From Gammaproteobacteria bacterium (GTDB lineage Bacteria > Pseudomonadota > Gammaproteobacteria > Chromatiales > Chromatiaceae), in NCBI GenBank assembly GCA_015490795.1, contig WFXD01000059.1:1-64000 (forward strand): DNA of 64,000 nucleotides, in the 5' to 3' direction. The notes beneath the pieces are model-generated. The model ran no database searches, was not told where the DNA came from, and was given only the letters and a program-made list of their open reading frames with translations. Positions 1-64,000 of this stretch are shown piece by piece (position 1 is the first letter of the stretch; each line of letters opens with the position of its first letter). A program made the position numbers and the translations under genes.

Positions 1-120
1 GCTCAGGCTTCTGTTTCAGGGGAAGAGGCCTGCATTCATGAACCTTGGTACCTGAATAGTTACCGTCATGGTTTAACTTTAGTTGATCTTTATGATTTGT
101 CACCTCGCATTATACCATAA
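1..120 (+). CDS. 3' end of an unidentified protein, cut by the window edge
   Basis: Frame 1 is open from the first base for 39 codons and stops with TAA at 118-120. The translated end finishes in the residues HGLTLVDLYDLSPRIIP, whose composition looks like real protein. Its start lies outside the window, so domains cannot be judged and I do not recognise the family. It would converge with the cytochrome gene at 241. An open stretch of 39 codons can arise by chance, so this is tentative. Confidence 0.4.
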   Translation, partial: AQASVSGEEACIHEPWYLNSYRHGLTLVDLYDLSPRIIP

Positions 121-240
121 GCCTATGATATTTATATGAATAACATGTGTTGCAAGTGATAAATATTCATTATTAGCTACCGATTATTATTGCTTTTACA
201 GTGGGTTTTTCTATTCTCGGACAGCCTCCTAGGGGGTGGC

Positions 241-735
241 CTATTGGGGGAAAAACTTTATTTTCCCCGTGGAATTGCCGCTCTTATCGACTTCAAAATC
301 GTGGCAGAGGAAGCATGCAAGTGCGCTCTTCGGGATGGCTCCCGAGTTTTGCAGTAACTCTATTCGGGCGTGGTGCCTGTTAGGCCAGTAAGCGGTGCGG
401 TCATGGCATTGGAGGCAATCTCTTTCGGCTGTGATATCTATGCCGTAGCGGGTCATGGTGGATCTGTGGCAGGTCATGCAGTCATAGAGGCCATCTTTAT
501 CTGTTCCTGCGTTGGGGGCAATCGTGCTTTGTATCCTGGTGTTATGCAGAAGGTGGTGAGTGTCTGAGTTGGAGTTTTTTAAGAAGCGCTGTTTTCGATG
601 GTTATCATGGCAGGCCCGGCAGGCCTTTATTGCCCCCTCGGGATCCAGATTGTAATCAGTATAAGCAAAGGCACCCAGGGGAGTCATAGACCCGATCAAC
701 AGCAGTAGTAAAAGAAGGGTTTGATTTTTATTCAT
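241..735 (-). CDS. Periplasmic tetrahaem c-type cytochrome
   Basis: This 164-residue protein begins with a signal peptide: a short polar start, a run of leucines, then a probable cleavage site after GAFA near residue 24. Four CxxCH haem-attachment motifs follow at about residues 39-43 (CRACH), 86-90 (CMTCH), 107-111 (CLQCH) and 141-145 (CFLCH). Additional histidines (HH at 60-61 and 121-122) could be distal ligands. It is therefore very likely an exported small multihaem electron carrier. The electron donor and acceptor cannot be read from the sequence. It lies 23 bases downstream of yggT on the same strand and may be transcribed with the yggS-proC-yggT group, with which it has no obvious functional link. 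Confidence 0.85.
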   Translation of the reverse strand: MNKNQTLLLLLLLIGSMTPLGAFAYTDYNLDPEGAIKACRACHDNHRKQRFLKNSNSDTHHLLHNTRIQSTIAPNAGTDKDGLYDCMTCHRSTMTRYGIDITAERDCLQCHDRTAYWPNRHHARIELLQNSGAIPKSALACFLCHDFEVDKSGNSTGKIKFFPQ

Positions 736-758
736 TGTTATGCCCTTGTTAAGCGTTG

Positions 759-1340
759 TTAGTGAAACGGGCTGCCTGTGAGCATCAGCAGGGGTGGCAG
801 CAGAAGCATCTTGAGCAGATAGAGCCCCAGAATAACCAGCATCGGTGAGAGATCCAGCCCGGAGATGGGTGGGATGAGCCGGCGGGCCGGGCGCATGAGC
901 GGGTCGGTAAGGCTGTTGATAACGCCTATGATGGGGTTGTATGTGCCGGGGTTGATCCAGCTGATGATGACCTGAATCAGGATGGCAAAGATAAAGACAT
1001 GAATGGCTAGTTCAACAAGCTGAGGTATTGCCCAGAGCATGGGGCCGATGGGGTTGAAAATACCGCTTGTGATGAGAATGACCAGCATCAGTTCCAGGGT
1101 TTTAAGCAGCCACATCAGAACAATGGCAGCAAAATCCAGACCGCCAACCCCAGGGATGATGCGGCGCATCGGGCGCAGCACGGGTGTGGTGACCTTGACG
1201 ATGAACTGTGATAGCGGGTTGTAGAAATCTGCTCTGGCCCATTGCAGAAGAAAGCGCAGCATAACAACCAGAATGTACAGCCCAAACAGTGTCTGGATGA
1301 TAAAGACCAGCGGATCGGTAAGATAGCTGCTATCCATCAT
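759..1340 (-). CDS. yggT: YggT family inner-membrane protein
   Basis: The 193-residue protein carries two copies of the YggT repeat. Each copy has a hydrophobic helix, a stretch resembling NPLSQFIVKVTTPVLRPMRR or NPIIGVINSLTDPLMRPARR, and then RxIPxxxGLD and another helix. This arrangement and length are typical of the proteobacterial family, which has been linked to osmotic stress but has no settled biochemical function. Its start codon overlaps the proC stop by four bases, so the two are probably translationally coupled. The order yggS-proC-yggT beside divergent pilT is widespread in Gammaproteobacteria. Confidence 0.93.
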   Translation of the reverse strand: MMDSSYLTDPLVFIIQTLFGLYILVVMLRFLLQWARADFYNPLSQFIVKVTTPVLRPMRRIIPGVGGLDFAAIVLMWLLKTLELMLVILITSGIFNPIGPMLWAIPQLVELAIHVFIFAILIQVIISWINPGTYNPIIGVINSLTDPLMRPARRLIPPISGLDLSPMLVILGLYLLKMLLLPPLLMLTGSPFH

Positions 1341-2164
1341 GAATCCTTTAGTATCTCTGATAACTCTATAGAGCGGTCGCGGGCATCGGTCAGCGCCTGT
1401 TTGAACAGTGGCAGGAGATCACCATCGTTCAAGGTTCGCAGCGCGCGCTCTGTTGTGCCGCCGGGCGAGCTGACGCGCTGGCGCAAAATGGCTGGGCTGT
1501 CGGTGCTCTCCATGGCCATCTTGGCAGCGCCGAGGGCGGTCTGCAAGGTGAGTAGTCTGGCGGTGTCGGCAGGGATGCCCAGTTCGATACCCGCAGCCTC
1601 CATCGCCTCCATCACCAGAAAGAAGTAGGCCGGGCCACTGCCGGAGAGGGCGGTAACCGCATCCATCAGCTCTTCGTTATCCACCCAGCGGGTCAGCCCG
1701 ACTGCGCGCATGATGGATTCGGCCAGATCCCGTTGCGTGGTGGATACCTGTGGGCTGGCGTGCAGCACAATGGCCCCGGTCTGGATCATGGCGGGCGTGT
1801 TGGGCATGGTGCGTACTAAAGAGAGATCACCCCCCAGCCAGCCTTGCAGGTCGACCTCCCGGATGCCGGCAGCAATGGAGATAACCAGCGGTTTGGTCTG
1901 CTGTAGCGTGCTGGCCAGTGAGCGCGCAGCAGTCTGCATGGACTGTGGCTTGACTGCCAGTATCACGATCTCTGCATTGGCGGCAGCCTGGGCGTTCTCC
2001 GGTGTGGATTTGATTCTGAAATGGGCAGCCAGTGATGCAAGTTTCTCTGCATCAGGGTCGCTGACCGATATCTTCTGTGGATCGTAGCCGTCGCTGACCA
2101 GACCGCTGATGAGGCTGGCTGCCATGTTGCCGCCACCGATAAATGCCAGGGTTCTTGTTCTCAT
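1337..2164 (-). CDS. proC: Pyrroline-5-carboxylate reductase
   Basis: ProC performs the last step of proline synthesis, the NAD(P)H-dependent reduction of pyrroline-5-carboxylate in the cytoplasm. The 275-residue sequence has the N-terminal dinucleotide-binding motif FIGGGNMA, the ILAVKPQ segment, VRTMPNTPA in the middle, and the C-terminal signature around VTALSGSGPAYFF and SSPGGTTERAL. Length is normal for the family. It lies between yggS (63 bases upstream) and yggT (four-base overlap downstream), the standard gammaproteobacterial operon. Confidence 0.97.
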   Translation of the reverse strand: MRTRTLAFIGGGNMAASLISGLVSDGYDPQKISVSDPDAEKLASLAAHFRIKSTPENAQAAANAEIVILAVKPQSMQTAARSLASTLQQTKPLVISIAAGIREVDLQGWLGGDLSLVRTMPNTPAMIQTGAIVLHASPQVSTTQRDLAESIMRAVGLTRWVDNEELMDAVTALSGSGPAYFFLVMEAMEAAGIELGIPADTARLLTLQTALGAAKMAMESTDSPAILRQRVSSPGGTTERALRTLNDGDLLPLFKQALTDARDRSIELSEILKDS

Positions 2165-2227
2165 GATGCTTGGATGCTATGGGAAATAATCTCTGATTCT
2201 AACGTATTTTCAACGAAGGTATAGGCT

Positions 2228-2920
2228 CTATTTTCTGCTGTTTCGGGGGCCAAAAATGGCGGTGCCAACCCGTACAATGGTGGCTCCTTCAGCGATGGCC
2301 GCCTCAAGGTCGCCTGACATGCCCATGGATAGGGTATCAAGAGGCAGCGCACCCGTTTTAATCCTGTCACGCAGTTCCCGCAGGGCCTGAAAAGGCTGCC
2401 GCTGCTGCACTACCGTTTCAGCGGGGGCAGGGAGCGTCATAAGCCCTTTAAGATGCAGCCTGGGCAGCTCATGGATCAGGCCTGCCAGCTCTGCCGCCTC
2501 TTCCGGAGCGATGCCGGCCTTTGAACCCTCATTGGATAGATTGATTTGCAGGCAGACCTTTAAAGGCGGCAGCCTCTGGGGGCGTTGATCGTTAAGGCGC
2601 CGGGCGTGCTTGAAGCTGCACAGCCCATGCACCCAGTCAAAATGCTCGGCAATGATTTTTGTCTTGTTGCTCTGGATGCGTCCAATGAAGTGCCACTCTG
2701 CCTGGGTGTCGGAAAGCTGTTGGATCTTTTCTATGGCTTCTTGCAGGTAGCTTTCACCAAAGCGGTGTTGGCCTGTCTCAAGGGCTGAGCGGATATCTCC
2801 GGCCGGACGGGTCTTGCTTACAGCCAGCAGTTGTATGCTACTGTCCGGGCGGCCATATTTTGTGGCAGCGTCGTGTATACGCTGCCGGACATCATCTAAT
2901 CGGGTTGCAATGGTGTTCAT
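2228..2920 (-). CDS. yggS: PLP homeostasis protein, YggS/PROSC family
   Basis: A single-domain alanine-racemase-like TIM barrel of 230 residues. The PLP-binding lysine is in LLAVSKTRP near residue 36, and the sequences WHFIGRIQSNK, INLSNEGSKAGI and LSMGMSGDLEAAI match the conserved family blocks. YggS proteins bind pyridoxal phosphate and keep the free pool in balance; they are not active racemases. It is the first gene of the yggS-proC-yggT group and is transcribed away from pilT, with a 143-base intergenic region between the two starts. Confidence 0.95.
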   Translation of the reverse strand: MNTIATRLDDVRQRIHDAATKYGRPDSSIQLLAVSKTRPAGDIRSALETGQHRFGESYLQEAIEKIQQLSDTQAEWHFIGRIQSNKTKIIAEHFDWVHGLCSFKHARRLNDQRPQRLPPLKVCLQINLSNEGSKAGIAPEEAAELAGLIHELPRLHLKGLMTLPAPAETVVQQRQPFQALRELRDRIKTGALPLDTLSMGMSGDLEAAIAEGATIVRVGTAIFGPRNSRK

Positions 2921-3063
2921 GCCTGATAAGTTTTAGTTGTCTATACTGACGATATTAAAACAGATTGATGCTCTCTTTTTCATCCATTTGTTTGAAATGA
3001 CAAAAAATGCGTCATGGCTGGTATATTGACGGTATGTGCCCCCCCCTGATCTGGAGATGTTGT

Positions 3064-4101
3064 ATGGATATTGCCGAGTTGCTTGCGTTTAGTGTGAAAC
3101 ATGATGCATCAGATATGCATCTCTCTGCGGGGTTGCCTCCGATGATACGTGTGGATGGTGATATCCGCCGGATCAACATCCCGGCACTGGATCACAAGGC
3201 GGTGCACGGGCTTGTCTATGACATCATGAACGATAAGCAGAGAAAGGATTATGAGGAGTTTCTGGAGACGGATTTCTCTTTCGAGATCCCCGGTCTGGCC
3301 CGTTTTCGTGTCAATGCCTTCAACCAGGACCGGGGAGCCAGTGCGGTATTCAGAACCATCCCCTCCAAGGTGCTGACGCTGGAGGAGCTGGGCGCGCCAG
3401 AGTCGTTTAAGGATATTATCAATGTGCCACGGGGGATGGTGCTGGTCACCGGGCCAACGGGTTCGGGCAAGTCCACTACTCTGGCGGCAATGATTGATTA
3501 TATTAATGATAATGATTATGGCCATATCCTGACCATTGAAGACCCCATCGAGTTTGTTCACCAAAGCAAAAAATGCCTGATAAATCAGCGCGAAGTGCAT
3601 CGGGATACGCTGGGGTTTGCAGAGGCCTTGCGCTCAGCGCTGCGTGAAGATCCGGATATCATTCTGGTGGGTGAGATGCGTGATCTGGAGACCATTCGCC
3701 TGGCCATGACAGCGGCAGAGACGGGGCACCTGGTCTTTGGCACCCTGCACACCAGTTCGGCCGCCAAAACGGTGGATCGTATTGTAGATGTCTTTCCGGC
3801 CGCAGAAAAAAGCATGGTGCGCTCTATGCTGTCAGAGTCCCTGCGTGCGGTTATCTCACAGACGCTGCTGAAGAAGATTGGTGGTGGGCGGGTGGCTGCT
3901 CATGAAATCATGGTGGGCACACCGGCAATCAGAAACCTGATCCGTGAAGACAAGGTGGCGCAGATGTACTCGGCCATCCAGACGGGGCAGGCGGTAGGCA
4001 TGCAGACGCTGGATCAGAATCTGAAGGAGCTGGTGAGCCGCAAGGTCATCAGCCGCGCAGACGCCAAGGCCAAGGCAATGAATAAAGAGGGTTTTAGCTA
4101 A
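3064..4101 (+). CDS. pilT: Type IV pilus retraction ATPase PilT
   Basis: PilT is the hexameric cytoplasmic ATPase that retracts type IV pili, powering twitching and DNA uptake. I chose the ATG at 3064 (MDIAELLAFSVKHDASDMHL) because it matches the conserved PilT N-terminus and has GGAG at 3053-3056, seven bases upstream; a longer reading from 3007 adds 19 unlikely residues. The 345-residue product has Walker A GPTGSGKST, the Asp box with the catalytic Glu in TIEDPIEF, Walker B DPDIILVGEMRD, and the His box TLHTSSA. PilZ at 28.3 kb belongs to the same pilus system. Other pilus genes are not in the window. Confidence 0.96.
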   Translation: MDIAELLAFSVKHDASDMHLSAGLPPMIRVDGDIRRINIPALDHKAVHGLVYDIMNDKQRKDYEEFLETDFSFEIPGLARFRVNAFNQDRGASAVFRTIPSKVLTLEELGAPESFKDIINVPRGMVLVTGPTGSGKSTTLAAMIDYINDNDYGHILTIEDPIEFVHQSKKCLINQREVHRDTLGFAEALRSALREDPDIILVGEMRDLETIRLAMTAAETGHLVFGTLHTSSAAKTVDRIVDVFPAAEKSMVRSMLSESLRAVISQTLLKKIGGGRVAAHEIMVGTPAIRNLIREDKVAQMYSAIQTGQAVGMQTLDQNLKELVSRKVISRADAKAKAMNKEGFS

Positions 4102-4166
4102 TCCATTGCTCCCCCGATCCAGTAATATAGCGCCGATGGTTAATTCTGATTTTTGGAGTCTGATGT

Positions 4167-5501
4167 ATGAGCCGATCCCGGCGCAGAAAAAAGCTGCCTG
4201 CTGAGCCGGTAGCGGCAACGATTGAATCTCTGAATCATGATGGTCGAGGCGTCACCCATATAGAGGGCAAGGCGGTATTTATCCATGGTGCCCTGCCTGG
4301 TGAGGAGGTGATGTTCACCTACACCAGAAAGAGCCGCAGATTTGATGAAGGGCAGGTGGTTGAGGTGATCAAACCGTCGCCAGAGCGTGTCGAGCCGGCC
4401 TGCCCCCATTTTGACATCTGCGGTGGTTGTAGCCTGCAACATCAGGATAGCCGGGCACAGCTACAGCACAAGCAGCAGATTCTGATGGATGCCTTGAAGC
4501 ATATCGGCAAGGTGGAACCGGCAGAGATAATCCCCCCACTGGCGCTGGATGACCATTGGGGTTATCGGCGCAAAGCCCGGATAGGCGCCAAATATGTAGC
4601 CAAAAAGGGGGGCGTGCTGGTGGGGTTTCGTGAGCGTGGCTCCAGCTTTATTGCCGATCTCTCCAGCTGCAAGGTGCTGCATCCAAAAGTAGGGGAGCTG
4701 ATTACCCCGCTGTCGGCATTGATCGAAGGCTTTTCAATCTGTGACAAGGTGCCTCAGATTGAGATGGCCATGGGTGATGAGTGCTGTGTCCTGATCTTTC
4801 GCATGCTAGAACCTCCCAGTGAGGAGGATCTGGCCAGGCTGCGCCACTTTGGTGAGCAGCATGATATCCATATCTATCTGCAAGAGGGCGGCCCGGATAC
4901 CGTTCGGCCACTGTCAGGAGAGGCGGCGGATCTGACCTATGCGCTGCCAGAGTTTGGGGTAGCGTTCCACTTTCTGCCCACAGATTTCACCCAGGTCAAC
5001 AGCGGCATCAACAGGTTGATGGTGCGCCGCGCGGTAGATATGCTGGCGCTAAAGCCTGATGACCGGGTGCTGGAGCTGTTCTGTGGCCTGGGCAATTTCA
5101 CGCTGCCTTTGGCGCAGCATGCAGCAGAGGTGGTTGCTGTTGAAGGTGATGCGGGTCTGATCGCCCGGGCGCGGGAGAATGCAAAACGCAACGACATTGA
5201 AAATGCCACCTTTTATACCGCCAATCTTTTTGAGCCTCTCACCCATCAGCCCTGGCTGAAACAGACCTTTAACAAGGCACTGCTCGACCCGCCGCGCACA
5301 GGCGCCATTGAGGTTTTGGAGCATCTGCCTAGACTGGGTGTGCAGCAAATTCTCTATATCTCCTGTTACCCAGGCACCCTGGCGCGCGACGCGGGTGAGC
5401 TGGTTCACACGCATGGCTACAGGCTAAAGGGTGCCGGGGTTATGGATATGTTTCCGCATACGGCGCATGTTGAGTCTATTGCGCTGTTTGAGAGGGGTTG
5501 A
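4167..5501 (+). CDS. rlmD: 23S rRNA (uracil-1939-C5)-methyltransferase
   Basis: RlmD (RumA) methylates U1939 of 23S rRNA using S-adenosylmethionine. The 444-residue product has a TRAM RNA-binding domain at about residues 12-75, then the iron-sulphur cysteine cluster CPHFDICGGC, a central domain, and a C-terminal SAM-dependent methyltransferase domain with LELFCGLGNFTLPLA, LLDPPRTGA and the catalytic-cysteine segment YISCYPGTLARD. GGAG lies a few bases before the ATG. The gene follows pilT by 65 bases on the same strand. The fourth cluster cysteine is probably the one in SSCKVLHPK. Confidence 0.95.
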   Translation: MSRSRRRKKLPAEPVAATIESLNHDGRGVTHIEGKAVFIHGALPGEEVMFTYTRKSRRFDEGQVVEVIKPSPERVEPACPHFDICGGCSLQHQDSRAQLQHKQQILMDALKHIGKVEPAEIIPPLALDDHWGYRRKARIGAKYVAKKGGVLVGFRERGSSFIADLSSCKVLHPKVGELITPLSALIEGFSICDKVPQIEMAMGDECCVLIFRMLEPPSEEDLARLRHFGEQHDIHIYLQEGGPDTVRPLSGEAADLTYALPEFGVAFHFLPTDFTQVNSGINRLMVRRAVDMLALKPDDRVLELFCGLGNFTLPLAQHAAEVVAVEGDAGLIARARENAKRNDIENATFYTANLFEPLTHQPWLKQTFNKALLDPPRTGAIEVLEHLPRLGVQQILYISCYPGTLARDAGELVHTHGYRLKGAGVMDMFPHTAHVESIALFERG

Positions 5502-5518
5502 CGGATGTTTGGCCGGCA

Positions 5519-6448
5519 TTATGACTCAAAGGCTTTGCTGTCTTCCACGAAGGCTCTCATCCCCTCATCGGTCAACGGGTGGTCGGCCACGCCCATCAGG
5601 AGCGGGGCAGGGATGGTCAGAATATCTGCACCGCAGAGCAGGCACTCTGGAATCTGCACCCCGTTGCGGAACGATGCCGCAAGCACCTCTGTTGTAATAT
5701 CATAGTTTGCAAAGATGACGGCAATTTCGTGGATCAGCCGGACACCGGCATCCATGCGTGCGCCCGAAGAGGCAACGTAGGGGGTATTATCTGTCCTGCT
5801 GTTCTCTTTTGCCCCTTTGTGATCCTCCAGATAGTAGAGCGCATTGCCGACAGGCATCTCAACCTTGTCGTGTTTATACAGGTAGTCAGCCAGCCGGCCA
5901 AGAAAAGGGGAGACGTAAGAGGCGCCAGCCTGTGCCGCAAACAGCGCCTGGGTGCTGTTGAAGATCAGTGTGGCATTGGTTTGAATGTCACGCCTCCAGA
6001 GCGCATGCAGCACCTTCAGGCCTGTATGCCTGTCCAGCGCGGAGTCAATCGCCTCATATCCTCCAACAGGCACCTTGATGACAACATTTTCACCATAGGC
6101 GGCCAGCTCCTCGGCCTGGGTGATCATCTTCTCTGCCTGCAACTCTGTAAGCTCCAGGGAGACGGGGCAGGGCGCCATCAGTGTGACGATCTCCTGCATC
6201 ATCTCTTTGGCCATCTGCCAGGAGGTCGCACCTGCCCGCTTCAGCAGAGTCGGGTTGGTGGTGACACCATTGATGATGCCGGCCTCCCGGAGTGGACGGA
6301 TCTCATCAATGGTTCCGGTATCGGCAAATATCTTGGGCGCCTTGGCCGCCGGGTGTTTGAGGGGCTTGCCCTTGTCAGTCGGATTGTTGATCGGCATGGA
6401 TTGCCTGCGTGCTCCAACATGAGCGGGGATCTGGTCTGGCTTTAACAT
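5519..6448 (-). CDS. Transaldolase-like protein (TalC/MipB family)
   Basis: The core begins at about residue 39 with KIFADTGTIDEIR, then GVTTNPTLLKR, and has the Schiff-base lysine in NVVIKVPVGGYEAI, followed by NATLIFNSTQALFAAQAGASYVSPF with its TIM-barrel fold. These are marks of the short transaldolase / fructose-6-phosphate aldolase family. At 309 residues it is longer than classical TalC (about 220), mainly from an N-terminal extension of about 38 residues and extra C-terminal sequence. The start is unsure: the ATG at 6448 has AGGAG only one base away, whereas the ATG at 6397 gives a product of 292 residues with better spacing. It faces away from the AMP phosphorylase gene. Whether it acts as transaldolase or as F6P aldolase cannot be decided here. 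Confidence 0.85.
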   Translation of the reverse strand: MLKPDQIPAHVGARRQSMPINNPTDKGKPLKHPAAKAPKIFADTGTIDEIRPLREAGIINGVTTNPTLLKRAGATSWQMAKEMMQEIVTLMAPCPVSLELTELQAEKMITQAEELAAYGENVVIKVPVGGYEAIDSALDRHTGLKVLHALWRRDIQTNATLIFNSTQALFAAQAGASYVSPFLGRLADYLYKHDKVEMPVGNALYYLEDHKGAKENSRTDNTPYVASSGARMDAGVRLIHEIAVIFANYDITTEVLAASFRNGVQIPECLLCGADILTIPAPLLMGVADHPLTDEGMRAFVEDSKAFES

Positions 6449-6494
6449 GCTCCTGCCTCTTCTGTTTGATGTTTTATGATGCCTGGTGGATGAT

Positions 6495-6566
6495 CCTGGA
6501 AAGATCAGTTGAGCCTACTACGAGCGTCTAAGGTGCTCTCGCTACGGCTCAACTGATTTTTCTAGG
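6495..6566. repeat. Short palindromic element, copy 1 (72 bp)
   Basis: The left arm at 6495-6515 and right arm at 6546-6566 are inverted repeats matching at 19 of 21 positions, built around ATCAGTTGAGCC and GGCTCAACTGAT. The 30-base centre contains CGTCTAAGGTGCTCTCGCTAC. The same arms and pieces of the centre recur at 27192-27370 in a much longer version. It lies in the divergent region between the transaldolase-like gene and the AMP phosphorylase gene. It looks like a small mobile or REP/MITE-like element and could form an RNA or DNA hairpin. Confidence 0.8.
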
Positions 6567-6711
6567 ATGATTGTCCTGGAAATGGACAGATCAATCTATC
6601 GGTATTATTGCAAGTACCTCTATAGTATAAAGACGGGCTTTACCAAAAGCCTCACTATTTTACATTTCGTACGCATCTACTGTTCATGCAACAGCGTTGG
6701 AACACCGCATT

Positions 6712-8274
6712 ATGAATAACCCGGATCAGTACACGCTAAAACTCCGGCGTGTGGCCATAGACACCTATAAAGAGAATGTGGCCTATCTGCACAGGAATTG
6801 CGCCATCTATCGCACTGAGGGGTTTCAGGCGCTCTCGAAGGTTGAAATTACCGCGGTCAATGGGAGTCCGGCCTGCCAGCAGCGGGTGCTGGCGGTGCTG
6901 AATGTGGTGGATGATGAGAGCATCACCCACTGCGACGAACTGGGGCTGAGTGAGCAGGCCTTCTCCCAGCTTGATGTGGAGGAGGGGCACAGCATCCGTA
7001 TTGCGCATGCCGAGCCGCCGCCATCTCTCCATGCGGTGCATCGCAAGATTGCCGGTGAGCGTCTCGATCTGGAAGATTTCCGTGGCATCGCCCGCGATAT
7101 CGCTGAGCACCGCTACTCTAAAACCGAGATGGCCGCTTTTCTGGTGGCCTCCAGCCAGGCGGGGCTTGAGAGGGAAGAGGTGCTCTACATGACCCGGGCG
7201 ATGGTGGAGTGCGGTGATCGCCTTGACTGGGGCGAGCCTCTGGTTGTCGACAAACACTGTATTGGCGGCATACCCGGCAATCGCACCAGTATGCTGATCG
7301 TCCCTATTATTGCGGCACATGGCATGCTGATGCCCAAGACCTCAAGCCGGGCCATCACCTCACCTGCTGGGACAGCAGACACCATGGGGCTGCTGGCCAG
7401 GGTTCAGCTCTCCCCAGAGCAGCTGCGGGAGATCATCCGCTGCCAGCGTGGCTGTCTGGCATGGGGTGGCGCTGCACGGCTGGCGCCGGTGGATGACATC
7501 CTTATCTCGGTTGAACGGCCACTCTCTCTCGACTCTCAAGGGCAGATGGTCGCCTCTATTTTGTCAAAAAAACTGGCCGCAGGCTCGACGCACCTTTTGG
7601 TTGACATACCTATGGGGCCGACGGCCAAGGTCAGGCAGATGCGTGAAGCCCTGCAGCTGAGAAAACTGTTTGAATTTGTAGGTGATCGGCTGGGGCTGCA
7701 TATCGAGGTGGTCATCAGCAATGGTCGCCAGCCTGTTGGGCGGGGTATCGGCCCGGTTCTGGAGCTGCGGGATGTCATGCAGGTACTGAACAATGATCCG
7801 CAGGCCCCCGCTGATCTCCGGCAAAAAGCCCTATGGCTTGCCGGCCGTGTGCTGGAGTTCGACCCGGATGTTCGGGGTGGCCAGGGCTATGCCATAGCGC
7901 GGGATATTCTCGATTCCGGGCGGGCCATGAACAAAATGCAGGATATTATCGAGGCACAGGGCCGTAACCCTGAAACTGTTGCGGTCGGCAGGCTCAGGCA
8001 TAAAATCAAGGCGCCAGCCAATGGTTTCGTTACCGCCATCGACAATCTGCAAATAGCTCGAATTGCGCGTCTGGCAGGTGCTCCAATGGATAAAGGTGCG
8101 GGTGTCGATCTCATGAAAAAGCTGGGCGATGCAGTGAAGAGTGGTGAGGTACTCTACTTTATACATGCCGATTTTCCGTCCGACTTCCGTTTTGCCCAAG
8201 AGGCGGCAGCAAAGGATATCGGTTTCCAGATCGGCAAAAAGCCCCCTGATGGCTCAACAGAGCCTGAGTTTTAG
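6712..8274 (+). CDS. AMP phosphorylase / archaeal-type thymidine phosphorylase family protein
   Basis: The 520-residue product matches the long, archaeal-type branch of the nucleoside phosphorylase superfamily rather than bacterial DeoA. It has an N-terminal domain of about 90 residues absent from DeoA, then the helical and alpha/beta domains with [16 protein letters not shown] and [15 protein letters not shown], where DeoA would have STGGVGDK and GGTLDK. Archaeal members convert AMP (and CMP, UMP) plus phosphate to the base and ribose 1,5-bisphosphate. The ATG at 6712 is preferred over a TTG at 6697. A PRPP-synthetase-like gene starts two bases after its stop, so the two form an operon. Annotation pipelines often call this thymidine phosphorylase; substrate is inferred, not shown. 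Confidence 0.88.
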
Positions 8275-8276
8275 TA

Positions 8277-9182
8277 ATGTTTGACCCAAATAAAAATCAA
8301 ATGAACAACAGATTGATACTTGGCTTTCCTGAATACCGTGAACCGGCACAGCAGCTGGCAGGCCATGCCGGCATACCCTACAGGGATATCGAACTTCACC
8401 GCTTTCCAGATGGCGAGAGCAGGGTTCGCCTGCCTGATAAATTGCCTGAAAAGGTTATCATCTGCCGCAGCCTGGATAACCCCAATCACAAACTGGTGGA
8501 GCTGCTGCTGGCGGCTGCCACAGCGCGGGAGCTGGGTGCATCAGAGTTGACGCTGGTTGCCCCCTATCTCTGCTATATGCGGCAGGACAAGGCCTTTCAT
8601 GCAGGAGAGGCGATCAGTCAACGGATTATCGGCAAACAGCTGGCACAGTGGTTCGATGCTGTAGTGACTGTCGATCCGCACCTGCACAGGGTTCACAGCT
8701 TGAGTGAGGTGATTCCCAATACATCTACCGTAACGCTCACAGCAGCCAAACCCATTGCCGATTTTATTGGCAATGCCTATGCTGATCCGCTGCTGATCGG
8801 GCCGGATGAAGAGTCAGAGCAGTGGGTCGCCGCCGTTGCCCGGATGCAGGGGCTGGAGTACCTGATTGGACGCAAGCAGCGCCATAATGACTATAGTGTC
8901 GAGATCAGCCTGCCTGCATCAGCATGCGCTGATCGTGATCTCATCCTGCTGGATGATGTTGCCAGCACAGGCCGGACGCTGGAGTTCACAGCGCATGCGC
9001 TACAGGCATATAAACCGGCCTCTATCTCTGCGGTTATCACCCATGCCATGCTTGTGAATGATGCCCTTGAACGGCTCAAAAATGCAGGTGTGATGCAGGT
9101 CTGGAGCACAGACAGCATCCCTCACTCCACCAATGCTATCCCTCTGACAAGGCTGCTTGGCGCTGCGCTGGAATCCGGGTAA
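8277..9182 (+). CDS. Ribose-phosphate pyrophosphokinase-like protein (PRPP synthetase family)
   Basis: The 301-residue protein is built of two phosphoribosyltransferase-type domains as in PRPP synthetases. It shows the flexible-loop motif YMRQDKAFHAGEAIS, the conserved VTVDPHLHR, and the ribose-5-phosphate loop LILLDDVASTGRT. These forms resemble the short archaeal (class III-like) enzymes more than the 315-residue E. coli Prs. It starts two bases after the AMP phosphorylase stop, so the pair is co-transcribed. A second ATG at 8301 (MNNRLILGFPEY) is an equally reasonable start, since neither has a clear ribosome-binding site. The likely reaction is ATP plus ribose 5-phosphate to PRPP; use of ribose 1,5-bisphosphate is speculation. 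Its 3' end overlaps the opposing gene by 47 bases. Confidence 0.85.
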   Translation: MFDPNKNQMNNRLILGFPEYREPAQQLAGHAGIPYRDIELHRFPDGESRVRLPDKLPEKVIICRSLDNPNHKLVELLLAAATARELGASELTLVAPYLCYMRQDKAFHAGEAISQRIIGKQLAQWFDAVVTVDPHLHRVHSLSEVIPNTSTVTLTAAKPIADFIGNAYADPLLIGPDEESEQWVAAVARMQGLEYLIGRKQRHNDYSVEISLPASACADRDLILLDDVASTGRTLEFTAHALQAYKPASISAVITHAMLVNDALERLKNAGVMQVWSTDSIPHSTNAIPLTRLLGAALESG

Positions 9183-9612
9183 GAGTGGCTCCATGGACAG
9201 CTGAAATTGATCCGGCAGTGCTCTTTTTGCGCAGCTGTTCATCTGCCCATGAGCGTTTGATTGATGTGGCAATCCTCTCTCCAATAGCCCTCATTGCGAT
9301 ATAAGCCTCCTCAAACCGGCCCTGGTTGATCTGTGCCTCGATCAGCTCTCTATCACTGAGACTGCGGTGCAGGATGGCGATGGCCTCATAGTTTTCGCTG
9401 GCCTCAATCCGTTTGACATGCTCCTCGCTCAGCAGGCGAGTGTCGATATAGCTCATCGCCTGAACAACTCTATCAACGGAGTCGGCGAGTGGTGGTGATG
9501 GCAGGCCTTTTGGTTTTGTGGGGAAGGAGGAGTCGGCATGGAGCCCACTGCTTGCTAAAACAGAGAGGCAACAGAGCAGAGCCGTTGTCGCCCACCGATT
9601 GTTATACGCCAT
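9136..9612 (-). CDS. Secreted protein of unknown function
   Basis: I do not recognise this family. Starting at the ATG at 9612 (MAYNNRWATTALL) gives 158 residues with a clear signal peptide and probable cleavage after GLHA near residue 26; the alternative start at 9648 only adds 12 polar residues. The mature part is largely helical and charged, with no cysteines to suggest haem or metal binding. Its last 47 bases overlap the 3' end of the PRPP-synthetase-like gene on the other strand. Codon usage resembles the neighbours. It is probably periplasmic. Confidence 0.65.
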   Translation of the reverse strand: MAYNNRWATTALLCCLSVLASSGLHADSSFPTKPKGLPSPPLADSVDRVVQAMSYIDTRLLSEEHVKRIEASENYEAIAILHRSLSDRELIEAQINQGRFEEAYIAMRAIGERIATSIKRSWADEQLRKKSTAGSISAVHGATLTRIPAQRQAALSEG

Positions 9613-9734
9613 AGTGTCTGCCTCTTGATATCCAGTCCCCAACTTCAATGTTAGGTGCGGATATCACTTTTTGCAGAAAAAACGGGGTTAAATACAAAAA
9701 TTCAGGAAGCCCGTTTCTAAGCGCAGATCGCCCA

Positions 9735-9762
9735 TAAAAAAACGGGTGCCGAGGGCACCCGT
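9735..9762 (-). terminator. Intrinsic terminator after amtB
   Basis: Read on the minus strand, a perfect nine-base stem (ACGGGTGCC with GGCACCCGT, plus-strand arms 9742-9750 and 9754-9762, three-base loop) is followed directly by seven T residues at 9741-9735. It lies 28 bases beyond the amtB stop and is a textbook rho-independent terminator for glnK-amtB. Confidence 0.9.
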
Positions 9763-9789
9763 CTCTCTTTTTGGAGCTATGCTGCTGTA

Positions 9790-11103
9790 TCAGATGATAT
9801 AGCCCCTTTCGTCGTGGGAAGCCAGATCCAGCCCTATCTCCTCCTCCTCTTCACTCACCCGCAGGCCGCCGGTGATGGAGCTGACGATCTTGAGGATTAT
9901 AAAGGTGGCCACGCCGGAGTAGATGAGGGTAGCGATCACGCCAACCGCTTGAGCCACCAGCTGTGAGAAGACGGTCTCGTTGCCATCGCCAAGACCGACC
10001 CCGCCAAAGACTGTCGCCGCAAAGATGCCGGTCAGCATGGCGCCGATGATGCCGCCCACGGCATGCACCCCAAACACATCCAGTGAGTCATCATAACCAA
10101 ACTTGCGCTTGAGGCGGGTTGCTGCATAGAAGCAGCCTACCCCGGATATGGCGCCGATCATCAATGCACCCATCGGGCCGACTGACCCCGATGCTGGCGT
10201 AATGGCCACCAAACCGGCCACGGCACCCGAGGCGATACCCAGCACACTGGGCTTGCCATGAATCTTCCACTCGGTAAACATCCAGCCCAAAGCGGCGGCT
10301 GCGGTGGCAATCTGGGTGACGGCCATGGCCATGCCGGCCGTTCCGTCTGCCGCCAGCTGGCTGCCGGCATTAAAGCCAAACCAGCCCACCCACAGCATGG
10401 AAGCGCCGATCAGCGTCAGGGAGAGGTTGTGTGGCGGCATCGCTGTACCCGGATAACCTTTGCGTTTGCCCAGAACAACCGCGGTAACCAGCCCGGCGAT
10501 ACCGGCATTGATATGCACTACTGTGCCACCGGCAAAATCCAGTACCCCCCAGCTGTGCAGCCAGCCGCCGCCCCAGACCCAATGGCAGACGGGTGCATAG
10601 ACCACAAACAGCCAGATCGACATGAAAATCAGCATGCTGGAGAACTTCATGCGCTCGGCAAAGGCCCCTACCATCAAGGCTGGAGTGATGATGGCAAAGG
10701 TCATCTGGAAGGTCATGAAGACCGTTTCCGGTATGGTGCCACTCAGTGAGTCCACTGTGACACCCGCCAAAAAGAGCTTGCTGAAACCACCGACAAAGGC
10801 ATTTATAGCGCCGCCATCCTCAAAGGCCATGCTGTAACCGAAGACCATCCAGAGGATGGACATCAGCGCAGTGATGGCAAAACACTGCATCAGCACCGAT
10901 AGCACATTCTTGCTGCGCACCATGCCGGCATAGAAAAGGGCCAGACCGGGGATGGTCATAAAGAGTACCAGGGCGGTAGCGGTCAGCATCCAGGCGGTAT
11001 CACCTGAGCTTAAGACATCTTCAGCCATGACCAGTGATGGTGCAGCCATCAGGCCCAGTACCATCAAAAAGGGGCGCGCCGCGCCCACACTCGGGAATTT
11101 CAT
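9790..11103 (-). CDS. amtB: Ammonium transporter Amt
   Basis: A 437-residue ammonium channel with an N-terminal signal peptide (ending near LVMAE), as in other gammaproteobacterial AmtB proteins, and about eleven membrane helices. Conserved blocks include PGLALFYAGMVRSKN, the FAERMKFSSM segment, the DFAGGTVVHINAGIAGL motif that carries the first pore histidine, and GVHAVGGIIGAMLTG with the second. The C-terminus (residues about 410-437) ends in a charged tail that would contact GlnK. It sits 31 bases downstream of glnK, the usual glnK-amtB pair, and a strong terminator follows it. Expression presumably rises under nitrogen limitation. Confidence 0.96.
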   Translation of the reverse strand: MKFPSVGAARPFLMVLGLMAAPSLVMAEDVLSSGDTAWMLTATALVLFMTIPGLALFYAGMVRSKNVLSVLMQCFAITALMSILWMVFGYSMAFEDGGAINAFVGGFSKLFLAGVTVDSLSGTIPETVFMTFQMTFAIITPALMVGAFAERMKFSSMLIFMSIWLFVVYAPVCHWVWGGGWLHSWGVLDFAGGTVVHINAGIAGLVTAVVLGKRKGYPGTAMPPHNLSLTLIGASMLWVGWFGFNAGSQLAADGTAGMAMAVTQIATAAAALGWMFTEWKIHGKPSVLGIASGAVAGLVAITPASGSVGPMGALMIGAISGVGCFYAATRLKRKFGYDDSLDVFGVHAVGGIIGAMLTGIFAATVFGGVGLGDGNETVFSQLVAQAVGVIATLIYSGVATFIILKIVSSITGGLRVSEEEEEIGLDLASHDERGYII

Positions 11104-11134
11104 GTTAATCGCCTCTTTACGTTGATTTTTATAG

Positions 11135-11954
<820 letters not shown>

Positions 11955-13640
11955 ATGCAGCAAACCCTAAACTTTGATGCAGCCAACGCCTCGCTCCAGC
12001 GTGAAAAAGAGCGTCTTGAGGTTACGCTTGCCTCTATTACAGATGCCGTGATCATCACAGATAAAGAGCGGCGTGTTGAGTTTCTGAACACCTCTGCAGA
12101 ACAGCTTTGCGGGTGGCGCAGTGGCGATGCCATTCGCCGCCCTTTAGATGAAGTGCTCAAAATGATGCCTGCAGCAAATGTCCAGGAAGATGCCGAGCTG
12201 CAATATCTGGATGCCGGGCTGGTGCTGGTCAATACCAACGGTACCCAATTTCATGTTGAGCTCTCCGTTGCAAGCCTCACAGATGGGGATGGCGGCAGCT
12301 CAGGGTCTGTTATTGTATTTCGGGACATCAGCCAGTCGCGCCGCATGGAGGCACGGCTGTTTTGGCAATCCAACCATGATGCGCTGACGGGCCTGGAAAA
12401 CCGTAACCGCTTTGAACAGCGGCTGAGCAATCTTCTCAGCAGTTCAAAAAACAGCAGTGACGAGCATGCGCTGCTCTACCTCGACCTGGATCAGTTCAAG
12501 ATCATCAACGATACCTGTGGGCATGCCGCAGGGGATGAGCTGCTGCGCCAGCTTACCACCATCCTCAAGTACAAAATCCGCGCTTCAGATCATCTGGCCC
12601 GGCTGGGGGGCGATGAATTTGGCATTCTGCTGCCCAACTGCCCATTGGATGCCGCCATTCGAACTGCAAATGACCTGCGCTCAACCATCAAGGACTTTCG
12701 CTTTACCCATGCCGGAAAGCTGTTTGCCATCGGCTTTAGCATGGGGCTGGTGCCTTTTAACGGTGCCACCCAGAGCTCATCCAGCATTATGGTCTCCGCA
12801 GATACCGCTTGCATCACCGCAAAGGATGAGGGGCGCAACCGCATCCACATCTTTGAACATGGCAAAAGTGAGGCCTCTCGCCGTCATGGTGAGATGCAGT
12901 GGGTATCAAAGATTCACAGTGCGCTCGACAATGAGCATTTGATGCTGCACAGCCAGGCCATCATCCCCCTGAACAATCAGAGTGACCTGCCACCCCATCG
13001 GGAGGTGCTGGTACGCCTTTTTGAAGAGGATGGAAAGCTGATCCCGCCTGGCGCCTTTATCCCTGCTGCGGAGCGGTACAATCTCATGCCCGCAGTAGAC
13101 CGCTGGGTGATTACAGCATCCTTTAAATATCTGGCCAAACTGCTCAGCAAGGGGAAGGTTGACCCTTTTGTCCTGAATATTAACCTGTCAGGCGCTTCAT
13201 TTATGGAAGAGGGGTTTTGTGAGTTCACAACCAAACAGCTTGCGAAGTATCTCATTCCGCCAGCGATGATCTGCTTTGAAGTGACAGAGACGGCCGCAAT
13301 CGCCAATCTGGATGAGGCGCTCCATTTTATCAATACCCTGCGTGATGTTGGCTGTAAATTTGCGCTGGATGATTTTGGCAGTGGCCTCTCCTCTTTTGGC
13401 TACCTCAAACACCTTCCTGTTGATTACCTCAAGATCGACGGCGCATTCATCAAAGATATTTTAAATGATCCCATTCACGCCGCTATGGTCGAGGCCATCA
13501 ATCAGGTGGGACATGTGATGGGGATCAAAACCGTCGCTGAATTCGTTGAAGATGAGGCAACACTGCTGCACCTGCAAAAGATAGGGGTGGATTATGCCCA
13601 GGGCTATTACATCGAAAAACCCTCCGAACTCCGCTGGTAA
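11955..13640 (+). CDS. PAS-GGDEF-EAL cyclic-di-GMP signalling protein
   Basis: The 561-residue protein has a short coiled N-terminus, a PAS domain at about residues 20-130, a GGDEF diguanylate cyclase domain (about 140-300) and an EAL phosphodiesterase domain (about 315-555). The cyclase signature is intact (RLGGDEFGILL) with an RxxD inhibitory site (RASD) five residues before it. In the EAL domain the first motif reads EVL, but NINLSGASF, the ExTE block, DDFGSGLSSF, the KID lysine and the QGYYIEKP end are all present, so both activities are possible. No membrane segment or signal peptide is seen, so it is probably cytoplasmic. The in-frame stop at 11937 fixes the longest start. Confidence 0.93.
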   Translation: MQQTLNFDAANASLQREKERLEVTLASITDAVIITDKERRVEFLNTSAEQLCGWRSGDAIRRPLDEVLKMMPAANVQEDAELQYLDAGLVLVNTNGTQFHVELSVASLTDGDGGSSGSVIVFRDISQSRRMEARLFWQSNHDALTGLENRNRFEQRLSNLLSSSKNSSDEHALLYLDLDQFKIINDTCGHAAGDELLRQLTTILKYKIRASDHLARLGGDEFGILLPNCPLDAAIRTANDLRSTIKDFRFTHAGKLFAIGFSMGLVPFNGATQSSSSIMVSADTACITAKDEGRNRIHIFEHGKSEASRRHGEMQWVSKIHSALDNEHLMLHSQAIIPLNNQSDLPPHREVLVRLFEEDGKLIPPGAFIPAAERYNLMPAVDRWVITASFKYLAKLLSKGKVDPFVLNINLSGASFMEEGFCEFTTKQLAKYLIPPAMICFEVTETAAIANLDEALHFINTLRDVGCKFALDDFGSGLSSFGYLKHLPVDYLKIDGAFIKDILNDPIHAAMVEAINQVGHVMGIKTVAEFVEDEATLLHLQKIGVDYAQGYYIEKPSELRW

Positions 13641-13654
13641 CAGGTCCTGAGCTT

Positions 13655-13682
13655 CCCGGGGCTATCAGGGCAGAGCCCCGGG
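13655..13682. terminator. Hairpin between convergent GGDEF-EAL gene and aspS
   Basis: A perfect nine-base inverted repeat (CCCGGGGCT at 13655-13663, AGCCCCGGG at 13674-13682) lies between two converging stops. Neither strand has a proper T-run after it, so it may be a two-way terminator of weak type or only an RNA-stabilising hairpin. Confidence 0.45.
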
Positions 13683-13696
13683 GGTGAGGCGGGATG

Positions 13697-15481
13697 CTAT
13701 TTTTTCTCTTCTGCCTGGGGCTTGCGCACACGTAGCGAAAGCTCTTGCAACTGCTCTGTTGAGACCGCTGATGGCGCCTCTGTCAGCTGGCAGGCGGCTG
13801 TCTGGGTCTTGGGAAAGGCCATCACGTCGCGGATGGAGCTGGCGCCTGCCATTAGCATCACCAGCCGATCCAGGCCAAAAGCAAGGCCACCGTGTGGTGG
13901 ACAGCCATAGCGCAATGCCTTGAGCAGGAAGCCAAACTTCTCCTGCGCCTCTTCATCGCCAATGCCCAGCAGTTTGAGCACCTTCTCCTGCACCTCGGCA
14001 CGGTGGATACGGATAGAGCCGCCGCCAATCTCTGTACCGTTCAGTACCATATCGTAGGCTCGTGAGTTGCAGGCCGCCGGGTCGCTCTCCAGCAGGCCGA
14101 GGTGCTCCTCTTTGGCAGCGGTAAAGGGGTGGTGCAGTGAACTCCAGCGCTGGTTCTGTTCATCCCACTCGAACATGGGGAAGTCGACCACCCACAGCGG
14201 CTTCCACTCCCCTTCCCGCAGGCCGCGGTCATGCCCCAGCTTAACGCGCAGTGCGCCCAGTGATTCATTAACGATGTGGGTTTTATCTGCGCCAAAAAAG
14301 ATCAGATCGCCATCTTCGGCACCGACACGCTGCATGATGCCATCGACTGCCTCATCCGGCAGGAACTTCAGGATGGGGGATTGCAGTCCCTCTCGCCCTT
14401 TTGCCAACTCGTTGACCTTGATATAGGCCAGCCCTTTTGCACCATAGATGCCGACAAATTTGGTATAGGTGTCGATCTCTTTGCGTGACAGCGCGCCACC
14501 CTGCGGCAGGCGCAGCGCAGCTACCCGCCCATTCGGGTCCTTGGCCGGGCCGGCAAAAACCTTGAACTCCACCGCCTGCATCAGATCCTCAACATCCACC
14601 AGCTCCAGCGGTATGCGCAGGTCGGGGCGGTCACAGCCAAAGCGCTGCATCGACTCGGCATAGGTCATGCGTGGAAAGGGGTTGGGCAGCTCCTGATCCA
14701 GTGTCTTTTTGAACAGGCCGCGAATCATCTCCTCCATCAGTACCATGATGGCATCCTCATCCATAAAGGAGACCTCGACATCCAGCTGGGTAAATTCAGG
14801 CTGGCGGTCGGCGCGCAGATCTTCATCCCGAAAGCAGCGTACGATCTGGTAGTAACGATCCATGCCCGACATCATCAGCAGCTGTTTAAAGAGCTGCGGC
14901 GACTGCGGCAGGGCAAAGAACTGCCCCGGATGGGTGCGGCTTGGCACCAGATAATCGCGCGCACCCTCGGGGGTGGCCTTGGTCAGCATGGGGGTCTCAA
15001 TATCAAGAAAACCGTGCTCATTCAGAAACCGGCGCAGCTCGGTCGCCACTCTGGATCGCAGGCGCATGCGCTCCTGCATCTCGGGGCGCCGCAGGTCGAT
15101 GTAGCGGTAGCGCAGGCGCAGCTCTTCGGAAGTGTCACTGTCATCGAGCTGAATGGGCGGGGTGTCGGCGCGGTTCAGCACCTCCAGCTCCAACCCCAGT
15201 ATCTCTACTTCACCGGTCGGCATGTTGGGGTTCTTTGTCCCCTCGGGGCGAGTGCGCACACGGCCTTTAACACGCAGAACGAACTCGTTGCGCACCTGCT
15301 CTGCGGTGGCAAAGGTGTCTGGGAGATCCGGGTCGTAAACAACCTGAACCACTCCCTCCCTGTCACGCAGGTCGATGAAAATAACGCCGCCGTGGTCGCG
15401 CCGACGGTGTACCCAGCCGCAGATTTCGACCTCTTGGTCAATATGAGAGGCGTTCAGGTGTCCGCAATAGTGGCTGCGCAT
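13697..15481 (-). CDS. aspS: Aspartyl-tRNA synthetase, probably non-discriminating
   Basis: A bacterial-type AspRS of 594 residues: N-terminal OB-fold anticodon-binding domain (1-105), class II catalytic core with motif 2 around [20 protein letters not shown], a GAD insertion domain (about 290-420), and motif 3 [13 protein letters not shown]. It charges tRNA with aspartate. In the anticodon domain it has His30 ([10 protein letters not shown]) and Gly81 (RPEGTKN), where the E. coli enzyme has Leu and Lys. Those residues mark non-discriminating enzymes such as that of Pseudomonas aeruginosa, which also aspartylate tRNA-Asn for later amidation by GatCAB. The fmdB-like gene lies just upstream, 75 bases away, and is probably co-transcribed. 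Confidence 0.97.
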
Positions 15482-15556
15482 AATATTTGGTTTTCCTAAT
15501 TGGGGTTTGTCTGCTTGAGTTGTCAGAGGGTGCTTAAGCTCTGGAAACAGGTGTTG

Positions 15557-15823
15557 TTATTCAGCAGCTGGGCAACTTCCTGTTTTTGCACAGGGCGGTG
15601 TGGGGTCCTTTTTGCCCATATCATGGAGATTCTTTTTCTGGCCACTTTTAAAGTCGGTCTCGTACCAACCTCCACCTTTCAGGCGAAAGCCCGCGGCAGA
15701 GACCAGTTTTTTTAAAGTGGGTTCACCGCAGGCGGGGCACTCTGTTCGCGGCGCGTCGCTCATTTTCTGTAACACTTCCAGCTCATGATTACAGTTGTCA
15801 CAGCGGTATTCATAAATCGGCAT
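15557..15823 (-). CDS. FmdB family zinc-ribbon protein
   Basis: The ATG at 15823 gives the standard family N-terminus MPIYEYRCDNCNHELEVLQK; the longer frame to 15916 has an unlikely cysteine-rich leader. The 88-residue product has two CxxC pairs (CDNC and CPAC) that would bind zinc, then a flexible tail with GGGWYETDFK typical of this family. FmdB-type proteins are named after a putative regulator of formamidase in Methylophilus, but their role is mostly unknown. Its position just before aspS is common in Gammaproteobacteria. Confidence 0.92.
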   Translation of the reverse strand: MPIYEYRCDNCNHELEVLQKMSDAPRTECPACGEPTLKKLVSAAGFRLKGGGWYETDFKSGQKKNLHDMGKKDPTPPCAKTGSCPAAE

Positions 15824-15888
15824 GGCAAAATCCTCAGAATCCCGCCTCTCACACCTATTTTGAGACGGCGATGGGCGGGCACAAGTAC

Positions 15889-15918
15889 AATATAAAATCG
15901 TCGCGGATTCTACCACAA
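15889..15918 (-). promoter_or_regulatory. Candidate sigma-70 promoter for fmdB-aspS
   Basis: On the minus strand TTGTGG (15918-15913) and TATATT (15894-15889) are separated by 18 bases, about 65 bases before the fmdB start. The -10 box matches five of six consensus bases and the -35 box three of six. It is a prediction by eye only. Confidence 0.4.
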
Positions 15919-15979
15919 AAGAGCCACTTTGGTGGCGAGTTGCATTCCCGCCTTGGCGGTGCTTATTCAGGGTGGTAGT

Positions 15980-16609
15980 TCAGGATTCAGTGTCAGAATC
16001 CTCACTCTCCTGTCGCCTCTTCTGTAGCCATTTGCCCTGGCATCTCAGTAGATAGCGGATCAGTATGTCACGATCTGCCTCGCGTATATTTAAAAAATTG
16101 ACCCGCAAGCGGTATGGCTCATCCTGGTGATCTCCCTCTTCATTTTCGGTACACTCAATCACTTCGCCATAAATCATCATGCCTGTCATTTCAGGCATCA
16201 ATAGTAGCTTGAGCTCCAGGGTCTCTCCTTTCTTGTAAGGCTCGGCGCTGCTAAAGACTATACCCCCTGCACTGATGTTGACTGCTTTTGTTACCTGGTT
16301 TGAGGCCTCTTCTTCCTGCATCAGAAAGGCCCGCCCCAGAATATTGAGTTTTTGATCCAGGATTTTGATGCATGCCGCAATATCTGGCGTTGTGCCTTCA
16401 ATACGGTGCAGTTGAACAACCATCTGCTGTGACATGGCCGTGAAGCTGCTCATGACTGTGAAATTTGAGCTTGCCCCCCCCTCCAGCTGCGCTATGAGTT
16501 CTGGCAACTCTTCGCTGGAGATTGCGCGGTAACCTAGCTTTACCACATCATCAATACGAAAATAGCTTCTCCGCTCGTCGGTTATCGGTTTGCTGTTCTC
16601 ATCACTCAA
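15980..16609 (-). CDS. PilZ-domain protein linked to motor stator genes
   Basis: The 209-residue protein ends in a PilZ-like beta-barrel (about residues 100-195) with the NISAGGIVF motif that normally contacts c-di-GMP. The arginine motif, usually just before the barrel, is instead near the N-terminus (ERRSYFRIDD, residues 12-20), separated by a helical stretch of about 90 residues. This layout occurs in many gammaproteobacterial PilZ proteins. It starts 12 bases after the stator B gene on the same strand, so a role in adjusting motor output by c-di-GMP is plausible by analogy with YcgR, but not shown. Confidence 0.85.
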   Translation of the reverse strand: MSDENSKPITDERRSYFRIDDVVKLGYRAISSEELPELIAQLEGGASSNFTVMSSFTAMSQQMVVQLHRIEGTTPDIAACIKILDQKLNILGRAFLMQEEEASNQVTKAVNISAGGIVFSSAEPYKKGETLELKLLLMPEMTGMMIYGEVIECTENEEGDHQDEPYRLRVNFLNIREADRDILIRYLLRCQGKWLQKRRQESEDSDTES

Positions 16610-16621
16610 TTGGTTTATCCT

Positions 16622-17761
16622 CTAGATCAAATCCTCAACATGGATGACTTCGTCTTGCTGGATGTCATCCTCTGGCACAATAGTTGGTGCTGCATCATCA
16701 GGGCTTATCTCTGTAGCAGGTGCAATGATATCTTCTGATTCAATGGTAAAGGGTAGCTCTTCTGTAGCTGAATCCAATATTCCGGGTTGTGGTTGCTCTA
16801 TGGGCGCCTCTATTGCTGGCTCTACAGGTACTGGCTCAACGGTAATTTCATTTTTAACCGTTGCCGCTGCATCAGGCCTGGTGGCTGTTCGGTCTTCAAG
16901 AGGCTCCTCTTTTACGCGCTTGATAATCAGCTCTACACGGCGGTTAAGCGCACGGTTTTCGGGGGTATCATTTGGAGCCAATGGGTCAGAATCAGCGTGA
17001 CCTTCGAGCAAGAAGCGCTTGGGGTCCAGTGTTGGGTCAGTCAGCAGGGCGTGTGCCACGGTTACAGCTCGTGCGGTTGACAGCTCCCAGTTAGAGCGGA
17101 ACCGTTCGGTAGAAATTGGGCGGTTGTCGGTATGACCGGCTATCACAACCTTGCCTGGCCTGGTGGAGATGGCAACGGCTATGCGATCCAGAACGTCAAT
17201 AAATCCCGGATGCAGATCTGCACTTCCAGAAGGGAAGGATCCCTTTTCATTGATGCGGATTATGACATTGGCATCGACCACTTCAATCGTCACTATGCCC
17301 TCATCAATCTCCTTTTTTAATGCCTTTTTCAGCTCTTCGGCTTGATCTTCAGCATCTGCTTTTAGCTGTTTTTCAGTTGCATCCATGGATGCTGTGTTTG
17401 CACTTGCTTCCCCCGCACTTTCCGGGCCGTCATTGACCTCTAAGTGCTCTTTCTCCTCCTCTGTTGTCTCCTGTTTTATCGTTTCTGTTATGGCGGGATC
17501 AGATATAGATGGGCTGAACTCCAATGCTATCACACTGATTCCTTTCACAATTTCATTTGTTGGGATCTCTTTTTGTACGCCAAAGGCGTCTTTCATGGAT
17601 TCTGCCATTTTCTTAAAACGGATGGCATCCATCTCGGCAAAAGATAACAGCAATACGAAGAAGCACATCAGCAGTGCCATCATATCGGCAAAGGTCGCCA
17701 TCCAGGGAGGCAGCCCATCTTCGCATTCACATGCCTCCTGTTCTGCCTCTTCTTCTGCCAC
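16622..17761 (-). CDS. Motor stator protein B, PomB/MotB type, with long C-terminal tail
   Basis: The N-terminus has a short acidic cytoplasmic segment, then a single membrane helix in WMATFADMMALLMCFFVLLLSF with the ion-binding aspartate at residue 26. The sequence around it is close to PomB, the sodium-type stator. A plug and linker region follows, then an OmpA-like peptidoglycan-binding domain (about residues 170-290) with VVIAGHTDNRPIS and NWELSTARA. The protein runs on for about 90 residues beyond that domain in a Pro/Glu/Ala-rich tail, giving 379 residues against about 310 in PomB. It is downstream of the stator A gene by 32 bases. No other flagellar genes are in the window. Confidence 0.93.
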   Translation of the reverse strand: MAEEEAEQEACECEDGLPPWMATFADMMALLMCFFVLLLSFAEMDAIRFKKMAESMKDAFGVQKEIPTNEIVKGISVIALEFSPSISDPAITETIKQETTEEEKEHLEVNDGPESAGEASANTASMDATEKQLKADAEDQAEELKKALKKEIDEGIVTIEVVDANVIIRINEKGSFPSGSADLHPGFIDVLDRIAVAISTRPGKVVIAGHTDNRPISTERFRSNWELSTARAVTVAHALLTDPTLDPKRFLLEGHADSDPLAPNDTPENRALNRRVELIIKRVKEEPLEDRTATRPDAAATVKNEITVEPVPVEPAIEAPIEQPQPGILDSATEELPFTIESEDIIAPATEISPDDAAPTIVPEDDIQQDEVIHVEDLI

Positions 17762-17793
17762 TTTCTACCCCTTTTGCCAGAAAGTTACGATTA

Positions 17794-18555
17794 TTACTCT
17801 TCATCTCCCGATGGACGTTTTCCAGCGGGCAGATAGGTACAGAGCAGTTGTTCCAGCACGCGGGGGTTCATACCCTCCTGAATGCCACTGATTGTCTCCA
17901 TTATCAGCTTTCGATTTAGCTCCTCCATCTGGCTTGAGCGCTCTAGTTTGATGGCGATTGGCTGGGCAAATACATTGGCAATGATGGCTCCGTAGAGGGT
18001 GGTCAGCAGCGCTACTGCCATTGCTGGCCCAATGCTGGCCGGGTCAGACATGTTGGCCAGCATCTGCACCAAGCCGATCAAGGTGCCAATCATGCCCATC
18101 GCAGGCGCACAGACAGCCATGTTTTTGAACATGACAATCCCCACCTTGTGCCGCTGGATGGTTTGGTCAATATCCTTGGTCAACATCTTTTTAACCAGCA
18201 TGGGGTCATGTCCATCGACACATAACCCTACCCCTTTTTCCAGAAAACTATTTGATATCTCCTGGCTCTCCAGCGCCAGCAGACCATTTTTACGTGCAAT
18301 ATCAGCCAGTTCAACAGCCTCTTCAATCAGCGACTGAGAATCATAGGTTTGATACAAAAATGCCTTTAAAGCGATTCCAAATGAAGTGATAAAATCCTTT
18401 ATCGTTACCTGCATCAAGACTACAAAAGCGGTGCCGCCCACTACAATCAGTATGGAAGGGATATTTACAAACAGCATCAAGTCGCCGCCCGATATGATGG
18501 CACCTATGATGATGCCAAAACCGCCCAGCATGCCTATCAGTGTTGCAATATCCAA
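17794..18555 (-). CDS. Motor stator protein A, PomA/MotA type
   Basis: This 253-residue protein has four membrane helices and the PomA-like start MDIATLIGMLGGFGIIIGA followed by SILIVVGGTAFVVLM. The region GMIGTLIGLVQMLANM and the GPAMAVALLTTLYGAIIAN helix carry the conserved proline and threonine residues of the ion channel. With the B subunit it forms the stator that drives flagellar rotation with an ion gradient, here probably sodium by similarity to PomA. It is first in the three-gene stator-PilZ group. Confidence 0.94.
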   Translation of the reverse strand: MDIATLIGMLGGFGIIIGAIISGGDLMLFVNIPSILIVVGGTAFVVLMQVTIKDFITSFGIALKAFLYQTYDSQSLIEEAVELADIARKNGLLALESQEISNSFLEKGVGLCVDGHDPMLVKKMLTKDIDQTIQRHKVGIVMFKNMAVCAPAMGMIGTLIGLVQMLANMSDPASIGPAMAVALLTTLYGAIIANVFAQPIAIKLERSSQMEELNRKLIMETISGIQEGMNPRVLEQLLCTYLPAGKRPSGDEE

Positions 18556-18739
18556 TGCCTCATGCTCCTCTTGATATGTAAATTTATATAGTTGCCCATT
18601 TGGTAGCAGGGCTTACTGTTCAGATTCAGAAGATGTTGTAAAAGATAGCGGGTGGAACCCTGATAACTTTAATTCATAATCTGGTTTTTAATGGCTATTA
18701 TGCAGGCCAGCAAATCAACTTTAATCGGGAGCGTCCATT

Positions 18740-19591
18740 GTGCCGGATCAGCAAAAAACCATATTGATAACAGGATGTTCCAGTGGAATTGGGCGCTGTG
18801 CGGCCTACATGCTCAGGCAGCGCGGCTACCGGGTTTTTGCCTCTGCACGCCGCCAGGAGGATGTTGATGCGCTATTGACTGATGGCCTGGAGGCCTTGCA
18901 GCTGGATCTACAGGATAGCGACAGTATTCAGCTTGCAGTCGATACCCTCCTTGCACGTACCAATGGCCGGCTTTATGGGCTGTTCAACAATGGTGCCTAT
19001 GGTCAGCCCGGGGCGGTGGAGGATCTCTCTACGGATCTGCTTCGCGCCCAGTTTGAGACCAATCTGTTCGGCTGGCATGAGCTGACCCGTCGCATCATTC
19101 CCGTTATGCGCAGCCAGGGAGAGGGGCGTATTGTTCAGAACAGCTCTGTGTTGGGATTTGTTGTTATGGCCTATCGTGGAGCCTACAATGCCAGTAAATT
19201 TGCGCTTGAAGGGCTGACTGACACCCTGCGTCTGGAGCTGCAGGGGAGTGGTATATATGTCTGCCTGATTGAGCCTGGCCCCATTGAGAGCCGATTCAGA
19301 GCCAATGGCTATGCTATGTGGAAGCAACATATCGATGCCACACAGAGCATTCACCAAGAAGCGTACCGGGTGATGGCTCAACGGCTGAAAAAAGAGGGGG
19401 CGGCCGCCCCTTTTACCCTGCCACCGGATGCAGTGGTAAAAAAGCTGATCCATGCCCTGGAGAGTCCACGACCAAAGGCCCGGTATTATGTTACCTTCCC
19501 CACCCACCTGTTTGGCATACTCAAGCGGCTTCTGACCACCAGAGCATTGGATCGTTTGTTGTTAAAGGTGTCCGGGGGTGGGTCCAGATAG
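18740..19591 (+). CDS. Short-chain dehydrogenase/reductase
   Basis: A classical SDR of 283 residues with TGCSSGIGR at residues 11-19 for cofactor binding, a catalytic serine in VQNSSVLGF, and the catalytic pair in YRGAYNASKFAL (YxxxK). It then has the conserved IEPGPIESRF. The arginine-containing SARRQ after the second strand suggests NADP(H). The start is a GTG at 18740 with GGGAG eight bases before it. The C-terminal segment beyond 230 could hug a membrane, as it does in YbbO-like and retinol-dehydrogenase-like SDRs, but the substrate is unknown. It converges with gshA, leaving only five bases between the stops. Confidence 0.9.
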   Translation: MPDQQKTILITGCSSGIGRCAAYMLRQRGYRVFASARRQEDVDALLTDGLEALQLDLQDSDSIQLAVDTLLARTNGRLYGLFNNGAYGQPGAVEDLSTDLLRAQFETNLFGWHELTRRIIPVMRSQGEGRIVQNSSVLGFVVMAYRGAYNASKFALEGLTDTLRLELQGSGIYVCLIEPGPIESRFRANGYAMWKQHIDATQSIHQEAYRVMAQRLKKEGAAAPFTLPPDAVVKKLIHALESPRPKARYYVTFPTHLFGILKRLLTTRALDRLLLKVSGGGSR

Positions 19592-19596
19592 TCCAA

Positions 19597-21174
19597 CTAC
19601 AGGGCAGCGGCGAAGTAGCGCATCAGAAATTCATCAAAAGAGCAGTTGTCAGAGGCCTCAATCTCCAGCTGGCGCTGCTGGGAGAGCAGGCTCTCCTGCT
19701 TATAGAATGCCTCTCTGTCCGGGGAGAGGCTCTGGCTGCACAAGTAGCTTTTGTGCGCCTGCGACATGCGCTTGGCAAAGCTGAAAAAACTCTCATTGTG
19801 CTGTTGCATCTGAGCCAGTACGCGTGCCGAAAGGGTAGATGCCGGGTCGCGCACTGCTTCCTGGCTGGTGGCTAATGCCCGTTGGTAGGGCTGCGCTGGT
19901 TTGTTGGCATCCAGCTGCTCAGCTATTGCCTGCATGCCGTCGCACAGCTCGCTGGCCCAATCTGCCAGCTCTATCTGCTTGCTGTTTCGCTGTAATTTAA
20001 GCGCTGGGGTCCTTCCTAGGTGCGCTGTTTTTAACAGGTTGCTATCAATCGACTGTTGCTCTAAATGATCGATTGGCGGACTCTCATGCAGCAGGCAATA
20101 GAGCATGAAAAGCTCTAGAAAACGGATCTGCTTTTCGTTAATACCGGCAGGTTCGAACAGGTTGACATCTATTGATCGCAACTCAACATAGCGCACGCCA
20201 CGCTGGCTCAGCGCCTGAGTCGGCATCTCATAAACCCCTGGCACCTGCTTGGGGCGAACCGTGCTGTAGTATTCGTTCTCAATCTGTAGAATATTGGCAT
20301 TCAGCTGCTGATAGCGTCCATCCACCTTCAGGCCGATCTTTTGCCATAAAGGGCAGGGGGAGCTGATGGCGCGCCTGAGCGATGAGACATAGTCTGCCAG
20401 GCTGTCATAATTGGCTTTAATGCCCACGCCCGCCTCTTTGCTGTTGGTATACCCTATATCTCCCATGCGTAGTGAGGTTGCATAAGGTTCAAAATAGGTG
20501 GAAGCATCAAACTCCTGCAGTTCTGTTGCATGACCGTTTAGAAAACTTTTGCAGATGGCGGGAGAGGCTCCAAAAAGATAGGGAATCAGCCAGCCAAACC
20601 GTTGCAGGTTACGAATCAGACCCAAATAGGCATTGTCAATAAAATCTCTGGCAGGGCGTCTGTCCTGTTCGATCTCCTGATAGACGGGCCAAAAATGTTC
20701 GGCTACCGAGTAGTTGAAGTGAACTCCGGCAATCACCTGCATCATCCGGCCATATCGGTGCCCAAGCCCCCTGCGGTAGACTGTTTTCATCGCGCCAATA
20801 TTGGATGAACCATATTTTGCAATGGGTATATTTTCGCCCCCTGCCAAAACGCAGGGCATGCTGGCCGCCCACAGCAGCTCATCACCCAGATGCTGATAGG
20901 TGAAGATCTGCGTATCTGTCAGAAAAGAGAGTAGTTCGGATATGTTGCCGAGAGGCGGTGTTATAAATTCTGTTAGCGCCTCTGAATAGTCGGTAGTGAT
21001 GTAGGGGTGTGCCAGCGCAGAACCCAGGGGGGCAGGGTGTGCTGTTGTGACAATTGCCCCGTTAGGGGAGACGCGCAGGCTCTCTTTTTCCAGACCGATC
21101 TGTCCATGTTGCAACAGGTGTGACTGCCTGGCATTAATGAGGTATGCCAAGCGTTTTTCAACAGCTTGAGACAA
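19597..21174 (-). CDS. gshA: Glutamate-cysteine ligase
   Basis: GshA makes gamma-glutamylcysteine, the first step of glutathione synthesis. The 525-residue protein is of the gamma/betaproteobacterial type, with GQIGLEKESLRVSPNG near residue 26, ALTEFITPP, YGRMMQVIAGVHFNYS, and RYVELRSIDVNLFEPAGI. Length matches E. coli GshA (518). It is a stand-alone gene; its stop nearly meets that of the SDR. Confidence 0.96.
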   Translation of the reverse strand: MSQAVEKRLAYLINARQSHLLQHGQIGLEKESLRVSPNGAIVTTAHPAPLGSALAHPYITTDYSEALTEFITPPLGNISELLSFLTDTQIFTYQHLGDELLWAASMPCVLAGGENIPIAKYGSSNIGAMKTVYRRGLGHRYGRMMQVIAGVHFNYSVAEHFWPVYQEIEQDRRPARDFIDNAYLGLIRNLQRFGWLIPYLFGASPAICKSFLNGHATELQEFDASTYFEPYATSLRMGDIGYTNSKEAGVGIKANYDSLADYVSSLRRAISSPCPLWQKIGLKVDGRYQQLNANILQIENEYYSTVRPKQVPGVYEMPTQALSQRGVRYVELRSIDVNLFEPAGINEKQIRFLELFMLYCLLHESPPIDHLEQQSIDSNLLKTAHLGRTPALKLQRNSKQIELADWASELCDGMQAIAEQLDANKPAQPYQRALATSQEAVRDPASTLSARVLAQMQQHNESFFSFAKRMSQAHKSYLCSQSLSPDREAFYKQESLLSQQRQLEIEASDNCSFDEFLMRYFAAAL

Positions 21175-21318
21175 AGATAGGAACCTTAGTTTATATGTAA
21201 TATGTAAAAAGAAGCAGGCATTGGGCCGAGCAGGGGCGGGATTATAACGCAGGGATGGGATCTCTACCCTGGTAATTTCTTTTGCATTGCAGTTGTGTCA
21301 CTTGATTGAGTACGTCCC

Positions 21319-23478
21319 CTAACAGCCCGCTGTACTCAATGTGCAATCCTGTATGGAATTAGCTACCTTTTCTGCGCTGTTAAGCTGCAATTCAGTGGCA
21401 TGCTGCGGTTGCTGTAGATGGATGAAGTCAGAGAGGATCTGGGCTGCTTCGTTGATCATAATTTGATCAATCCCATCATTTTTCTCCTCATGGTCAGCAG
21501 GCGTACCTGCTTCATCCTCACTGTGATCCGCTTTGGTACGTGGTTTCAACCCTATGGCAACACGGTAGCGGTTCCGGTTCTCTCTGATCTTCTCATCCCG
21601 CTCATTCCATTTTATTCTGCGTTGCGCCTCCAGCAGGCTGACCGTATGTTGCTCTCGAACCGTCTGGATCAGCGCCTCCTCTTCCACCAGCATGCGAAAC
21701 CCGGCATCGGATTCAATGCGTTTGAGGTGGCGCTCTCTCAGGTGGGCCAGGTCGGTTCTGCCTTCAGGATTGAACTGGGCGGCCTTGATCTGAGCCCATG
21801 GCAGCGCATTATCCAGTGACCGTTCGCCATGATCCGCTGCGCTGGGCGCTGTGGGGAAGACAATGTCGGGCACTATGCCACGGAACTGTGTGCTGCCACC
21901 ACTAATGCGGAAAAACTGGGCCATTGTGAGGCGCAGCCTTCCTAGTTCAGCGGTTCCAATGGCAACCAGTCGATCCAGGTCAACCAGTGTCTGCACCGTG
22001 CCTTTGCCAAAGGTCGGTTCACCAATGATGATCCCCCGCCCATAATCCTGGATAGCACCGGCAAAAATCTCTGATGCGGAAGCGCTGTTGCGGTTAACCA
22101 GCACGGCCAAGGGGCCACTGTAGGCCACTTTGGGGTCTGGATCTGATTCAATCTCCACCTTTCCCAAGGTGTTTTTCACCTGCACCACCGGGCCTGATTT
22201 AATAAAGAGGCCGGTTAGTTCGGTGGCCTCTGCCAGCGAGCCACCACCATTTTGGCGAAGATCGATCACCACGCCATCCACCCCTTCGCGGGTCAGTTCA
22301 GCCAGTAGTTTGCGTACATCACGGGTTGTGCTGCGGAAGTCCTTGTCGCCTTTGGCATAGGCCTGAAAATCGCGGTAAAAGGTGGGGATATCAATCACGC
22401 CAATACGCAGCCCATCCATATCATCAAGCCCTTCAACAATGCTCTTTTTTGCCGCCTGCTCCTCCAGCTTTATCTTGTTTCGCACAATAGTGACGGTTTT
22501 TAAGGGGTCTCCGATGGTTGCGCCTTTTGGCAGAATCTGCAGTCGTACGACACTCCCTTTAGGGCCGCGGATCAGCTCGACAACATCTTGCAGCCGCCAG
22601 CCGACAACATCGACCATATCTTCATCATTCTGGGCCACGCCTGATACCCGATCCCCCGCCTTTACCTGGCCACTAAGATCCGCCGGCCCGCCGGGAACCA
22701 CGCTCTGCACAACGGTATACTCATTTTTAACTCGCAAAACTGCGCCTATCCCCTCCAATGAGAGGCGCATGCTGATGTCAAAATTCTCAGAAATACTGGG
22801 CGACATGTAGGCGGTATGTGGTTCAATGCTCAAGGTATAGGCATTGATAAAGAGTTGAAATACATCATCAGCATTCAGCTGGTTGGTGCGCCGTAAAATA
22901 CCTGAATATCTTTCAGTAAGGGTTTTGCGAATCGCTTCATCGTCTTTGTCAGCCATACGCAGGCTCAACACATCATTCTTTACCCGCTTCCGCCAAAGCC
23001 TGTCCAGTGCGCTCTGGTCAACGGCCCAGGGGGCTTCGCTCCGGTCGAAGCGATACGCCTCATCCTTGGAAAAATCAAACTTTTGATCCAGCAGTTTCAG
23101 CGCCCGTTTTATCTGTTGCTCAACCCGTTTGCGATAGGTGCGGAAAATATCAAAGGCAGGGTCAAGCCGCGCCTGCTTTATGGCATCATCCAGTCTTGTC
23201 TCATAATTTGAAAAGGCGGCTACATCTTCAGCTGTAAAAAAGCTGCGATTAGGATCCAGCGTATCCAGGTAGCGCTCCAGCATCTGACGGGAGAGTGCAT
23301 CATCCAATGCGACATCCCGATAGTGATATTTACTGATGACATCAGTAATAACAACCGCTGATTGCCGATGCGAGCGGTGCGGATAGAGTTCACTAAAGGG
23401 AACCTCTGGCACAACCGCCCATAGCGGCAGGCTTATCACTGACAATAGAAGAAGAGACAGACTTTTATGTAGCTTCAT
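21319..23478 (-). CDS. prc: Periplasmic tail-specific protease Prc (Tsp)
   Basis: A 719-residue periplasmic S41 protease with a signal peptide ending near LPLWA, a long N-terminal helical domain, a PDZ domain (about 235-320) and the protease domain. The active-site serine is in NRNSASASEIFAGAIQDYG and the lysine in GEPTFGKGTVQT. The C-terminal region (about 560-690) corresponds to the DUF3340 domain of Prc. It degrades misfolded proteins, trims penicillin-binding protein 3 and, with NlpI in E. coli, MepS. The length is slightly greater than in E. coli (682). No partner adaptor gene is seen nearby. Confidence 0.96.
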   Translation of the reverse strand: MKLHKSLSLLLLSVISLPLWAVVPEVPFSELYPHRSHRQSAVVITDVISKYHYRDVALDDALSRQMLERYLDTLDPNRSFFTAEDVAAFSNYETRLDDAIKQARLDPAFDIFRTYRKRVEQQIKRALKLLDQKFDFSKDEAYRFDRSEAPWAVDQSALDRLWRKRVKNDVLSLRMADKDDEAIRKTLTERYSGILRRTNQLNADDVFQLFINAYTLSIEPHTAYMSPSISENFDISMRLSLEGIGAVLRVKNEYTVVQSVVPGGPADLSGQVKAGDRVSGVAQNDEDMVDVVGWRLQDVVELIRGPKGSVVRLQILPKGATIGDPLKTVTIVRNKIKLEEQAAKKSIVEGLDDMDGLRIGVIDIPTFYRDFQAYAKGDKDFRSTTRDVRKLLAELTREGVDGVVIDLRQNGGGSLAEATELTGLFIKSGPVVQVKNTLGKVEIESDPDPKVAYSGPLAVLVNRNSASASEIFAGAIQDYGRGIIIGEPTFGKGTVQTLVDLDRLVAIGTAELGRLRLTMAQFFRISGGSTQFRGIVPDIVFPTAPSAADHGERSLDNALPWAQIKAAQFNPEGRTDLAHLRERHLKRIESDAGFRMLVEEEALIQTVREQHTVSLLEAQRRIKWNERDEKIRENRNRYRVAIGLKPRTKADHSEDEAGTPADHEEKNDGIDQIMINEAAQILSDFIHLQQPQHATELQLNSAEKVANSIQDCTLSTAGC

Positions 23479-23567
23479 AAACTACCTTTTTGTGAATATG
23501 GCATCGGTCTGACCCGTATATTTTTCAATAGGTTGCCGATTTGCATGGTATTAAGTTTAGCATGCAC

Positions 23568-24434
23568 CTAGCCGTAACGGACAGAGAAGGGGGGGCGAAG
23601 TTCCTGCGGCAACGAGACAGAGCACCCATCTTCTGGCTCAATAACGCCATGACGTATCAAAAAATCAATAATCACCAGATTGCAGTTGGGCTTGAATTTA
23701 TCGGTATCACGTACAATCTGCATGACCTTCTCAATTGGCCACAAAGAGAATGATTCAACCTCGCCATCTGTGCACTTGGGCTGAAAATCTGCTGTCAGTT
23801 CAAGATCATAGCAGTAGAGTGTGTCTGGCTTGTAACCCTGTGCAGTCTCGGCATTATAGGTTACTGCCCCTACCGGTTGGGCAGCGGCTGCCAACTCTGG
23901 GGGAATGCCTGCCTCCTCCCAGCACTCCTTTTTCAGGTTTTCTTGCAGCGTGATACCGTGCGGCAAGCCACCTGCAACCAAGTTATCCAGTTTGCCTGGA
24001 AAATGGTGCCGGTCTGCAGAGCGTTTGGCCACCCACAGTTCTATCCCTTGCTCACTACGCACAAAGCCGTTGATATGCTGACCAAAGGCACGTACACCAA
24101 AACAGGGGGCAGCAGCCCGGTCGATCAAAAACAGCCCCTGCTCCCGTGTTGTGGCTGTTACCACATACTGCTCCCCATGCAGGTGACTTAAAACACCCCG
24201 ATCCGCCAGCGCTGACAACACCTTTGCAACGGCCTCACTGCGTACAGTGAAGGTATCGAGCTTTGTGGCCAATTCAACCGCATCATTGGAAACCACAAAT
24301 ACATTCGGCCATTCACACAGCAGCTGAGAAAAACCGTGCTTTACCTGGCCAACAACTACGCCATCAACGATAAAGGGTAAAAAAGCAGCGGGATTAAAAT
24401 TATTGCAGGCCTGGATATGGTTGAAATAACTCAC
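23568..24434 (-). CDS. Nudix hydrolase with N-terminal DUF4743-type domain
   Basis: The C-terminal half has a Nudix box, GGLPHGITLQENLKKECWEEAG, close to the GX5EX7REUXEEXGU consensus but with Cys for the usual Arg. The N-terminal part (about residues 1-115) matches the DUF4743 region that accompanies Nudix domains resembling yeast Tnr3, annotated as thiamine-pyrophosphokinase-related. I chose the GTG at 24434 (SYFNHIQACNNFNPAAFLPF), giving 288 residues; the longer frame to 24581 runs into the palindromic repeat and looks non-coding. Activity on damaged thiamine diphosphate is known for some relatives, but is only a suggestion here. Confidence 0.85.
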   Translation of the reverse strand: MSYFNHIQACNNFNPAAFLPFIVDGVVVGQVKHGFSQLLCEWPNVFVVSNDAVELATKLDTFTVRSEAVAKVLSALADRGVLSHLHGEQYVVTATTREQGLFLIDRAAAPCFGVRAFGQHINGFVRSEQGIELWVAKRSADRHHFPGKLDNLVAGGLPHGITLQENLKKECWEEAGIPPELAAAAQPVGAVTYNAETAQGYKPDTLYCYDLELTADFQPKCTDGEVESFSLWPIEKVMQIVRDTDKFKPNCNLVIIDFLIRHGVIEPEDGCSVSLPQELRPPFSVRYG

Positions 24435-24992
24435 AGATAGAATTCCATCTTTGTTCTCATTATTACAATCAGCAAACTTTTGGGGTTGGATCTGCACTGG
24501 ATGTATAGCCAGCAGATAAATAAGCGCAAAAAATCCGCAGGTGGTTTCTGGCATCGACAGCAGGCGCTTCAGGTGAGGCAAAAACTGGCGAAAAGCGGAG
24601 TTTATATGCAGTAAATGAGCACTTTGAGCCGATTCTTAACGCCGCCAGGGAACCTCTGCATTTATAGCATTGCCGCATGCCCTTGGAAACTTCCCTCTAT
24701 TGTTTGATGACTAGGAATGGACTCAGCGTTCCTGTGGTATTTTGCTGCAAGACACAGTTGCTCGCGTACATCAACATGGAGCACCCACGGCTTGCACTTA
24801 TCCCCGGAAAATGTGAATAACTTGCTCTGAGGGGCTTCTGGAGGGGTTTAAATAGCAATTGCGCATAATCTATATTATGTTAAATGTGATCTCAACCACC
24901 CTATTGTTTGCGCCTGGAGAGGCGAAGGTACTCTTCCAATTGCTTGATACACTTTCTCGATAATGTCACTCTGCCATTGCAACTACCTGCAA
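24435..24992. other. Gene-poor region between Nudix gene and fba
   Basis: About 560 bases with no supported gene. The half next to the Nudix gene holds a long imperfect palindrome (separate entry). The rest, 24661-24992, is AT-rich in places and must contain the end of the fba transcript; I see only a weak five-base hairpin (24911-24924) and no clear terminator. The short frames here (for example 24469-24678 on the minus strand) appear to be by-products of the palindrome. Confidence 0.5.
24557..24660. repeat. Long imperfect palindrome, probable dispersed repeat
   Basis: The arms are roughly 24557-24604 and 24612-24660, around a seven-base centre. The inner pairing is GAAAAGCGGAGTTTA against TAAATGAGCACTTTG, then GGCAAAAACTGGC against CCGATTCTTAACGCC, and the outer ends GCAGGCGCTTC and AACCTCTGC also pair, with gaps and mismatches. 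It is unlike the element shared by 6.5 and 27.3 kb. From memory, sequences of this form recur in other gammaproteobacterial genomes, but I could not check. Confidence 0.55.
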
Positions 24993-26276
24993 TCAGTCGT
25001 CCCAATCACCTTCCGGGCCTTTATCTGAATCAATAGCAGCCCCTTTCTCGGCAATCTTTTCTGGCGTCCATTCAGCAGGATCTTCAATCAGCGTGCCCTT
25101 TGAACCCACGTCATAGGAGCCCGCTTTCAGTATCACATCCATTGCAAGCGGCGCTGTATCCCTGGCATTGAATACATCGACCAGCAGGGTATAAACGAAA
25201 TCCTCTACCCGTTGCACCATCCGCTCACGAATCTCTGCGGGCTGGCCCAGCAGACGGTTTTCAAACGGGAGGTTGAGCTTTTTATAGTCACCTTTCTTCA
25301 GCCCTTTTGAATCGGCATAGGCAACCATCTCGGCCCAGACGGCCTCTTCCACCCCTTCGCCTTCGATTTTGATGAACTGCTCATTCTCATCCAGGATGGC
25401 GTTGCCGTAGTCATTGACCTCAACCCCCCAGGAGATCATCTGTAATGCAGTCGCCACATTGGCCTTGGTTGTCAGGGTCTTTGCAGCAATCTCGCGCAGG
25501 CGCTCCGAGCTGTTACCCGAGGTGCCATGCTGTGCACCCGAGACCTTATACGGCGCCAGTGCGCTGTGAATCTCTGCGGTCAGGTCGACCTGGATGCCGG
25601 CATCACTGGCTTCAAGCCCATGCGATGTGCCATTGTTGAGCGCAATCCAGTCAGGGTGTATGCCATGAGCATTAAGGCCCTGAATCAGAAACAGTGCCTC
25701 TTCTGCGGTTGAAAGGCCATGCTTGCCTTTGATCTCACCCACCTCTGTTTCATAACCTGCCCAGGCCGGGAAGAGTGGGTTCAGTGCAATGCTTGCGTTG
25801 AGATTATCGGCATCCGGCAGATGTGAGGCATCAATCGCAATAGAGGTGATGCCTGCATCGAACATGGAGGGGATCTCAGATTTTGCCCTCTCGATATCCG
25901 CATCGCCCTTGATGCCATAGTGGTCGGCATGGGTGGCTACCGGGATGGTGATGCCCATCTCGTTACAATAGGCATCGACTTGGCGAGCCATGTTCCAGAG
26001 GCTTACCGGGCAGTAGGCATTTGTGCCGCCTTCGGACTTTGCAATCTCGATAATGACCGCCGCATTGGCTCGCTGGGCAGCTCTCAAGGTTCCGCGTACG
26101 GCAAAGCTGTTCCGTCCATTGGCCGCAATGGTTATCGCATTGCCCTTGGCCAGCATGGCACGATCAATGACCTTCCCGCTAACCAGCAGTGCTTTAGAGT
26201 GGGGAAACAGCTTGACCACGTTGGGTGGCCGTCCAACTTCAAGCGCCTTTAGGTAATCCGCTGAGAATTCAGTCAT
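24993..26276 (-). CDS. fba: Class II fructose-bisphosphate aldolase, long form
   Basis: A zinc-dependent aldolase that splits or forms fructose 1,6-bisphosphate in glycolysis, gluconeogenesis or the Calvin cycle. Key motifs are visible: VATHADHYG (catalytic Asp and first zinc His), the glutamate in ETEVGEIKGKHG, ALNNGTSHG, and VSGAQHGTSGNS with a further zinc His. At 427 residues it is longer than E. coli FbaA (about 360); the extra length includes an extended C-terminal part after about residue 330. AGGAGG sits six bases before the ATG. It is a single gene with no other Calvin or glycolytic gene adjacent, so its metabolic role is not fixed by context. The substrate could also be a related ketose bisphosphate. 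Confidence 0.9.
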   Translation of the reverse strand: MTEFSADYLKALEVGRPPNVVKLFPHSKALLVSGKVIDRAMLAKGNAITIAANGRNSFAVRGTLRAAQRANAAVIIEIAKSEGGTNAYCPVSLWNMARQVDAYCNEMGITIPVATHADHYGIKGDADIERAKSEIPSMFDAGITSIAIDASHLPDADNLNASIALNPLFPAWAGYETEVGEIKGKHGLSTAEEALFLIQGLNAHGIHPDWIALNNGTSHGLEASDAGIQVDLTAEIHSALAPYKVSGAQHGTSGNSSERLREIAAKTLTTKANVATALQMISWGVEVNDYGNAILDENEQFIKIEGEGVEEAVWAEMVAYADSKGLKKGDYKKLNLPFENRLLGQPAEIRERMVQRVEDFVYTLLVDVFNARDTAPLAMDVILKAGSYDVGSKGTLIEDPAEWTPEKIAEKGAAIDSDKGPEGDWDD

Positions 26277-26417
26277 TTCCGCCTCCTATTATTATGCATG
26301 GATAGATCGGGTTAATTGTCCCAGATCAGAGTAACTGACCGCAACTATAGCAGGTATGCTTTCAGGATGCGGGGGGAACCGGACAATGAAGGAGTACCAG
26401 TGCTTCTTCAAGGAGAG

Positions 26418-26449
26418 AGGCCGGGATCCGCAGCTGCCAACCCCGGCCT
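26418..26449 (-). terminator. Possible terminator hairpin after the FKBP gene
   Basis: An eight-base inverted repeat (AGGCCGGG at 26418-26425 and CCCGGCCT at 26442-26449) lies 11 bases beyond the stop at 26460 on the minus strand. The T-run that should follow is weak (CTCTCCTTG), so termination strength is doubtful. Confidence 0.45.
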
Positions 26450-26459
26450 TAGTCGTCAT

Positions 26460-27134
26460 TTAGTTGATTTTGAGCAGCTCGATATCAAATACCAGCGTGG
26501 AATTTGGGCCAATATTGCCACCGGCACCTTGTGCGCCATAGGCCAGTTCAGATGGGATGAAGACCTGCCATTTGGCACCCTCTTTCATCAGCTGGAGGAT
26601 CTGGGTCCAGCCTGGAATAACACGATTGACGGGGAAGCTGGTTGGCTCACCACGACTATAGGAGCTGTCAAACTCCTTGCCATTGATCAGCGTGCCACGG
26701 TAATGAACACTTACACTGTCTGTTACTTTTGGCGTGTTGCCTGTTCCCTCTTTGATGATCTTGTACTGCAGGCCATTTTCAAGTGTTACCACGCCGGGTT
26801 TGGTCTTGTTTTCGGCTAAAAAAGCTGCTCCCGCCTTGGCGTTCTCTTCTCCGGCTTTTGCCTGCTGCGCCCTTTGGTCTGCCTGGAATTTTTGCATGAC
26901 ATCCGCTGCCTGCTCACCCGACAGACGCGGGGTAGCGCCATCCAGGCCATCCTTAATCGCTTTGGTCAAGGTGTCAAAGTCAACATTCATATTTTGTTGC
27001 TTCATCTGGGCACCTGCCTGGTAACCCAGCACGTAGCTGACTTTCTGCTGATCCGTCTCCAGTTTGATTTCAGCTGCAACGGCTGCTGTGCTGAGTCCAA
27101 GTAGTGCAATGGCAATGCCCTGTTTTATTTTCAT
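26460..27134 (-). CDS. FKBP-type peptidyl-prolyl isomerase, FkpA/Mip type
   Basis: The 224-residue protein has a signal peptide ending near AAVAA, an N-terminal dimerisation domain (about 25-115) with the conserved VSYVLGYQAGAQMKQQ, a helical linker, and a C-terminal FKBP domain with VSVHYRGTLINGKEFDSSY, VIPGWTQILQLMKEGAKWQVFIPSELAYG and STLVFDIELLKI. It would act as a periplasmic isomerase and chaperone, as FkpA and Mip do. It is monocistronic, between fba and a palindromic element. Confidence 0.93.
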   Translation of the reverse strand: MKIKQGIAIALLGLSTAAVAAEIKLETDQQKVSYVLGYQAGAQMKQQNMNVDFDTLTKAIKDGLDGATPRLSGEQAADVMQKFQADQRAQQAKAGEENAKAGAAFLAENKTKPGVVTLENGLQYKIIKEGTGNTPKVTDSVSVHYRGTLINGKEFDSSYSRGEPTSFPVNRVIPGWTQILQLMKEGAKWQVFIPSELAYGAQGAGGNIGPNSTLVFDIELLKIN

Positions 27135-27191
27135 GAGTTACCCTGATTGATAAATTGAGTGGTGACCTGTATCAGGTCTTAGGTAGTATTT

Positions 27192-27370
27192 AACCTAGAT
27201 AAATCAGTTGAGCCTACTGTGAACGTCTAATGCACTCAATCTACAGGATTTTTTCCCACATTTTGAACTCACCGTATGGGTGATACGCAATCGTTCAAAA
27301 TATGGGAAAAAATCCAGTATCTTAAGCACCTTAGCCGCTCTCGCTACGGCTCAACTGATTTATCTAGGTT
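27192..27370. repeat. Long nested palindromic element, copy 2 (179 bp, MITE-like)
   Basis: Perfect 23-base inverted repeats bound the element (27192-27214 and 27348-27370), with AACCTAGATAAATCAGTTGAG at the left end. Inside lies a second pair of 23-base arms (27246-27268 and 27293-27315) that match at 22 positions, around GGATTTTTTCCCA. The intervening stretches (CGTCTAATGCACTCAATC against CTTAAGCACCTTAGC) also pair imperfectly, so nearly the whole element can fold as one hairpin. The outer arms and adjacent parts are shared with the 72-bp copy at 6495-6566. It carries no coding sequence and lies between the FKBP gene and tatD. Confidence 0.88.
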
Positions 27371-27450
27371 TAAAACTATTTTTTTATGACATCATACCTG
27401 ATGCTTTTCTTCCGTTGAAATCCGTTTTGTATGACAAGTTTTTTGCGCGG

Positions 27451-28233
27451 TCAGTTCCCGCCGGGAACGGCAAACAGAGAGAAAAAATTGTTCCGAACCG
27501 CAGCAACAAGCTCTGCCCGATCCATACCTCTGCTCTGGGCAACACAATCGGCCACATGGGTTACATATTCCGGGTAGTTTGCTTTGCCACGGTGTGGCAC
27601 AGGCGCGAGATAGGGGGCATCTGTCTCGATCAGAACCCGGTCCAGTGGCACCCTCTTTGCAACCTCACGCAGCTCAGCAGCACTTTTGAATGTAATAATA
27701 CCGGAGAAGGAGATGTAAAAGCCAAGGTCCAGTGCCTGTTTGGCCATATCCCAATCTTCAGTAAAGCAGTGCATTACTCCCCCCACATCACGGGCGTCCT
27801 CCTCCCGCATGATCTGGATGCTCTCTTTACGGGCAGCGCGGCTGTGGATGATAAGCGGCTTATTGCAAGCCTTTGCCGCAGCAATATGCGAGCGGAAGCG
27901 CCGGCGTTGCCAATCCAGCTCACCGCTGCTGCGAAAATAATCAAGCCCCGTTTCACCTATGGCCACATTTTTGGGATGCGCTGCCAGCCTGACCAACTCA
28001 TCCGGTTCAGGCTCATGGCGGTGCTCTTCATTCGGATGGACTCCGGCAGAGATGGAGATTTGATCGTACGGCTCTACCAGTGACAACATCTCGGGGTAGC
28101 TCTCCATATCAATGGAGACGCAGAGCATCTGCCCTACCCCGGCATCGTGAGTGGCAGTCAGAAAAGCGAAAAAGTCGCCATCATAAGGAGAGAGGTCGAT
28201 TCTGTCCAGATGGCAGTGGGAATCTACCAGCAT
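27451..28233 (-). CDS. tatD: TatD family metal-dependent hydrolase
   Basis: The 260-residue TIM-barrel hydrolase has MLVDSHCHLDRID (two metal-binding histidines), the metal-bridging glutamate in IGETGLDYF, IIHSRAA, MHCFTED and the terminal IETDAPYLAP aspartate. This is the YcfH-type copy that follows holB and pilZ in Pseudomonas-like gene order. Family members act as DNases or deoxyribonucleases in vitro; the link to Tat export is only in the name. The tatABC genes are at 62-63.5 kb. Confidence 0.93.
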   Translation of the reverse strand: MLVDSHCHLDRIDLSPYDGDFFAFLTATHDAGVGQMLCVSIDMESYPEMLSLVEPYDQISISAGVHPNEEHRHEPEPDELVRLAAHPKNVAIGETGLDYFRSSGELDWQRRRFRSHIAAAKACNKPLIIHSRAARKESIQIMREEDARDVGGVMHCFTEDWDMAKQALDLGFYISFSGIITFKSAAELREVAKRVPLDRVLIETDAPYLAPVPHRGKANYPEYVTHVADCVAQSRGMDRAELVAAVRNNFFSLFAVPGGN

Positions 28234-28264
28234 GTCTATAAATTTTATCTGTTGGCGGCGGCAA

Positions 28265-28627
28265 TCACATCGTGTGGGTAGGGCGATCTGACTTCAACGC
28301 GCCACCCAGATAGCCTTCAATCTTGTTTCGGGCGGTGCCCTTGTCCTGGTCACTGAACTGTACGCCAATGCCTGCCGCCCTGTTACCTTCAGCACCCATC
28401 GGGGTTACCCAGATGATCTTCCCCGCAACCGGGATGCGCTCAGTCTCCTCCATTAGTGTGAGCAGCATAAACACCTCATCCCCAACCCTGTACTTTTTAT
28501 TGGTCGGAATAAACAGGCCGCCATTTTTTACAAACTGCATGTAGGCTGCATAGAGGGCATTCTTATCCTTTATCGTGAGAGAGAGGATGCCCTGCCGTCC
28601 AGCGCCGGAAGTATTTGGTGGATTCAT
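28265..28627 (-). CDS. pilZ: Type IV pilus assembly protein PilZ
   Basis: The 120-residue protein closely resembles Pseudomonas PilZ, including ILSLTIKDKNALYAAYM, KNGGLFIPTNKKYRVGDEVF, VAGKIIWVTP, GNRAAGIGVQF and the end ALKSDRPTHTM. It lacks the RxxxR motif needed for c-di-GMP binding, as in the founding member. It is required for pilus assembly and in related bacteria interacts with the PilB ATPase and the FimX protein. It stands between holB and tatD, the family's usual place. It pairs functionally with pilT at 3 kb. Confidence 0.95.
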   Translation of the reverse strand: MNPPNTSGAGRQGILSLTIKDKNALYAAYMQFVKNGGLFIPTNKKYRVGDEVFMLLTLMEETERIPVAGKIIWVTPMGAEGNRAAGIGVQFSDQDKGTARNKIEGYLGGALKSDRPTHTM

Positions 28628-28636
28628 CTGATATTC

Positions 28637-29644
28637 TCAAGCCCGTGTCGTTATCTTTTTGCTATTGGCCCAGGCCAGCAGGATGCTCTCCAGTGTCATC
28701 AGGCTGTTGAGCTGTGAACCAAGGGTTCGATTGGCCTCATAGACCCGATCCAGCATGCCATAGAGCACTTTAAAGTCTAGTACCTGTGCCATCGCCTGCA
28801 AGCGCTGAAGCTGGTCAGGGTTATACAGCGTCGGTGGCTGCTTGCCAAATTTAAGCCGAAGCATATCAATTAGCCAGCCACTCATCCAATTCAGGACGCG
28901 GGGGAGTTCCAGCTTGTCCCAGCGCCCTGCAATGGTTACAGGGTCCTCTCTGCCGTTCAATGCGGCATGAAACTCATCGACCATGCCGGCCCTTTCCTGA
29001 AGCAGACCCGGCACGGCGAGCTGTTTGGCAAGCAGCGGCGCTCCACTGCCCATCGCCAGAAACAGGGCGGGATCGCCCTCCTCCACCTGGCTTGCCAGCC
29101 ACTGGATTGCCTGCTTGCGGGGAGGCACGGGGCAGGTAATACGCTGGCAACGGCTTCGGATTGTAGCTGGCAACCGCCCTGGGCGGCTGGTTACCAGGAT
29201 GATGATGGTCCAGGGCACCGGCTCTTCCAGGGTTTTAAGCAGGCTGTTGGCGGCCGCGCTGTTCATGGCATCGGCTGGCTCAATCACAATAACCTTGTAG
29301 CCCCCTGCCTGCGCCATCAGCGCCCCTTTATCAACAAAAGCCCGGATGGTATCAATCTTGATGGCCTTGCCCTTCTCTTCTGGCTCGATACGCCTGTAAT
29401 CCGGGTGGTTCCCCACCTGAAACAGGTGGCAACCCCGGCATGCACCGCAAGGCTGACCTGTATCGCTCAATGCACCACAGAGCAGGGCCTGGGCAAAGGT
29501 TGTGGCGAGCCGACTCTTCCCCAAACCTTCAGCACCTGTAAAGAGCAGCGCATGAGGCAATCGCTCCGCCTTATGCGCGGCAAGCAGGTGCTGCCAGATG
29601 GCCTGCTGCCAGGGGTAGAGCCGGGGTTCCAATGTCTCACTCAT
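28637..29644 (-). CDS. holB: DNA polymerase III subunit delta'
   Basis: Delta' is part of the clamp loader that puts the sliding clamp on DNA. The 335-residue protein has the AAA+ nucleotide-binding loop FTGAEGLGKSRLA, a zinc module with Cys residues in CGALSDTGQPCGACRGC, and the sensor region TIIILVTSRPGRLPATIRSRCQ. The ATG at 29644 overlaps the tmk stop in an ATGA; an earlier TTG at 29650 is less likely. Being degenerate in the Walker A lysine-region is normal for this subunit, although here the GK is kept. Confidence 0.94.
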   Translation of the reverse strand: MSETLEPRLYPWQQAIWQHLLAAHKAERLPHALLFTGAEGLGKSRLATTFAQALLCGALSDTGQPCGACRGCHLFQVGNHPDYRRIEPEEKGKAIKIDTIRAFVDKGALMAQAGGYKVIVIEPADAMNSAAANSLLKTLEEPVPWTIIILVTSRPGRLPATIRSRCQRITCPVPPRKQAIQWLASQVEEGDPALFLAMGSGAPLLAKQLAVPGLLQERAGMVDEFHAALNGREDPVTIAGRWDKLELPRVLNWMSGWLIDMLRLKFGKQPPTLYNPDQLQRLQAMAQVLDFKVLYGMLDRVYEANRTLGSQLNSLMTLESILLAWANSKKITTRA

Positions 29645-30279
29645 CTGCAACTGCCCAAAAAAGCCCTAACCACCGTTTCAATCTGGGACTGAACCTTTGG
29701 AAGCGGCACGGAGGCATCAATCACTTTTACCCGCTCGGGCTCTTTTTTGGCAATATCCAGATAGCAGGCTCTGACGCTCTGAAAAAAGTGCCGGGCCTCG
29801 CTCTCAAAACGGTCAGGGGCAGAGCGTCTGCCCACCCTCTCCAGGCCTACCTCAACGGGGAGATCCAGCAGTAGCGTCAGGTCCGGGCGCAGGCCATGCT
29901 GTACCCACTGTTCAAGGGACTGGATACGTTCCGGGGCGATGCCTCGCCCTCCACCCTGATAGGCATAAGTGGCATCTGTAAAGCGATCACACAAGACCCA
30001 GGTACCGGCGTTGAGCGCCGGGATTATTTTTCTGTTGAGATGCTCTGCACGGGCGCCAAACATCAGTAACAGCTCGGTCTCCGGGGCCATGCCATCATGC
30101 CTGTGCCCAAGCAACATGGCTCTGATCTCTTCGCCTAATGGGGTGCCGCCAGGCTCACGGGTAAACAGCACGGGGTGGCCGGCAGCCTCCAGCAGCTCTT
30201 TTATCAGCTCAAGGTTGGTGCTTTTGCCCGCCCCCTCTCCGCCCTCGACGGTGATAAATTTACCTTTGATTTTGCTCAT
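29641..30279 (-). CDS. tmk: Thymidylate kinase
   Basis: It phosphorylates dTMP to dTDP for DNA synthesis. The 212-residue enzyme has a P-loop VEGGEGAGKSTN, the DR motif in CDRFTDATYAYQGGGRGI and the LID region near ERVGRRSAPDRFE. Its first 20 bases overlap the 3' end of mltG, and its stop overlaps the holB start, so it is tightly coupled to both in the pabC-mltG-tmk-holB run. Confidence 0.96.
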   Translation of the reverse strand: MSKIKGKFITVEGGEGAGKSTNLELIKELLEAAGHPVLFTREPGGTPLGEEIRAMLLGHRHDGMAPETELLLMFGARAEHLNRKIIPALNAGTWVLCDRFTDATYAYQGGGRGIAPERIQSLEQWVQHGLRPDLTLLLDLPVEVGLERVGRRSAPDRFESEARHFFQSVRACYLDIAKKEPERVKVIDASVPLPKVQSQIETVVRAFLGSCR

Positions 30280-31282
30280 GGTTCTGTTTTTTCAACTGGT
30301 ATCTGCGCACGGCGCGATTATGTTCTGCCAGCGTCTCTGAAAATTGGTGGCTGCCATCTCCCCGGGCAACAAAGTAGAGGCTGGAACCCGGCGCCGGGTG
30401 TAGCGCCGCTATTATGGCATCCGCACCAGGCATCGCAATGGGGGTTGGTGGTAAACCATGATTTGTATAGGTGTTGTAGGGTGTTTTTGCCTTCAGATCA
30501 CGCCGGCGGAGGTCACCATCAAAGGCCTCGCCCATCCCGTAGATTACGGTTGGGTCGGTCTGTAGCCGCATCTTTTTTTGTAGCCTTCGGATAAATACCC
30601 CGGCAATCTCTGGCCGCTCTGCTGCAAGCCCCGTCTCCCGTTCAATGATCGAGGCAAGAATCAGGGCTTCATAGGGACTCTTTAGGGGAAGCCCGGCATC
30701 GCGCCTCTCCCACTCAAACTGAAGGAGCCGATCCATCGCATTATAGGCGCGTTGCAGAAAGGATACATCGGTTGTTCCCCTGGGGAAGAGGTAGGTATCA
30801 GATAAAAACCGCCCTTCAGGGTGCTCACCTGCATGGCCTATCCGCTGCATGATCTCTTTATCTGACAGGCCGTTCAGGGTATGTGTCAGCGCATCATGTT
30901 GGCGAACAGCCTGCATAAGCTGGCGAAATGTCCACCCCTCCACCAGTGTCAGAGAGTGGTTGATAACCTTGCCGGAAACAATATGATTCAGCAGGCTGCG
31001 TGGCGACATGTCTGCGGTGAGAAGATACTCCCCCGCTTTGAGCTGGCTGGCCTGCCCCTCCCAGCGTGCCAGCACCCGCATATAGAGCTCATTTTCCAGC
31101 ACTCCTCTGGCCTTGAGGTCTGCCGCCAATCTGCTTACCGAACTGCCCGGTTTAAGGGTATAGGTGAGACCCTGTTCAGGGAGTTTTAATGGTGAGTCTG
31201 CAAAATGGCGAAAGTCCATGGCCAGCCAGGCAACCAGGAGTGCGGATACCAGGATCACTGTTCCAAGCAGGCGATGTAACAT
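30260..31282 (-). CDS. mltG: Endolytic murein transglycosylase MltG (YceG)
   Basis: A 340-residue membrane-anchored enzyme with one N-terminal membrane helix (about residues 6-24), a LysM-like subdomain, and the YceG catalytic domain with the active-site glutamate in ILASIIERETG. Further conserved blocks are LQTDPTVIYG, YNTYTNHGLPPTPIAMPG and YFVARGDGSHQF. It cuts nascent glycan strands and helps set their length. It begins two bases after pabC. Confidence 0.95.
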   Translation of the reverse strand: MLHRLLGTVILVSALLVAWLAMDFRHFADSPLKLPEQGLTYTLKPGSSVSRLAADLKARGVLENELYMRVLARWEGQASQLKAGEYLLTADMSPRSLLNHIVSGKVINHSLTLVEGWTFRQLMQAVRQHDALTHTLNGLSDKEIMQRIGHAGEHPEGRFLSDTYLFPRGTTDVSFLQRAYNAMDRLLQFEWERRDAGLPLKSPYEALILASIIERETGLAAERPEIAGVFIRRLQKKMRLQTDPTVIYGMGEAFDGDLRRRDLKAKTPYNTYTNHGLPPTPIAMPGADAIIAALHPAPGSSLYFVARGDGSHQFSETLAEHNRAVRRYQLKKQNHEQNQR

Positions 31283-31284
31283 TT

Positions 31285-32109
31285 TCAGTCGTGGCCACTC
31301 ATCTGTCGGTTTACGGCCTGGATTAACGCAGAAGGTATAGGCTCAAGGCTATAGTGCTGACCAGAAAAGATTCTTACTGGCAAGATGCCAATCAATGAAT
31401 TTGAGATAAATATCGCGTCAGCGCTCTTTACATCATCCAGGCTGACATCCTCTATCACCAACGGGATGTTCAGCGTGGCAGCAAGCTCGATTATTACCCC
31501 CCGCATGATGCCGGCAACCCCGCAATGTTTAAGGTCTGGCGTTATGATGACTCCTTTTTTGATCAAAAAGAGGTTGCTCATTGTCCCCTCAATCACATGC
31601 CCGTCACTATCCAGCATCAGGCCTTCGAAGATAGCTGGATCACTCCACTCAGCGCGCGCCAGCACCTGCTCCAGTCGGTTGAGATGCTTGATTTGTGCAA
31701 GGGCCGGGTTGATTCCCAGGCCAGTTGAGCAGAGACGCATTGAGATGCCTTTTTCCCAGTACTCTGCCGGGTACTCAGGCCAGGGAGCGCAGTAGATTAC
31801 CCTGCTGGGTTGTGCATCTTTCGATGGATGATATCCACGCCCACCAATGCCGCGAGTCACGACTATTTTGAGCACAGCTCTTTGGCAGTGTCTGGTGAGG
31901 GCACTGGCTTCTGCAAGCAATCCGGCAGGCTCGGGGGCTGTAATGCCCAGCCGTTTACAGCCGCTCTGTAGCCGCTGAAGATGCCGCTCCCATAAACAGA
32001 GTCGCCCATCTATTACGGCGATGGTTTCAAACAGGCCATCGCCGTACTGGATGCCTCGATCCAATGCGGAGAGTTGATCTGTCTGTTCACCATTAATGAG
32101 CAAGTTCAC
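31285..32109 (-). CDS. pabC: Aminodeoxychorismate lyase
   Basis: PabC releases pyruvate from aminodeoxychorismate to give p-aminobenzoate for folate. The 274-residue fold-type IV PLP enzyme has DRGIQYGDGLFETI, the PLP lysine region around QIKHLNRLEQVLAR, the glutamate in VIEGTMSNLFLI and a phosphate-loop CGVAGIMRG. The start is uncertain: a GTG at 32109 directly abuts AGGA, whereas a TTG at 32103 is spaced five bases from AGGAG and gives 272 residues. A terminator-like hairpin ends only 12 bases upstream of the GTG. Confidence 0.93.
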   Translation of the reverse strand: MNLLINGEQTDQLSALDRGIQYGDGLFETIAVIDGRLCLWERHLQRLQSGCKRLGITAPEPAGLLAEASALTRHCQRAVLKIVVTRGIGGRGYHPSKDAQPSRVIYCAPWPEYPAEYWEKGISMRLCSTGLGINPALAQIKHLNRLEQVLARAEWSDPAIFEGLMLDSDGHVIEGTMSNLFLIKKGVIITPDLKHCGVAGIMRGVIIELAATLNIPLVIEDVSLDDVKSADAIFISNSLIGILPVRIFSGQHYSLEPIPSALIQAVNRQMSGHD

Positions 32110-32121
32110 TCCTCAAAGCAC

Positions 32122-32151
32122 AAAAGGCGCCCTGCAAGCAGGGCGCCTTTT
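32122..32151 (-). terminator. Terminator or attenuator hairpin between fabF and pabC
   Basis: A perfect 14-base inverted repeat (AAAAGGCGCCCTGC and GCAGGGCGCCTTTT, arms 32122-32135 and 32138-32151) separates the fabF stop from the pabC start. On the minus strand it ends in TTTTGTGCTTT. It could terminate much of the fab transcript while letting some read into pabC, or protect the upstream mRNA. Confidence 0.8.
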
Positions 32152-32175
32152 GTAGGGCAAAGGGCTGCCTCGCCG

Positions 32176-33420
32176 CTACCCGGTATAACGACGGAAAGCC
32201 AGTGTGCCGTTTGTACCACCAAAGCCGAAAGAGTTGGATATGGCTACCTCCATCTTCATCTCTCTGGCTGTGTTGGGTATAAAATCCAGGTCGCAGGCCG
32301 GGTCCTGGTTTTCCAGGTTAATGGTGGGCGGTGCCACCTGATCCCTGAGCGCCAGGATGGTAAATACCGCTTCTGCTCCGCCTGCTGCACCGAGCATGTG
32401 CCCGGTCATTGATTTTGTAGAGCTAACGCAGAGTTTGTAGGCGTGCTCACCAAAGGCCGCTTTGACCGCCTGGGTCTCGGCAAGATCGCCTGCGGGCGTT
32501 GAGGTGCCGTGGGCATTGATGTAGTCCACCTCTTCGGCATTGACCCCCGCATCCTGTAGCGCCAGCTGCATGCACTGGCTTGCGCCTTCACCATTCGGCG
32601 AGGGCGATGTCATGTGATATGCATCTGAGTTCATGCCAACACCAATGAGCTCAGCGTAGATCACAGCACCGCGTTTTTTTGCTGATTCGAGCTCCTCCAG
32701 CACGACAACGCCGGCACCGTCACTCAGCACAAAACCATCACGATCCCTGTCCCACGGGCGGCTGGCACCCTGGGGGTCATCATTGCGCGTGGAGAGGGCG
32801 CGGGCTGCGGCGAATCCGCCCAGCCCGGTAGGAGATGTGGCCATCTCGGCACCGCCGGCAACCATGGCATCAACACTGCCATAACGAATCATTCGTGCTG
32901 CCTCAGCAATGTTGTGGGAGCCTGTGCTGCACGCTGAAACGATGGAGTAGTTTGGCCCCTTCAACCCATGCATGATGGATATGTTGCCCGCCACCATGTT
33001 GATGATGTTGCTTGGAACAAAAAAGGGCGAGATCTTGCGCGGGCCACCTTTCAGGTAGTCGCCATAGCTGTTCTCAATGCCGGTGATGCCACCAATACCC
33101 GACCCCACAGCGACACCAATACGGTGTGCATTCTCTTCCGTTACCTCCAGCCCCGCATCCTTGATGGCCTGACACCCGGCCGCTATGCCATAATGGATAA
33201 ATTTATCCATCTTCCGGGCCTCTTTTCTGGTGATGTAATCAGTGATTTCAAAACCGTAGATTGGGCCACCAAAGTGGGTGCTGAACGGCTCTATATCAAG
33301 GTGGGTAATGGGCTGTATGCCGCTTTTACCAGCGAGGACATTCTTCCAGGACCTTTCCACATTGAGGCCAACGGGCGAGATCATACCCAGTCCTGTTACG
33401 ACAACCCTTCTGTCAGACAT
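32176..33420 (-). CDS. fabF: 3-oxoacyl-ACP synthase II
   Basis: FabF elongates acyl-ACPs with malonyl-ACP and governs temperature-dependent unsaturation. I start at 33420 ([18 protein letters not shown]), the family's usual N-terminus, with AGAGAGGA upstream; 414 residues. The catalytic cysteine is in [12 protein letters not shown], the histidines in [11 protein letters not shown] and [12 protein letters not shown], with the conserved lysine in SSTKSM. It follows acpP after a 233-base gap that holds a strong hairpin. Confidence 0.97.
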
Positions 33421-33535
33421 ACAATGTCCTCTCTCGTTTCTCAATCAAATTCATAAGGCGCACCCCGCTCCATCTGCTGCATTTTGATTCTCTACTGCAT
33501 TTTGAATCAAGGCAGTAATAACCAAGGCATTCTAA

Positions 33536-33562
33536 GGCCTGCTTTTCAGTGAAAAGCAGGCC
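33536..33562 (-). promoter_or_regulatory. Strong hairpin in the acpP-fabF spacer
   Basis: A perfect 12-base stem (GGCCTGCTTTTC at 33536-33547, GAAAAGCAGGCC at 33551-33562) with a three-base loop lies 92 bases after acpP on the minus strand. No T-run follows, so it may act by stabilising the abundant acpP mRNA or by partial termination ahead of fabF. Confidence 0.6.
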
Positions 33563-33653
33563 CCTGTTGTGGTCTGGAAAAGAAAGCCATCTGAACAGCC
33601 AGACAGTGGTATTTTCCAGCGCCCTATTCCAGCAATGGAGCAAAAGCCAATGC

Positions 33654-33890
33654 TTAGCCTGAGTGCTTGGTAACGTAATCAATAGCCTGCTGAACCGTAG
33701 TGATCTTCTCTGCATCTTCGTCAGGAATTTCAGTTTCAAAGGTCTCTTCAAGCGCCATAACCAACTCTACTGTATCGAGCGAGTCTGCTCCCAAATCATC
33801 GACAAATGAAGCATCCAGGGTTACTTCTTCTTCTTTAACACCCAATTGCTCAACAACTGTCTCTCTAACCCGTTCTTCGATAGTGCTCAT
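33654..33890 (-). CDS. acpP: Acyl carrier protein
   Basis: The 78-residue acidic protein has the phosphopantetheine site Ser37 in [19 protein letters not shown] and typical helix II and III. It carries growing acyl chains for fatty acid, lipid A and lipoate synthesis. It lies between fabG and fabF, with long spacers on both sides (187 and 233 bases), which fits the usual separate high-level expression of acpP. Confidence 0.98.
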
Positions 33891-34077
33891 ATTCTTTCAA
33901 TCCTCTGGATGAATGGACGGCCCAACCTGTACCGACTGGGCTATTTTAGTAACAAATTCGAAAAGATAAAAGCACAACATGCTTTCGGACTCTTTTCTTG
34001 GCTTTTTATTAAATCACTTTATTTTCATAAAGTTAAAATAAATATCTAATGTTCTAGATTATGTTACCCCTAGAAAA

Positions 34078-34818
34078 CTACCCCATATACATTCCACCAT
34101 TGACGTGAATTGTTTCTCCGGTGATATATGAGGCATTTGATGATGCTAAAAATATCACTGCATTTGCGATCTCTTCAGGCGCGCCCAAACGTGCCAGCGG
34201 TATCCCGGCCAGCAAGACCTCCCGCTGCTGCTCTGGCAGCTCTTTGGTCATGTCGGTATCAATAAAACCGGGGGCAACTGCATTTACTGTGATGCCACGA
34301 ATGCCCACTTCGCGCGCTAAAGATTTTGTGAAACCGATCATTCCGGCCTTTGCCGCACAGTAGTTGGCCTGGCCGGGATTGCCCGTAGAGCCGACCACTG
34401 ATGCAATATTGATGATTCGCCCGCCTTTTGCCTTCATCATGCCGCGCAGGCAGGCTTTAGAGAGACGATAAACAGAGGTCAGGTTGGTATCTATAATAGA
34501 TTGCCATTCATCTTCCTTCATGCGCATCAACAGGTTATCACGCGTAACACCTGCGTTATTGACCAAAATGGTGGGGGCAGCATAGTGCTCTTTAATGAAC
34601 TTCATTGCTGCATCAACAGACTCCTGCTCTGTAACATTCAGTTGCAGCCCTGTGCCTTTTATCCCTACATCGGCAAGTCGTTCACTTATAGCGTCAGCAC
34701 CCGCTTGCGTGGTCGCCGTGCCAATAACGGTGGCATGCGCTCTGCCCAGCCCTTCGGCAATCGCCCGCCCAATACCACGGCTGGCACCTGTCACAAAAGC
34801 AATTTCATTATCAAGCAT
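34078..34818 (-). CDS. fabG: 3-oxoacyl-ACP reductase
   Basis: FabG reduces 3-oxoacyl-ACP with NADPH. The 246-residue SDR has TGASRGIGRAIAEGLG, NNAGVTRDNLL, the serine in NIASVVGSTGNPGQ and YCAAKAG with Tyr and Lys, and ends in HVNGGMYMG. Its start overlaps the fabD stop by eight bases, so the two are translated together. Confidence 0.97.
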   Translation of the reverse strand: MLDNEIAFVTGASRGIGRAIAEGLGRAHATVIGTATTQAGADAISERLADVGIKGTGLQLNVTEQESVDAAMKFIKEHYAAPTILVNNAGVTRDNLLMRMKEDEWQSIIDTNLTSVYRLSKACLRGMMKAKGGRIINIASVVGSTGNPGQANYCAAKAGMIGFTKSLAREVGIRGITVNAVAPGFIDTDMTKELPEQQREVLLAGIPLARLGAPEEIANAVIFLASSNASYITGETIHVNGGMYMG

Positions 34819-35746
34819 TAATGGTCTCCATGGCTTTTTCCAGACTGGCAGGGTCGAACAGAGCCAGGCCAGTCACAGTACGATCTATTCTTCTGCACAG
34901 AGCTGCAAGCACCTTGCCTGGCCCTGCCTCGAGAATATATTGGGATTTATTGCCAGCCATGGTCTGGATCGTCTCAACCCAACGCACAGGGCTGTGCAGC
35001 TGTTGTGCCAGCAATCCCCGGATCTCATCCGGGGTTGTTGCTTCACCCACCGTTACATTATGTATGACCGGTATGGTGGGGGCCTTGATCTCAACCTCTT
35101 CCAGGCAGCGTGCCAGCCTCTCGGCAGCTGGTCTCATCAAGGCGCAGTGCGATGGGACACTAACAGGCAGTGGCAGTGCTCGCTTTGCGCCGCCCGCTTT
35201 AGCCAGGGCAACCATGCGCTCTACTGCACTCCTGTTTCCAGCCACTACAACCTGCCCAGGCGAGTTGAAATTAACGGCCTCTACAACTTCAGACCCGGCG
35301 GCTTCGACACACAGTTCACGCACCCTCTCATCGTCCAGCCCCAAAATGGCCGCCATGGCACCCTCACCTTCCGGAACGGCCTCTTGCATCAAGCGCCCAC
35401 GTTCGGCCACCAGCTTTATCGCATCGGAAAAACCCAAGGAATCTGCTGCGACCAGCGCGGAGTATTCCCCCAGGCTGTGCCCGGCCATAAGCTCAGGTTG
35501 TGAACCACCCTGCTCGCACCATACCCGCCAAACAGCAACACCTGCGGCCAGCATGGCTGGCTGGGTATTATGCGTCAGGTTAAGCGATTCCAGCGGGCCT
35601 TGCTGCACCATTTTCCACAGATCAAACCCAAGGGCGTCTGATGCCTCCTGAAAGGTCTCTGAGACCAGGGGGAAGGCATCGGCCAGATCTGCCAGCATAG
35701 CGACCGATTGCGAGCCTTGCCCAGGAAAAACAGTATTAAATCTCAT
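34811..35746 (-). CDS. fabD: Malonyl-CoA:ACP transacylase
   Basis: FabD loads malonate onto ACP. The catalytic serine is in MAGHSLGEYSAL, the histidine in SVPSHCALMRPA, and the N-terminus has FPGQGSQSVAML. Two ATGs are close together; the one at 35746 (MRFNTVFPGQ, 311 residues) has AAAGG seven bases away, whereas that at 35752 is only one base from it. The gene begins 10 bases after fabH and overlaps fabG. Confidence 0.96.
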   Translation of the reverse strand: MRFNTVFPGQGSQSVAMLADLADAFPLVSETFQEASDALGFDLWKMVQQGPLESLNLTHNTQPAMLAAGVAVWRVWCEQGGSQPELMAGHSLGEYSALVAADSLGFSDAIKLVAERGRLMQEAVPEGEGAMAAILGLDDERVRELCVEAAGSEVVEAVNFNSPGQVVVAGNRSAVERMVALAKAGGAKRALPLPVSVPSHCALMRPAAERLARCLEEVEIKAPTIPVIHNVTVGEATTPDEIRGLLAQQLHSPVRWVETIQTMAGNKSQYILEAGPGKVLAALCRRIDRTVTGLALFDPASLEKAMETINA

Positions 35747-35756
35747 AGCCATGCCT

Positions 35757-36725
35757 TTAGTACTTCAGCAGTACAGAACCCCAGGTAAAGCCGCCGCCAA
35801 AGGCCTCCAGCAGCAAGGTTTCACCACGTTTAATGCGCCCGTCCCGCACGGCCTCATCCAGCGCCAATGGGACAGAGGCGGCGGATGTGTTGCCATGCTC
35901 GTCTACTGTAACCACTACATGATCCATAGGCATGCGTAATTTTCTCGCCGTTGCCTTGATGATTCTGATGTTTGCCTGATGCGGGATCAGCCAGTCAATA
36001 TCAGACTTATTCATCCCGTTATGGTCAAGTGTTTCATCTACGATGCGGCCCAGTGTTGTGACCGCCATCTTAAAAACTTCGTTGCCGCGCATCTCTACGA
36101 ATGCGCCGCTATCTGCAAGCTGTGCCAATCCACTGGATATACCCACAGGAACCTGTAACAGGCTCGCATATTTTCCATCAGCATGCAGGTGGCTGGATAT
36201 AATCCCGGGTTCGCTGCTGGCCTCTACTACTGCTGCACCCGCGCCATCACCAAAGAGCACGCAGGTATCACGATCACTCCAGTCGATTATACGGGAGAGC
36301 GTCTCTGCGCCCACAACCAATGCACAACGCGCACTGCCTGTTCGAATAAAATTATCTGCAATGCCCAGCGCATAGACAAAACCCGTGCATACCGCCTGGA
36401 CATCAAATGCGGCACAACCATGAATGCCCAGCCGCTGCTGCAAAAGGCAGGCCGTGCTGGGAAAAACCTGGTCGGGTGTGGTGGTTGCAACGATAATCAG
36501 GTCGATATCATGTGTCTCCTTACCCGCTGCACTCATCGCACGGCGCGCAGCCTGTTCGGCCAGATCACATGTTGTCTCGTCATCCGCTGCAATATGGCGC
36601 TTGTGTATGCCGGTGCGATCTACAATCCACTCATCAGAGGTATCAACCATCTCTTCCAGATCATGATTGGTCAGCACCTTCTCTGGAAGAAAGCTGCCCG
36701 TGCCTGCTATGCGCGTATATTTCAC
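35757..36725 (-). CDS. fabH: 3-oxoacyl-ACP synthase III
   Basis: FabH starts fatty-acid synthesis by joining acetyl-CoA and malonyl-ACP. The 322-residue protein has the catalytic cysteine in [14 protein letters not shown], the histidine in [11 protein letters not shown] and the asparagine in [15 protein letters not shown]. Its ATG overlaps the plsX stop (ATGA). Pseudomonas aeruginosa lacks fabH at this place in the cluster, so here the order resembles E. coli. Confidence 0.97.
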
Positions 36726-37762
36726 TTAGATGCCATCGCATTCAGTTGCTCTTCAACCCGGGAGGCAATGCGGCGGGAGACATCACCGGCAACCTCTTTC
36801 TTGGCAAATCGAATAGCATTTTCAAAGGCTAATTGATCAGCACCACCGTGGCTCTTGACCACTATGCCACGCAACCCAATCAGGCTTGCGCCATTGTAGC
36901 GGCGCGGGTCTATGAAATGGCGGAAGTTTTTAAGAATTGGCAGGGTGATGAACCCCACCATTTTTGTGAGCGGATTCCGGTTGAATGCCCGTTTCAGGTA
37001 GTGGGTAATCATCGTGGCGACCCCTTCACAGCTCTTTAAGGAGACATTACCCACAAAGCCATCGCTGACCACCACATCGGCACCCTCTTTGTAGACGGAG
37101 TCCCCTTCGATATATCCAATATAGTTCAGGGAGCTCTTCTCCAGCTTCTCGTGCGCCACCTTTACCTGCTCATTGCCTTTGATCTCTTCATGGCCAATAT
37201 TGAGCAGCGCCACGCGGGGTGCTTCAATATCATCAACCGCAGAGACCAGCTCACTTCCCATCACTGCAAACTGAAACAGATGCTCTGCGTTGCAATCCAC
37301 ATTTGCTCCCAGATCCAACATCCAGGTGTGGCCGGCAATGGAGGGCACAGAAGCGATAATCGCTGGTCTGTCCACATAGGGCAGCATTTTGAGCACAAAG
37401 CGCGCTGTGGCCATGAGCGCGCCTGTATTGCCGGCACTTACACAGGCATCGGCTGTCCCATCTTTAACCAGATTAATGGCCACGCGCATGGATGAGTCTT
37501 TTTTGGTGCGCAACACCCTGGAGGGAGGTTCATCCATTGCAACCTCTTCCGAGGCATGATGAATGCGCAGGCGGCCACCTGCATCGTCACCCTTCAGATA
37601 CTGCTTGATGACCTCTTCGCGGCCAACGAGGATAAGGTTCAGATCAGGGTCATGCTTGAGGAAATTCAACGCAGCAGGGACAACAACCTCTGCACCAAAA
37701 TCACCACCCATAGCATCAAGCGAGATGGTTATCCGTTCTGGATTCAAAGCGGGCCTGCGCAC
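36722..37762 (-). CDS. plsX: Phosphate acyltransferase PlsX
   Basis: PlsX makes acyl-phosphate from acyl-ACP for phospholipid synthesis. The 346-residue protein begins near [16 protein letters not shown] and has [26 protein letters not shown] and [19 protein letters not shown]. The start used is a GTG at 37762, nine bases after the rpmF stop; a TTG at 37747 is also possible. It overlaps fabH by four bases. Confidence 0.96.
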
Positions 37763-37771
37763 AGAGTAAAA

Positions 37772-37951
37772 TTATTCGCCTTTTCCTTCGACTACCTTAC
37801 GGCCACGATAGAAACCATCGGCAGTAACATGGTGACGCAAATGGGTCTCACCAGAAGTGGGATCTACTGACAGGGTCTCAGCTGTTAGCGCATCATGTGA
37901 ACGACGCATGCCACGTCTTGATGGGGTCTTTCTACTTTTTTGAACAGCCAT
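37772..37951 (-). CDS. rpmF: 50S ribosomal protein L32
   Basis: A 59-residue basic protein read directly from the sequence: it starts [19 protein letters not shown] and contains [22 protein letters not shown], the standard L32 pattern of the cysteine-free gammaproteobacterial type. It lies between yceD (31 bases upstream) and plsX, its conserved location. It is a component of the large ribosomal subunit. Confidence 0.97.
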
Positions 37952-37982
37952 GATACTAACTCCTAAATAAAATATTAAAAAT

Positions 37983-38507
37983 CTATCTCTGCTTCAGCTC
38001 AGATAAAACAGCAAATGGATTGGGACGGTTATCTGACCCTTTAAAATCCGCCGCTGGCTGTACAGCCTTCTGACTTACAGCAGAGCAGCATTCACCCTCT
38101 TTATGCCGTGGAACCTGCGGCAGCGACAGCAGCAGTTCATCCTCCACAATATCCAGCAGCCGGATACGCGGCTCGTCAAGGAGCAAAGGATCATAATGCT
38201 CTGGCAGGCGCTCCGCCTCTTCTGCACTGTTAACCAGCGCAATATTCAGTTGGGATTCAACTGAAGCAGCCATTGGCGAGAGGCAGCGTTGACACTCCAG
38301 GATCAGGTTTGCTCTTACAAACCCTGTAATAGAGATGCGCTTCCCGCCCTCTCTATTAAACACCAATCGCAGCTCAACCCCGCCATCAGCATCTAAAACC
38401 ACCTCGGCCAAGCGAGGAAGATCCACAATAGCAGCGCATCCGGAAAAAACCTTTTCCAGATCTGCCATGCGCCGCGGATCTACAAAATCAGGCAGGCGTG
38501 AGGGCAT
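37983..38507 (-). CDS. yceD: YceD family protein (DUF177)
   Basis: The 174-residue protein has the DUF177 pattern with [15 protein letters not shown] (CxxC-like pair), the [18 protein letters not shown] stretch, and [18 protein letters not shown]. It is the first gene of the yceD-rpmF-plsX-fab operon in most Gammaproteobacteria. Its function is linked to 23S rRNA in plants and bacteria, but is not well defined. The C-terminus has two cysteines (ECCSAV) that may bind metal. Confidence 0.93.
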
Positions 38508-38592
38508 AATCGCGGGATGATATTACGCAATGACAAAAGTGTCAAAAAATTCAAGCAGATTCGAGGAGTTAGCCTGGGTAGCCCAGCAGGCT

Positions 38593-39891
38593 CTACTGTC
38601 CACCCACCACAGCCAGCAACACGCCTGCTGCCACGGCTGAGCCAATAACACCTGCCACATTAGGCCCCATCGCATGCATCAGCAGAAAATTATGGTGATT
38701 GCTCTCGAGCCCCACCTTATTGACCACACGAGCCGCCATTGGCACCGCAGAGACTCCTGCCGCCCCAATCAACGGGTTGACCTTGCCGCCACTGTATTTG
38801 TGCATGGCCTTACCCATAAACAGCCCTGCGGCCGTCCCTGCGCTGAAGGCAAAGGCACCAAGCACCAGAATACCCAGCGTCTCTATGGACAGAAACCTCT
38901 CTGCCGATAGCTGGGAGCCTACAGAGAGTCCTAAAAATATGGTGACAATATTGATAATCTCATTTTGTGCAGCCCCGCTCAGCCGCTCCACCACGCCGGA
39001 TTCGCGCAGCAGATTGCCAAACATCAGCATACCGATCAGCGGTGCAGCAGATGGCAGAAAAAGGATGCAGAGCAGCAGCACCGAAAAGGGAAAGAGGATC
39101 TTTTCAAGTTTACTGACAGGGCGCAGCTGCTGCATCACCACAGCACGCTCTTTCTCACTGGTCAAGAGGCGCATTATGGGCGGCTGGATGATCGGCACCA
39201 GGGCCATGTACGAGTAGGCTGCCACTGCAATGGCACCCAGGAGATCCGGGGCCAGGCGTGATGCCAAAAAGATGGCCGTTGGACCATCTGCACCGCCAAT
39301 GATTGCAATCGCAGAGGCATCTGCCAGCGAAAAATCAAAGCCGGGAACAAGGTTGAGCGCCAGGGCGCCCAGCAGCGTCAAAAAGATACCAAATTGTGCA
39401 GCAGCACCGAGCAGCAGTGTTGATGGCCGGGCAATCAATGCCGAAAAGTCCGTCAGCGCCCCGACACCCATAAAGATCAATAGTGGTGCCGCACCTGTCG
39501 CAATAGAGGCACTGTAGAAGCGATAGAGCATGCCTGGCTCATAGCCAAGATCACTCGCCAGCCAGTTACCTGCGGCATGAGCCTGTCCGGCTGCACTCTT
39601 CCATGCAGCCGCCACCTGATCAACTGGCACCCCCAGTGACTGCGCCAACAGAGCCAGGTGCTCCGGGTTGCCTGAATTGAGCAACTGCCCTACTGCGCTC
39701 TCCGCCATGCCTGCCCCTGGAATATTGGCCAGAATAGCGCCAAAGCCAATCGGCAGCAGCAGCAAAGGTTCAAACTTCTTTGCAATTGCCAGATAGATAA
39801 GCAGGCAGCCCACCAGCATCATGATAAGCTGGCCACCGGTAAAATTGGCAATTCCGGTGGATTGCCAGAGCGATGTAAATCCAATATCCAT
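38593..39891 (-). CDS. oadB: Sodium-pumping oxaloacetate decarboxylase, beta subunit
   Basis: A 432-residue membrane protein with about nine to eleven helices. Conserved elements include [33 protein letters not shown] (the ion-site aspartate lies here), [17 protein letters not shown] and [18 protein letters not shown]. This subunit decarboxylates carboxybiotin and pumps sodium out. It comes last in the oadG-oadA-oadB order, five bases after oadA. Confidence 0.96.
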
Positions 39892-39896
39892 TGTGG

Positions 39897-41696
39897 TTAC
39901 GCCAGCTCGATCAAGGTATCGCCAACCTTAACGGCATCACCCTCTTTTATACAGATAGCGGATATGGTGCCCGCTGTAGAGGCCCGAACCTCTGTCTCCA
40001 TCTTCATTGCCTCAAGGATGATAACCACTTCACCCGACTCAACCACCTGCCCTTCACGCACCTGAATCTTCCAGATATTTCCAGCCAGGGGAGATGTAAT
40101 CGGCTCCCCTGCTCCGGCAGCTGCAACTACCGGGGCAGCTGCCACGGGTGGGGATGCCGCCGCCTGAATGTTCTGGACAGCACCGCCTGGCGCAACAGAG
40201 ACATCATAACCATTGCCATTAACAACCACATGGTAGTTCTCCTGACCGCCTGCCGATGCGGGTGCAGTAGCCGGAGCTGCGGCCACTACAGGCTCTGTCT
40301 CACTGCCGGGCGCAGGCTCGAAGGCATCCGGGTTGCCGCGATTTTCCAGGAATTTAAGGCCAATTTGCGGGAACTGGGCATAGGTGATCACATCATCGAC
40401 CACGTTCTCTGCCAGCTTGATCCCTTTCTCATCCGCAATTTTGATCAGTTCATCCTGCAATCTCTGCATTTCAGGCTGTAGCAGGTCACCGGGGCGGCAG
40501 GTGATCGGCTCCTCGCCATCTTCCAGCACCATCGCTTGGATCTCGGGGTTCATTGGTGCTGGAGTCGCACCGTATTCGCCACGCAAAATGCCACGGGTCT
40601 CCTTGGTGATGCTCTTGTAGCGCTCACCCGTCAGGACATTCAATACCGCCTGAGTGCCCACAATTTGAGAGGTTGGCGTTACCAATGGAATATGACCAAG
40701 GTCTTTACGCACCTTGGGGATCTCCTCCAACACAGCATCCAGCTTGTCTGCAGCATCCTGTTCACGCAGCTGACTCTCCATGTTGGTCAGCATACCACCC
40801 GGCACCTGCGCGACCAGAATGCGGGAGTCTATCCCCTTCAGGCTGCCTTCAAAGGCGGCATATTTCTTGCGCACTTCACGGAAGTAGGCTGCAATCTCCT
40901 CCAGCAGGAGAATATCCAGCCCTGTATCACGCTCTGTCCCCTCGAAGATGGCAACCAGGGCCTCTGTTGGCGAGTGGCCGTAAGTCATGCTCATGGATGA
41001 GATAGCGGCATCAACCATATCGACGCCCGCTTCAGCAGCCTTCAGGCAAGAGGCTACGCTCATCCCTGTGGTGGCGTGGCTATGCATGGCGATCGGGATA
41101 TCAACCGTCTCTTTCAGGCGACCAATCAACTCACCAGCCACATAGGGCTTGATCAGGCCTGCCATATCCTTGATGCAGATAGAGTGACAGCCCATATCCT
41201 CAAAACGCCGCCCCAGATCCACCCAAGTATCCATGTTATGCACGGGGCTTATAGTATAAGAGATGGTGCCCTGCGCATGCTTGCCTGTTTTCAGCGTAGC
41301 CTTCACCGCTGTTTCCAGGTTACGCAGGTCATTCAGCGCATCAAAGATGCGAAAGACATCAATGCCGGTTTCAGCCGCCCGCTCGACAAAGGCCTCGACA
41401 ACATCATCGGCATAGTGCCGGTAACCCAGCATGTTCTGCCCCCGCAGCAACATCTGGTGGCGGGTATTTGGCATCGCTGCCTTTAGCAGACGCAGGCGCT
41501 CCCACGGATCCTCCCCCAGGTAACGAATGCACGCATCAAATGTAGCGCCGCCCCAGGTCTCCAGGGACCAAAAACCGACCTGATCCAGCTTGGCGGCAAT
41601 GGGCAACATGTCCTCAATACGCATGCGGGTTGCAAACAGGGACTGATGGGCGTCGCGCAGTACGACATCGGTAATTCCAAGTTTATTCTCTGTCAT
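39897..41696 (-). CDS. oadA: Oxaloacetate decarboxylase, alpha subunit
   Basis: The 599-residue protein joins a carboxyltransferase TIM barrel (about 1-290, with [16 protein letters not shown] and the metal site MHSHATTG) and the PYC/OADA conserved domain (about 300-460) to a biotinyl domain at the C-terminus. The biotin lysine is in [13 protein letters not shown]. The linker before it is Ala/Pro-rich. It transfers CO2 from oxaloacetate to biotin, yielding pyruvate. Its partner subunits flank it. Pyruvate carboxylase subunit B is the closest alternative, but the oadB and oadG neighbours settle it. Confidence 0.97.
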
Positions 41697-41741
41697 GTGG
41701 GGGATCGCTATTTGAAAAAAGAAACTGGGTCTAAGAGGAGA

Positions 41742-41978
41742 TTAACGGGTATCGCGGTAGCGTCTGATGGCGGCGCTGATAACGGAGACCAACACCTCGT
41801 CGCTCCTGCCTGGCGCCTTTACTGCTGTATCAACAGCAGGCAGCTCACCCTCGAGCGATATGGCTAGACGGGACATTCCTTTCATGGTTACAACCAAAAT
41901 TATCAGAAAGGTAAATACAATTCCCATACCGATAAGCATGAGTTGTATGCCGGTCATCATCAGCTCAGAAAAGGGCAT
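41742..41978 (-). CDS. oadG: Oxaloacetate decarboxylase, gamma subunit
   Basis: A 78-residue protein with one N-terminal membrane helix (about residues 10-33, LMLIGMGIVFTFLIILVV) and a polar C-terminus. This matches the small gamma subunit that holds the alpha and beta subunits together. It is first in the operon, 45 bases before oadA. Low sequence conservation means the call depends on context and topology. Confidence 0.88.
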   Translation of the reverse strand: MPFSELMMTGIQLMLIGMGIVFTFLIILVVTMKGMSRLAISLEGELPAVDTAVKAPGRSDEVLVSVISAAIRRYRDTR

Positions 41979-42170
41979 ATTTTGTTCTCCTCAAGTCACT
42001 TCGGCCCGTTAAAAATAACGGACTCTGTCACGGGCAGCCTTTTCTATGGGAATGCACTTTGTTTGTCAAGCAACAAAAATGGGGGGGCTTTATTATCTTA
42101 TTGTTTTGGTTGAAATTGTTGTTTAGACAAATTTTGCAGTTTTAGCAGATAGCAGGCTCATGCCAGGATT

Positions 42171-42198
42171 TTGTCTATTGGGTGAATCCCCCTATAAT
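42171..42198 (+). promoter_or_regulatory. Candidate sigma-70 promoter for maf
   Basis: TTGTCT at 42171-42176 and a perfect TATAAT at 42193-42198 are 16 bases apart, about 55 bases upstream of the maf start. Judged by eye only. Confidence 0.5.
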
Positions 42199-42252
42199 CC
42201 CAGCGAATTCATTTTTGATTTCAACCTGATAAGCGAGCATTCAGCAAAGAGA

Positions 42253-42843
42253 ATGAACACTGATAACGCCCCCATAATTCTAGGATCAACCTCACCTTTC
42301 AGGCGCAACCTGCTGAAAAAGCTATGTATAGACTTTACTACAGCCGCCCCTGATATTGATGAGAAGGCTCTTCCAGGTGAATCGCCTGCCGAGCTGGTAT
42401 CAAGATTGGCTGTTGAGAAAGCCGCAGCCGTCAGCGCCCGCCACCCAAACGCATTGATTATCGGCTCTGACCAGGTTGCATCTATTGATCAGCAGATTTT
42501 AGGGAAACCGGGCAACAGGGAGGGGGCCATCGATCAACTATTGGCAGCCTCTGGGAGATGCGTCACTTTTTATACCGGCCTCTGCCTGCTCAATAGCGCC
42601 AGCGGCCGAAAGCAAGTTACGTGTGAAATCTTTCATGTCCATTTCCGCAGCCTGGGGCGGCATCAGATCGAGCGATACATCGACCAGGAGAGGCCCTATG
42701 AGTGCGCCGGCAGCTTTAAATCGGAAGGGCTTGGCATATCACTTTTTGAGCGGCTGGAGGGTGATGACCCAAACACCCTGATTGGTCTGCCGCTGATACA
42801 ACTGGTCAGCATGCTTGGCAATGAGGGCATTCAGGTTCCTTAG
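42253..42843 (+). CDS. yceF: Maf family nucleotide pyrophosphatase (YceF type)
   Basis: The ATG at 42253 (MNTDNAPIILGSTSPFRRNLL) gives 196 residues, the usual size; the longer frame to 42160 spans the promoter. Conserved Maf features are LGSTSPFRR, DIDEKALPGE, IIGSDQVASID, and YECAGSFKSEGLGISLF. The GSDQV and FKSEG forms fit the YceF group, whose E. coli member acts on 7-methyl-GTP. It points opposite to its neighbours, as yceF does relative to yceD in E. coli and Pseudomonas. Confidence 0.94.
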   Translation: MNTDNAPIILGSTSPFRRNLLKKLCIDFTTAAPDIDEKALPGESPAELVSRLAVEKAAAVSARHPNALIIGSDQVASIDQQILGKPGNREGAIDQLLAASGRCVTFYTGLCLLNSASGRKQVTCEIFHVHFRSLGRHQIERYIDQERPYECAGSFKSEGLGISLFERLEGDDPNTLIGLPLIQLVSMLGNEGIQVP

Positions 42844-42847
42844 CCCC

Positions 42848-43849
42848 CTAACGCAGCTGCGGTGCCCAGCCCAACCCGGATATTCGCGCTAAACTGTCGG
42901 CCATGCCTGCCCCAATGCGCTGTGCCAACTTCTCAAACAGATCCTCAGCCGGCGTAAAATCAACAATCTCCTCTGCTCCAATAATTTCGCGAGCCACATG
43001 GCTACTGCTGGCCAGCCCATCGACAAGCCCAAGTTTCAGACTCTCTTCGCCGCTCCAAAACAGGCCACTAAACAGTTTTTTGCCGCCCTTCAGACGATCA
43101 CCCCGGCCTCTTTTCACCACATCAATAAACTGTTGATGCAGCTGGTTCAGCATGCCTTGGATATGCGCTTGCTCCTCCTCTTTCATGGGAGAGAAGGGGT
43201 CCATGATGCCTTTATGCTCCCCCGCAGCCAGAAGACGCCGCTCCACCCCCAGCTTTGACATGGCCTGCTCAAATCCAAACCCATTCATCAAAACACCAAT
43301 GGAGCCAACGATGCTCCCCTTGTCTGCATAGATCTCATCCGCAGCGGCCGCTATGTAGTACCCGCCTGAGGCGCAGACATCAACGATGACCGCATATACA
43401 GGTATGTCCTTATATTTCTCTTTAAGGCGGGTAATTTCATCATTGATATAGGCCGCCTGCACCGGGCTGCCACCTGGGCTATTAATGCGCAGCACCACCC
43501 CTTTTGTGTCTTTATCCTTAAAAGCGGCTCGCAGCCCTGTGATTACATTATCGGCACCGGCAGGCTCACCCGCTGCAATGACCCCTTTCACTTCGACCAG
43601 AGCCGTATGCCCACCATCCTTTACGGGAACGGATGTGAACTTGCCGGGAAGCATGAGCACCAACAGCATAAAGAGGTAGGCAAAGGTTAAAAACTTGAAG
43701 AAAATTCCCCATCTTCTGGTACGGCGATGTTCGTTAAGTGTGGAGCTCACCAGCTTCTCAAGCTGCTCGCGCTCCCACTTTCCTGGCTCCACCCCACCCG
43801 TTTGAGATGCTGATGGCTGCTGCATTTGATCCTGTTGAATATCACTCAT
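42848..43849 (-). CDS. sppA: Signal peptide peptidase SppA-like (S49 family)
   Basis: A 333-residue single-domain S49 protease (E. coli SppA has two domains). A membrane helix at about residues 48-66 (FFKFLTFAYLFMLLVLML) follows a cytoplasmic N-terminus. The region LRINSPGGSPVQAAYINDEI, the catalytic serine in ASGGYYIAAAADEIYAD and GSIVGSIGVLMNG are clear. It digests signal peptides after cleavage. The gene order rluC, HAD phosphatase, sppA, maf is as in Pseudomonas. Confidence 0.94.
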   Translation of the reverse strand: MSDIQQDQMQQPSASQTGGVEPGKWEREQLEKLVSSTLNEHRRTRRWGIFFKFLTFAYLFMLLVLMLPGKFTSVPVKDGGHTALVEVKGVIAAGEPAGADNVITGLRAAFKDKDTKGVVLRINSPGGSPVQAAYINDEITRLKEKYKDIPVYAVIVDVCASGGYYIAAAADEIYADKGSIVGSIGVLMNGFGFEQAMSKLGVERRLLAAGEHKGIMDPFSPMKEEEQAHIQGMLNQLHQQFIDVVKRGRGDRLKGGKKLFSGLFWSGEESLKLGLVDGLASSSHVAREIIGAEEIVDFTPAEDLFEKLAQRIGAGMADSLARISGLGWAPQLR

Positions 43850-43886
43850 GATTTAAATCAATACCTTAAAAGTTGTTTTTGGGGGG

Positions 43887-44549
43887 TTATGAGGCTCTGC
43901 TCAATAACCAATCCGGAACCTCTGAAATGGCAGCCAGGCAACCCTGTGGCTCATGCTGTAGCAGCCGTTCGGTTGAATGAACCCCATAACTGACCGCCAG
44001 TGCTGCCGTGCCCGCACTGTTTGCCATCTGCATGTCGTATTCAGTGTCGCCAATCATCAGCGCATCCGCAGCCTCAACGCCCAACTCGTCCAGAATCTGC
44101 AACAGCATGTCGGGATGGGGTTTGGAGAAGGCCTCATCAGCACAACGTGTCGTATGAAAAACCTTGTCTAACCCTGTGTTATTTAACGCTTTGTCCAGCC
44201 CAGGGCGCCCCTTTCCCGTGGCCACGGCAAGCAGATAACCTTCCGCTTTTAGCGCATGCAGCACCTCTTTGGCCCCACTGAACAGGGGCATTGGCGTCCT
44301 GTTTTCAAATAGAAAATGGTGGCGGTAACGCCCCTTCACCTCTTTTACCAGGGCTTCATCAGCAGCCGGAAAGAGCATGCAGATGGCCTCTTTCAGCCCC
44401 AGACCAATAATATTGCTGATGCTGCTATCGGTTGGCAGCGCCAGTCCAAGATCCGTAATGGCAGAGCGCATGCAGTTTACAATGCGTGACTCAGAGTCCA
44501 TCAAGGTGCCATCCCAGTCAAAGACTAGCAGTTCATACGCTCTATGCAT
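43887..44549 (-). CDS. HAD-superfamily phosphatase, Gph/PhoE-like
   Basis: The 220-residue protein has the HAD motif I DWDGTLMDSE, motif II region LAVATGKGRPGLD (T at the motif), the lysine in SKPHPDMLL and motif IV MIGDTEYDMQMA. The cap domain is of the small alpha-helical type, as in phosphoglycolate phosphatases. The substrate is unknown. It ends next to rluC with one base between the genes, so both are likely co-transcribed. Confidence 0.92.
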   Translation of the reverse strand: MHRAYELLVFDWDGTLMDSESRIVNCMRSAITDLGLALPTDSSISNIIGLGLKEAICMLFPAADEALVKEVKGRYRHHFLFENRTPMPLFSGAKEVLHALKAEGYLLAVATGKGRPGLDKALNNTGLDKVFHTTRCADEAFSKPHPDMLLQILDELGVEAADALMIGDTEYDMQMANSAGTAALAVSYGVHSTERLLQHEPQGCLAAISEVPDWLLSRAS

Positions 44550-44550
44550 C

Positions 44551-45510
44551 TTAATTTTCCAGCCTTAACTGCTTCAACAGCCTCTCCAGGCTGGATTCAA
44601 GGGGTGCCTTGATGCATTGATCCTGCCTCTCGTCCGGCCATCGAAAACGCAAGGATTCTGCATGCAGAAACAGCCGTTTCAAACCCAAGCCTCGAAACAG
44701 CTTGTTTGCCCTGGGTTCACCATACTTCTCATCACCGAGTATCGGGTGCCCCAGGTGGGCTGCATGCACCCTGATCTGGTGCGTGCGCCCCGTTACCGGC
44801 TTTGCCTCGACCAGCGTGGCATTTGAAAACCGCTCCAGTACACGAAAGCGGGTCAATGCAGACTTGCCATTGCTGTTCACGCGCACTACCCGCTCACCGC
44901 CTTGCAGTGTGTTTTTCAACAATGGCGCATCCACATCTGCACGCCGTCCCTCCCAGCGCCCTGCCAATAGCGCAATATAGCGCTTATCCATTTTGTTGTT
45001 TCGCAGCAGTTCATGCAGCACCCTCAAGGCACTGCGCCTGCGGGCAATCAGCAGGCAGCCGGAGGTCTCTCTATCCAGTCGGTGAACCAACTCCATCTGA
45101 TGCTCTTCCGGCTTTAGCAGACGCATGGCTTCAATGACGCCATAGTTCAACCCGCTCCCGCCATGCACTGCGAGTCCAGATGGTTTATTCAGTGCAAACC
45201 ATCGCTTATCCTCAGTCAACAGCGCCTCTCGAAGCTGTTGCAAAACCCGCTCATGCGGTTTCACAGGCTGGGCCTGCTCAGCAACGCGCACCGGGGGGAT
45301 TCGCACCACATCGCCTTGCTGTAAACGGTAGCTTGCACGAACCCGCCCTTTGTTCACCCTCACCTCCCCCCGGCGCAAGATACGGTAGATATAGCTGCGC
45401 GGCACCCCTCTTAAACGGCCAAGCAGGAAGTTATCAATACGCTGTCCCTCACGACCCTCATCCACCTCGACCAGGGCAACAGCAGCGGTTTTTTTCTGAT
45501 TATCTAACAT
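44551..45510 (-). CDS. rluC: 23S rRNA pseudouridine synthase RluC
   Basis: RluC converts U955, U2504 and U2580 of 23S rRNA to pseudouridine. The 319-residue protein has an N-terminal S4 domain (about 20-75, with QRIDNFLLGRLRGVPRSYIYR) and the synthase domain with the catalytic aspartate in VHRLDRETSGCLLIAR. Also present are KPVTGRTHQIRVHAAHLGHPI and GDEKYG. Divergent rne immediately beyond supports this identity over RluD. Confidence 0.95.
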   Translation of the reverse strand: MLDNQKKTAAVALVEVDEGREGQRIDNFLLGRLRGVPRSYIYRILRRGEVRVNKGRVRASYRLQQGDVVRIPPVRVAEQAQPVKPHERVLQQLREALLTEDKRWFALNKPSGLAVHGGSGLNYGVIEAMRLLKPEEHQMELVHRLDRETSGCLLIARRRSALRVLHELLRNNKMDKRYIALLAGRWEGRRADVDAPLLKNTLQGGERVVRVNSNGKSALTRFRVLERFSNATLVEAKPVTGRTHQIRVHAAHLGHPILGDEKYGEPRANKLFRGLGLKRLFLHAESLRFRWPDERQDQCIKAPLESSLERLLKQLRLEN

Positions 45511-46070
45511 TTTGTAATGATAACAGTTTCTTCTTTAATTGCTGCATTCCGGCAAGGCTGCTATAGTTGCCCGATAGTGAGCTGCGTTTATCTAATAGAG
45601 TTTGATAGACCCTCCCTGTAAATAAACCTGTTACAAGACGCCTGTTTTGAATGGAACGGGCGTCAAAATGCACAATTCGAACCAGAGCACACACCGGATC
45701 TATACGGCAGGATCGCCGAAAAACAGGCGCCAGGGATCGCACAAAACAGACTGTAGAGGTGGCTCCTAAGATATCGCGGTACGCTGTTAGTTATAGGGTT
45801 TTGAATGTGTACTGAACAACAAATCACCCTCATTTTTTGAGGGACTATTAAAAATTTACTGCACGCGCCTGCCCGCGCCCTGGATCGGCAGCTGCACCAC
45901 CCCTGTTTGCAAACCGGAGAATTATGCCTCATTCGGCATAAGCTTGGATAGAGACAAATCCCCTCCTGCACATCAATGAAGCTACTGATGTAAAGCGAAC
46001 GATTTTGGTACGGTCTGAAGATAATCCACGGCAGCATACGTAGAGCGAGGCGCCGAGAGATACCGACAAT
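45511..46070 (+). promoter_or_regulatory. Long leader region of rne, probable autoregulatory 5' UTR
   Basis: The 560 bases between divergent rluC and rne contain no supported gene. Two short hairpins are seen: CCCTC at 45827-45831 with GAGGG at 45839-45843, and a seven-base stem TTATGCC at 45922-45928 with GGCATAA at 45935-45941. In E. coli rne has a long structured leader through which RNase E controls its own message, so a similar role is likely here. The exact transcript start is unknown. Confidence 0.55.
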
Positions 46071-48941
46071 ATGAAAAGAATGCTGATCAACGCAACTCAG
46101 CCTGAAGAGTTGCGGGTTGCCATCGTGGATGGCCAAAAACTCCACAACCTTGATATCGAAATCCCTGGCCGGGAGCAGAAAAAGGCCAATATCTATAAAG
46201 GCAAGGTTACCCGGGTCGAGCCGAGTCTGGAAGCGGCCTTTGTAGAGTATGGCTCTGAACGCCACGGATTCCTTCCGCTAAAAGAGATCGCCCGCTCCTG
46301 CTTCTCCAGCGAAGCCCTCAAATCCGGAGGCCGCCCCAGCATCAAAGATGCTATCAAAGAGGGGCAGGAGATCATCATCCAGGTTGAGAAAGAGGAGCGC
46401 GGGAATAAAGGCGCCGCCCTCACAACCTTCATCTCCCTGGCTGGGCGCTACCTGGTTTTGATGCCCAACAACCCTCGTGCCGGTGGCGTATCGCGCCGCA
46501 TCGAAGGCGCTGACCGCAGCGAACTTCGGGATGCCATGAGCAAACTGACCATCCCGGAAAACATGGGGCTTATCGTCCGCACGGCCGGACTGGGCAAAAA
46601 TGAAGAGGAGCTACAGTGGGATCTGGACTACCTGAACCACCTCTGGGCTGCCATCGAAACCTCTGCCAAGGAGCAGAAGGCCCCGTTCCTGATCTACCAG
46701 GAGAGCAACGTCATCATCCGCTCTATCCGGGATCATCTCAGAGCCGACATCGGTGAAATTGTCATCGACAACCCCGGCGTCTATGACGAGGCCTGCGATT
46801 TCATCAAACATGTCATGCCCAACTACCTGCGGAAGATTCGCAAGTATGACGATGAGGTTCCACTCTTTACCCGCTACCAGATAGAGAGCCAGATTGAATC
46901 CGCCTTCCAGCGCGAGGTTCGTCTCCCCTCTGGCGGCGCCATTGTGATTGACCCCACTGAAGCACTCACCTCAATCGACATCAACTCTGCACGCGCAACC
47001 AAAGGTGCAGATATTGAAGAGACCGCCCTCAACACCAACCTCGAAGCGGCCGATGAGATTGGCCGCCAACTGCGCCTGCGTGACCTGGGCGGGCTGTTTG
47101 TTATCGACTTCATTGATATGACACCCGCACGCAACCAGCGGGAGGTGGAAAACCGGCTGAAAGAGGCCATGAAGCAGGATCGCGCCCGCGTCCAGATTGG
47201 CCGGATATCCCGCTTTGGATTAATGGAGATGTCACGCCAGCGCCTGCGCCCATCACTGGGAGAGTCCACCAGCCAGCACGTCTGTCCGCGCTGTGACGGG
47301 CATGGCTACATTCGTGGCGTTGAGTCCCTGGCGCTCTCGATTCTGCGTATTATTGAAGAGCAGACGATGAAGGAGAACACAGGACGGGTCATCGCCCAGC
47401 TGCCGATCGATGTTGCAACATTCCTGCTCAATGAAAAACGTGAAGCGATACATGGCATAGAGCAACGTCAATCCGTGCATGTCGTGCTGGTGCCCAATGC
47501 AGAACTCAAGACCCCTCACTACAGCATAGAGCGCGTCCGCACCCACGAACTCCCCTCTCCCGAGTCTGACACTGCCAGCTATCAGATGACAACAGAGACC
47601 GAAAAGAGGCCCCCTGACTTTGTTAAACCAAGCAACATCAAGAGCGAGCAACCGGCAGTAAAGCGCATCACACCGGCCCAGCCTGCACCACAGCGTGACA
47701 GCGAACCCGAAAGTGAACCCGGTATTCTCAAAAAGATTTTCGGCGTCTTCTCAAAGGTGGCCGAATCTGCACGCCAGGAGAGCACCACAGAGAGCACCAC
47801 CACACCAGAAAAAACCGAACCCCAACCAAGCAGCAGCAAGGGGCGCCGGAGCAGCAGTGGGCGCAGACCCGGTGGCCGTGGAGGCAGAGGCACCAGGCGC
47901 ACCAGTGAAACAGGCAGAAAGCCTCACCAGGCTGAAAAGCAGGGGGATCGCACCAAGGCAGAGCCGAAAACAGCCGAGAACGGTGCCCCGGTATCTGGCG
48001 AGCAACCGGCAGAGCAACCCAAACCTCAGCGCACCGGGAGCAGACGGGGACGCCGTGGCGGACGCCGACGCAGGCCATCGAATGAGACCGAACAGAGCAG
48101 CTCAACAGAGGCGGCGTTTATCCCAAACAGCGAAATTGAACAGGCCCCGAACGCAGAGGGCGCGCCCGGCAGCTCCCCCGCTACAGCGCCACAAAGCGAT
48201 GGAGAGCAGGGTGAGGCAAAAAAATCCTCCCCGCGCCAGCGTACAAGATCACGCCGCCCTGCAAACCGTGGAGCGCCTAAAGCAGAAAACAGCAACGAAT
48301 CCACAACGCTGGAGAAGCCTGCTGCGCCTCAGGAAAAACCTGTGGCAGATGCCGCCGAAGCAAAACCCCAAGGCAGGGTGGAACTGCTTGCCCCGCCAAG
48401 CACAAACGCAAAGGCACCCACAGTAGCCAAAGAGCCCAGGAAAGATGAGGCCAAACCCGTAGCGGCCCAGGCAAAACAGATTGAACCAGGCAAGCCAGAA
48501 TCAGCCGCCAAGCCGGTAGAAAAGGCCTCTGACAATCCACCCAAAGAGTCCCGGCAGCAGGCAACGGTGGCCAAGGCGCCATCGTCAGATAAAGCCGACG
48601 CCACAGCAACACTGCAGCAGGTGGAGACCAAAAAGGGAGCCCCATCCAGATCAAAGGCGGCCGAAGAGAAGACTCCTCCCAAACCGGCACCGAAGCCTAA
48701 GCCGAAGCCCAAACCAGCCGCCAAGGCAAAGCCCAAAGCGGCAAAAACAAAGAGTGCGGAGCCTCTGAAACAGGTTGAGACAAAGCCAGCCAGCGCCAGC
48801 ACTGCACCACCAGAGAAGCCTGCTCCAGCAAAAAAACCGGCAGCTAACGTTGAACAAGCACCCCAGTCCGAAAAGGGAGAACCGGCCAAGGCTGAGAAGC
48901 CAGTCCAGAAAGAGACCCCACCGCCGCCCAGTGACGAATAG
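46071..48941 (+). CDS. rne: Ribonuclease E
   Basis: RNase E is the main endonuclease of mRNA decay and of rRNA and tRNA processing, and scaffolds the degradosome. The 956-residue protein starts [18 protein letters not shown]. The N-terminal half has the S1 domain (about 35-125), the 5' sensor, and the DNase I-like catalytic part with aspartates in [15 protein letters not shown] and [14 protein letters not shown]. The zinc link CPRCDGHG follows at about residue 405. Residues about 510-956 are low-complexity, rich in Pro, Ala, Lys, Glu and Gln, with Arg-rich tracts (near [14 protein letters not shown]) that would bind RNA. A strong terminator follows it. Confidence 0.97.
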
Positions 48942-48949
48942 ATGGGGAT

Positions 48950-48985
48950 AGCCCCTCCTCCGATAGCAAAGGAGGGGGGCTTTTT
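48950..48985 (+). terminator. Intrinsic terminator after rne
   Basis: AGCCCCTCCT at 48950-48959 pairs with the AGGAGGGGGGCT at 48970-48981 (a G-rich bulge is allowed), followed by TTTTT at 48981-48985. It sits eight bases beyond the rne stop. Confidence 0.85.
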
Positions 48986-49009
48986 CAGCTTATGCCCAAA
49001 GAGAGGCGG

Positions 49010-49498
49010 CTACTGACTGAAATGCTGCTCGCAAATATCTTCCAGCAGCCCTTCAACAGCCGCTTCAACCATGTCAAACACCTTTTCAAAGCCCTGCGGG
49101 CCACCCGAATAGGGGTCAGGCACTTCACGCATTTTTAGATAAGGGGCATAGTCCATGAGCAGCTGTAACTTGCTCTCCATGCCTTCAGGGCAGATGGCGC
49201 AGAGCGCATGATAATTCTCCTGATCCATCGCCAGAACGTAGTCATACTGCACAAAATCATCGCTGTGCACCTTGCGCGCCCGTTGCTGGCTGATGTCCAG
49301 CCCCCGGTTTTGCGCGGTATGCTGCGAACGCTGGTCAGGCGCTTTGCCCAGATGGTAGGCATGCGTTCCAGCTGAATCCACCTCAATAGCGTCAGCCAAC
49401 CCTTTCCGCTCGACCAGTGTTTCAAGCAGACCATGTGCCGTAGGGGAGCGGCAGATATTGCCCATACATACAAAAAGCACTTTTATTTTCTTCATCAC
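49010..49498 (-). CDS. Low-molecular-weight protein tyrosine phosphatase
   Basis: A 162-residue enzyme with the CX5R active site in LFVCMGNICRSPTAHG and the acid aspartate in VPDPYSGGPQGFEKV. The rest (DSAGTHAYHLGKAPDQRS, ARKVHSDDFVQYDYVLAMD) is typical of the family. In many bacteria such phosphatases control polysaccharide export by acting on tyrosine kinases, but no such partner is in sight, although two glycosyltransferases lie about 3.5 kb away. It starts 51 bases after the lpxD stop and shares its direction. Confidence 0.94.
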   Translation of the reverse strand: MMKKIKVLFVCMGNICRSPTAHGLLETLVERKGLADAIEVDSAGTHAYHLGKAPDQRSQHTAQNRGLDISQQRARKVHSDDFVQYDYVLAMDQENYHALCAICPEGMESKLQLLMDYAPYLKMREVPDPYSGGPQGFEKVFDMVEAAVEGLLEDICEQHFSQ

Positions 49499-49548
49499 GT
49501 TTTCACTATTGCTCTTGTTTCATACCGTTTTCAGGGTTGCCACCCTTT

Positions 49549-50595
49549 TCACAACTTGCTTGTCAACTCAGCCACCCGCTTCTGCAACTGCCTTAATGCC
49601 CGCTCTTGCGCCTTTACTGTTTTGACCAGCTCAGGCAACCGTTTGAGAGCCGCCATCTCCTGAAATGTCTGACGCTTTGGCTGGGCAGGCATTCCAAACA
49701 CAACCGCGCCGGCCTCGATATCCTTTATGATAACGCTGGCACCCCCTACCCGGGCCTTTTCGCCCACGCTCAGATGATCGGCAATGCAGGCCTTTCCGCC
49801 AAAAACCGCCTGGTTGCCAATCGTTACACTGCCCGATGAGCCAAACTGGCCGGCAATGATGACATCCTCACCAATATCATTGTTATGGGCAATATGTACC
49901 TGATTATCAATCTTGGTGCCACGCCGGATACGGGTCAGCCCCATTGTTGCGCGATCCACGCAGCTGTTGCAGCCGATCTCCACATCATCATCAATCTGCA
50001 CCGAACCAAGCTGGGGCACCTTGTGGTGGTGATCACCAAGCCAGACAAAGCCAAAACCCTCGCCACCAATCGTCGCACCGGCATGGATGATCACCCTGTT
50101 TCCCAGCCTGACCCCTCTCATCAATACGGCATTGGCCCCGATATGGCATCTCTCCCCAACCGTTACGGCTGCGCCAATATAGGCACCGGCCTCAATAACC
50201 GTGTATGCACCAATAGAGGCCTGGTCAGCAACCACAGCAGATGCGCCTACCGAGACCATTTCAGCCAATACAGCCCCATCTGCAACACTGGCATCCGGGT
50301 GCACCCCTGTCACCTCCGGTGGCACAACAAACATCTCCATGATCTGCATAAAGGCGAGCCTTGGGTTGGCGACCCGCAGCAGGTTGCGCCCTGGCAGATC
50401 TGGAAAATCTTCTGCCACAATAATGGCGGCTGCCTCTCCCTGGGCCACCTTCTCATAATATCGGCTCTCTTCAGCAAAGGTCACCTCATCACAACGGGCA
50501 TCATCCACTGTATTGACACCCCGGATCAGCGCCGTGCCATCCCCCTCGAAGCGAACCCCAATACGCTCACAAATCTCATTCAGGCTGTACTTCAT
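49549..50595 (-). CDS. lpxD: UDP-3-O-acyl-glucosamine N-acyltransferase (LpxD)
   Basis: LpxD adds the second fatty acid to the lipid A precursor. The 348-residue protein has an N-terminal uridine-binding domain (about 1-100, YSLNEICERIGVRFEGDG), then a left-handed beta helix of hexapeptide repeats (about 105-300) with the catalytic histidine region AGATIGGEGFGFVW and a helical C-terminus. The gene is not in the usual bamA-skp-lpxD-fabZ-lpxA group but beside an MFS transporter, whose stop overlaps its start (ATGA). It may therefore be a second copy. Confidence 0.93.
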   Translation of the reverse strand: MKYSLNEICERIGVRFEGDGTALIRGVNTVDDARCDEVTFAEESRYYEKVAQGEAAAIIVAEDFPDLPGRNLLRVANPRLAFMQIMEMFVVPPEVTGVHPDASVADGAVLAEMVSVGASAVVADQASIGAYTVIEAGAYIGAAVTVGERCHIGANAVLMRGVRLGNRVIIHAGATIGGEGFGFVWLGDHHHKVPQLGSVQIDDDVEIGCNSCVDRATMGLTRIRRGTKIDNQVHIAHNNDIGEDVIIAGQFGSSGSVTIGNQAVFGGKACIADHLSVGEKARVGGASVIIKDIEAGAVVFGMPAQPKRQTFQEMAALKRLPELVKTVKAQERALRQLQKRVAELTSKL

Positions 50596-51758
50596 ACCCG
50601 CGTCTCCTCACCATTCTCACCGCTGTCAACCCATCTCCAGACAAGCCCGAAAGCCAAAAGCGATACAACTGCCGAGACACCGTATGTCACAGCAGGCCCG
50701 GCACCAGACCAGAGGAACCCACTATAGAGGCTGCCAACTGCACCGCCTGCACCAAAGCTTAGACTACTGTACAGCGCCTGCCCCCGCCCCTGATGACGCC
50801 CCCGAAAATAGTGGTGTACCAGATGCATGGCTGCCGCGTGAAAGGTCCCAAAGGTTGCTGCATGCAGCAGCTGCGCAAACAGCATCAGCCACAGCGTATC
50901 AGGAAAGTTACCTATCAGAATCCAGCGCAGCGCCGCCAGCAGCAGACTGGCCATTAATACCTGCCGGGCGGTGAAACGGTTTAACAACCGATGCATAACC
51001 AAAAATATCAACACCTCCGCCACGACGCCCAGAGCCCACAGCTGGCCAATCATCGCGCTGGGGTAGCCATGTTCACTCAGATAGATGGAGTAAAATGCAT
51101 AGTAGGCACCATGCCCCATCTGCATGAAAAAAGCAGCCGCAAGAAAGGCGGCAACGGCCGGCTGACGCAACAGCTCTCCCAGGGGCATTGACTCGTGGGG
51201 ATGTGCAGCCACGCTCTTTTCAGGCACCGCCAGGCTCATCAGCCAGATCAGAAAATAGAGGCACAATACAACCAGCGGGATAATAGTCGCATCCTGGCTG
51301 TCCAGCACCATCCCCAACCCGGCAACACTCAGAATAAAGCCAATGGAGCCCCAGAGGCGGATGCGGCTGTAGTAGCGCACCCGGCCCACAAGATGGCTGA
51401 GGGTTACCGCCTCGAACTGAGGCAGTGAGGCGTTCCAGAAGAAACTGAAGCAGACCATGGTCAGAGCCAGGGGCCAGAAGCCATCGGCCCAAAAGATGCC
51501 GATAAATATCAAAAACGCCAACAGCGAGCCGATGCGCACAATCGCCATGCGCCGGCCCGTGTGATCAGCAATCCAGCCCCAGATATTGGGGGCAATAATC
51601 TTGGTGGCCATCAGCAGTGCCATCAGCTGACCAATGGCAACCGGATCGAAATCAAGGGATTTAAGGTACAGCCCCCAATAGGGGATCAATGCGCCAAGCG
51701 CAGCAAAATAGAGCAGATAGAAACCGGATAGACGCCAGTAGGGCATTGAATAAGACAC
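50592..51758 (-). CDS. MFS transporter, HcaT/nucleoside-symporter-like
   Basis: A 388-residue protein with twelve membrane helices. Near the N-terminus it has LPYWRLSGFYLLYFAALGALIPYWGLYLK-like sequence, typical of the MFS_1_like branch that includes E. coli HcaT. The loop GRRMAIVRIGSL is the MFS A-motif. Substrate unknown. An MFS transporter of this branch follows aroC in Pseudomonas too, so this is a conserved neighbour. It overlaps lpxD by four bases and starts 43 bases after aroC. Confidence 0.88.
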   Translation of the reverse strand: MSYSMPYWRLSGFYLLYFAALGALIPYWGLYLKSLDFDPVAIGQLMALLMATKIIAPNIWGWIADHTGRRMAIVRIGSLLAFLIFIGIFWADGFWPLALTMVCFSFFWNASLPQFEAVTLSHLVGRVRYYSRIRLWGSIGFILSVAGLGMVLDSQDATIIPLVVLCLYFLIWLMSLAVPEKSVAAHPHESMPLGELLRQPAVAAFLAAAFFMQMGHGAYYAFYSIYLSEHGYPSAMIGQLWALGVVAEVLIFLVMHRLLNRFTARQVLMASLLLAALRWILIGNFPDTLWLMLFAQLLHAATFGTFHAAAMHLVHHYFRGRHQGRGQALYSSLSFGAGGAVGSLYSGFLWSGAGPAVTYGVSAVVSLLAFGLVWRWVDSGENGEETRV

Positions 51759-51801
51759 AAGGCAGGGGGCAGGCTCGACTCGTCCGCTGCCCTTATGCCC
51801 C

Positions 51802-52902
51802 TTAATAGTGGCCAGCAGGGATGACAGGCACCCCGGATTTTATATCCATATTCTGCGCCCGGTGGCGCAGCAGGTGATCCATCAGCACAATCGCCAGCAT
51901 CGCCTCGGCAATGGGCGTGGCGCGGATGCCGACACAGGGGTCGTGCCGCCCCTCGGTGATCACCTCGGTCGCATCCCCGTTGGTATCAACCGTGCGCCCT
52001 GGGATACGCAGGCTGGATGTCGGCTTTAGGGCCATGCTGGCAAGAATATCCTGCCCGCTTGAGATTCCGCCCAGTATCCCGCCCGCATGGTTGCTCAAAA
52101 AACCCTCCGGCCGCATCTCATCCCTGTGCTCGGTGCCCTTCTGCTCGACACAGTCAAAGCCCGCGCCAATCTCCACCGCTTTCGCCGCGTTGATGCACAT
52201 CAACGCCTGGGCAATATCCGCATCCAGCCGGTCAAAGACCGGCTCGCCCAGCCCCGGTGGCACGCCTGTCGCCACGACATTGATCCGCGCACCGACAGAG
52301 TTTCCCTCTTTGCGCAGCGCATCCATATAGGCCTCCATCTCTGGGACCCTGTCAGGATCGGGACAGAAGAAGGGGTTCTGCTCCACCTGGTCCCACTCCA
52401 GCTTTTCAATCCTGATGGGACCCAGCTGCGCCAGATAACCCCGGATCTCTATGCCACAGTGCTCGGCCAGATACTTTTTTGCAACGGCGCCTGCTGCCAC
52501 CCGCATCGCCGTCTCACGCGCAGAAGAGCGGCCACCGCCACGGTAGTCGCGATGGCCATATTTCTGTGTATAGGTGTAATCCGCATGCCCTGGGCGGAAG
52601 CGATCCATCACGCTGGAGTAATCCTTTGAGCGCTGATCCTGATTATGGATGATCAGGCCGATGGGGCAGCCGGTGGTCCTCCCCTCAAACACGCCAGAGA
52701 GGATCTGCACCTGATCCGGCTCCTTTCTCTGGGTGGTGTGGCGGGAGGTGCCTGGGCGGCGGCGGTCCAGATCCTTTTGCAGATCCTCGGCCTTCAGCGC
52801 CATCCCCGGAGGACAACCATCGACAATGCAGCCGATGGCCGGGCCGTGGCTCTCGCCAAAGGATGTCACAGTAAAGAGTTTTCCGATGCTATTTCCAGAC
52901 AT
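51802..52902 (-). CDS. aroC: Chorismate synthase
   Basis: AroC makes chorismate, the common precursor of aromatic amino acids and folate. The 366-residue FMN-dependent enzyme begins [24 protein letters not shown], has the [16 protein letters not shown] segment, [20 protein letters not shown] and the C-terminal [19 protein letters not shown]. Its product also feeds pabC at 31 kb. It is the first gene of the aroC-MFS-lpxD-phosphatase run. Confidence 0.98.
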
Positions 52903-52981
52903 GGCTGTTTTTCTTGACCAGTAGATGAGGCTTGCGCCGGGGAGGAAATATTATCACATCGACAAGAGAAGCCATGTGAAT

Positions 52982-54133
52982 TCAATCGCCCTGCGAATGG
53001 CTGGAGAGCATCTTCTCACAGATAGCCGACAGCCGCTGACCATACCTGTCCCATGAAAACCGGGCGGCAAATTCGACACAGCATTGTGCAGAGAGCAGCT
53101 TGCCAGACCGCCTCAGCCCCCGAACCACCGCTTGGGAAAAGGCGGCATAATTCCCCGCCTCCACCAGATATCCAGTCACCCCCTCCTTGAGTGCATCCGG
53201 CACACCGCCTGTATCGAAGGCGATAGTCGGCACTCCGTGGGCAGCAGCCTCGATCGCCACCATTCCGAAGCCCTCAACGTCTCCCGGCAGATCCAGTACC
53301 GGAAAGATGTGCAGAGAGGCAATTGAAAAGAGCTGCTCCAGCAGCTCATCAGAGAGGCGGCCCAACAGCTTCACATGCCCCTGCATGCCCGCCTCCTCTA
53401 TAGCCTGTTGAAGATCCGCTTCAATCCCCTCCTTTTTAAGCGGTGATGACTCTGTAGCCGCACCAACCACCAAAAAGAGCAGATCCGGCTCTTCACGCAC
53501 AATCTCAGGCAGCGCATAGCGGATAAACTCCGGGAGCCCTTTGCGCCGGATCAGCCGACCCACCGCCAGCAGAACCCGCTTTCCCTGCAGGTCAAAACCC
53601 AATCGAGGCGGCACCGTTTCGGAGGGTTGCCGGGGCAGCGCAACCCCCGGATGCAGAATCTCTATGCGTTTTTCCGGGACACCGGCAGCGCATGCCAGCC
53701 TGGCGGTATTGGCGCTGTTGGCAATCACCCTGTCCGAGCTGCAAATTGCCGGCACAAAGCCGGTTTGATAGAGGCGGTTGGGGTAGATAATATCCAGCCC
53801 GTGTACGAGGGTAAGCGTGGCCGCGCCGCTGCACCGGGCGGCAATGCGGGCTGGCAGCGCTGCCACACCGCTTCCGGCAATGATCAAATCCGGCCTCCAC
53901 TGACGTGACAGCCGACAGGCCTCAAAGCAGCTGCGCAAAACATACCACAGTGATGAGCCTGTCGAGACCGCTGTAGCCGGCCTGCCCAAGGCATAACCAC
54001 CACACCCTTCTGGGCCAAGCAGCATCGTCTCATAGCGACCAGAGAGCGACTCAAAGGCGTGATAGTTCAGCCGCTCCATACCACCTGTCAGCGGCGGAAA
54101 ATTCCGGGTAACGAAGAGGATGCGTTTTTTCAA
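52982..54133 (-). CDS. Glycosyltransferase, GT4 family
   Basis: A GT-B retaining glycosyltransferase of 383 residues. The N-terminal domain begins ILFVTRNFPPLTGGMERLNY with the glycine-rich loop. The C-terminal domain carries LLAVGRLIRRKGLPEFI, and the donor-binding glutamate motif in VEGFGMVAIEAAAHGVPTI (EX7E). The acceptor is unknown; LPS core or another surface glycan is the natural guess. Its start overlaps the preceding glycosyltransferase stop by four bases, so both act probably in one pathway. Confidence 0.92.
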   Translation of the reverse strand: MKKRILFVTRNFPPLTGGMERLNYHAFESLSGRYETMLLGPEGCGGYALGRPATAVSTGSSLWYVLRSCFEACRLSRQWRPDLIIAGSGVAALPARIAARCSGAATLTLVHGLDIIYPNRLYQTGFVPAICSSDRVIANSANTARLACAAGVPEKRIEILHPGVALPRQPSETVPPRLGFDLQGKRVLLAVGRLIRRKGLPEFIRYALPEIVREEPDLLFLVVGAATESSPLKKEGIEADLQQAIEEAGMQGHVKLLGRLSDELLEQLFSIASLHIFPVLDLPGDVEGFGMVAIEAAAHGVPTIAFDTGGVPDALKEGVTGYLVEAGNYAAFSQAVVRGLRRSGKLLSAQCCVEFAARFSWDRYGQRLSAICEKMLSSHSQGD

Positions 54134-55128
54134 GCGCCCGCCTGCCGTACCGACTCAAACAGGCAGCGGTACTGATCAACCATGCGCGCAAGTGTGAATC
54201 GCTCCTCTACCCGCGCACGGTTAAACTCCCCCATGCTGCGGCAGCGCTGTGGATCATCCAGCAGTCTTTCAAAGGCCGCTGCATACTGCTCAATCTGCCC
54301 GATTTCGCATAAAAAGCCGCCCTCCCCACCCTTCACCAGCTCCGGGATTCCCGAACAGTCATTCCCCACCACCGGCAGACCACAGGCCATCGCCTCAAGC
54401 ACGGCCAGCGGGCACCCCTCGCGCACAGAGGGTATGAACAGCGCATCTACCGAGCAGTAAAGCTCATGCATCCTTGCATAGGGAACCACCCCAATGGCAA
54501 CCACCCTGCCAGAGCCAACAGCCCCTGCATTCAACGCCCCTCCACCCACATGCCGGATCTCAAAATCGGCACCCAGCCTGTTTGCCAGTGGCACAATCAT
54601 ATCCGCCCCCTTTTTTCTTGTTGGCTTGCCGCAAAAAAGGATGCGGAAGGGGCGTTTTTTGTGGGGGGTGCCAGATGCCGGCTGAAAGCGTCTCTCATCA
54701 ATGCCGTTATAGATCACCTGAATATCAGTCGGGCGCTTCAGATGTGGCTGTAGCTTGTCTGCAATATACTGGCTGACGGCAGTGACCCGGTCTGCCATTG
54801 CCAAAGAGATATTCAGAAACCAGCGCAGATCTGTGCGGTAATGAAGACGTTGCAGAGGTGATGAGTAGGGTGCCAGAAAGGCATCCAGCGAATAGCCATG
54901 AGCCGTAGCCACCAGCGGCAGGCCCGGGCGCTTCAAAAAGCAGGCGTAGTTGAGTTCCGTATGGATCAGATCCAGCTGGCGGCCACGGGCAAACCAGGGC
55001 AGGCAGATCGGCAACAGCGTCCACCAGGGAGAGTAGCTGCGCACGCAATACCCTGGCAGTTGCGCCTCCAGCTGCCGGTGCAGCACACAGGCACCATTCC
55101 CGCCTGGCATCGGACTTGCTATTTTCAA
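54130..55128 (-). CDS. Glycosyltransferase, GT4 family
   Basis: A 332-residue GT-B glycosyltransferase, shorter than its neighbour. Typical parts are MPGGNGACVLHRQL near the start, VATAHGYSLDA, VIYNGIDERRF, LFCGKPTRKKGADMIV and VREGCPLAVLEAMACGLPV (EX7E). It comes first in the two-gene run. The donor and acceptor cannot be inferred. No wzx, wzy or ligase gene is in the window. Confidence 0.91.
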   Translation of the reverse strand: MKIASPMPGGNGACVLHRQLEAQLPGYCVRSYSPWWTLLPICLPWFARGRQLDLIHTELNYACFLKRPGLPLVATAHGYSLDAFLAPYSSPLQRLHYRTDLRWFLNISLAMADRVTAVSQYIADKLQPHLKRPTDIQVIYNGIDERRFQPASGTPHKKRPFRILFCGKPTRKKGADMIVPLANRLGADFEIRHVGGGALNAGAVGSGRVVAIGVVPYARMHELYCSVDALFIPSVREGCPLAVLEAMACGLPVVGNDCSGIPELVKGGEGGFLCEIGQIEQYAAAFERLLDDPQRCRSMGEFNRARVEERFTLARMVDQYRCLFESVRQAGA

Positions 55129-55206
55129 CCCTGACCTCTTAAATCCACTACACTGAATATATTGCGTTGAGATACCCGCTCACACACATTTTTGGAAAGA
55201 AGTACC

Positions 55207-55677
55207 ATGCAACATACCCTGCTGTTTTTTCTATCGCTCACCCTGGCCGCATGCGGCGCAAACATTGACGTACGCACGCCGATCCCCCACGAACTCATCA
55301 CCGATAGCGAAAAAGGAGGATACCGCAGCATTAACATTAGAGCAGATGAGACAGAGGCATCAAGCGGTTTTATTCGCTCGCTCTCCGAAAACCTGCGGCA
55401 ACACCTGTCAGAGCTTGCACTCTATCCCAAAAAAAATGGCTCACTGAAGGTTCGCGTTCAGATTATTGGCTATGAGATCAATGAAGGGGCCTCCCGCGAA
55501 GTGATGGGGGTTCTTGCCGGGGCCGATGAGGTCAAATCCAGGGTTCAGGTTATCGACACAGCGACAGACCAGATCGTTGGTGAATCAATTATCTTTACCA
55601 GCAGCTCAATGGCCTATGGGCAGCAGGCGATGGCCTGGGTACATGCCGATGATATTGTCACCTTTCTCTCAGATTAG
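55207..55677 (+). CDS. Lipoprotein of unknown function
   Basis: The ATG at 55207 gives MQHTLLFFLSLTLAACGAN, a short lipoprotein signal with lipobox LAAC; a TTG at 55192 is less likely. The 156-residue product has a mature domain rich in beta-strands (about 40-150) with LKVRVQIIGYEI and SRVQVIDTATDQIVGES, resembling DUF4410-like envelope proteins. It is divergent from the glycosyltransferase genes by 78 bases, and its stop overlaps the end of the TRAP permease on the other strand by four bases. No function can be assigned. Confidence 0.75.
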   Translation: MQHTLLFFLSLTLAACGANIDVRTPIPHELITDSEKGGYRSINIRADETEASSGFIRSLSENLRQHLSELALYPKKNGSLKVRVQIIGYEINEGASREVMGVLAGADEVKSRVQVIDTATDQIVGESIIFTSSSMAYGQQAMAWVHADDIVTFLSD

Positions 55678-57062
55678 GGCCTGTCAAAAACAACACCAGG
55701 CAGCCAGGTGGCAAGCCCCGGCTGCCAGGCCAGCAACCCCAGCATTAGAAGCTGGATAACGATAAAGGGGGCGACACCACGGTAGATCTGCCCTGTGGTA
55801 ATCTCGGGCGGCGCCACGCCTCTCAGATAGAAGAGCGCAAAACCAAAGGGGGGGGTCAAAAACGAGGTCTGCAGGTTGATGGCGATCATCACCCCCAGCC
55901 AGACCGGATCAAGCCCCATCGCCAGCAGGATGGGACCGACAATGGGCACGACGACAAAGGTGATCTCGATAAAATCGAGGATAAAGCCCAGCAGAAACAT
56001 GATCAGCATAACGATCAGCACCGCACTGAAGACGCCACCCGGCAGATCCGACAGCAGTTCAGTAACCAGCTCATCACCCTCAAATCCCCGAAAGACCAGG
56101 GAGAAGACCGCCGCCCCGATAAAGATCAGAAATACCATGCTGGTGACGCGGGTGGTGTTCCGCATCACCTCCCGCAAGGTAGCGAGATTCAGTTGCCGCT
56201 GAAGAGCCGCCAGCAGAATCGCCCCCATAGCGCCCACCGAGGCCGCCTCGGTGGGTGTCGCAAAACCACCCAGAATGGAACCCAACACGGCAACAATCAA
56301 CAGCAGTGGCGGCAACAGAACCCTGATCACCCTGCCCCACAGCGCGGCATGGCTCTGCTCCCGCTCCTCCAGCGGAATGGCCGGTGCCGCCCCGGGCCTG
56401 AAAAGGGCAACCCCCGCCTGATAGAGCATATAGAGCACCACCAGCAGCAACCCTGGGATCAATGCACCCATAAAGAGATCGCCCACCGAGACGGTATCGG
56501 GTGAGAAGATGCCCATATCCAGCTGTGCCTGCTGATAGGCCGATGAGAGCACATCCCCCAGCAGAACCAGCACGATAGAGGGCGGAATAATCTGTCCCAG
56601 GGTACCGGCAGCGCAGATGCTGCCCGCAGCCAGTGCCGGATCATAATTGCGGCGCAGCATGGTGGGCAGTGAAAGCAGCCCCATGGTGACCACGGTTGCA
56701 CCGACAATGCCGGTGCTGGCCGCCAGCAGCATGCCAACCAGCGTCACCGAGATACCCAGCCCGCCCCGCACCGCCCCAAACAGAGAGGCCATGGTATCCA
56801 GCAGATTCTCCGCCACGCGGGAGCGCTCCAGCATCACCCCCATAAAGACAAACAGCGGCACCGCAATCAGCGTCTGATTGGTCATGATGCCATAGAGCCG
56901 GTTCGGCAGCGCCTGCAAAAAAACCGCATCAAAGTGGCCGGTCATGCCGCCAACCCAGGCGAAGGCGAGTGCCGTTCCGGCCAGTGAGAAGGCGACAGGA
57001 TAGCCCAGCAGCAGCACCAGACAGACGCAGAGAAACATCAACAGCGGCAAAAACTCTGCCAT
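55674..57062 (-). CDS. TRAP transporter large permease (DctM type)
   Basis: The 462-residue membrane protein has about twelve helices and the DctM motifs GVMLERSRVAENLLDTM, GASTGIVGATVVTMGLLSLPTM-like sequence, IIPPSIVLVLLGDV and FGGFATPTEAASVGAMGA (here ILGGFATPTEA). It pumps a small organic anion in symport, normally with sodium, after capture by a periplasmic binding protein. It begins at the last base of the small permease stop (one-base overlap). No binding-protein gene is near. Confidence 0.94.
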   Translation of the reverse strand: MAEFLPLLMFLCVCLVLLLGYPVAFSLAGTALAFAWVGGMTGHFDAVFLQALPNRLYGIMTNQTLIAVPLFVFMGVMLERSRVAENLLDTMASLFGAVRGGLGISVTLVGMLLAASTGIVGATVVTMGLLSLPTMLRRNYDPALAAGSICAAGTLGQIIPPSIVLVLLGDVLSSAYQQAQLDMGIFSPDTVSVGDLFMGALIPGLLLVVLYMLYQAGVALFRPGAAPAIPLEEREQSHAALWGRVIRVLLPPLLLIVAVLGSILGGFATPTEAASVGAMGAILLAALQRQLNLATLREVMRNTTRVTSMVFLIFIGAAVFSLVFRGFEGDELVTELLSDLPGGVFSAVLIVMLIMFLLGFILDFIEITFVVVPIVGPILLAMGLDPVWLGVMIAINLQTSFLTPPFGFALFYLRGVAPPEITTGQIYRGVAPFIVIQLLMLGLLAWQPGLATWLPGVVFDRP

Positions 57063-57625
57063 CAGATGCCCTCCTCCGGCGATCCATCGCCATCGTAGAG
57101 CTGGTCGATACAGCCCCCCAGCAGCAGCTTGCAGCGCAGCAGAATCGCCACCCCCTGCAACACCAGCAGCCCCGCCATCACCAGGATCATGCTTTTGAGC
57201 AGAAAGACCCCATCCAGGCCGCCGGCCTCGCGTGACCCCTCAAACAGTGACCAGGAGTCCGCCACATAATCCCAACTGATAAAGAAGATAAAGAGGCAGA
57301 GCGGCATCAGCAGCAGCAGTGTGCCCAGCAGGTCGACCCAGGCCTGGGTGCGCGGGGAGAAGCGGCGGTAGAAGATATCCACCCGCACATGCCCCTGATG
57401 GCGCAAGGTATAGGCCGCCCCGGCCAAAAACAGCACCGCATGCATATAGGTGATGGACTCCTGCATGGCGATCCACCCCAGATCAAAGGCGTAGCGCAGC
57501 ACCACCACCGCAAAGGTCACCAGCACCATCAGCAGCGAGAGCCAGGATGCCGCCCGGCCCACCCACTCGCTTACCGATTCAAAAAGCCGAAGGGCGCGCA
57601 GCAGAGAGCCATTAAACGAACGCAT
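57062..57625 (-). CDS. TRAP transporter small permease (DctQ type)
   Basis: The 187-residue protein has four membrane helices, with WLSLLMVLVTFAVVVLRYAFDLGWIAMQE and [19 protein letters not shown], the standard DctQ pattern. With the large permease it forms the TRAP membrane part. It starts 15 bases after thrB on the same strand, so it is probably on the same message. Confidence 0.92.
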   Translation of the reverse strand: MRSFNGSLLRALRLFESVSEWVGRAASWLSLLMVLVTFAVVVLRYAFDLGWIAMQESITYMHAVLFLAGAAYTLRHQGHVRVDIFYRRFSPRTQAWVDLLGTLLLLMPLCLFIFFISWDYVADSWSLFEGSREAGGLDGVFLLKSMILVMAGLLVLQGVAILLRCKLLLGGCIDQLYDGDGSPEEGI

Positions 57626-57640
57626 GAAGAGGGCAAAAAC

Positions 57641-58591
57641 TCAGAGCCAGGGGAGGCTGTCTTTTTCGCAGCATGCAATGCGGTCACGCAGAACCCGGGC
57701 ATACTCCTCCGGGTCTTTGATGTGGGTCATCTCGCCGGGGCGCGGGAAGAGCTTGTCTTGCAGGCGCGACAACCAAAAGCGCAGTGCTCCGGCACGCAGC
57801 ATCACCGGCCAGCTTTTGCGCTCCTGATCGGTCAATGGACGCTCGGTATTGTAGGCCTGCAACATGGCAGTGGCCCGCGCGCTGTCCAGCGTCCCATCCC
57901 CATGCGAGCACCAATCGTTGACCGTGACCGCCAGATCGTAGAGCAGCACATCGGTGCAGGCGTAATAGAAGTCGATCACCCCGGTCAACTCATCGCCCTG
58001 AAAAAGCGCGTTATCCCGGAAGAGGTCCGCATGGATCACCCCCCTGGGCAGCTCATCCAGCCGGTGGCTGGACTGGTAGGCCAGCTCATTTTGCAACATT
58101 CTGGCATCGGCTTCAGGGAGCCTCTCCATCACCCGCGCGGAGGTGACCCGCCACCAATGAGGGCCACGGCTGTTTGGGCGCTGCCCTTTAAACGCCTGCC
58201 CTGCACGGTTCAAACGGCCCAGCACACGGCCCAATGCCGCGCACTGCACCACCGAGGGCGCAGCAACCCAGGCGCCGCTGAGCCGCTCGACCAATGCTGC
58301 GGGGCGGTCATTCAGCGTGCGTAGATAATGCCCGTCAGCATCAGCCAATGGCGAGGCGCTGGGTACATCGTGCTCCGCCAGAAAGGCCATCAGATCGAGA
58401 AAAAAGGGCAGCTCTTCTGCGCTCAGTGACTCAAACAGGGTAAGCACATACCGCCCTTTGGTGGTAGTGACAAAGTAGTTGGTATTCTCAATGCCATCGG
58501 AGATACCCTGCTGCTCCAGCAGCTCTCCCAGGTCATAGTGTGTCAGAAAGGTTTCGAGCTGTTCACGCTCAACGCGGGTATAGACGGACAT
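57641..58591 (-). CDS. thrB: Homoserine kinase, ThrB type II (APH-like fold)
   Basis: It phosphorylates homoserine in threonine synthesis. The 316-residue protein belongs to the aminoglycoside-phosphotransferase-like group used in Pseudomonas and many other bacteria, not the GHMP type of E. coli. It has GISDGIENTNYFVTT, the catalytic VIHADLFRDNALF and metal-binding VIDFYYACTDV. It is just downstream of the DUF2782 gene, as in other Gammaproteobacteria. No other threonine gene is near. Confidence 0.95.
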   Translation of the reverse strand: MSVYTRVEREQLETFLTHYDLGELLEQQGISDGIENTNYFVTTTKGRYVLTLFESLSAEELPFFLDLMAFLAEHDVPSASPLADADGHYLRTLNDRPAALVERLSGAWVAAPSVVQCAALGRVLGRLNRAGQAFKGQRPNSRGPHWWRVTSARVMERLPEADARMLQNELAYQSSHRLDELPRGVIHADLFRDNALFQGDELTGVIDFYYACTDVLLYDLAVTVNDWCSHGDGTLDSARATAMLQAYNTERPLTDQERKSWPVMLRAGALRFWLSRLQDKLFPRPGEMTHIKDPEEYARVLRDRIACCEKDSLPWL

Positions 58592-58645
58592 TGGGTTCCG
58601 CTCGGTTATCGGTTCAGTGGGGAGTGGTCAGATACACAACCGGGA

Positions 58646-58990
58646 TCACTCCCAGCTGAAAAGCACCCACTGCTGGACACTTTCGCTTCTCACATCATGC
58701 TCCTGGGCATCCAGCACCCCATCACCATCGGAGTCAACCAGATAGTATGCCGGCCCCACTGCTGGCGTAATCTTCACCAGAACCAGCTCTCCGTTCAGGC
58801 GGTACTCCTCCACCGTCTTCTCTTCCGATTTGATAATGGTAACCTCGGGTTCCAGCGCTTCGCCGCTCTCGATTTGTGGTGGCAATGCAGGAGGCTCTGG
58901 TGCAATAGCCGGTTCCACAGCCTTCTCTTCAGCCAGCAAAGGCGCGCTGAGAAGCAACAGCAGCAGAGCCAGGTTGATTCGTTTTTTCAT
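58646..58990 (-). CDS. DUF2782 periplasmic protein
   Basis: The ATG at 58990 (MKKRINLALLLLLL) gives 114 residues and a clean signal peptide ending near LLAEE; the frame to 59071 adds an unlikely leader. The mature part has VTIIKSEEKTVEEYRLNGELVLVKITPAVGPAYYLVDSDGDG, which matches the DUF2782 family found beside thrB. The DSDGDG stretch may bind a metal. Function unknown. Confidence 0.9.
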   Translation of the reverse strand: MKKRINLALLLLLLSAPLLAEEKAVEPAIAPEPPALPPQIESGEALEPEVTIIKSEEKTVEEYRLNGELVLVKITPAVGPAYYLVDSDGDGVLDAQEHDVRSESVQQWVLFSWE

Positions 58991-59151
58991 TTCAATAACC
59001 GCCCGCATGGTTGGGGAAGCGGCAGTTGCCGCAAAATTATCTCTGGCGCCAAATTTTATTACAGTTTGCACAGAATTACCCGCCCCCTTTCAACATTGGG
59101 AAAAGAGAGAGCATGGTGCAGAATTTCCCCCACACCGCACCCCGCCACAGT

Positions 59152-59157
59152 TATAAT
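59152..59157 (+). promoter_or_regulatory. Candidate -10 element upstream of rep
   Basis: A perfect TATAAT at 59152-59157 lies about 88 bases before the GTG start of rep. No good -35 box is at the right distance, so it is weakly supported. Confidence 0.3.
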
Positions 59158-59244
59158 GGATGCACTGGAACAGAGCCATCCCCATAGATCCGAAATACCC
59201 CCTTATGCATCAACCACCTGATTCAATCCCAGGCATAGCCCTCT

Positions 59245-61254
59245 GTGTCTAAATTAAACCCCCATCAGAATGAAGCCGTGCGGTATACCAGCGGCCCGCT
59301 GCTGGTACTCGCCGGCGCGGGCAGCGGCAAAACGCGCGTCATCACCAACAAGATCGCCTATCTGATAGAGCAGTGCGGCATCTCGCCCCGCCACATCACC
59401 GCTGTCACCTTCACCAACAAGGCATCACGGGAGATGAAGTCCCGTGTCGGCAGCCTGCTCAAAGGGGTGGATACCCAAGGCCTCAGCATCTCCACCTTTC
59501 ACACACTTGGGCTAAATATACTGCGCCGCGAGTGCTCGCTGGCGGGGCTCAGGCCGGGGTTTTCAATCTACGATGCACAGGATGCCGAGACCCTGCTCAA
59601 AGAGCTGCTGCGCAAAACCGATAACGGAGAGGATGAGAGCGCCCGCAGCAGACTCTGGCGGATATCCGGCTGGAAGAGTGAGCAGATATCACCCGGGCAG
59701 GCGCTCTCCCAGGCTCAGGACGAGGAAGAGAGCCAAACCGCACGGCTCTATGCCGAGTACCAGCGCGCCATGCTTGCCTACAATGCCGTCGATTTTGATG
59801 ACCTGATTCGGCTGCCGACAGAGATCCTGCGCCAGCATCCCAAGGCCCTGGAACGGTGGCAAAATCGTATCCGCCACCTGCTGGTGGATGAGTATCAGGA
59901 CACCAACAACTGCCAGTACGAGCTGGTTCGGCTGCTGGTAGGAAAACTCACCCCCTTTACCGCCGTTGGTGATGACGACCAATCCATCTATGCCTGGCGC
60001 GGCGCACGACCAGAGAACCTGGGGCGGCTAAAAGAGGATTTCCCCCGCCTGAAGGTGGTAAAGCTGGAGCAGAACTACCGCTCATCGGGACGTATCCTGC
60101 GCAGCGCCAACCAGCTGATCAAAAACAACCCGCATCTGTTTGAAAAAAAGCTCTGGAGCGAACTGGGGCCGGGCGACCCGATCCGGATTCTGGAGTGCAA
60201 AAATGAGCTGCATGAGGCACAGAAGGTGGTCTCCGAGATACTGCACCATCGCTTTACCAAAGGGACCCGGCATGGTGATTACGCCATCCTCTACCGGGGC
60301 AATCACCAGGCACGCATCTTCGAGAAGGTGCTGCGCGAAAATAGCATCCCCTACTTTCTCAGCGGCGGCACCTCCTTCTTTTCACGTACCGAAATCAAGG
60401 ATCTCATGGCCTATCTGCGGCTGCTGGCAAACCCGGATGATGATGCCGCATTCCTGCGCATCGTCAATATCCCGCGCCGGGAGATCGGCCCATCGACGCT
60501 GGAGAAGCTCTCCCGCTACGCCCAAAAACGCAAAATCACTCTGCTACAGGCCTGTGGAGAGCTGGGGCTGGAGCAGCTGCTTGCAAAGCGCGCCCAAGAG
60601 AAGTTGCTGGTATTCAGCCAGTGGATCAACCGTTTCCACCAACGCACTGAAAGTGACAACCCGGCCAGCATTGCCCGGGATCTGATCCGTGAAGCGGGCT
60701 ATGAAGATTGGCTGCGTGAAACCAGCAGCAGCGACCAGGCAGCAGAGCGCCGCATGGAAAACCTTGCCGATCTGATCAAATGGCTCGACACCCTGCACAA
60801 AGGGGAGCATGAAGGAAAAACACTGGCAGAGATCATCAGCCACCTGACGCTAATGGATATGCTGGAAAATCAGGATGGCGAAGAGGAGAACAATCAGGTT
60901 CATCTGATGACGCTGCACTCTGCCAAGGGGCTGGAGTTTCCGCATGTATTCCTGGTGGGCATGGAGGAGGAGCTGCTGCCCCATCGCGCCAGCATTGAAG
61001 AGAATAATATTGAGGAGGAGCGCCGCCTCGCCTATGTTGGCATTACCCGCGCACAACGGACACTCACCATCACATTTGCCAGTAAACGCAAGCAGTTTGG
61101 GGAGCTGATCCGCTGTGAACCCAGCCGCTTTTTGGAAGAGCTGCCGGAGGAGGATCTTCTCTGGGAGGGCCGCAACAGCGCACTCTCACCAGAAGAGAAG
61201 CAGGAGCGCGGCACCGCTCATCTGGCCAATCTCAGAGCCATATTGGGCAGTTGA
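59245..61254 (+). CDS. rep: ATP-dependent DNA helicase Rep
   Basis: A 669-residue superfamily 1A helicase that moves 3' to 5' and clears proteins ahead of replication forks. Motifs in order: Q motif LNPHQNEAV, Walker A AGAGSGKTRVI, TFTNKASREM, DEYQDTN, VGDDDQSIYAWRGA, EQNYRSS, LMTLHSAKGLEF and YVGITRAQ. The length and the YAWRGA form fit Rep rather than UvrD or PcrA. The start is a GTG at 59245 without a strong ribosome-binding site. Confidence 0.96.
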   Translation: MSKLNPHQNEAVRYTSGPLLVLAGAGSGKTRVITNKIAYLIEQCGISPRHITAVTFTNKASREMKSRVGSLLKGVDTQGLSISTFHTLGLNILRRECSLAGLRPGFSIYDAQDAETLLKELLRKTDNGEDESARSRLWRISGWKSEQISPGQALSQAQDEEESQTARLYAEYQRAMLAYNAVDFDDLIRLPTEILRQHPKALERWQNRIRHLLVDEYQDTNNCQYELVRLLVGKLTPFTAVGDDDQSIYAWRGARPENLGRLKEDFPRLKVVKLEQNYRSSGRILRSANQLIKNNPHLFEKKLWSELGPGDPIRILECKNELHEAQKVVSEILHHRFTKGTRHGDYAILYRGNHQARIFEKVLRENSIPYFLSGGTSFFSRTEIKDLMAYLRLLANPDDDAAFLRIVNIPRREIGPSTLEKLSRYAQKRKITLLQACGELGLEQLLAKRAQEKLLVFSQWINRFHQRTESDNPASIARDLIREAGYEDWLRETSSSDQAAERRMENLADLIKWLDTLHKGEHEGKTLAEIISHLTLMDMLENQDGEEENNQVHLMTLHSAKGLEFPHVFLVGMEEELLPHRASIEENNIEEERRLAYVGITRAQRTLTITFASKRKQFGELIRCEPSRFLEELPEEDLLWEGRNSALSPEEKQERGTAHLANLRAILGS

Positions 61255-61348
61255 TGGCAAGGTCACTGCCCACCAAATAAAACCACAAATAAACCCCTGA
61301 CTGCACTACAATCAAGGAAATAACCTTTTGACACAAAGGGGAGATAAC

Positions 61349-61696
61349 ATGAGCAGAACACCAGAGATCAAAACCGACCCCATGTACCAGCTGCTGCGTG
61401 ATGAGAACACAACGGAGTTTAACGAAAGAAAGGCAAAGGGCGAGAAGGCTGACCTCGCAAACTCCGATCTGCGCAGCATGGATCTGCGGGGGCTGGATGC
61501 CAGTGGGCTTGATATGCGGGGCTGCTATTTGAGGCAGGCTGACCTGCGCGGGGTGGATTTGAGCAATACCCTGCTTGAAGGTGCGAGCATAAAGGGGGCC
61601 AAAATATCAGGCGCGACCTTCCCGGCCACGCTCTCCGCTGAGGAGATCACCCTGTCACTGCTGCATGGCACCTGCATGCGCAACGCCCCTAAATAA
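61349..61696 (+). CDS. Pentapeptide-repeat protein
   Basis: The ATG at 61349 has AAGGGGAG seven bases upstream, so I prefer it to the TTG at 61328; 115 residues. From about residue 38 the sequence repeats A(D/N)Lxx units: ADLANSDLRSMDLRGLDASGL, DMRGCYLRQADLRGVDLSNT and LEGASIKGAKISGATF. These form a short right-handed beta helix of about ten repeats. Such small proteins have no shared function. It converges with tatC after only four bases. Confidence 0.9.
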   Translation: MSRTPEIKTDPMYQLLRDENTTEFNERKAKGEKADLANSDLRSMDLRGLDASGLDMRGCYLRQADLRGVDLSNTLLEGASIKGAKISGATFPATLSAEEITLSLLHGTCMRNAPK

Positions 61697-61700
61697 TCAT

Positions 61701-62882
61701 CTAATAATCATCATCCAGCTGTTGCAGGATGTTTTTTGCTACGCGGACCTGATCTTCATTGCCATCCGCCAGCACCTCGTACAGCAGCGTGCGAGCCTGC
61801 TCCTCATTCGCCTCGTCCCGGTAATCTGCGACCAGCCGCAGTTTTGCATCAACATCCAGTTCAGCGGCCTGCATATCCGCAGCGTGGTGCGGTTTTGGTG
61901 CTGCCGGCCTATTGGCATCATGGCCACCCTGGGCACCCTCAATGCGATCCAGCTCCGCAGCGAGCTCATCTGGCGCAAGCGGGGTAAAATCCTGGCTCTT
62001 GGCTGATCCCTGGCCACCAGAGGGGTCATCCTTGCTCGGGGTGGCGACGGATGCAGAGGTTGGCGTGCCCAGATGGGAGATCATCTCATCACCCATCTCT
62101 TGAGGCGACCCCGGCTGCACCGGCTCGTCATCCCGGTCTCGAACAAAGGCCTTGGAGCAGACAAGCCCTACCTCAAACAGCAGCCACATGGGCACGGCCA
62201 GCAGGGTTTGTGATATGACATCGGGAGGGGTCAGCAGCATACCGATACAGAAGGCACCAATAACGATATAGGGCCGCTTCTCAGCCAGTGACTGCGGGGT
62301 GCTGATCCCCATCCAGACCAATAAAACAGTGGCAATGGGCACCTCAAAGGCTATGCCAAAGGCAAAAAAGAGGGTCAGGACAAAATCCAGGTAGTCGGTA
62401 ATATCCGGGGAGACGGTGATCTGTTCCGGCGCCATGCCGGGCAGAATATTGAACAGCAGGGGGAAGACAACAAAGTAGGCAAAGGCCATGCCCAGGTAAA
62501 ACAGAAAGATGCTGGAGACCAGCATCGGCACTGCCAGCCGCTTTTCATGGCGATAGAGTCCCGGCGCAACAAAAGACCAGAGCTGATGCAGTATGTAGGG
62601 GATTGACAGAAAGATGGCAAACACAAATGTCATCTTCAGTGGCGTCAAAAACGGGGCAATGACGCGCGTGGCGATCATCCCGGTGCCTTCGGGCAGGTGT
62701 TTGATCAGTGGGGTTGCAAGGAGCGTATAGAGGTCGTTGGCAAATGGAAACAGCGCCAGAAAAATTACAAATGCCACGATAACAACGCGCAACAACCTGT
62801 CGCGAAGTTCCAGCAGATGACTAACAAAGGGTTGCTCTTGCAGGGTGGCTGCCTGCTCAACCTGATCTTCAGGCTTCGTCAT
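61701..62882 (-). CDS. tatC: Tat translocase subunit TatC with an extra C-terminal tail
   Basis: TatC binds twin-arginine signal peptides in the Tat export complex. Residues about 20-250 have six membrane helices with [16 protein letters not shown], the [12 protein letters not shown] loop and [14 protein letters not shown], all typical. Most TatC proteins end near residue 255; this one runs to 393. The extra part is a flexible Pro/Ser/Gly-rich linker, then a last 50-residue segment, [19 protein letters not shown] with [20 protein letters not shown], that looks like the C-terminal domain of FimV. The ATG at 62882 has GGAG nearby; 62891 is an alternative. It overlaps tatB. Confidence 0.95.
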
Positions 62883-63243
62883 GGGCTCCATCGGAAGATG
62901 CAGTTTTTACGGTATCCTTCTTTTTATGTTTGCTACCCTCTTCAAGCTGGGCGCGGGCGTCACTCATGATTTTTTCCGCCTCCTGCTGAATCGTCTGCAT
63001 GGGATCTATGGCCTGCCTGACACCCTCTTTAACCGGGGTCTGCACACTCTCCTGCACTGTTTTTTTGATCTCCTCAACCCTGACTTCCCGATCAATCTCA
63101 TCCTTGATGCTGCTCAGCATGCGCCGCCCTTTGCCCAGCCACAGTCCAACCGTACGAGCAAGCCCCGGCAACCGCTCTGGCCCTACCACCAGCAGCGCAA
63201 CCACTGAAATCAGGCCCAGTTCCCAAAATCCGATATCAAACAT
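62869..63243 (-). CDS. tatB: Tat translocase subunit TatB
   Basis: The 124-residue protein has one N-terminal membrane helix [26 protein letters not shown] with the conserved glutamate and PERLP hinge, followed by an amphipathic helix and a charged coiled stretch. The Asn/Glu at the start of the helix matches TatB rather than TatA. It lies between tatA (38 bases upstream) and tatC (which overlaps its end). Confidence 0.95.
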
Positions 63244-63281
63244 GCGTCTTTTAAGGTTAACTTGAACAGCGCGACCGGCGC

Positions 63282-63545
63282 TTAAACCTTCCCTTTCTCT
63301 TGCTCGCCGCTTTTTACACCGTTTTCAGTAACGGTATCGGCTTTTTCCGGTTTGGCCTTTTCCAACTGCTCAGGTTGAGTCTCCTCTTTTTTCTGCTGCT
63401 CGCCATCACTCATTGCGCCTTTAAAACCTTTGATTGCGTTACCCATATCTGAGCCGATGTTTTTCAGGCGCTTGGTGCCAAACACCAGCAGGACGATAAG
63501 CAGAACAATTAATAGCTGCCAGATACTAATGCCACTAAAACCCAT
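63282..63545 (-). CDS. tatA: Tat translocase subunit TatA
   Basis: The ATG at 63545 ([27 protein letters not shown]) gives the canonical TatA start; the frame to 63557 adds four residues only. The 87-residue protein has one membrane helix, the FGTKRLKN hinge, an amphipathic helix and an acidic tail of many Glu and Lys. It forms the Tat pore. The gene is downstream of hisE, as in many Gammaproteobacteria. Confidence 0.96.
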
Positions 63546-63690
63546 TGCATTCTCCACATACTAAATGAACAGATCACGTTGATGCGGTAAAGCGTTCAGC
63601 ATGATCCCGATTGATGATTCTCTCTGCACGACGGTGTGATAATACATTAAATCCAGGTAACTATTCAGCACCCTTGAAAAAATGGCTGAT

Positions 63691-64000
63691 TCAGGAGGGG
63701 CGCTGCGCCTTCTCCTCCAGCCCGGAGAGGCCAAAGCGCCGCTCAAGCTCTTGCAGAACATCCTGCGGCTTCAGCCCTTGCGAGGCGAGCAGCACCATGG
63801 TGTGAAACCAGAGATCGGCCACCTCATACACTATCTTTTCCGCATCACCATCTTTGGCCGCCATGACGGTCTCGGTTGCCTCCTCCCCTATCTTTTTGAG
63901 GATGGCATCCTGCCCCTTTGCGTAGAGTCCGGCCACATAGGATGAATCAGGGGCGGCTGCTTTGCGCGCCTCCAGCACTTCGGCCAGCTTCTCTAAGGTA
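63691..64000 (-). CDS. hisE: Phosphoribosyl-ATP pyrophosphatase, 5' end outside the window
   Basis: The second step of histidine synthesis. The visible 102 residues contain [13 protein letters not shown], then [24 protein letters not shown] and [17 protein letters not shown], with the glutamates of the MazG-like fold. The reading frame stays open to the window's last base, so the start lies beyond 64000. It comes before tatABC on the same strand, in a common order. Confidence 0.95.

Follow-up and report, generated by a model that had tools for sequence, protein, structure and literature searches.

Long-stem MITEs are already known (PMC2229807, PMC10969869, PMC5896051). ERIC, Correia/NEMIS, and similar elements are non-autonomous, intergenic sequences of 100 to 200 bp whose transcripts are predicted as long stem-loops (PMC2229807, PMC10969869). 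Covarying mobile motifs consisting of a single stem have been listed as well, and 250 mobile/repeat candidates are counted in PMC11109978. The IS1380 family includes ISEcp1, which has the terminal repeat CCTAGATTCTACGT and produces 5-bp duplications (PMC7864471). Here we analyzed a window of 64,000 nucleotides from a gammaproteobacterium (the host), which contains a long palindrome between two genes of the same direction. The window element is a MITE, probably of the IS1380 group, and its interior belongs to a family found across genera. Contigs of the host assembly, other genomes, and individual loci are designated by C, G, and L numbers where they need to be told apart.

Results

The palindrome and the mobile unit

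A nested palindrome of 179 bp at 27192-27370 had been proposed, with perfect 23-base outer repeats and inner 23-base arms carrying one mismatch. Sequence reading and a repeat search confirmed both arm pairs, the outer at 27192-27214 and 27348-27370 and the inner at 27246-27268 and 27293-27315. Nearly the whole palindrome had also been expected to fold on itself, and it does: the 48-nt stretches 27221-27268 and 27293-27340 are 79% complementary, and the + strand fold of 27180-27385 reaches -88.2 kcal/mol versus -36.8 ± 4.1 in 200 shuffles (z, -12.6). The extent of 179 bp stood for the palindrome but not for the mobile unit. Comparison of copies showed that the recurrent unit is 175 bp (27194-27368), with perfect 21-bp inverted repeats as termini, and that the outermost AA/TT of the palindrome is part of the flanking 5-bp target duplication, TTTAA (Table 1). 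The minus strand of this unit is the better-folding strand and the sense strand of both flanking genes. Most copies in the host genome carry the terminal repeat CCTAGAAAAATCAGTTGAGCC.

Table 1. Features of the full element and of the 72-bp copy, in window coordinates
Feature	Position	Strand	Basis or remark
Full element, 175 bp	27194..27368	-	Copy boundaries, duplications, family, fold strand
Left terminal repeat CCTAGATAAATCAGTTGAGCC	27194..27214	+	Sequence reading
Right terminal repeat, perfect inverted copy of left	27348..27368	-	Sequence reading
Target duplication TTTAA, left	27189..27193	.	Copy comparison; single at the empty site in G003
Target duplication TTTAA, right	27369..27373	.	Copy comparison
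Interior under covariance model R1, 139 nt	27212..27350	-	Model and covariation
Palindrome TCACC-GTATG-GGTGA	27269..27283	.	Center 83 bp from left end, 93 from right
Alternative hairpin CGTAT / ATACG, overlapping palindrome	27273..27287	-	Two-sided change between lineages
72-bp rearranged copy	6495..6566	-	Strand set by remaining arms
Target duplication ATGAT, left	6490..6494	.	Copy census
Target duplication ATGAT, right	6567..6571	.	Copy census

Copies, target duplications, and empty sites

The host assembly comprises 2.76 Mb in 125 contigs. A search with the 12-mer ATCAGTTGAGCC, allowing at most one mismatch, gave 59 forward and 54 reverse matches versus 2 and 0 for the control read backwards; about 99 of these 113 places were listed, and the other 14 were reached via the BLAST list only. 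BLAST with the element returned 85 matches, a count that includes the palindrome in either orientation. Further copies and target-site duplications around them, which had been proposed as checks, were found in a census of the fetched places: it gave 36 paired elements, 25 of them with identical 5-bp flanks. Twenty-five of the 36 paired copies are 173 to 175 bp long (20 with identical 5-bp flanks), and five form a subfamily of 195/196 bp (three with identical flanks) with an extra 20 to 21 bp in one arm. Of the 11 paired copies without identical flanks, those on C31 and C103 abut a second MITE, those on C102 and C114 lie at fold-back contig ends, and the others have mismatches or rearrangements.

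Several side observations concern these copies. The 195/196-bp subfamily lies on C31, C41, C75, and C99 (L276, L249, L256, L248, and L275), and its extra arm stretch contains CCCGCTTTTTGGG. A second MITE-like element of about 160 to 165 bp with the ends GAGCCTGTCGGACTTAGG is inserted in CTAG beside family copies on C12 (L265), C31 (L276), and C103 (L039); the ends of the first element themselves contain CTAG. At L051 and L054 (C114 and C102) and at L139 (G191), contig ends carry element flanks as inverted copies of each other, which are probably fold-back assembly artifacts.

The tatD-FKBP junction lacks the element in all five same-genus genomes. In G003 and G002, both flanks meet at the junction with overlaps of 5 and 6 bases, corresponding to one target copy; in G005, G001, and G004 the flanks are at most 30 bp apart and the element is absent. 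A site-specific regulatory hairpin was rejected on these empty sites; the alternative that the repeat is a regulatory site conserved at the same gene in relatives failed. Whole-element relatives were present in 6 of 55 sampled relatives, namely the host and five members of its genus, and a plasmid collection held no DNA match to the window element or to one relative. The longest stop-free stretch in family members of window-element length is 57 codons. By crude ORF calls, 1 of 118 copies lies inside an ORF and the others are intergenic. For the 109 of 118 copies that could be oriented (nine host copies have no clear orientation), the same calls place the upstream gene in the same direction 45 times and in the opposite direction 43 times, with both neighbors the same in 23 cases and both opposite in 20. 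A sense-strand mRNA device, such as a terminator or stability element, is unsupported by these neighbor directions.

The repeat had been taken for a non-autonomous mobile family, and this stands on the many copies, the 5-bp duplications, the five empty sites, and an IS with matching ends elsewhere (see below). The features of a MITE were found together: a short element with terminal inverted repeats and target duplications, at multiple sites, with empty counterparts and no transposase gene.

Short copies

Six of the paired host copies are short, at 53, 72, 73, 93, 102, and 102 bp. The 72-bp copy in the window (fold z, -7.8) does share the outer arms and parts of the center with the full element, as sequence reading confirmed. 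The suggestion that the two represent a full and an internally deleted form of the family needs a qualification: the 72-bp copy does not represent an amplified form of its own, and among the six short copies only the two of 102 bp (C36 and C69) are alike, in 91 of 103 aligned columns. Target duplications are intact around the 72-bp and 73-bp copies, and by inspection the junctions in both look like template switches between arms. The 102-bp elements, at C36:17891 and C69:532, have family ends and a foreign interior.

A structured interior shared across genera

Family membership reaches beyond the host, an extension that lay beyond the means of the first reading. Run against a class-wide sample of 369 genomes, with 8 candidates scored in each, a covariance model of the interior, R1, from which the terminal repeats were excluded, matched 22 (host included). 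These represent 19 of the 272 genera, often with several matches in one genome. Among 398 genomes sampled across the phylum, only the host matched, so the distribution is patchy. We collected 97 distinct interiors from 29 genomes or records, 91 of them 137 to 141 nt long; one named carrier is Legionella sp. FW.3.37 (L156). The record JAKISI01 is titled Candidatus Polarisedimenticolaceae, an Acidobacteriota family, yet groups in one genus with records titled Gammaproteobacteria, and its title may be wrong. Terminal repeats differ strongly between genomes (CCTAAAATCCTCAGTTGA, CCTGAATTCGTAACTTCAA, CCTAGATTCCGCAGTTGCC, and others) yet remain inverted, and in the interior conserved letters frame a long stem of freely varying sequence.

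Two alignments were made: A3, with 91 rows (the six interiors of 125 to 136 nt were left out), and A4, with 30 of the 97 interiors, from 27 genomes. RNAalifold found only 13 pairs in A3; this reflects small indels, and A4 with a stated structure was therefore counted. On the better-folding strand of these 30 representatives, a 44-pair structure is 93.2% paired, the structure having been drawn from the fold of the window element itself, which favors it. Two-sided change was seen in 38 of the 44 stem pairs. Covariation was 0.626; of 500 shuffles (0.217 ± 0.011) none reached this value, and sliding the structure gave at most 0.162. The shuffles ignore relatedness, whereas the slid control does not. 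Irregularities of the stem are conserved too, with tandem G.U at two places in 23 and 27 of the 30 representatives and tandem GA in 21.

Other structural classes were considered. For the center, an H-type pseudoknot was rejected and two alternative hairpins were read instead; connecting loops of 0 to 1 nt make an H-type pseudoknot unlikely. An integron attC site was rejected on inspection, since the core-like letters occur out of order and other lineages have lost them. Rfam 15 gave no match at gathering score in the window, and at 10 family loci it gave matches only below gathering scores. A simple consensus scan around the window copy found no promoter or terminator.

Strand bias of the fold

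Because a DNA palindrome is symmetric, the types of mismatch in it should prefer neither strand. In the orientation counted first, A.C outnumbered G.T by 81 to 15 among 1,183 cells, which amounts to G.U on the other strand. On the better-folding strand of A4, there were 160 G.U versus 13 A.C among 1,311 cells, and 110 versus 13 after the two conserved tandem G.U positions were removed; the two strands have 93.2% versus 82.0% standard pairs. The same interior strand was the more stable one in 95 of 97 elements, by a mean of 19.4 kcal/mol, versus 2.8 under a coin-flip null.

An earlier control with unpaired sites was confounded by consensus G.U pairs, and a within-genome test was used in its place, covering pairs predicted on both strands, counting each event once per genome, and using 23 of 25 host copies (those at the fold-back contig ends on C102 and C114 were left out). 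It gave 70 G.U versus 40 A.C (P = 0.005), with nine genomes in favor, none against, and two ties. Unpaired positions gave 36:36, and the direct comparison of paired with unpaired positions had a P value of 0.09. Another MITE class, of about 163 bp, was strand biased in 18 of 20 elements (mean, 17.8 kcal/mol); a 240-bp class was less biased (16 of 20; mean, 8.1 kcal/mol), and a third class (n = 3) was unbiased. The combination of covariation and strand-specific wobble pairs, a feature of functional non-coding RNA, was thus found, to be read with the relatedness in the shuffles, the source of the structure, and the P value of the direct comparison. Together, these patterns argue for selection acting on RNA, or on one strand of DNA in folded form, and not on a DNA palindrome alone.

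Ends and a candidate driver

Target duplications have the form NTNAN. Outside the host, 49 of 71 elements with readable ends have identical 5-bp flanks (23 of 94 elements, without readable ends, were left out), with T second and A fourth in all 49. The terminal repeat CCTAGAAAAATCAGTTGA occurs in at least 99 stretches of named genomes; carriers among the matches listed are Methylococcales, Nitrosomonas, Kangiella, Legionella, and mussel symbionts. Some of these stretches belong to other MITE classes, which are about 160, 184, and 240 bp long and have 5-bp duplications. Nitrosomonas OFTM23 loci (L154, L169, L170, and others) carry the 240-bp class, with the same terminal repeats and many copies in one bin.

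Four loci, L139 to L142, hold a complete IS with such ends and a frame of 520 to 524 codons. The IS at L140 is 1,687 bp long, has ATGAT on both sides, and contains a 524-codon stop-free frame; it alone of the four has an identical duplication, the flanks being inverted at L139 and different at L142, and L141 starting at a contig end. The transposase matches PF13701 at 68.6 bits (cut-off, 34.7). Its best NCBIfam model is NF033539 (transpos_IS1380; E = 3e-37), at 128.2 bits below the curated cut-off of 180, and ISEcp1 transposases are distant relatives, at 26%. The IS starts with CCTAGA or CCTAAA, like ISEcp1 ends, and its 5-bp duplication was seen at one locus (L140). In G191, the transposase-side IS end (L139) and a MITE (L296) have the 19 letters CCTAGATTAATCAGTTGAA in common. 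In G004, many contigs break off about 100 bp into such ends, the pattern that a collapsed IS would leave. A transposase with matching ends had been sought for the family: other genomes provide it (L139 to L142), and the host assembly contains no such transposase and, by exact pattern, no IS-type end (the six matches are MITE copies). On these sequence comparisons the candidate driver group is IS1380-like, with an NF033539 score below the cut-off.

Apart from the terminal repeat and a palindrome described below, no sequence is common to the MITE arms and the IS. We considered the arms as remnants of IS ends and rejected this, mean z values being -0.7 to 1.2 (single best, 6.1), with no similarity beyond the terminal repeat. 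The conserved part is the structured interior and not an IS remnant. A plasmid of Polaromonas sp. P1-6 (L286, 3375-3608) carries a likely 234-bp MITE with the ends CCTAGAAACGGCAGTT beside an IS1380-like transposase gene.

A palindrome at set distances from the ends

TCACC and GGTGA separated by 4 to 6 nt, with at most one mismatch, occur in 63 of 97 interiors versus 0.9 in shuffles. Where the gap is 5 and both ends could be read (47 elements), the center lies 82 to 84 bp from one end and 93 to 96 bp from the other. Two other MITE classes have the palindrome in 13 of 20 and 17 of 20 elements, and in these 30 its center is 81 to 82 bp from one or both ends. In the IS, its distance from the transposase-side end is 92 bp at both L139 and L140 and 94 bp at L141, and in an IS end of G004 it is 93 bp; in L142, a close relative of L141, its left half is altered, at about 94 bp. 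The two distances, about 82 and 93 bp, are roughly one helical turn apart. Within the IS, codons for HP-x-G overlap the palindrome, which the protein may therefore keep, whereas in the MITE it encodes nothing.

Discussion

Our preferred reading, which we consider probable, is that the element is an IS1380-group MITE and that selection on one strand maintains the structured hairpin in its interior. An IS1380-type transposase, from an IS missing in the assembly or no longer present, would act in trans, cutting at the CCTAG ends and inserting with a 5-bp stagger, and the palindrome could be a second contact site of the transposition complex. The strand bias would mean that the fold works as RNA, reached by read-through transcription or from an unseen promoter. 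Since copies lie equally in both orientations, the fold would serve the spread of the element more than the neighboring genes; the even orientation and the conservation over the whole element favor a role for the element itself. Such a benefit might take the form of a stable RNase III-type hairpin that makes intergenic insertions tolerable, or of an RNA that helps transposition. Several findings count against the preferred reading: the NF033539 score under the cut-off, a host assembly in which neither a transposase nor an IS end was found, the P value of 0.09, a structure taken from the window element and shuffles blind to relatedness, the host as sole match in the phylum sample, a simple promoter and terminator scan that came out empty, the lack of an Rfam match at gathering score, arms unlike the IS, and the codon overlap of the palindrome in the IS. 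A bolder version is conceivable though doubtful: the MITE would carry a functional RNA, the strand-specific fold and the set-distance palindrome would be parts of the transposition machinery, and a DDE transposon of the IS1380 group would depend on, or be helped by, a gene-less element through its non-coding RNA or folded strand, with terminal repeats exchanged between lineages while the structured module is kept.

Selection at the RNA level appears to be the best reading of the strand bias, with folded single-stranded DNA as its main rival. According to this rival, which we regard as unlikely, one strand folds in replication or transposition and is recognized in that form. It would give the same bias, which counts against the RNA reading, and we count in its favor that DNA, too, tolerates G.T better than A.C. 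However, tandem G.U and GA motifs are typical of RNA and are conserved here, and the clean 5-bp duplications with a DDE-type transposase suggest double-stranded transposition. That the family is defined by its mobility fits the DNA form, and such a form is raised for a mobile single-stem motif in PMC11109978.

Ranking next, as an improbable account, is an ordinary fold-back MITE of the IS1380 group, in which the hairpin is a by-product of inverted duplication and the two-sided changes arise from arm-to-arm template switching (quasi-palindrome correction). The junctions of the 72-bp and 73-bp copies, which on inspection resemble arm switches, agree with it, as do terminal repeats that likewise change on both sides between lineages, the absence of gene-orientation bias, and the lack of a promoter in the simple scan. 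However, copying between arms works symmetrically and should yield A.C and G.U in equal numbers, whereas 13 versus 160 were observed, and 40 versus 70 within genomes; nor were the conserved tandem G.U and tandem GA erased. That this gene pair has simply conserved a normal regulatory hairpin is hardly credible, even though the element lies between two same-direction genes with its better-folding strand as their sense strand, because the site is empty in all five same-genus genomes, the element is present at many unrelated sites, and orientation bias is lacking. Under the preferred reading of a strand-selected hairpin, an old question becomes testable, namely, whether the transcript or folded strand of a MITE matters for the element's own success; a covariance model and a candidate driver IS are available for this, together with a clean exchange of G.U for A.C that leaves DNA symmetry intact.

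Comparison with known systems

ISEcp1 and the IS1380 family resemble the present system in CCTAG/CCTAA starts, a 5-bp duplication, and a single long transposase gene, their transposases being distantly alike (26%). In contrast, the window element is gene-less, the repeats diverge after the first letters, and the driver transposase falls short of the curated cut-off in NCBIfam. ERIC, Correia/NEMIS, and similar elements share with the window family their size of 100 to 200 bp, non-autonomous nature, intergenic location, and long stem-loops. However, they have TA termini, with 7-bp repeats for ERIC (PMC2229807), whereas the window family has CCTAG ends, 5-bp NTNAN duplications, and a tested strand bias; TA termini with duplications of the ERIC/Correia kind were not found in it. 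The effect of ERIC on mRNA depends on orientation, whereas the window family has no orientation bias.

QMITE1 and QMITE2 of Coxiella burnetii are similar in their roughly 50 copies, stable folds, some small RNAs, and the presence of a full-size and a smaller form (PMC5896051). They differ in that QMITE1 is 300 to 400 bp with 2- to 3-nt repeats and QMITE2 is 150 to 190 bp with 7- to 11-nt repeats, and the portion of PMC5896051 available to us describes no IS1380 link. MRSC-65-2 and other "mobile/repeat sequence candidates" are alike as multicopy, single long stems with strong covariation and gene-independent orientation, for which a DNA form was considered (PMC11109978); MRSC-65-2 carries the repeat UYCCGG, which reading of the window element did not find. 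The window family could already be among the 250 candidates of that paper. In the literature searched, no paper describing the family was found, and as far as that literature shows, what would be new is the family, its link to the IS1380 group, the variability of its ends, the palindrome at set distances, and the wobble test. Bacterial MITEs have mostly been seen as passive IS scraps; here the fold of a gene-less element persists across genera and its wobble pairs are confined to one strand, while the terminal repeats differ among lineages.
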